Virus record (IMG/VR): IMGVR_UViG_3300035698_009098
Span: 1 to 23,985 of that record
Source of the DNA: a virus
Strand: one strand, 5' to 3'
Length of the DNA: 23,985 bases
Position 1 is the stretch's first letter; every line of letters starts with the position of its first letter. The position numbers and the translations under genes are program-made. Shown here piece after piece: positions 1 through 23,985 of this stretch. The notes beneath the pieces were generated by a model. The model was not told the DNA's origin, did no database searches, and worked only from the letters and a program-made list of their open reading frames with translations.

Positions 1-1
1 A

Positions 2-193
2 ACAAGAGAGACTGAAACAGTTTACGAAATTAAAGATACAGTTACAGTAAGAACAGTAAGTAAAACTAGACTTGAAAGAGAGAAAGTTCAACAAGAAAAA
101 GAGATAGTCCGAATACAAGAACGTATATCTGTACTTGATGCTGATTTAGCAAAGATAGTAGAATTAGAAAAAGTTGTAGTAGTTAAAGAATAA
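2..193 (+). CDS. C-terminal part of a coiled-coil protein (5' truncated by window edge)
   Basis: An open frame enters from the left edge and ends at TAA 191-193, giving 63 residues. The visible part is highly charged (E, K, R) with regularly spaced I, V and L, for example LEREKVQQEKEIVRIQERIS, which is typical of a long coiled coil. No catalytic motif is visible. Its position directly before neck and protease genes suggests a head-assembly or packaging-associated protein, but the family cannot be identified from this fragment. Confidence 0.6.
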   Translation, partial: TRETETVYEIKDTVTVRTVSKTRLEREKVQQEKEIVRIQERISVLDADLAKIVELEKVVVVKE

Positions 194-275
194 GGGTATG
201 GACAAAATTAGGCATAGATGAGATTAATGCACTATTAAATGCATAAGAATAATTAAGAAGGAGACGTAGAAAAAA

Positions 276-440
276 ATGGAAGAAGAAAAGTTCGAGATAA
301 CAAAAAAAATACTAGAAAAGACATTAAATTATTTAGCAACACAACCATACATTCAAGTAGCACAATTAATACAAGAACTACAAAAAAGTGCATCGTTATT
401 GAAACCGAAAAATGAAATCGAAAAAGATAAAACGAAATGA
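276..440 (+). CDS. Small helical protein of unknown function (54 aa)
   Basis: ATG 276 is preceded by an AAGGAG ribosome binding site at about 257-262. The 54-residue product is hydrophilic and looks mostly helical (FEITKKILEKTLNYLATQ near the start, a lysine-rich tail at the end). Its stop TGA (438-440) overlaps the ATG (437) of the next gene in an ATGA arrangement, so the two are probably translationally coupled. I do not recognise a family. The ribosome binding site, the coupling and the A-rich codon use shared with neighbours support it as a real gene. Confidence 0.65.
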   Translation: MEEEKFEITKKILEKTLNYLATQPYIQVAQLIQELQKSASLLKPKNEIEKDKTK

Positions 441-934
441 AACAACTATTTGAGATAGGAAACGATGTAAAAGCCAATGATGAACTCAGAGAAATGGCAA
501 TGAATGTAGCTCAAACCATGTTCTCCAAAAGCCAGGATAACCTAGTCCAAGATATGCCATGGGGAGACAAGGAACATCCCCAGAAGAGACATCCAAAACC
601 AACAACAATCACGGATCAAAGTCTAATTTTATTAAGTGGAGTACCACCATATTGGGAAAGCAAGAACCGAATCGCATTCAGATATGACGCAATCCACTCA
701 ACATGGGTAGAGTATGGCACACCACCACACTCAGTAAGCGAGCAGGGAGTCCAATCCATCGAAGCATGGGTAAGACGAAAGCTCGGAAAGCGTAACAAGA
801 AAGAGGCACGAAAATTCGCAGAAAGAATAGCATGGAAAATAAGGAAATACGGAATGGACCCTCACCCCTTTGTAAGACCAGCAGCAGAGGAAACCTCCAA
901 GAAATACAAGATGTTCAAGATAAACGTGGAATAG
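437..934 (+). CDS. HK97-gp10-like neck / tail completion protein
   Basis: The 165-residue product carries the pattern of the HK97 gp10-like family. WVEYGTPPHSV lies at residues 90-100, followed by a basic helical stretch (about 105-137) and a C-terminal DPHPFVRPA at 141-149, where family members usually have a PxPFLRPA-type motif. In this family the protein sits at the head-tail junction and helps finish or stabilise the neck. The start overlaps the previous stop. The position before the protease and capsid genes is unusual compared with lambda-like phages, where gp10-type genes follow the capsid gene, but fits the idea of a head-to-neck operon. Length is slightly above the usual 110-150 residues. 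The family call is by motif recognition only. Confidence 0.7.
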   Translation: MKQLFEIGNDVKANDELREMAMNVAQTMFSKSQDNLVQDMPWGDKEHPQKRHPKPTTITDQSLILLSGVPPYWESKNRIAFRYDAIHSTWVEYGTPPHSVSEQGVQSIEAWVRRKLGKRNKKEARKFAERIAWKIRKYGMDPHPFVRPAAEETSKKYKMFKINVE

Positions 935-940
935 CGCAAA

Positions 941-950
941 ATTTAAATAA
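941..950 (+). promoter_or_regulatory. Archaeal promoter (BRE/TATA) for the 982 gene and protease
   Basis: ATTTAAATAA at 941-950 is a good archaeal TATA box, with GCGCAA (934-939) at the BRE position just upstream. The start of transcription would fall near 970. The GGAGG of the following gene is at 972-976, so the leader would be very short. Confidence 0.6.
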
Positions 951-981
951 GCATAGAATCAGAGTATACTTGGAGGCAACT

Positions 982-1305
982 ATGAAAATGTTAAAAGGAG
1001 ATGGGAATGGGAATCTAGTGATTCCAGGATGGTTCTTGACAGTGATAATTATAGGCATTACAATACTAAGCTCCGTAGCCTCAGTGGTCGCAATGGGAAC
1101 CACACTAAAAAACGATGTGGATAACATAAAACTAGAGATCCAAGAAGCAGGACCAAGGCATACAGAAGTAATCGACTCAATTGACGAAAGACTGAGAACA
1201 TGCGAAAACACCAACACCGCAGTCCTTGTCAAACTTGAAAACATCGAAAAAGGAATCGATACAATCAATTTAAAAATAGATAAACACTACGAGGGATCAC
1301 CATGA
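982..1305 (+). CDS. Membrane-anchored coiled-coil protein (107 aa)
   Basis: The start at ATG 982 is chosen because GGAGG (972-976) lies at ideal spacing and a TATA box lies just upstream. A longer open frame reaching back to 832 would overlap the previous gene by about 100 bases. The product has a short basic/Gly N-terminus, one strong transmembrane helix at about residues 17-37 (FLTVIIIGITILSSVASVVA), then a coiled-coil region with regular I/L spacing to the end. Its stop overlaps the start of the protease gene (ATGA at 1302). The architecture is the reverse of XhlA-type holin accessory proteins, which have the coiled coil first. It could be a holin-like or membrane-associated assembly factor, but no family is assigned. 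Confidence 0.7.
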   Translation: MKMLKGDGNGNLVIPGWFLTVIIIGITILSSVASVVAMGTTLKNDVDNIKLEIQEAGPRHTEVIDSIDERLRTCENTNTAVLVKLENIEKGIDTINLKIDKHYEGSP

Positions 1306-4070
1306 ACTTCTTAAATGACTTAATAAAGACAGGGAAACCAGCACAATTCCCTAAAGACGAAATTCTCAACGAAGATGACAGACTGGTAAGAAGCTGGATG
1401 TCAGTAGAAATCATAGACAAACAGGGAGACGTTGTTCCAATCTCTGCCATTAAGAAGGTTCTGAACACATGGTTCAAACGTGGAGCCACAATGATCGACC
1501 AGCACACAAACCGACCCATAGGGAAAGGACTGAACTGGCAAGAGAAAGAACACCCAGAAACAGGCAGACAGGGAGTAGTTCTAGATTATCAAGTATTCAA
1601 AGATTACAGCATAGACAACCAAGTCTGGGACGAAATCAAATCAGGCAAAAGAACAGGACTGAGCATTGGTGGAAGAAGCATCGGCAAAGCCAAGATGCAG
1701 AAGGATGGAATGTCAGGAGAAGAGGGAAAATACCACAACCAAATCGAACTGTACGAAGTCAGCCCAGTAGACTCACCAGCAAACCAACTATCAAATACAA
1801 TCTCACTTAATTATATGGCAAAAGCAATGAACGATGGCGAAGCAGAAAAGTTGCTTGAAGACTTACAAAAAGGGTACGAAGGAGACATCCAGAAACCATA
1901 TGCAGGATTTGAAAACTTTGATGCATGCGTAGAATCTCAACAAAAGAAAGGTCACAATGAAGATTCAGCCAAAAGAGTGTGTGGATTCATCATGCACCAG
2001 ACAGAGAAGAAGTTCATGGATTCAAAAGAAGGAAATCGTTCTCCAGATGGAACAGGACCACATGGAAAAGGCGATGGACCAGGACAAGGCAAAGGCGATG
2101 GAACTGGCTTAAAATCTGAAGAAGAAGATAAATTCAAAAAGGAGATGATTCCAGGAGGAATTGCAGCAGGCAAATCTCTGGATGAGATCGCAGATAAGCA
2201 TGGATGTACAGTATCATATATCACAGAACAACTTCTCGCAGGAGTCAGAGTAGAGAAGGAACATACCGATGATGACAAAGTAGCCCAGGAGATAGGCATG
2301 GATCACCTCTGGGAAGACAAAGACTATTACAAGAAACTCGCAACAATCGAAAAGATGCAAGTAGCAGATATAAAGAAATGCCATATCAAAGTGGCAGATA
2401 TTAAAAAAGGAGGAACTCCAATGAAATCAAAACGAGGACCAAAGATGAAATATACCAACAAAGGATGGGACACAGACTTAATCAAGGGACTATTAGAAGA
2501 ATCAAAGACATCGCAATTAAACAAAGCTATTTATAGCGAACTCACCAAAGGGCGAATATATATTGGTGCAAATGAAAAGCCACCAGAAGGGGCAACCATT
2601 AAGTTGGGGTCAAGTGGTGGTAGATATTATGAATCAGGAACATCTGCATCTTATAATGCAGGACAGAAGCCACCTTCAAAAACCACACAATCATCCAAGG
2701 AAGGAAAATCACAAACAAATGACAACGAACAATCAAGAAAGAAGGAATTAAACAGCATTGAGTATTCTTTAAAAAATAAATTTGGTTCTAGAATGAAGGT
2801 TGATTCTGTTGAACCGAATGGAACCATGAATATGTCAATAAGAGATTGGGGAGATTGGACAAGAACAGGACAAGAGGATGACGATTGGGAAAATCTATCT
2901 GTAGAATCATATGCAAAAGTAAAAAGCATAAAATCAGAATTATCTGAAAAATACCCTAAGTATGATTTTGATATAGAGCCAGGGGAAAAAAATTGGATAG
3001 ATGTAGAAATCAGTCCCAAAAAAGATTCACAGGTAAATAAGTCAATACACACAAAACTCACCAAGGGTCGAGTATATCTCAATCCAGGACAACAAGCACC
3101 GCAAGGCGTGAAAGTTCAACAGGGAGCTCGTGGTGGTAAATACTACGAGGAAGGACCAAATGGAAAATCACAGGATCCTAAAAAACCAGAGGGTGGAAAG
3201 AAGCCAGAACCAACAACCCCAAAAAGCGAACAAGCACCAAAAGAAAGAAAAGAACTTCCAGATATGACATTGTGGGGATATTCTCCAGATAGCAAAACTC
3301 AGCATGAAGACTTCAATGGAGACAATATAGGTGTAGGAAGCAAAGTAAAGATTCATCCAGAATTAACAACCGACCCAGCAAATCACAAAGGAGACGAAGG
3401 AACAGTAGTCGGAGTAAATGAAGATGGGCACTTATTAGTCGAGTTCAATGATGGCAATAAACATGGAGCATACACCTCAGATTCAGTACAGAGCCAAATG
3501 GACAGAGGTTCAGAAAACAAGTATGATCATAAAGAACCAGAGCAATCGGGAGCAAACCCAGAAGCAGACAAGAAACCAGACTCAGACAAAAAGCCAGGAA
3601 TGTCAGAAAGCACAATGCAGAATATAATGAACAATCCAGGTAAAGAGTCATTTTCACAAGCACAAGCAGCCGATAGAGTAAAGGACAAATTGCAATCAGA
3701 ATCAGACAAGAAGCCAGAGGCAGATAAGAAACCAGAACAGTCTAAAAATCCAAACATGGCAGCACCAAACAAGAAATCTTGGGCAGACCCAAGCAATCAT
3801 GGAAAGGATCCAAGACTTGAAGAAGTGGATGAATTCGAAATGGATTCAATGGAAAGAGAACAGTTCGAAAAGTACACAGAAAGTGGAATGAGCAGAGGAG
3901 ATGCAATTCAAACAATGATTAATAGTGTGGATGGAGACTATACTCAGCTAAGTGATGAGCTTGCAGAGGTAGGAGAAGCACAGGAGGAAGATAATTATAC
4001 AACTCCGCTAAACACAAATAAAAGCATGGAGGCAGAATTCATGAAACAGTTGCTCAAAGCGAGCAAATAA
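1302..4070 (+). CDS. Prohead maturation protease, XkdF/S78-like, in a large multidomain protein
   Basis: 922 residues, far longer than usual stand-alone prohead proteases (about 200). Residues 1-175 form the protease, with candidate catalytic His68 in IDQHTNRP and Ser121 in TGLSIGGR, and the conserved ELYEVSPVDSPAN at 149-161. A short cysteine motif follows (FDACV at 206-210 and KRVCGFI at 224-230), a phage-protein module I recognise from head proteins. Next is a DUF5661-like stretch (IPGGIAAGKSLDEIA from 283, EHTDDDKVAQEIGMDHL at 320-336). Two copies of a 42-residue module (405-446 and 577-618) each contain LTKGR[IV]Y and GG[RK]YYE. A KOW/SH3-like segment covers about 677-727, and a charged Lys/Pro/Asp-rich linker leads to a helical tail. 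The protease would cleave scaffold and capsid proteins, and perhaps its own tail, during head maturation. The start overlaps the upstream stop. Domain names beyond the protease are from motif memory. Confidence 0.8.
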   Translation: MNFLNDLIKTGKPAQFPKDEILNEDDRLVRSWMSVEIIDKQGDVVPISAIKKVLNTWFKRGATMIDQHTNRPIGKGLNWQEKEHPETGRQGVVLDYQVFKDYSIDNQVWDEIKSGKRTGLSIGGRSIGKAKMQKDGMSGEEGKYHNQIELYEVSPVDSPANQLSNTISLNYMAKAMNDGEAEKLLEDLQKGYEGDIQKPYAGFENFDACVESQQKKGHNEDSAKRVCGFIMHQTEKKFMDSKEGNRSPDGTGPHGKGDGPGQGKGDGTGLKSEEEDKFKKEMIPGGIAAGKSLDEIADKHGCTVSYITEQLLAGVRVEKEHTDDDKVAQEIGMDHLWEDKDYYKKLATIEKMQVADIKKCHIKVADIKKGGTPMKSKRGPKMKYTNKGWDTDLIKGLLEESKTSQLNKAIYSELTKGRIYIGANEKPPEGATIKLGSSGGRYYESGTSASYNAGQKPPSKTTQSSKEGKSQTNDNEQSRKKELNSIEYSLKNKFGSRMKVDSVEPNGTMNMSIRDWGDWTRTGQEDDDWENLSVESYAKVKSIKSELSEKYPKYDFDIEPGEKNWIDVEISPKKDSQVNKSIHTKLTKGRVYLNPGQQAPQGVKVQQGARGGKYYEEGPNGKSQDPKKPEGGKKPEPTTPKSEQAPKERKELPDMTLWGYSPDSKTQHEDFNGDNIGVGSKVKIHPELTTDPANHKGDEGTVVGVNEDGHLLVEFNDGNKHGAYTSDSVQSQMDRGSENKYDHKEPEQSGANPEADKKPDSDKKPGMSESTMQNIMNNPGKESFSQAQAADRVKDKLQSESDKKPEADKKPEQSKNPNMAAPNKKSWADPSNHGKDPRLEEVDEFEMDSMEREQFEKYTESGMSRGDAIQTMINSVDGDYTQLSDELAEVGEAQEEDNYTTPLNTNKSMEAEFMKQLLKASK

Positions 4071-4078
4071 GCGCAATC

Positions 4079-4086
4079 TTTAAATA
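4079..4086 (+). promoter_or_regulatory. Archaeal promoter (BRE/TATA) for scaffold and capsid genes
   Basis: TTTAAATA at 4079-4086 follows directly after the protease stop codon. GCGCAA at 4071-4076 repeats the element found upstream of the 941 promoter. The scaffold ribosome binding site GGAGG begins near 4132, leaving an mRNA leader of roughly 30-40 bases. Confidence 0.65.
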
Positions 4087-4143
4087 CATGAAAGTATAGA
4101 AGGATTGTAACACATACAAAATATCACCTTGGAGGTAGTCTAA

Positions 4144-4758
4144 ATGAAAAAAGAATCAGAAAAAGATGCACCAGAAGTGGAAGCAAAAACACGTCTGGAT
4201 GACATGGAAGAAAATATTAAATCTGTTAAAAAAAGTATCGATGAAATTTCTAAAATGCTAGCAAAGGCAGCAGAAGACAAAGAAGAAGAAATGGACAAGA
4301 AAAAGGAAGACGAGAAAGAAGAAGACAAAGAAGTAATCGATGTTGACAAAAAGAAAGAAGTTGGAAGCACTGAAGTAAAAGCAGGCGATGGAACTCCAAA
4401 GCCAGGACAAGGACAAGTTAAATTGCCACAGGCATCCGCAGGGGAAACTGATGAAACAGGAAAACCAGCAGGAACAAATCCAGAGTTCGTAGCAAAGTCA
4501 GACTTTGACACATTGGTACAATCAAAAGTAAACGACATCATGAAAGGTATGGGCATCACAAAGACAACTACTCCAAGAACTAATCATGAAAACACTGAGA
4601 TTAAAAAATCTGGTAAGAACCCAGAATTCGCAATGGACCTCTTGAAAAGAGCAAAAGCAGGAACTATATCTATGGCAGATATGAACAGAGAAACAAAAGA
4701 TTTCGTCAAAGGTCAGTACGAAGAACGAATATCTAGAGTTCTGCAAGGAGGGAACTGA
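4144..4758 (+). CDS. Putative capsid scaffolding protein
   Basis: The 204-residue product has a highly charged, Glu/Lys-rich N-terminal half predicted to be coiled coil (RLDDMEENIKSVKKSIDEIS onward). A Gly/Pro/Thr-rich linker follows, then a helical C-terminus (FVAKSDFDTLVQSKVNDIMK and a basic end near RVLQGGN). It sits between the protease and the capsid gene, where tailed viruses place scaffold genes. The capsid protein below begins without an obvious delta (scaffolding) domain, consistent with a separate scaffold. There is no sequence signature specific for scaffolds, so the call rests on position and composition. An AGGAGGG sequence at the end of the gene (4746-4752) serves the capsid gene. 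It has its own promoter. Confidence 0.6.
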   Translation: MKKESEKDAPEVEAKTRLDDMEENIKSVKKSIDEISKMLAKAAEDKEEEMDKKKEDEKEEDKEVIDVDKKKEVGSTEVKAGDGTPKPGQGQVKLPQASAGETDETGKPAGTNPEFVAKSDFDTLVQSKVNDIMKGMGITKTTTPRTNHENTEIKKSGKNPEFAMDLLKRAKAGTISMADMNRETKDFVKGQYEERISRVLQGGN

Positions 4759-4760
4759 AA

Positions 4761-5963
4761 ATGGTAGAAATTATTAAAACAATCGAAGACATGGAAAAGA
4801 TCTACTACAGTGCAGCTGGTCAATCATTCTTAAACACAGACGACATGATGAGTCCAATGATGAACAAGAACGATGCTCCAGTAATCACAACCACAACTGG
4901 TGTGTATAACGCAGTTTATGGTGCACAAGCATGGGTACAATTAAACATGGAAGCTAACACAGTTGGATTCCTACCAAAGAACCCATGGAAGAGATCAGGA
5001 TGGAGAGTTATCACAGCTAGAGCTGATACAGAACCATATGGTGGCGTAGCAGAAACAGCAGCACTTCCAGAGTCAATCAAACCTACATTCGCAGAAGTAA
5101 GTACAAAGCCAAAGCTAAGTGCAAACGTATTCGAAGTTGGAGAGGTACAAGAGTATCTTGCAACACAAGGTGGAGATGACGCATTCGCAGCAATGAGTGA
5201 CATGAGAACATACATGGCAGTTGAACACAAGGAAGACTTGAACAAACAACTAAACACTGAAGGTGGAACATTGGCATCTTATAACTTTGAATCAATGGAC
5301 AGAGTATGTGCAAACTACGCTGAACTGAGTAACAAAGAAAGCGACCAATCCACAGGATTCTCTGCTGGCGACTTAGACATTTATGCAGTTGACAGAGATG
5401 GTGGAGCATCATGGGCAGACGCATATGTATCTCAAACAGCTACATCTGGAACTATGAGAAGTTTATCTGACGGACTATTAAACAGCCTTCTACAAAACAC
5501 CCTAGCAAATGGTGCAAACGGAGACGGTCAAGTAATCCAAACAGGATATGACGCATGGAGTTCAATCAATCAGTTATACGACCCACAAGTTAGATATAAC
5601 TTAATTGGAGCCGCACAAGTTCAGCCAGGAGTCAATGGAATCAAGTCAATCAAAGGAACAGAAGTTGGAGTACAAGTTGCAACTTTATTCAACAGACCGA
5701 TCATCTTGTCTAAGAATACAGTAGCAGAAACTGGTGGAATCAGCAGAATCTACATGACAGATATCAGCAACCCAGAAGGATTCGACTTGCCAAGATTAGG
5801 ACTGAAGATTGCAAAACCTACTCAATATTTTGAAGCAGGAATGAACCAAGGAACACCTTTCCCAGTTGATAAGTTCGGTACAAAAGGAATGTATAGAACA
5901 ATGGGCGAGATGATTTGTACATTCTTCAAAGTACAGGGTAAAATCAGAGACTTGAGTGCTTGA
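4761..5963 (+). CDS. Major capsid protein, HK97 fold
   Basis: The 400-residue product is of typical size for HK97-fold capsid proteins. Its pattern fits the fold. An N-terminal arm precedes a strand-rich section (VGFLPKNPWKRSGWRVITAR at about 69-88), then a long spine-like region with a track of acidic and aromatic residues (AVEHKEDLNKQLNTEGG). A variable A-domain region follows (PIILSKNTVAETGGISRIYM and later). The C-terminus is short and basic (KVQGKIRDLSA). ATG 4761 lies 2 bases after the scaffold stop and is preceded by GGAGGG (4747-4752), giving strong coupled expression. A poly-T terminator follows at once, which fits a highly expressed capsid transcript. The call rests on genome position between scaffold and connector genes as well as on fold-like features. 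Confidence 0.8.
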   Translation: MVEIIKTIEDMEKIYYSAAGQSFLNTDDMMSPMMNKNDAPVITTTTGVYNAVYGAQAWVQLNMEANTVGFLPKNPWKRSGWRVITARADTEPYGGVAETAALPESIKPTFAEVSTKPKLSANVFEVGEVQEYLATQGGDDAFAAMSDMRTYMAVEHKEDLNKQLNTEGGTLASYNFESMDRVCANYAELSNKESDQSTGFSAGDLDIYAVDRDGGASWADAYVSQTATSGTMRSLSDGLLNSLLQNTLANGANGDGQVIQTGYDAWSSINQLYDPQVRYNLIGAAQVQPGVNGIKSIKGTEVGVQVATLFNRPIILSKNTVAETGGISRIYMTDISNPEGFDLPRLGLKIAKPTQYFEAGMNQGTPFPVDKFGTKGMYRTMGEMICTFFKVQGKIRDLSA

Positions 5964-5972
5964 ATAAAGCAA

Positions 5973-5987
5973 TTTTTATTTTTTTTT
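5973..5987 (+). terminator. Poly-T archaeal terminator after the capsid gene
   Basis: A T-rich tract TTTTTATTTTTTTTT lies 10 bases after the capsid stop. Archaeal RNA polymerase terminates at such U-tracts without needing a hairpin. No strong stem was seen before it. Confidence 0.6.
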
Positions 5988-6026
5988 ACTTTTCATTATT
6001 AACGATCATAAGGAGGCACGAAAGAA

Positions 6027-6638
6027 ATGAGCACAAAAATCAAACTAACAACCTTATCCTTAGGATGTGACTGTAGAACATATTCAGCGCCAAGCGGACA
6101 ATCATACGAATTCTATATGGGACGATTTACTGAAATAAAAGACTCAGGAGATGCTCTTCACTTTTTGAATGCAGGAGATGGAACAATCTTTATAGTAGAG
6201 AAAGGACCAGTCAAGAAAGCAATTGAAGCACTGAAAAAGATATTAAAAGAAAAACCAGTAAATGAAGAGAAGCCACCAAAGGAATCAGGGATACTTGACA
6301 CAGATGAAGAAACACCAATTGACGGAGACGAATCAATCGAAGGTCTAGTTGACGAAGAAGCACCAGCAGAAGATGCTGAAGAAGTCAAAGAACCAGATGC
6401 AGAAGTCGTAGACCCAGAAGATGGAATCAAAGAACCAGAAGCAGAAAAGGTCGAAGAGATCGTATTCACACATGAAGGAATCAAGGCACTTAATTCAAAG
6501 CAACAAACATTTTTAATCAAATCAATCGACAAGGATGCAAAAATTCCAAGATACGAAAAAGAAAAAATCGAATTACTGCTTAAGCTTCAAAAAGACGGAG
6601 CAAACCTCGTAGAACTTTTAAAGGGCTACGTTGCATAA
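6027..6638 (+). CDS. Acidic two-domain structural protein of unknown function
   Basis: 203 residues, preceded by AAGGAGG at about 6010-6016. The N-terminal 60 residues look like a small beta-rich domain (QSYEFYMGRFTEIKDSGDAL, then GTIFIVEK). Residues about 75-150 are a low-complexity acidic/proline linker (many E, D, P, A). The last 55 residues form a helical domain (ALNSKQQTFLIKSI and RYEKEKIELLLKLQ) that resembles C-terminal helical domains seen in small phage head or neck proteins. It lies just after the capsid transcript terminator and before two putative decoration genes, so a head-associated role is likely. The family is not recognised. Confidence 0.65.
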   Translation: MSTKIKLTTLSLGCDCRTYSAPSGQSYEFYMGRFTEIKDSGDALHFLNAGDGTIFIVEKGPVKKAIEALKKILKEKPVNEEKPPKESGILDTDEETPIDGDESIEGLVDEEAPAEDAEEVKEPDAEVVDPEDGIKEPEAEKVEEIVFTHEGIKALNSKQQTFLIKSIDKDAKIPRYEKEKIELLLKLQKDGANLVELLKGYVA

Positions 6639-6691
6639 ACAACACACAATCCCCAGCCAAAGGCTGACGATAGGATTAGGAGGGAATTAAA

Positions 6692-6952
6692 ATGGTATTC
6701 GCACAAACAAGAGTCAGACGAACAGTAATCGGTAACATGGTAATGGAAATCTGGACAGCTACATTTACTGGAGTAGAATCTGGCAATCTAGCAACAGGAC
6801 TTGATTCTATTGAGCAAGTATTTGTTCAAGGAGATACAGTCAGAGCATCAATGACCGTAGATCATACTACAACTGCAGGAACAGTAGCTATCGCAGCAGT
6901 CACCGCAGAAGACGTTGCAACTGTCACAGTAATGGGCAGAAGCAAGGCATAA
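6692..6952 (+). CDS. Putative capsid decoration protein, copy A
   Basis: 86 residues, beta-rich and Thr/Val-rich, with a basic start (RVRRTVIGNMVMEIWTATFT) and conserved VDHTTTAGTVAI and TVTVMGRSKA at the end. It is preceded by TAGGAGGG (about 6677-6684). The next gene encodes a second copy with 66 of 86 residues identical. Small beta-barrel or sandwich proteins encoded next to capsid genes are often decoration or cement proteins, so that is the leading inference. A minor tail or connector component is also possible. No signal peptide or membrane segment is present. Confidence 0.65.
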   Translation: MVFAQTRVRRTVIGNMVMEIWTATFTGVESGNLATGLDSIEQVFVQGDTVRASMTVDHTTTAGTVAIAAVTAEDVATVTVMGRSKA

Positions 6953-6981
6953 ATTAAATGATAAGATAGGAGGAAATTAAA

Positions 6982-7242
6982 ATGGCATTTACACAAACTA
7001 AAGTAAGAAGAACAGTAATCGGAAACATGGTAATGGAAATCTGGACTGGTACATTTACAAGCGTAACCGAGGGAAATCTAGCAACAGGAGTCAGCTCGAT
7101 TGAAGGAGTTATGGTTCAAGGAGACACAGTCAGAGACACAATGACCGTAGATCACACTACAACCGCAGGGACAGTCGCAATAGGATCAGTTTCAAGCGGA
7201 GACATTGTAACAGTCACCGTAATGGGGAGAAGTAAAGCGTAA
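6982..7242 (+). CDS. Putative capsid decoration protein, copy B
   Basis: 86 residues, a tandem paralogue of the preceding gene. 66 of 86 positions are identical, including VRRTVIGNMVMEIWT (8-22), VQGDTVR, MTVDHTTTAGTVAI and VTVMGRSKA. The leader is duplicated too: both genes have a GATA...AGGAGG...AATTAAAATGG arrangement. The differences cluster at residues 23-53 and 68-76, which could be exposed loops. As for copy A, decoration of the capsid is inferred from size, beta content and location. Confidence 0.65.
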   Translation: MAFTQTKVRRTVIGNMVMEIWTGTFTSVTEGNLATGVSSIEGVMVQGDTVRDTMTVDHTTTAGTVAIGSVSSGDIVTVTVMGRSKA

Positions 7243-7262
7243 ATGCTTACTGGAGGCTTAAA

Positions 7263-9104
7263 ATGAAACACAAAATAACATTATTAAGTATTTTGTTGAT
7301 GTTTTCATTAGCCATCGCTATCCAAGCAATACCTCAAGGTGGAGTAACTATCAACAGCCCTGCGACAACAACTTGGACAAACGAAATTAATTATACAGAC
7401 GGTTTTAATTTTTCCTTTTCAGATAACGAGAGAGATTATTCAGCTACTTGTAATTTGTACATAGGAACAGATTTCAACCTTCCAGTAATTATGGCAACAT
7501 CAACAAATGCATATCATTCAGAAGTTATCGCAGAGGATACTGACACAGTATTTTATATGAATCACACATTCCCGACCAACAATACAAAGTATTATTGGAC
7601 AGTTAGATGCATAAACAATTCGCATCTTCCAGGAGCCGCCCCAGACTTAAGAACAATGAAGCAGGGAACAGCTACACCAACGATCGCAATGGGAACTAAC
7701 AGCTTCACAAATAATACTTATGTTACGCTTCCTATTAAGTTCGAATTCACAGCATTAGATGAAGCAACACAGGGCGAAGCAATAACAGTCTACGTGAGAA
7801 ACAATTCAGGATATGCATGGACATCAACGTCTGCATACAATGGCACAGCAAAAAATTTATCTTGGAGTCCAGCAGATGGAACCTATGTCGTGCATTTGAA
7901 TTTAACAAGTCCATCAGGGAACACAGCCCAGAATGATACAGACTACACAATCATGGTAGACGAAACAGACCCTGCAGTGACTTGGAATACCCCAGCAGCA
8001 GGAGCAACATCAGCAAATACATATGTCGATTTAAACTGGACATTAACCGAGCAGAATCTAGATGTAATTTTATTAAATTGGAGTGGAACAACTGAGACAA
8101 TTGACAATGCAAACTGCACAGGAACAGCACCGAACTACACATGCACTTTTAATAAAACGACCGTAGCACCAGGAAGAAATATTCCATACAGTCTTATAAT
8201 TAATGACAGTGCAACAAATTCAATGCAAACATCAGCAAGATATATCAGTTTAAACATAACATCACCAACCCTAACTTCATACAATTGGTCAGTAGACGAA
8301 AGCAGAGCATCATGGAGAACACTAATCACAGCAACAACTCCATCGACATGCAATGCGAATGTATACAACAATGCAGGAACAAAGGTAGGAGTGATAGCAG
8401 GAACTCTTGGAACGATAGGAGCAACAACTAACTGCACTGGAAGAATCGGAGCAGCTGATATTTTAACAGATGGAGCAGTCAGGCTAGAGATAAACGTAAC
8501 AGACGCAGCAGGCACACAATCTCTATCAAACAAAGCAGGAGTAATGAATTATTTATACACAGGATGGAACTTAATCACATACCCAGACACAAAGAGAACT
8601 GTTTATACAATTTGTAATGAGATAGCATCATGTACATCAATCGCATGGTATAACAACACTGGACAAGCATATGTGACTTATTCAACAAGCACCCCATCAA
8701 CGAACAATGGAACATCCATCTCTCCAGGAGACGCAATATTGGTCTACGTATCAGCAGACAGTTCATTTATAGCAAATGATAACTTGCCAACTGTAGCAGA
8801 CCAAGGAAAATACATTGTTTTATACGATGGTGGATGGAACACAATGGGCTTGACAGAAGACGCAAATCTTTCTGCAGTATACAACACAGTAACGAACAAC
8901 ACAGTAGCAGACAAGAACATCACATACGCATCATGGTATGACGCAGACACAAGCGTATTCAGTACATGCAAACGATCGTCAAGCACATGTGCAGGAACAA
9001 CCACAGGAGCAACAGATATAAACTTGCCACCAGGATACGCAGTATGGGTACTAACAGATCAGGACGCAAACTATACCATAAATAGAACTGGGGTGACAGG
9101 ATGA
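7263..9104 (+). CDS. Secreted S-layer-like / Ig-domain virion surface protein
   Basis: 613 residues starting with a clear signal peptide (basic MKHK, hydrophobic core to about residue 20, then IQAIPQGG). The mature part is beta-rich with several Ig/FN3-like segments (INSPATTTWTNEINYTDG near the start, NTPAAGATSANTYVDLNWTL in the middle) and many N-x-S/T sequons (NNTYVT, NLT, NWS, NCT, NIT). The last 180 residues contain two related modules that begin TGWNLITYPD and GGWNTMGLTE. Both continue to a Trp/Tyr strand and a PGDAILVYV / PPGYAVWVL strand, so this is an internal duplication. There is no C-terminal anchor. The ATG has GGAGG at about 7251-7255 and the stop overlaps the next ATG. It is likely exported through the host Sec pathway or displayed on virions, with a host-binding or envelope-mimicking role. 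Family not named. Confidence 0.7.
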   Translation: MKHKITLLSILLMFSLAIAIQAIPQGGVTINSPATTTWTNEINYTDGFNFSFSDNERDYSATCNLYIGTDFNLPVIMATSTNAYHSEVIAEDTDTVFYMNHTFPTNNTKYYWTVRCINNSHLPGAAPDLRTMKQGTATPTIAMGTNSFTNNTYVTLPIKFEFTALDEATQGEAITVYVRNNSGYAWTSTSAYNGTAKNLSWSPADGTYVVHLNLTSPSGNTAQNDTDYTIMVDETDPAVTWNTPAAGATSANTYVDLNWTLTEQNLDVILLNWSGTTETIDNANCTGTAPNYTCTFNKTTVAPGRNIPYSLIINDSATNSMQTSARYISLNITSPTLTSYNWSVDESRASWRTLITATTPSTCNANVYNNAGTKVGVIAGTLGTIGATTNCTGRIGAADILTDGAVRLEINVTDAAGTQSLSNKAGVMNYLYTGWNLITYPDTKRTVYTICNEIASCTSIAWYNNTGQAYVTYSTSTPSTNNGTSISPGDAILVYVSADSSFIANDNLPTVADQGKYIVLYDGGWNTMGLTEDANLSAVYNTVTNNTVADKNITYASWYDADTSVFSTCKRSSSTCAGTTTGATDINLPPGYAVWVLTDQDANYTINRTGVTG

Positions 9105-9760
9105 AATCAGCAACTAAAGTAATCTTAATAGTGATGGCGGCAATAATCAGCCTACTAGCAACTTGCATCGCAGCAACAGCAATTGACTTCCCTCTTCCAA
9201 TTAACGGAAGATTGGAATTCAATGACTATTCTGTAGGGCAAACCATCAAAATAACCAACACCAGGACAGGAATCACTGAACAAGTTGTGGTAAATGCAAA
9301 TGAAGAGTATTTATACGACTGGTCAAATTCAGATAACAAGCAAGGAACAATCTCTAGAAATTCATTGGGAGACACATTCCAAATTGAAATACTTGACTGT
9401 TCAGGAGAATGCAAAAAGGAAATCCAATACACAGGACAACCAGAAATCTTCGTAATGTGGAATTTAATGCACACAACACTAGAGAACAAAATTAAAACAG
9501 CATGCGAATGCGACACTTCCTTCTTAGGAATCCTAGGAATGCTGGTGGCTTTGATATTGTCAATCGGTGGAGGAATGCAAATCTACAAGAACAGAAAAGG
9601 TGGAATAACAATATTGCATAGGCATAGGGGAATCCAAGGATACCACAACCCAGATACACAGCACAGAAACCTTAAATATCGTCATGCAAAGCTGTCAACA
9701 TCACCAGTCCAATACTCAAAGGACATAAAAAAGATAGAAGAAATAGGAGGACTGATTTAA
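9101..9760 (+). CDS. Signal-peptide / single-TM protein with His-Arg-rich C-terminal tail
   Basis: 219 residues. An N-terminal signal or anchor covers residues 6-28 and is followed by an extracellular Ig-like beta domain (PLPINGRLEFNDYSVGQTIK and later GDTFQIEILDC). Four cysteines lie at about 100, 104, 135 and 137. A transmembrane helix is at 141-157, after which comes a basic cytoplasmic tail. The tail has a striking run of His and Arg: ITILHRHRGIQGYHN (169-183), then H188 and YRHAKL (193-198). The ATG overlaps the stop of the preceding secreted protein (ATGA), so the two are probably made together and may form a complex, this protein being the membrane partner. No enzyme family is recognised. 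Confidence 0.65.
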   Translation: MKSATKVILIVMAAIISLLATCIAATAIDFPLPINGRLEFNDYSVGQTIKITNTRTGITEQVVVNANEEYLYDWSNSDNKQGTISRNSLGDTFQIEILDCSGECKKEIQYTGQPEIFVMWNLMHTTLENKIKTACECDTSFLGILGMLVALILSIGGGMQIYKNRKGGITILHRHRGIQGYHNPDTQHRNLKYRHAKLSTSPVQYSKDIKKIEEIGGLI

Positions 9761-10300
9761 ATGCCAGTATCACCACACCCAATAACCGTAACGGTTTATG
9801 ACAAGGATAATACAACACTACTTGCAGGAGCAAGCGTGTATGTAAGAAATGCAACAAAGCGAACCACAGGCGAAACGAAAACAACCAATGCAAGTGGAGA
9901 AACCATAATCGACTTGGCAAATCTTGATGTAGCATCAGGACAAACCTTGCAGTATGAGACAGGAGACGAGATCCTTATAATCGCATACTATGGAAACTAC
10001 CACGATGCAGCATTCTACACAGTAGCAGGAGCAACCAAGGCACAGACACTTTATATGAATCCAGTAAGACACAACCCAGACCTTAACGCAGAAACAGTTA
10101 AATGCATAATTTTGGGAAACACAGAATCAACGGTCTACTACGCAAAGATATATAATCTTCCAGATGCCAGATTGCTTGCACACATTGAATGTCCAGCAAA
10201 CGATTCCAAAATAGCATATGTGGATGCACTACAATGCCATGGTGGAATAGTTATCGCAAGAGAGAACTCAGGACTGATTGTCACTGCAGTGATCAAATAG
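9761..10300 (+). CDS. Carboxypeptidase-regulatory-like (Ig-like) virion structural protein
   Basis: 179 residues. The first 90 look like a carboxypeptidase-regulatory or Big-type beta sandwich: PITVTVYDKDNTTLLAGASV followed by TTGETKTTNASGETIIDLAN, which has the usual 'added variable, then transformed into a noun' pattern of such domains. The C-terminal half is a second beta-rich domain (VKCIILGNTESTVYYAKIYN, then HGGIVIAREN). There is no signal peptide, which suits a protein assembled into virions from the cytoplasm. ATG 9761 follows the upstream stop directly and TAGGAGG lies about 10 bases before it. Likely a spike, fibre or baseplate accessory; exact role unknown. Confidence 0.6.
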   Translation: MPVSPHPITVTVYDKDNTTLLAGASVYVRNATKRTTGETKTTNASGETIIDLANLDVASGQTLQYETGDEILIIAYYGNYHDAAFYTVAGATKAQTLYMNPVRHNPDLNAETVKCIILGNTESTVYYAKIYNLPDARLLAHIECPANDSKIAYVDALQCHGGIVIARENSGLIVTAVIK

Positions 10301-10312
10301 GAGGAAAAGAAA

Positions 10313-10834
10313 ATGGGAATAAAAGAACCAATTTTGCAAGTTAAAGTTAATGTAAAGGTCGCAACGAGGAAATTCATTCCAGACCCACAAGGGAGCATCA
10401 TTGGAGTAGATGGAATCACTGGAAACTATGGAGCATGGGCAGCTCAAGAAGTTCACAATCTACTAACAAGTGCAGGAAGAGATTATCTACATTTACAAGG
10501 ATATGAAACAACTGGACTTGGAGCAAATGGTGGGAATTATCTAGCACTGACAGTAAATTCAGAGGCACCAGCTACTGCAGATACCACATTGACAGGAGAA
10601 ATAACTGACGATGGTCTTGAAAGAGCACAAGGAGCAGTGACTCACGCAACAGGAGAAACAACATCCACAGTTGCGAAAACATTCACAGCATCAGGAACTC
10701 ATACTGGAGTACAGAAAAGCGGTCTTTTTACAGCTACAACAGCAGGAACCATGGTTCACGAAGCAACATTCTCAAGCGTGAATCTAGCAACAAACGACCA
10801 GCTTGCTGTAACATGGACAATAACACTATCTTAA
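10313..10834 (+). CDS. Virion structural protein (tail fibre / surface accessory type)
   Basis: 173 residues, with ATAGGAGG just upstream. After a short N-terminus (KEPILQVKVNVKVATRKF) comes a pattern common in phage surface proteins. It has NLLTSAGRDYLHLQGY, then NYLALTVNSEAPATADTTLT with a following GEI/E and R. That is the 'alignment of ALG...ap...DT.L..E....R' arrangement of widespread uncharacterised tail proteins. The remainder is Thr/Ser/Ala-rich beta structure ending in AVTWTITLS. A poly-T terminator follows at once, so it ends the transcript of the first half of the surface cassette. Function beyond virion structure is inference. Confidence 0.6.
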   Translation: MGIKEPILQVKVNVKVATRKFIPDPQGSIIGVDGITGNYGAWAAQEVHNLLTSAGRDYLHLQGYETTGLGANGGNYLALTVNSEAPATADTTLTGEITDDGLERAQGAVTHATGETTSTVAKTFTASGTHTGVQKSGLFTATTAGTMVHEATFSSVNLATNDQLAVTWTITLS

Positions 10835-10836
10835 AC

Positions 10837-10852
10837 TTTTTTTTTCTTTTTT
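10837..10852 (+). terminator. Poly-T archaeal terminator
   Basis: TTTTTTTTTCTTTTTT lies 2 bases after the TAA of the upstream structural gene and just before the next TATA box. It is a typical U-rich archaeal terminator separating two transcripts. Confidence 0.65.
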
Positions 10853-10858
10853 CAATAA

Positions 10859-10867
10859 TTTTAAATA
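10859..10867 (+). promoter_or_regulatory. Archaeal promoter (TATA) for the glycosyltransferase-methyltransferase gene
   Basis: TTTTAAATA at 10859-10867, directly after the poly-T terminator. The ribosome binding site AAGGAGG (about 10899-10905) precedes ATG 10914, leaving a leader of about 20-30 bases. Confidence 0.6.
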
Positions 10868-10913
10868 GCAGTACAACCAGGGATACCATAAGTATCACAA
10901 GGAGGCAAAACAA

Positions 10914-12260
10914 ATGGACAAAATAAACAAGAAGAATACAAGAATTGCAATCTGTGTCCCAGCATATGGAACAGTAACAGCCGATTGGTTTATACATTAT
11001 ATGCGATTTCTACAAGATGCAATGAAAAAGTTTGCAGTCAACATTTTTATACATGAACAACAACCAGTGAGCCAATGCAGGAATACGCTGGTAGACATGG
11101 CACTAATGAAGAATCCTGAATACATCCTTTTTGTAGATTCAGATAATATCGTACCACCAGGAACAATCGAGAAGCTATTGGACACAATGGAAAAGACTGA
11201 AGCAGGGCTAGTAACAGCAACCTATTTCTCAAAACAACCACCATACGCACCAGTGATCAGGCAATTCAAGTCTGGAGGATTTTGGAGAATAGACAATCCA
11301 GGACTAGGTCAACAATTCGAAATAGCAGGGTGTGGTTTTGGATGCTGTATCATGAAGGCAGAAATATTCAGTAAATGCGAAAAACCTTACTTTAAATTTA
11401 ATCACGAAGTCTGGGGAAGAAAAGACATCGTGCTCAGTGAAGATTTATACTTCTGCAGACAATTAATGACCCAGAAAATCAAAATGGTGTGTGACACAAG
11501 CGTAATATCCCCTCATATTGGAGGAGTAGTGGACGTTATGGAATACATGAACTTCGCACCAATCAGACAATCAACTGTCATGGAACGAGACGAAATGATG
11601 GCAGATATGGTCAAATACACAGGAAGAACAGAACAAGAGGTCGATTTGGATTTAATGGTAGGACCAGGTATTCTAAAAGAAGAATGGCAAAAAGTCAATC
11701 CAAAGACCCCAGAAGAAGAAAAGCAATTCTACAAATCAACCAAAAACTATCTCTACGATTTAGGTTTATGGCATTTCACAGGGAGAAGGAAATGGGACAT
11801 AGAACTAGCAACCAAATATCGAAGATACTTGACAGATGACAAGAAACCAAAATTATTAGATTTAGGATGTGGGATAGGACAGAATGCGATCATGCTTGCA
11901 AGGTTAGGGTTTGAAGTAACAATCGCAGACCTTGACGGATACACACTAGACTTCGCAGAATTCCGATTCAAAGAACATGACATACCATACAAGATATGGA
12001 GAACAGATACTGAAGACATGCCACCAGAAGAGAAGTACGATTTTATTTTATCTTTAGATGTATTCGAACACATGCCAATTGAAGAGATGCAACGATATGC
12101 AGACATCATCGAGAAGGTAAGGCACGAAGACACAGAAATACTAATGTCAACCAGCTTCGGAAAGGATGTGGGAGGAGTACCAAACAGCCATCCCATGCAC
12201 TACGACAAACTGGAAGGACATGATACAATCATTGAAAAGCTGATGAGGAAAAAAGACTGA
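10914..12260 (+). CDS. Bifunctional glycosyltransferase (GT-A) - SAM methyltransferase fusion
   Basis: 448 residues in two domains. Residues 1 to about 270 are a GT2-like GT-A domain: it opens with RIAICVPAYGTVTADWF, has the DxD metal/sugar-nucleotide motif in ILFVDSDN (71-78), then FEIAGCGFGCCIMKAEIF (135-152), an acidic SED (175-177) and SPHIGG (199-204). Residues about 300-448 are a class I methyltransferase with motif I LLDLGCGIGQNA (314-325), an acidic residue after strand 2 (ADLDG, 338-342) and LDVFEHMP (381-388). It would transfer a sugar and methylate either that sugar or a linked group. In this position the likely target is a virion surface protein or a host surface glycan. It has its own promoter and its stop overlaps the next gene by one base. 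Substrates cannot be read from the sequence. Confidence 0.85.
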   Translation: MDKINKKNTRIAICVPAYGTVTADWFIHYMRFLQDAMKKFAVNIFIHEQQPVSQCRNTLVDMALMKNPEYILFVDSDNIVPPGTIEKLLDTMEKTEAGLVTATYFSKQPPYAPVIRQFKSGGFWRIDNPGLGQQFEIAGCGFGCCIMKAEIFSKCEKPYFKFNHEVWGRKDIVLSEDLYFCRQLMTQKIKMVCDTSVISPHIGGVVDVMEYMNFAPIRQSTVMERDEMMADMVKYTGRTEQEVDLDLMVGPGILKEEWQKVNPKTPEEEKQFYKSTKNYLYDLGLWHFTGRRKWDIELATKYRRYLTDDKKPKLLDLGCGIGQNAIMLARLGFEVTIADLDGYTLDFAEFRFKEHDIPYKIWRTDTEDMPPEEKYDFILSLDVFEHMPIEEMQRYADIIEKVRHEDTEILMSTSFGKDVGGVPNSHPMHYDKLEGHDTIIEKLMRKKD

Positions 12261-14632
12261 TGGCAAAAAGAATATATTCAGAGTCAGTAAAGAAATGGCT
12301 AATAGGGAGTGGAATAACAGGAATAACGATGGTTGGTGGAATCTTTCTTTATTTAATTACTATAGGTGCAATATCTGATTATACTTATTCTGGTGACAGT
12401 GTATGTGCAGGAACTATTGAACAACCATGCTATGCATATATTAACTTCACAGCTAATGAAGATATATTCATTTATCCTACAAACTATGATCCTTATGGTA
12501 GAGATACAATCATGGAGTTTGACCCTGCAGTTAAGTCTTGGAAGCTTCAAAGGACATGGGGAAATGGATGGAAGAATATCCCATTAGACAAGTCATGTAC
12601 AGGCACATGGTGTGGGTTAAGTTCAAGTAAAAATAAAAGGAAGTTTAGTATAGCATTTAGGAAAGATAAACGATACAACATACGAATAGTAGCTTTAAAA
12701 AATAGTCCAACAGATAGCATTAAATGGGCTGCATTTGATGGATTAATTGACCCTACATGGTTGGCTGTAGAAATATCTAAATCTAAAACTGAGAAAGGCT
12801 CTATCAATATGGTTAGGAAAGAACTAAGAATTATTAAACAAGATGATTATATAAAAATTGAAAACTTAACTATGGTCAATCATACTCATTACAGTTTTAA
12901 TCCAGTATTCAATAAAAGTAAAATATTGAAAGACAAAGGTAAAGATTATGTTTACAAGTTTAGAGAGAAACAAATTACTGATATTAAATTTTATGATAAA
13001 ACAACTAAAAAAGAAAACAAAGATAAAGATAAAACCACATTAAAAGATTATGATAAGTATGATATAGTTAAACAGAAAAACTTTTCTAAAGCTGAAAAAA
13101 TATACGTTAATACTAAAATCATTTATGCTAAGTTTAGTGATGGTACCGATTCATACGGATTCAATACAACAGAGATTGGACAAATGACATTGACCGAAGG
13201 AACATTCTGGAATACAGGATATAATGGTAGAGATATTCAACTTAAAGGAAATAGTTCTGTAAATTTTTTGTTTGCCATGCAAGGAGCTGGATTTCAAGAC
13301 CTTTCAAAGAATAATTATACATATAGTGGAGCTTCAAGCGTTTTTGTTGATGGGAAAGAAGATGGAACTAAAGCATATAGGTCAAGAAAAGCAACAGCAT
13401 CTTATTTTGATATAAACGAAGCTTTTAACTGGGAGGGTTTAGATTTTACTTTTTTATTAAAGTATGCTTATTATGAAGATGGAGATAATCATATTTATGC
13501 TGCTATTGTTGAAAGTTTATGGAAAAACGGATTTTCTTTCAATAAAGGTAAGTCTGGTGGCGGACTAACAGTTTATTTACCAAACGCTACTTCATATTGG
13601 GCGCAAGACACCTCTGAATTGGCTTCTACTAATGGAGTTTGGTATAATCCAGGTATAACTGTAGACCAGTCAGATAATATTAAATATTATAATACTTATG
13701 GTTCAACAAGTATTGATACAGACCCAGTTGGTGGAAGTAATTATAATTATACTCCCACAACTTGGAGATTATTATCTTATAAAACACCAGTAAAAGTTGC
13801 AACAGGAGATATTCAATTTATACAATTCTTCAATGAACCATTAACATCTGATGAATATATACAGTGTTCAAAGGCTCCTTATGGATGCTGGTTTGAAAAT
13901 CAAGGTAACTGGTCAACATTATACTATCCTTTAACTGAAACATGGAACAGAATCAATATTACTACTAACGTAACGTGTTGGGGAATAAATTGTCCTGACG
14001 TAACTATATCATTAAATGAATCAGGTTCTCTTATAATATATAATCAATCACAGTTATCTATTGAAGGTAACAATACTTTAATATTTAATTTAACTCCTGC
14101 AACCAATGGGTTCAGTGTAAATTATGATTATAATGGTGATGTTAATGCAACGAATCAAGTAAGTAATCCAGTATATGAAGCATACAACATAACAACAACA
14201 AGCACAAGTACAAGTACAAGTACAAGTACCAGTAGCACTACAACAACAACGATAATGCAATTAAACCTATCTTATGGACCACCAGGAACAACAGTATTCA
14301 GATTTACAGGATGTGGACCAGCAAAAACAAACACATCATCCATCCCAGAAGGGCAAACAGACACATACGGAATAGACTATATTTGTAACAATGGAAGTTC
14401 ATCAGGAGACGTAAGAATGAACTTGTCAGGAACACCAAACACAGGATGGGTGTTATATGCAAGCAACACCAGCAACGTAGAAGCTAATGTAAACCTATCA
14501 AAAACACCTGGAACAAACAAGCCAATATACGCAGAACTAGCACAATACTCATGTGCATATATATGGTGGAAGGCAGAATGCTCAGAAGTAACATCGAACC
14601 CAGGAGTATATGGAATTTACTCAATAGAATAA
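12260..14632 (+). CDS. Membrane-anchored LamG-like surface protein
   Basis: 790 residues. A TM anchor or uncleaved signal lies at about 13-37 (SGITGITMVGGIFLYLITIG). An extracellular domain with paired cysteines follows (YSGDSVCAGTIEQPCYAYIN, then SCTGTWCG), of a type I associate with uncultured archaea. After a lysine-rich segment comes a concanavalin/LamG-like region (about 340-560), then Asn-rich beta domains with N-glycosylation sequons. Residues 649 onward are a Thr/Ser linker (TSTSTSTSTSSTTTTT), coded in part by four tandem ACAAGT units at 14204-14227. A C-terminal beta domain begins FRFTGCGPAKTNTSSIPEGQ. The ATG overlaps the previous stop by one base. From about 12350 to 14190 the DNA is much more A+T-rich with T-ending codons (samples near 20% GC against about 40% outside), which suggests acquisition. 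Likely a glycan-binding or host-mimicking virion protein. Confidence 0.7.
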   Translation: MAKRIYSESVKKWLIGSGITGITMVGGIFLYLITIGAISDYTYSGDSVCAGTIEQPCYAYINFTANEDIFIYPTNYDPYGRDTIMEFDPAVKSWKLQRTWGNGWKNIPLDKSCTGTWCGLSSSKNKRKFSIAFRKDKRYNIRIVALKNSPTDSIKWAAFDGLIDPTWLAVEISKSKTEKGSINMVRKELRIIKQDDYIKIENLTMVNHTHYSFNPVFNKSKILKDKGKDYVYKFREKQITDIKFYDKTTKKENKDKDKTTLKDYDKYDIVKQKNFSKAEKIYVNTKIIYAKFSDGTDSYGFNTTEIGQMTLTEGTFWNTGYNGRDIQLKGNSSVNFLFAMQGAGFQDLSKNNYTYSGASSVFVDGKEDGTKAYRSRKATASYFDINEAFNWEGLDFTFLLKYAYYEDGDNHIYAAIVESLWKNGFSFNKGKSGGGLTVYLPNATSYWAQDTSELASTNGVWYNPGITVDQSDNIKYYNTYGSTSIDTDPVGGSNYNYTPTTWRLLSYKTPVKVATGDIQFIQFFNEPLTSDEYIQCSKAPYGCWFENQGNWSTLYYPLTETWNRINITTNVTCWGINCPDVTISLNESGSLIIYNQSQLSIEGNNTLIFNLTPATNGFSVNYDYNGDVNATNQVSNPVYEAYNITTTSTSTSTSTSTSSTTTTTIMQLNLSYGPPGTTVFRFTGCGPAKTNTSSIPEGQTDTYGIDYICNNGSSSGDVRMNLSGTPNTGWVLYASNTSNVEANVNLSKTPGTNKPIYAELAQYSCAYIWWKAECSEVTSNPGVYGIYSIE
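14204..14227 (+). repeat. Tandem ACAAGT hexamer (4 units) coding a Thr-Ser linker
   Basis: Four perfect in-frame copies of ACAAGT encode TSTSTSTS in the linker of the LamG-like protein. Such slippage-prone tracts can change linker length in 2-residue steps without breaking the frame. Confidence 0.85.
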
Positions 14633-14633
14633 A

Positions 14634-15749
14634 ATGGCAGACAGAGGAACGAACATCAATGTAAGGTTGGATGTAAACATAGCTGAAAGTATAACAGCAT
14701 CAGATTCACTTGACAGAGTTCAAATAACTTTAAAATCAATAACAGAAAGCGTAACCGCAGAAGACACTCTCGCAAGATTACAAACACTGGCAAGAGCCAT
14801 TGCAGAAAGCGAAACTGCAGAAGATGCAATAGGTGGGGTAATCTTTTTCTTAAGAACGATATCTGAAGGTGTGACATTAAGTGATGCTTTGACAATTTAT
14901 CAAGAATTAATAAGAAGCATATCGGAATCAGCAACAGCAATAGACTCAATCGAAAGAACTCAATATTTAAAATCAACCATATCAGATTCGGCAACAAGCG
15001 CAGATTCAATAGATAAACTTCAAACCCTCGAAAGAACCACAAGCGAAACAGTAACTGATACAGATTCGGTAGACAGACTCCAAGACCTTGCAAGAAATCC
15101 AAACGAAACAATAACAAATTCCGATTCAATAGATAAGCTCCAAGATTTAAGCAGAAGCATGTCCGAAACAGAAACAAGCACAGATTCCATTGAGAGAGTG
15201 CAACTGATATTAAAAGCATTGTCAGAAATAATAACCGATACAGATTCGATAGACAAGCTTCAAGAATTAGCCAGAAACATCGATGAAACAATCACTAATT
15301 CAGATTCAGTAGATAGGCAGCAAGAATTAATAAGGAGCATGGTCGAAACAGAATCAGCATCAGATATCATCACAGTAAACACCACATACCTAAAAGCAAT
15401 TACAGAGATAGTACAGTCCTCAGACACTGCAGGAAGAGTTTATATGGCAAAAAGAAGTGTCGCTGAAAGCTTGACCGCCATTGATACATTGTCAAGACAA
15501 TTGGAATTAATAAGAAGTATCTCAGAAACATCAACCGCAACAGATGAAGTGGGAAGAACATTCACAGGAACCAGAGAAGTAGAAGAACTAATAGCAGTCA
15601 CAGATCAAGTGTTAAAAGTTGGAATATACACAGTCTCAATGTCTGAAGCTGTAAACTTACAGGATGCTCTTTCAAGAGGTATGGTAAATGTGACTTTAAT
15701 TGCAGAAGAAATAGGTGTGACAGAATCGCTGGTTGTTAATTATCTTTAA
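14634..15749 (+). CDS. Repeat fibre protein built of 20-residue repeats
   Basis: 371 residues: a 15-residue start (MADRGTNINVRLDVN), then 17 complete 20-residue repeats and a final one of 16 residues. The consensus is roughly I-S-E-(S/T)-x-T-x-x-D-S-I-(D/E)-(R/K)-L-Q-x-L-x-R-S; examples are TSETVTDTDSVDRLQDLARN and IDETITNSDSIDR-like units. Repeats 7, 8, 10 and 11 are closest to each other. Period and conserved hydrophobic positions suggest a solenoid or a fibrous trimer rather than a globular fold. Such SESVT...DSV repeats occur in viral fibre-like proteins. The gene starts 1 base after the previous stop, with no clear ribosome binding site, suggesting coupling. A coding-looking in-frame extension follows its TAA (see 15750). 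Probable tail or head fibre. Confidence 0.75.
   Translation: MADRGTNINVRLDVNIAESITASDSLDRVQITLKSITESVTAEDTLARLQTLARAIAESETAEDAIGGVIFFLRTISEGVTLSDALTIYQELIRSISESATAIDSIERTQYLKSTISDSATSADSIDKLQTLERTTSETVTDTDSVDRLQDLARNPNETITNSDSIDKLQDLSRSMSETETSTDSIERVQLILKALSEIITDTDSIDKLQELARNIDETITNSDSVDRQQELIRSMVETESASDIITVNTTYLKAITEIVQSSDTAGRVYMAKRSVAESLTAIDTLSRQLELIRSISETSTATDEVGRTFTGTREVEELIAVTDQVLKVGIYTVSMSEAVNLQDALSRGMVNVTLIAEEIGVTESLVVNYL
14679..15746 (+). repeat. 60-bp tandem coding repeats (17.8 copies)
   Basis: The DNA repeats every 60 bases across nearly the whole gene. The element CAGATTC(A/G)(A/G)TAGA(T/C)A(A/G) recurs at 15001, 15061, 15121 (as CCGATTC...), 15241 and 15301. The copies have diverged at synonymous sites, so this is an old array or one under selection, not recent expansion. 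Confidence 0.85.
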
Positions 15750-15869
15750 TCATTACTAGCAACATTCAGAGTATTAATAGAAAAGCCAAGAGTATCAACA
15801 AGGCTCAACAAACCAATAGCAACAATAAACATCGAAAAACCAACAGCAAAAATATCTGTTCGTAGATAA
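15750..15869 (+). other. In-frame coding extension after the fibre stop codon (readthrough or broken C-terminus)
   Basis: The same reading frame stays open for 39 codons after the TAA at 15747-15749 and ends at TAA 15867-15869. The translation looks like protein and not noise: it begins SLLATFRVLIEKPRVSTRLN and continues with KPIATINIEKPTAKISVRR, three rough K-P-x-(V/A)-(T/S/K) beta units. No ATG and no good ribosome binding site is present. It could be a C-terminal module lost through a stop mutation, a readthrough extension, or a small gene with a non-AUG start. Confidence 0.45.
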
Positions 15870-15877
15870 TCATAACA

Positions 15878-15887
15878 TTTAAATATA
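15878..15887 (+). promoter_or_regulatory. Archaeal promoter (TATA) for connector and thermosome genes
   Basis: TTTAAATATA at 15878-15887, followed by AGGAGG at 15906-15911 and ATG 15920. No other clear promoter appears before the thermosome, so this probably drives both genes. Confidence 0.65.
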
Positions 15888-15919
15888 TCATTATTAAAGA
15901 TAATCAGGAGGCAACTAAA

Positions 15920-16828
15920 ATGGGAGTACTAATTGTAGCAGACCAACCACTTGCAGGAAGTGGATATGACAAATGGATAGGTTATAAATCTGCAACACAA
16001 ACAGGAACTTATTCTGCAATTAATGGAGCAACAGGGCAAGACGTCACAGACTTGACATATTACGATGAATCAGGAACAAGTACCAGCTGGTACAAAATAG
16101 CTTATTACAATTCAGACACAACATCAACTTCTGCATTAAGTGATCCAATCCAGGGACAAAGCACAGTTTATACAACAGTTCGTAAGGTAGAATCTTTTAT
16201 ACAGAAATATACAACTACAGATTCAACAAACCCAAACACTCAGGAGATCGTAGAACTTATTAATCGAAAAGAAGATGAGATAGACTATGCTACAGGACAC
16301 GCATGGCGACTAAGATATTCAGGAACTCAGTCAGGACAGGATGCAACAGCTCAATATGAATCACATGATTTTAATGGAACACATGAGAAATATTCAGGAA
16401 TTCCAATTTATTTAAATCACAGAAGAGTAAGAGACATGGACGCAACGGAAGGAGACGTTCTTCAATTTTGGGACGGTTCAGAATGGGAAGACTGGTTGAC
16501 TGCAAGAACAGAAGGAAGAGCAAATGATTATTGGTTCGATTACATCCGAGGAATAATGTATATAAAAGGATACGTCTGGTCAAGAAAACCTCAGGCATTC
16601 AGAATTAAATATCGGTACGGAGAAACATTCTTAAACCGAGACATTGAAGACATCGCAACCAAGATGGTCTGCATAGACATTCTAACAGGAATGGATCCAA
16701 GAAGTATGGTAGTCCAGGAAGGAAGCCCAGTAATGTCTCACGCACAACGAGTGGACATCTGGACAAAAGAAGTCGATACCAAGCTTAATAGATACAAAGA
16801 GTGGCAAGTGCCATCATTAGATTATTAA
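15920..16828 (+). CDS. Head-tail connector (gp6-like adaptor) with N-terminal FN3-like domain
   Basis: 302 residues with AGGAGG and a TATA box upstream. Residues 1 to about 75 look like a fibronectin-III-type beta domain (GYDKWIGYKSATQTGTYSAI ... WYKIAYYNSD). The rest resembles gp6/gp15-type DNA-packaging adaptors. VRKVESFIQKYTTTDSTN and EIVELINRKEDEIDYATGHA give the early helices that dock on the portal. A beta strand section with aromatic residues follows (DYWFDYIRGIMYIKGYVW), then KYRYGETFLNRDIEDIATKM with a last helix. An adaptor forms a ring under the portal and receives the tail. The fused FN3-like domain would be displayed outside the neck. Family assignment rests on motif pattern and position. 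Confidence 0.7.
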   Translation: MGVLIVADQPLAGSGYDKWIGYKSATQTGTYSAINGATGQDVTDLTYYDESGTSTSWYKIAYYNSDTTSTSALSDPIQGQSTVYTTVRKVESFIQKYTTTDSTNPNTQEIVELINRKEDEIDYATGHAWRLRYSGTQSGQDATAQYESHDFNGTHEKYSGIPIYLNHRRVRDMDATEGDVLQFWDGSEWEDWLTARTEGRANDYWFDYIRGIMYIKGYVWSRKPQAFRIKYRYGETFLNRDIEDIATKMVCIDILTGMDPRSMVVQEGSPVMSHAQRVDIWTKEVDTKLNRYKEWQVPSLDY

Positions 16829-16872
16829 TTTCATCAACACAAGTATACAAGTGTTACAAGGAGGAATCAACA

Positions 16873-18489
16873 ATGAACCAAAATAATGTATTGCCAGAAG
16901 GGGCAACAAGAAATCAAGGGAAAAACGCACAAGAAGTAAACATCGCTATTGCAAAAATGGTGGCAGATGTAGTAAAGACAACACTTGGACCAAAAGGAAT
17001 GGACAAGCTTCTGGTTGACAGTTTGGGAGATGTCACCGTAACAAATGACGGAGTCACAATTCTAAGAGAAATGACCATCGAGAATCCAGTAGCAAAGATG
17101 ATGGTAGAAATCGCAAAGACCCAAGAAACAGAGGTAGGCGATGGAACAACAACTGCAGTAGTATTGGCAGGCGAACTTCTAAACAACGCTGAAGAATTAA
17201 TAAGGAAAAAGATTCATCCGACAGTAATCGCAAAAGGATACCAGCTAGCACTAGAGAAAGCAATTACTTTGTTGGAAGAGATGTCAGTGGACATATCCAC
17301 AGAAGTTGAAAAAACACCAGCATACAAAGAAACATTAATCAATATCGCAAAGACAGCAATGACAGGCAAAGGAGCCGAATCAGAACGTGAACATTTAAGC
17401 AAGATTGTTGTGGATGCAATTCTAAAAATAGCAGATGGCGACAAAGTCGACTTGGAATCAATAATGATAGAAAAGAAGACTGGGGGAGCAGTAAGAGACA
17501 CAAAGATTGTGGAAGGAATTATTCTAGACAAATCTAAAGTCCACCCAAACATGCCAAAGGGAGTAAAAAAAGCAAAACTAGCAATCATAGATTCAGGAAT
17601 TGAAATTAAGAATCTCGAAATGGATGCAAAGATAAACATCAATAGTCCTCAACAAATGCAGGAATTCATGATGAACGAAGCAACCATGATAAAAGAGATG
17701 ATTGACCAGATTATAGAATCCAAAGCAAATGTGTTAATTTGTGGAAAGAACATAGATGACGCAGCTCAACACTATCTATCCAAAGCAGGGATATTCGCAA
17801 TGCAAAGAATCGCAAGGGAAGACCTACAACGGATAAGCCTCGCAACAGGAGCAAAGATAGTAACAAGTATTAAAGATTTAACAGGAGACGATTGTGCTTA
17901 CGTAGGGGAAGTATGTGAAGAATTAGTAGGAGATTCTAACATGATTTTTATAAAAGAATGTCAGAACCCAAAAAGTATCTCAGTGATGGTAAGAGGCGCA
18001 ACAGAACAAGTGACCTCAGAAGTCAAAAGAGCACTAGATGATGCGATGGGAGACATTGCAACAATGGTAAGATCAGGAAAGGCAGTTGGTGGAGCAGGCG
18101 CAACCGAGATGAAACTCAGTGAAGCATTAATGGATTTTTCAAAAGAACACATGGGAAGAATCCAGCTATCCATCCAATCCTTTGCTAGAGCAATGGAAGT
18201 CATTCCTGAGATTTTGTCAGAGAATGCAGGATTGGATCCAATCGATACCATGGCAGAACTTCAAGCAGAAATGGCTAAGAAGAAAAACAACTGGTGCGGA
18301 ATCGATGTATATACTGGCAAGGTTATGAACTCATGGGATGAAGGAGTAATCGAACCATTGAGAGTCAAGACCCAGGCACTGACATCAGCAGCAGAAGTAG
18401 CAATGATGGTTTTGAGGATTGATGACGTTATCAGTATAATGCACAACCCAGACGAACTGAAAGCACAACGTGCACAGGAAGGAAGATAA
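16873..18489 (+). CDS. ths: Thermosome subunit (group II chaperonin)
   Basis: 538 residues, the full length of archaeal thermosome subunits. ATG 16873 is chosen because AAGGAGG (16858-16864) sits at good spacing; the open frame extends further upstream only into the connector gene. Motifs are intact: [17 protein letters not shown] (37-53), TNDG (57-60), the nucleotide-binding [15 protein letters not shown] (89-103), the ATPase Asp in RALDDA (D390), GGAGATEM near 409, and [20 protein letters not shown] near the end. The apical and helical-lid regions are present. The C-terminus ends [11 protein letters not shown] and lacks the GGM-rich tail of many cellular thermosomes. Subunits form two stacked eight- or nine-membered rings that fold proteins in an ATP-driven cycle. 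Codon use and GC match the neighbouring virion genes, indicating long residence. It lies between connector and tail genes, so folding of virion proteins is the likely role. Confidence 0.95.
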
Positions 18490-18716
18490 GATACTGCAAG
18501 ATAAATGTGAGCCGAGAGATAGAAGTAAGATGCCTCCCAAGAATTCTGAACCACTCAATGAAGCTCTATTTTTCCTTTGATTAACGAAATATTTAAATAC
18601 ATGTGAATCTATAATCAGTTAAATAACAATTGCGAAACAGTACAAGTATTCTGAAAGCAGCACAAGTAGGCACAAACCAAGCATCGCAAAACGTATGTAA
18701 GTGAGTGAAAAATCAA
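18490..18716 (+). other. Intergenic region between thermosome and endonuclease
   Basis: 227 bases without a convincing gene. A T-rich CTATTTTTCCTTT at about 18566-18578 could terminate the thermosome transcript. A TATA box follows at 18591-18599. The 110 bases between TATA and the endonuclease ATG are an unusually long leader for this genome and may contain the original leader of the displaced tail gene. Confidence 0.5.
18591..18599 (+). promoter_or_regulatory. Archaeal promoter (TATA) before the tail module
   Basis: ATTTAAATA at 18591-18599, with purine-rich CGAAAT just before it as a possible BRE. It would start transcription near 18620 and drive the endonuclease plus the tail operon. It probably served the tail operon before the endonuclease inserted. 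Confidence 0.6.
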
Positions 18717-19355
18717 ATGGCTGATGCAAAATGTATAGACTGTGGAACGTCTCTAAAAAATTATAGAGCAATAAGATGTAAGTCTTGTAATTCTAAAAAC
18801 TATGGATTTAAAAAAAACTATATTCCCTACAATAAAAACAAACCTCTTTCTGATTTAATCAAAGAAAAAATAAGCACATCTTTAAAGGGAAAAAACAAAA
18901 ACAACAAATGGAACGTGGGGAGAGAACCAGCGAACAAAGGAAAAAGCCTTGAAGAAATGCATGGAGCTATTAAAGCAAAAGAAATCAAAAAAAAACAATC
19001 ATATTCACACATGGGACACATTCCTTCTAGGGAACAGATAAAAAAACAACTTAGAAGAAACCCTAAATCTTCATTAGAAATAAAATTCGAAAAAATAGTA
19101 GATAAATACAATTTACCATACAAATTCGTGGGAGATGGTGAAGTCATTATAGGAAGAAAGTGTCCAGACTTTATTCATACTAAAGGAAAAAAAATAGCAA
19201 TCGAAGTATTTTATAAAAAACACAAAGAGAAATTCAGGAATGGACTTGAATCATGGAAAGATAACCGTCAAAAAATATTTAACGATAACGGTTGGACAAT
19301 TGAATTTTTCAATGAAATACAAGTTAATGAGCACGAGGTGATGTCAAGATTGTAG
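18717..19355 (+). CDS. Free-standing homing endonuclease, Vsr/EDxHD-like, with N-terminal zinc finger
   Basis: 212 residues from ATG 18717 (a GTG 4 codons earlier is possible; neither has a good ribosome binding site). The N-terminus has Cys6, Cys9, Cys21 and Cys24 (CIDCG ... RCKSCN), a small zinc ribbon. A basic linker follows with a NUMOD3-like stretch (PANKGKSLEEMHGAIKAKEI, 71-90). The C-terminal nuclease has Glu121 (SSLEIKFEKI), CPDF with Asp151, KKIAIEVF with Glu163, and a W...R...F helix (ESWKDNRQKIFNDNGW). That is the layout of Vsr-like PD-(D/E)xK homing enzymes such as the EDxHD family. GC falls to about 22% in samples, well below its neighbours, as expected for a mobile gene. Its 3' end overlaps the open frame of the tail gene below. 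Confidence 0.75.
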   Translation: MADAKCIDCGTSLKNYRAIRCKSCNSKNYGFKKNYIPYNKNKPLSDLIKEKISTSLKGKNKNNKWNVGREPANKGKSLEEMHGAIKAKEIKKKQSYSHMGHIPSREQIKKQLRRNPKSSLEIKFEKIVDKYNLPYKFVGDGEVIIGRKCPDFIHTKGKKIAIEVFYKKHKEKFRNGLESWKDNRQKIFNDNGWTIEFFNEIQVNEHEVMSRL

Positions 19356-19369
19356 ATGCCCCAACTTCA

Positions 19370-19780
19370 GTGAAGACTCTACTAACGAGTAATTGGACTA
19401 ATTCTAATACAGATACCATCACACCAGTCATTGATTTAATAGTAAACCACAAAATCATAGACATGGGTAATAGCGACTATGTTCTTATTTACGATATGGA
19501 TGAACAGATAAGTCCATTTGGAATCGGAGCAAACGAATGGGCACACGAAGACATCGTATCAATTGACATAAGAACTACATACAAAAGAGCAACCATGACA
19601 GACATTCGTGCACACTTAATCAAAATGAAAGATGAAGTATTCAGGATCCTAAAAGCAAACATAGAGAATCCAGATACAGACTTCCAACTCGCAATCCTTA
19701 AACATAAAAAAGATTTATCTGACAAGAGTGTTGGAATAGGAAGAATGGTAATAGATGTTAGTATGAAGAAATGGTGTTAA
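19370..19780 (+). CDS. Neck / tail completion protein (start codon uncertain)
   Basis: 136 residues if translation starts at GTG 19370. The same frame is open back to 19331 and reads DVKIVDAPTSVKTLL across the chosen start, so the native N-terminus probably begins around 19349 (ATT) or earlier. GAGGTG at 19335-19340 could be its ribosome binding site. The product is alpha/beta with LLTSNWTNSNTDTITPVIDL, ISPFGIGANEWAHEDIVSID, IRTTYKRATMTDIRAHLIKM and a last strand SVGIGRMVIDVSMKKW. Between the connector and tail tube genes, tailed viruses encode the tail terminator or completion protein, so that role is inferred. The upstream region was probably rearranged by endonuclease insertion. Confidence 0.6.
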   Translation: MKTLLTSNWTNSNTDTITPVIDLIVNHKIIDMGNSDYVLIYDMDEQISPFGIGANEWAHEDIVSIDIRTTYKRATMTDIRAHLIKMKDEVFRILKANIENPDTDFQLAILKHKKDLSDKSVGIGRMVIDVSMKKWC

Positions 19781-19798
19781 TCACCAGGAGGCAAACAA

Positions 19799-19951
19799 AT
19801 GAACAAAACAGAATTAATCAAAAAGATTAACAGCACGAAAAGCGTGGTGGAATTTTACAAATTAAAAGAAGCGATAATATCTCTAATTGACGAGAAGCCT
19901 GTAGTAATCAAGTCGGCTCCAAACAAAGTAGAGAAGAAGGAGGAAAAATAA
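19799..19951 (+). CDS. Small helical protein (50 aa)
   Basis: ATG 19799 is preceded by CAGGAGG (about 19785-19791) at good spacing. The product is a two-helix-like, lysine-rich peptide (KTELIKKINSTKSVVEFYKL, then AIISLIDEKP) with a very basic and acidic tail (NKVEKKEEK). The 3' end holds AAGGAGG that serves the tail tube gene, whose ATG follows 1 base after this stop. It is too short for family assignment. Position suggests a tail-assembly accessory. Confidence 0.65.
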   Translation: MNKTELIKKINSTKSVVEFYKLKEAIISLIDEKPVVIKSAPNKVEKKEEK

Positions 19952-19952
19952 A

Positions 19953-20903
19953 ATGACGTACCCAGCAACAGTATCATGGATTGGTTACGGATGGGAGACA
20001 GAGTTCGGAACAGTGTCAACATCAATAGCAAACGCATTCGGACATGGTGTCAAAATATCTAATTTAAGCAGAAAAAACAACGTAGAGAAAGTGTACCAAA
20101 GTGGTTCAAAAAACGCACAAGTTCTACAAGAGAAAAGATATGAAGGATCCTTGAGTGCAGAATTTATACTGGCATCCCCTTGGTTTTTCAAAGGAGTCCT
20201 TGGAAAGGTCACAGACTCAGCAACAGAATCACCATTCACACACACATTCGGAGAAGCCGATGACTTGCCAAGCATATCTCTAGCAAACAATATCTCAACA
20301 GTAGCAGTAAGGCAAGCACAGTTATTGGGTGGAGTATTTAATTCGGTGACAATATCAACAGCAATCAATGAACTGGTAAGAATCAGAGCAGACATCCCAT
20401 TTGCAGATGAAACATTCAGCACATCAACATCAAGCAAAATCACAGAATCATACGCCCTTTATTCATTTGCACAAGGAACAGTTGAATTGCCAGATGGAAG
20501 CACACTTGCACAAGTACAAAATTGCGAAGTTACGATCAACAACAACGCAGAAATGATATACGGTCAAGGAAGTAGATTTGCACAATGTGCAGTAAGCAAA
20601 CAGCGAGATTATTCGGGAAGCATCACAATGGCACTAGCCGCATCAGCTGATTTATTAGAAAAATTCTATGGTGGAACAACAGGACCAGCAGACACAGTAG
20701 CTGAAAGTGCAGACTTGGTTCTAACATTTACCAATGGAAGCACAGGAACCCTGTCAAGAAGCATCACTGCAACATTCACTGGAGTAAAATTCGATGAAGA
20801 AAGCATGCCACAGGACCCAACCCAAGTAATCATGGAAGACGTATCAATCATGATGCGAAGTTGTGCCGTAGTCGCAATTGACGCAACACAAACCGCATTA
20901 TAG
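19953..20903 (+). CDS. Major tail tube protein
   Basis: 316 residues. The start (TYPATVSWIGYGWETEFGTV) and the overall pattern match tail tube proteins of archaeal and related viruses. Next come strands with GVKISNLSRKNNVEKVYQSG and RYEGSLSAEFILASPWFFKG (outer-ring strands and the 'p..l..vlG' turn). An inserted variable beta domain follows, and a C-terminal strand pair (GSITMALAASADLLEKFYGG, later ATFTGVKFDEE). Strong coupling to the previous gene and AAGGAGG at about 19937-19943 fit a highly expressed tail subunit. It is followed by the tail assembly chaperone gene and then the tape measure, the standard tail order. No sheath gene precedes it, suggesting a non-contractile tail. Confidence 0.75.
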   Translation: MTYPATVSWIGYGWETEFGTVSTSIANAFGHGVKISNLSRKNNVEKVYQSGSKNAQVLQEKRYEGSLSAEFILASPWFFKGVLGKVTDSATESPFTHTFGEADDLPSISLANNISTVAVRQAQLLGGVFNSVTISTAINELVRIRADIPFADETFSTSTSSKITESYALYSFAQGTVELPDGSTLAQVQNCEVTINNNAEMIYGQGSRFAQCAVSKQRDYSGSITMALAASADLLEKFYGGTTGPADTVAESADLVLTFTNGSTGTLSRSITATFTGVKFDEESMPQDPTQVIMEDVSIMMRSCAVVAIDATQTAL

Positions 20904-20918
20904 ATAGGAGGAATTAGA

Positions 20919-21329
20919 ATGGAAATACAAGTATCACAACCAAAACTAGAAACCAAAAAAGAAGTAGCGTATATAGAGAGAACAATTGGCATCGAAAAAG
21001 GTGGAAAGCCAAGAAAAGTAAAAGTAAGAGAAATACCAATAGAGTGGGAAGGCAAGAAAGAAATTGTAACACTGAAAAAGTGGTCATTTGGAGAGAGAGC
21101 AAAATTCACTGAGAAGTTTCTGAAAATCGAAATGATAGGAGAGATACCAAAGACAAACATCGACATGGTAAGCATGCAGATGGAATCACTATTGACAGGA
21201 ATACACGAAGCGCCATTCCCAATAACCAGAGATTATATCGAGTACGAACTTGACGGAGGAATCGGAGAGAAACTCCATAAGGAAATCGAAAAGTTCAACA
21301 AACTAAATCCAACTAAAGAAAAAAACTGA
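20919..21329 (+). CDS. Tail assembly chaperone, short (G-like) form
   Basis: 136 residues with TAGGAGG upstream (about 20904-20910). The product is alpha/beta with a Lys/Glu-rich start (VAYIERTIGIEKGGKPRKVK), EIVTLKKWSFGERAKFTEKF and a helical end (GEKLHKEIEKFNKLNP). It lies between the tail tube and tape measure genes, where tailed viruses encode the paired G and G-T chaperones that coat the tape measure during tail assembly. The last codons are GAA AAA AAC TGA, containing a slippery heptamer, and a 72-codon open frame continues in the -1 phase. Family assignment is mainly from position and frameshift architecture. Confidence 0.75.
   Translation: MEIQVSQPKLETKKEVAYIERTIGIEKGGKPRKVKVREIPIEWEGKKEIVTLKKWSFGERAKFTEKFLKIEMIGEIPKTNIDMVSMQMESLLTGIHEAPFPITRDYIEYELDGGIGEKLHKEIEKFNKLNPTKEKN
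21320..21326 (+). promoter_or_regulatory. -1 programmed ribosomal frameshift site A AAA AAC
   Basis: The heptamer AAAAAAC is in the correct phase (GAA AAA AAC TGA) directly before the stop codon 21327-21329. After a -1 slip the ribosome reads CTG AGA TGG onward. This is the X XXY YYZ pattern used in many tailed-phage chaperone genes. No strong stimulatory hairpin was identified by eye just downstream. Confidence 0.75.
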
Positions 21330-21544
21330 GATGGGCAATCAAGCATGGAACCGATAATCACGAAACCATCAGGACCCTTCAATATTTCCGATTGAAGTAT
21401 TATCTTGGAATGGGAGTAGAGGAAGTCGACAATGCTGATGCAACTTTAATCGATGCATACATGATTGCCCTTGAAGAAGTCACTAGCCAAGGCGGTGGCT
21501 CAAAGAAAGAGAATGATGAAATTGCGAGAGCATTCATGGGGTAG
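21326..21544 (+). CDS. Tail assembly chaperone -1 frame extension (T-like), made as a fusion
   Basis: A 72-codon frame in -1 phase to the chaperone gene, ending at TAG 21542-21544. It reads LRWAIKHGTDNHETIRTLQ from the shift point and continues through a helical region (YFRLKYYLGMGVEEVDNADA, IDAYMIALEEV) to KENDEIARAFMG. There is no ATG near its beginning; the first in-frame ATG is about 28 codons in. So it is best explained as the T domain of a G-T fusion of about 208 residues. In other tailed phages T binds the tail tube protein while G binds the tape measure. The usual G to G-T ratio is low, but the efficiency here is unknown. Confidence 0.75.
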   Translation: MRWAIKHGTDNHETIRTLQYFRLKYYLGMGVEEVDNADATLIDAYMIALEEVTSQGGGSKKENDEIARAFMG

Positions 21545-21547
21545 ACA

Positions 21548-22045
21548 ATGGCAGAAGAAAAAAAACTTTGTTTAAATTGCAAGAAGCAAATTGGAGCAAG
21601 AAGCATCCGATGTAGAACTTGTAACAATAAACAAAAAGAGGGAACATTCATGCCAAAAAACAAACCATGGAATATCGGAATGCCTAGAAAAGAGTGGAAC
21701 CCAGTGACCATAGAAGACAAAGAAAGAATAAGAAAAATAGGACTAAAAAACAGGGGAAGAAAAAGACCCGACTTGTCTGAATATAATAAATCACTTAGGG
21801 GAATTAGTAGAACAGACAGACCATTCTATAAGGGGCAAACGGCTTATAGACGATTCGCCAAAGAGAATTTAAAACAGGCTTGTTCAGACTGTAGAACAAA
21901 AGAAAAGCTTGTCGTACATCACATAGACACAGACCACTTTAATAATAGTCCCGACAATTTGGAAATATTATGCAGAAGTTGTCATATGAAAAAGCACCAC
22001 AAAATTCATGGAGGCGATGGAAGATTTCTGACCAATATGGCATGA
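21548..22045 (+). CDS. Free-standing HNH homing endonuclease with N-terminal zinc finger
   Basis: 165 residues. Cys8, Cys11, Cys22 and Cys25 form an N-terminal zinc ribbon (CLNCKK ... RCRTCNN) like that of the endonuclease at 18717. A basic linker rich in NIGMPRKEW and KNRGRKRP-type segments follows. The C-terminal HNH domain has CSDC (112-115), VVHHIDTDH with His124-His125, NNSPDNLEILC with Asn137, and CRSCHMKKHH (142-151). That is the complete zinc-bound beta-beta-alpha metal nuclease core. It sits between the frameshifted chaperone gene and the tape measure gene, with 3 bases of space before and a 4-base ATGA overlap after. Base composition is more A+T-rich than its neighbours, as for a mobile gene. 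It probably cuts virus relatives lacking the insertion. Confidence 0.85.
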   Translation: MAEEKKLCLNCKKQIGARSIRCRTCNNKQKEGTFMPKNKPWNIGMPRKEWNPVTIEDKERIRKIGLKNRGRKRPDLSEYNKSLRGISRTDRPFYKGQTAYRRFAKENLKQACSDCRTKEKLVVHHIDTDHFNNSPDNLEILCRSCHMKKHHKIHGGDGRFLTNMA

Positions 22046-23766
22046 AAGTATGGCTTGAACTCCAAGTCAAAAACCTTAAAAAAGTAGAAACAGAAGTTAA
22101 GGATAGCTTGAAATCTATAGATATGGATGCCATGGTTTCAAAAGCTCGTGATGCCTCTGCCCAGATGAAGGGAGCAATGGGTAAACTTGATTTAAACGGA
22201 TTAAAAAAAGCACTTAGCCAAAAGAAAGATTCTCAAAAAGTATCAGATGACCAGGGTGGAATCCTTAAAGGAATACGTGAACAAATTGTAGCAAGCAAAA
22301 AAGCAGCCGAAAGCGCAAAAACAATCCCAGACTTAACAGCAGCTTTAAAGAAAAAAAACGAATTTGAAGGCAAACTTAAAGCAGCCCAGAGCCTAGGAGA
22401 AGAAGGAGCAGCATTGGGAAAACTTGCAGCAACCGCAGGAGTTGTTGTTGGTGTTTTATATGGAATCAAAAAAGCAACAGAACGAGTTCTAGGTGAATTA
22501 ATAAAATCCTCTCCATATTTACAAGGAATACTTAACGTAATGGGAAGAGCATGGACAAATATGTGGCGACCATTCGGTGATTTTTTAGGGTCACTTCTCA
22601 GACCTTTGGCGATTTCTTTATTAAGACTTTCAGTTAGATGGTTGCAATATACTAGGACAGACGAAGGTAAAAGTACAGTTGAAAATTTAACTAACGCAGG
22701 AATCGGTGCTGCAGTGGGGTCAGCGATAGGAACAGTAGCTGGTGGAGTTTCAGGTGGACCAACAGGAGCAATCGCAGGAGCAGCCGCTGGTGGAGTAGCA
22801 GGAGCAGCCGTTGGAGCATCAGCAACAACCATCTTTGATATAGGATACTGGTTGGGAGAAAAGCTTGCAGAAATAGTTATAGGAATTTTCGATATTGGCG
22901 TTTGGCTGGGTGAGAAACTTGCAGACTTAGTTATAGGAATTTTCGATATTGGCGTTTGGCTAGGCGAAAAACTTGCAGACTTAGTTGTGGGAGTGTTTGA
23001 TGTCGGTGTCTGGCTAGGCGAAAAACTCGCAGATATAGTAATAGGAATCTTTGATATCGCAGACTGGCTTTGGGAAAAAGTCACAGAGATGTGGAATTGG
23101 AGCTATGATTTTGCAGCATGGCTCTGGGGAAAAATAAAAGGAGCATTCGCATCAGCATGGAGAAAATTAAAAGAATTCTCACAATGGTTATGGGACAAAG
23201 TAACAGGGGCACTATCAGGAACATGGACAAAATTGTCAGAATTTTCAGCATGGATATGGAAGAAAATAACAGAAGCCCTAGCAAACGCATGGATTAAACT
23301 TGGAACATTTTCAACTTGGATATATGAAGAAATAACTGGAGCATTGTCTACTATAAGTACTAAACTTGGAACATTTTCAACTTGGATATATGAAGAAATA
23401 ACTGGAGCATTGTCTAACTTAGCAACCAAACTTGGAGGCATAGGGTCATTCTTGTATACACAAGTGACAGAAAGCATCAAGACAGCATTCTCAAATTTCA
23501 AATTTGGCTGGTCATGGAGTTGGTTTCAAGGGCAAGGACAGACAGGAATAAACAGTGTTCCAAAAGACGGATTGTATAATTTGCACGCAGGAGAAACTGT
23601 CACAAACTCTTCTAGAAGTGCAAGAGAAGATAAAGCAAAAAGTATTATATTTAGTCCAAACTTTACAATTAACTCATCAGGAGCAGGAACAGGAGAAATA
23701 GAAAACACAATCAAAAACACAGCAAGGTTGCTGGAATTTGAAGTACGAAGGAGGAATCTAGTATGA
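22042..23766 (+). CDS. Tail tape measure protein
   Basis: 574 residues from ATG 22042, which overlaps the HNH stop (TGA 22043-22045). The frame is open further upstream but only inside the HNH gene. The N-terminal 130 residues are coiled coil (LQVKNLKKVETEVKDSLKSI). A hydrophobic section follows (131-145 and a Gly/Ala-rich stretch at 217-262), then five 18-residue repeats (FDIGVWLGEKLADLVIGI type, 265-354). After these come about five 22-residue repeats (KLGTFSTWIYEEITGALS type, 375-484), each with conserved Trp. The C-terminus VPKDGLYNLHAGETV (507-521) is the classic tape measure end. The protein fills the tail tube and sets tail length. At about 0.15 nm per residue it would specify a short tail of roughly 85 nm. 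The upstream chaperone supports the call. Confidence 0.9.
   Translation: MKVWLELQVKNLKKVETEVKDSLKSIDMDAMVSKARDASAQMKGAMGKLDLNGLKKALSQKKDSQKVSDDQGGILKGIREQIVASKKAAESAKTIPDLTAALKKKNEFEGKLKAAQSLGEEGAALGKLAATAGVVVGVLYGIKKATERVLGELIKSSPYLQGILNVMGRAWTNMWRPFGDFLGSLLRPLAISLLRLSVRWLQYTRTDEGKSTVENLTNAGIGAAVGSAIGTVAGGVSGGPTGAIAGAAAGGVAGAAVGASATTIFDIGYWLGEKLAEIVIGIFDIGVWLGEKLADLVIGIFDIGVWLGEKLADLVVGVFDVGVWLGEKLADIVIGIFDIADWLWEKVTEMWNWSYDFAAWLWGKIKGAFASAWRKLKEFSQWLWDKVTGALSGTWTKLSEFSAWIWKKITEALANAWIKLGTFSTWIYEEITGALSTISTKLGTFSTWIYEEITGALSNLATKLGGIGSFLYTQVTESIKTAFSNFKFGWSWSWFQGQGQTGINSVPKDGLYNLHAGETVTNSSRSAREDKAKSIIFSPNFTINSSGAGTGEIENTIKNTARLLEFEVRRRNLV
22834..23103 (+). repeat. 54-bp tandem coding repeats in the tape measure gene (5 copies)
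   Basis: Five 54-base units encode the FDIGxWLGEKLAxxVIGI motif. Units starting near 22888 and 22942 are nearly identical at the DNA level, which suggests recent duplication or gene conversion. Confidence 0.8.
23295..23416 (+). repeat. 66-bp tandem repeat in the tape measure gene
   Basis: Bases 23295-23350 and 23361-23416 are identical over 56 bases, at an offset of 66 bases. They encode KLGTFSTWIYEEITGALS twice, the two most recent copies of the 22-residue repeat family. Confidence 0.85.
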
Positions 23767-23939
23767 CTTATGAAAACGAATCAGACAGGAAAGCAAGAGC
23801 ACAAGAGATTTTAAACACAATCAAGTCAGAATCAAAAGAGCAGACAAACGAGCAGAGATTAAAAAACATTGAATCAATTCTTAATACTATAAGGATCCAG
23901 AACATAAAAATCTGGGAAAAAATAAATGGTGGTAAATAA
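23763..23939 (+). CDS. Small coiled-coil protein (58 aa)
   Basis: ATG 23763 overlaps the tape measure stop (ATGA) and GGAGG lies at 23751-23755 within the end of that gene. The product is hydrophilic and helical (RKARAQEILNTIKSESKEQT, then RLKNIESILNTIRIQNIKIW) and ends NGGK. The regular hydrophobic spacing suggests a short coiled coil. It is too short for family assignment; position suggests a distal tail or baseplate accessory. Confidence 0.65.
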   Translation: MTYENESDRKARAQEILNTIKSESKEQTNEQRLKNIESILNTIRIQNIKIWEKINGGK

Positions 23940-23985
23940 TGGCAAATACAACAATTGGGTCAGTCACTCTACAAGGAGACAGCTA
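23939..23985 (+). CDS. Start of a tail gene (3' truncated by window edge)
   Basis: ATG 23939-23941 overlaps the previous stop in TAATG, and the frame is open to the window edge. The 15 visible residues are MANTTIGSVTLQGDS. Genes in this position after the tape measure usually encode distal tail or baseplate components, but the fragment is too short to identify. Confidence 0.5.
   Translation, partial: MANTTIGSVTLQGDS

Follow-up and report, generated by a model that had tools for sequence, protein, structure and literature searches.

The tail assembly chaperone gene of the virus analysed here very probably yields two proteins, a short G-like product and a longer G-T fusion, by programmed −1 ribosomal frameshifting. 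According to this reading, which draws on comparison of sequences, most ribosomes translating the gene would terminate at a TGA codon to give the short protein, while a minority would slip one base back on the heptamer A_AAA_AAC, where tRNA-Lys and tRNA-Asn would pair anew with AAA AAA, and would then read on in the −1 frame to give a fusion of some 208 residues. Together the two products would aid folding of the tape measure protein and assembly of the tail tube, as in phage lambda. We infer the slippage, its taking place on the ribosome, its efficiency and the roles of the products; the gene order, the heptamer and its phase are seen directly in the window (that is, the whole stretch of 23,985 nucleotides of viral DNA that was analysed), and relatives conserve the heptamer, the −1 tail and, in most cases, a stop codon adjacent to the heptamer. 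The G/G-T arrangement in a tail chaperone gene that had originally been predicted here is thus supported by gene order, by phase, by a close relative (L001) and by a second group of viruses.

The frameshift site and its surroundings

In tailed phages the G/G-T −1 frameshift is conserved, and the gene concerned sits between those for the tail tube and the tape measure. The relevant features of the window, all on the + strand, are as follows.

16873–18489, +: virus-encoded thermosome (PF00118, E 7.6e-169; L001 alignment; tree)
19953–20903, +: major tail tube protein (PF18906 Phage_tube_2, E 2e-18; HCTV-16 tail tube, tblastn E 5e-24)
20919–21329, +: tail assembly chaperone, putative zero-frame product (G-like, 136 aa; ORF, L001 homologue)
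21320–21326, +: slippery heptamer A_AAA_AAC (sequence; related sites in relatives)
21327–21329, +: zero-frame stop TGA, immediately 3′ of the heptamer (sequence; adjacent stop in relatives)
21323–21544, +: −1 frame extension (T-like, about 72 codons) including its TAG stop (translation; L001)
21548–22045, +: HNH endonuclease ORF, outside the mechanism (HNH PHROGs, best E 7.6e-12; missing in L001)
22042–23766, +: tape measure protein (phrog_167 tail length tape measure, E 3.9e-8; L001 homologue)

The chaperone gene is flanked by the tail tube gene, directly 5′, and by the tape measure gene, from which it is separated in the window by the HNH ORF, an insertion that L001 does not have. The last codons of the zero frame of the chaperone ORF are AAA GAA AAA AAC TGA. 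Exactly in the −1 phase, a second frame runs without a stop from 21317 to the TAG at 21542–21544 (73 codons when counted from the AAA at 21323), and the 13 nt shared by both frames contain A_AAA_AAC as their sole slippery heptamer. The −1 frame offers possible starts only late, with a TTG 22 codons past the slip and ATG codons at 28, 45 and 70. The original description of a gene ending GAA AAA AAC TGA, continued in the −1 phase by a frame without an early start, is therefore confirmed from the sequence and its ORFs. Such a combination, of a heptamer in the overlap with a long −1 extension free of early starts, occurs for just one of the 22 plus-strand ORFs of at least 100 aa in the window, namely the chaperone ORF, and in random sequence of the region's composition a −1 frame stays open for at least 71 codons past a stop in 1.1% of cases. 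Counted simply as a word, AAAAAAC shows no enrichment in the A-rich window (16 observed against 13.7 expected) and its count was dropped as evidence, so that the argument rests instead on how the heptamer is phased with the codons, where it lies and how it is conserved.

Database searches with the window chaperone gave no family match, nor did known phages yield a match when queried directly with the protein; a scan of viral sequences using the −1 tail alone as query found no relative, and a scan with a tape measure alignment was also without a match. The structure model of the window G protein is poor (pLDDT 45.6).

Some further observations concern the neighbouring genes. The HNH ORF at 21548–22045 separates ATGGCAGAA, which corresponds to the start of the L001 tape measure, from the remainder of the tape measure gene, and in the window this gene now seemingly starts at the ATG at 22042, which overlaps the stop of the HNH ORF in the sequence ATGA. 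HNH-like insertion is seen also in L109 (2784–3335), a virus of the second group described below, where the ORF lies after the tail tube gene and just 5′ of the chaperone gene, and likewise in L111. A 216-aa ORF (18705–19355) separates the window thermosome from the tail gene that comes next; it has weak family matches only (zinc ribbon), L001 has no comparable ORF at that place, and it is possibly another inserted endonuclease. Elsewhere, two neighbouring and closely similar 86-aa ORFs (6692–6952 and 6982–7242) are apparently a tandem duplication.

Conservation of the site in relatives

The one close relative of the window chaperone that was found is on the IMG/VR contig L001 (3995–4408), where the zero-frame product is 69% identical to that of the window and the −1 tail 61% identical. 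Here the gene ends CAA AAA AAA AAG TAA, so the site is A_AAA_AAG, again with a stop directly 3′. Differences between the two tails fall at −1 frame codon positions 1, 2 and 3 in the numbers 26, 14 and 42, an excess at third positions; dN is 0.33, but dS is saturated, for which reason a dN/dS ratio is omitted here.

A second group of viruses was reached by way of L092, found in a search with the Pfam tail-tube family, which led to its viral relatives L093–L095 and L100–L118. Twenty loci were readable and 18 of these are distinct. Every locus has the same layout, in which a G gene of 121–136 aa leads into a −1 tail of some 76–80 codons, homologous within the group. The heptamer is A_AAA_AAC in 14 of the 18, A_AAA_AAA in three and A_AAA_AAT in one, and the zero-frame stop is adjacent to it in 12, one codon further on in two, three codons in three and 15 codons in the last. 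The tails contain no stop in the −1 frame, as against 1–16 in each other frame, and their mean amino-acid identity is 51% with a median dN/dS of 0.22 (60 computable pairs). The codon 5′ of AAA may encode Ala, Val, Thr, Leu, Ile or Lys, yet it ends in A at every locus (background 39%). An in-phase A_AAA_AA hexamer is found elsewhere in these genes at only 5 of 2379 codons; AAA makes up 60% of their Lys codons and AAC 37% of their Asn codons. As the sequences of the group are related to one another, their conserved sites should not be counted as independent events.

For the G protein of this group a confident structure model was obtained (pLDDT 77.5), the best matches of which are viral tail assembly chaperones (Bacillus phage Gemini, E 1.5e-5); against 3klu (YqbN) it gives Z 8.0 over 102 residues with an rmsd of 3.9, a Z near 8 being moderate. 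The modelled fold resembles those of known tail assembly chaperones. Comparison by hhalign of the window G and T with those of the second group detected no homology, which means that the second group should be taken as having the same arrangement at the same gene position, its homology to the window being not proven. A MAG that carries a thermosome and belongs to the phylum of a Woesearchaeota MAG has one member in its bin; the terminase of a member has weak matches to a halovirus and to Firmicutes phages alike.

Joint conservation of the heptamer and the −1 frame, proposed at the outset as a check, is found in L001, and the same layout recurs at the 18 loci of the second group. No single-frame fusion was seen in either, nor is there among the homologues any clear case of a separate tail gene with its own start, L092 alone having an ATG near the junction.

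RNA structure 3′ of the slip site

Folding of the 70 nt past the slip is no better than that of shuffled sequences in the window (z +0.8) or in L001 (z +1.5), and when four lengths of the window sequence were folded z ranged from +0.5 to −0.5; the test covered simple hairpins beginning 5–9 nt 3′ of the heptamer. With no hairpin visible, slippage in the window would probably depend on the run of A itself, perhaps together with pausing at the adjacent stop; that such pausing aids slippage, as originally suggested, would fit the conservation of the stop.

A different combination is seen at L089, a tail-tube relative that came from a tail-tube profile search of 371 genomes from the phylum of a Woesearchaeota MAG, and whose contig is binned in a thermosome-bearing MAG. 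Its tail chaperone gene carries A_AAT_TTT, with the stop three codons later and, 8 nt 3′ of the heptamer, a long, strong hairpin (z −4.4; heptamer and hairpin at 2668–2722), the sole strong one among the loci folded. A scan of viral contigs with the L089 tail tube gave no match. One further tail-tube profile match, L090 (G257, E 7e-4), was rejected as spurious, being surrounded by low-complexity ORFs without tail genes. The stop-adjacent poly-A sites thus appear to work without a hairpin, whereas L089 has the classical pairing of heptamer and hairpin. In E. coli, A_AAA_AAC slips far less than A_AAA_AAG (PMC5009743). It is conceivable, though on present indications rather doubtful, that a compact, hairpin-free cassette of A_AAA_AAC and an adjacent stop serves for frameshifting in viruses of DPANN-type archaea, where archaeal tRNAs or slow termination would make the heptamer slippery in a way that differs from E. 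coli, while lineages with a different heptamer (such as A_AAT_TTT in L089) add a hairpin.

Alternative explanations

The −1 frame could also be reached if the polymerase were to add or drop an A within the run, leaving a normal ribosome to read the edited mRNA. Runs of A could slip in this manner, and there are 7 A in the window and 9–10 in several relatives such as L001, L092 and L093, but the sites of many relatives have just 6 (GCAAAAAAC, GTAAAAAAC), which falls short of the length usually required for polymerase slippage. This mechanism would moreover not require the heptamer to stay in register with the codons, as it does, and L089 has AAAATTTT with a hairpin of the kind typical of ribosomal sites; transcriptional slippage is, all told, very improbable. 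Slightly less probable still is that ribosomes re-initiate past the TGA and make the tail as a separate protein. An ATG does lie two codons past the slip in L092, and the window has an out-of-frame ATG just 3′ of the stop, but the first TTG and the first ATG in the −1 frame of the window both come beyond the conserved RWA-KHGT segment, most second-group loci offer no start for 13–50 codons, and the conserved heptamer would be unnecessary.

Homopolymers being prone to errors, it might finally be supposed that the A run was misread in sequencing or misassembled, and that what is really a single-frame fusion gene was split thereby. This is extremely improbable, as the identical −1 break is present in L001 and in 18 of 18 distinct loci of the second group, which come from many metagenomes, none of them with a fusion; the A run itself varies from 6 to 10 among relatives with the −1 phase retained, which again argues against error. 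Several points count against programmed frameshifting, the preferred reading: the single close relative, the poor model of the window G and its lack of a family match, the missing profile link to the second group, the lack of a stimulatory hairpin, the low slippage of A_AAA_AAC in E. coli, and the Methanofastidiosa virus vir519, whose interval between tail tube and tape measure holds only a 94-aa ORF with no −1 tail.

The probable host

Evidence as to the host comes mainly from the thermosome, whose start at 16873 was taken from the match to L001 (the mechanical ORF start being 16801). The thermosomes of the window (16873–18489) and L001 (624–2222) are 79% identical and form a long branch beside Woesearchaeota thermosomes; in a tree of 41 sequences the window protein groups with seven from Woesearchaeota and Nanoarchaeota (support 95/86). 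A scan of genomes with a thermosome alignment had returned chance pattern matches only, while a single-protein query succeeded. The reference thermosomes were chosen via shared peptides, so that sampling was not neutral, and a host among the uncultured DPANN archaea is regarded as probable, not proven. Matches to the major capsid protein are to haloviruses and a Methanofastidiosa virus. That the virus is archaeal, as first proposed, is supported by the thermosome gene and by the haloviral relatives of its tail tube and capsid.

Comparison with known systems

The nearest archaeal parallels are the tailed haloviruses HVTV-1, HCTV-1, HCTV-2 and HCTV-5, which have tail tubes and capsids related to those of the window and for which G-T frameshifting has been inferred, HCTV-2 having the very same heptamer, A_AAA_AAC (PMC5009743; PMC8211752). 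For two further tail-tube and capsid relatives, HCTV-16 and HVTV-2, the database records annotate the chaperone genes as putative programmed −1 frameshifts. Their sites, G_GGA_AAC and G_GGA_AAG respectively, have the stop several codons 3′, where that of the window is adjacent, and their hosts are haloarchaea, whereas that of the window is probably a DPANN archaeon. Profile comparison of the window G/T with the haloviral chaperones gave a weak score (probability 16%, E 0.0016), and hence no homology is claimed.

The sole archaeal −1 frameshift to have been studied experimentally is that of fucA in Saccharolobus solfataricus, and a 2021 review lists one demonstrated archaeal case, the viral ones being just reported or apparent (PMC8211752). 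Like the window, fucA has an A-rich slippery site; unlike it, fucA encodes an enzyme of the cell rather than a tail protein, and it contains rare codons and a putative stem-loop. As to the original statement that −1 frameshifting is little documented in archaea, predictions had already been made for haloviruses, and with A_AAA_AAC known from HCTV-2 the novelty is below what had been claimed. A literature search, covering mostly papers free of subscription, found none that brings together Woesearchaeota, virus and frameshifting.

These conserved natural sites in uncultured viruses vary in the last base of the heptamer (AAC, AAG, AAT and AAA), in the distance to the stop (0, 1, 3 or 15 codons) and in whether a hairpin accompanies them, so that the causes of slippage on archaeal ribosomes become practical to study. 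A_AAA_AAC is useful for this question, since it is a strong site for mammalian ribosomes but a weak one for those of E. coli.

In phage lambda, and by prediction in the window, a short product and a −1 fusion come from a gene between tail tube and tape measure, with a slippery heptamer close to where the short frame terminates (PMC5009743); the window differs in its heptamer, in its probable archaeal host and in having no family-level sequence match. The kind of system is already known, and what is new lies in the virus lineages, their probable DPANN host and a conserved site that is adjacent to the stop and free of a hairpin.
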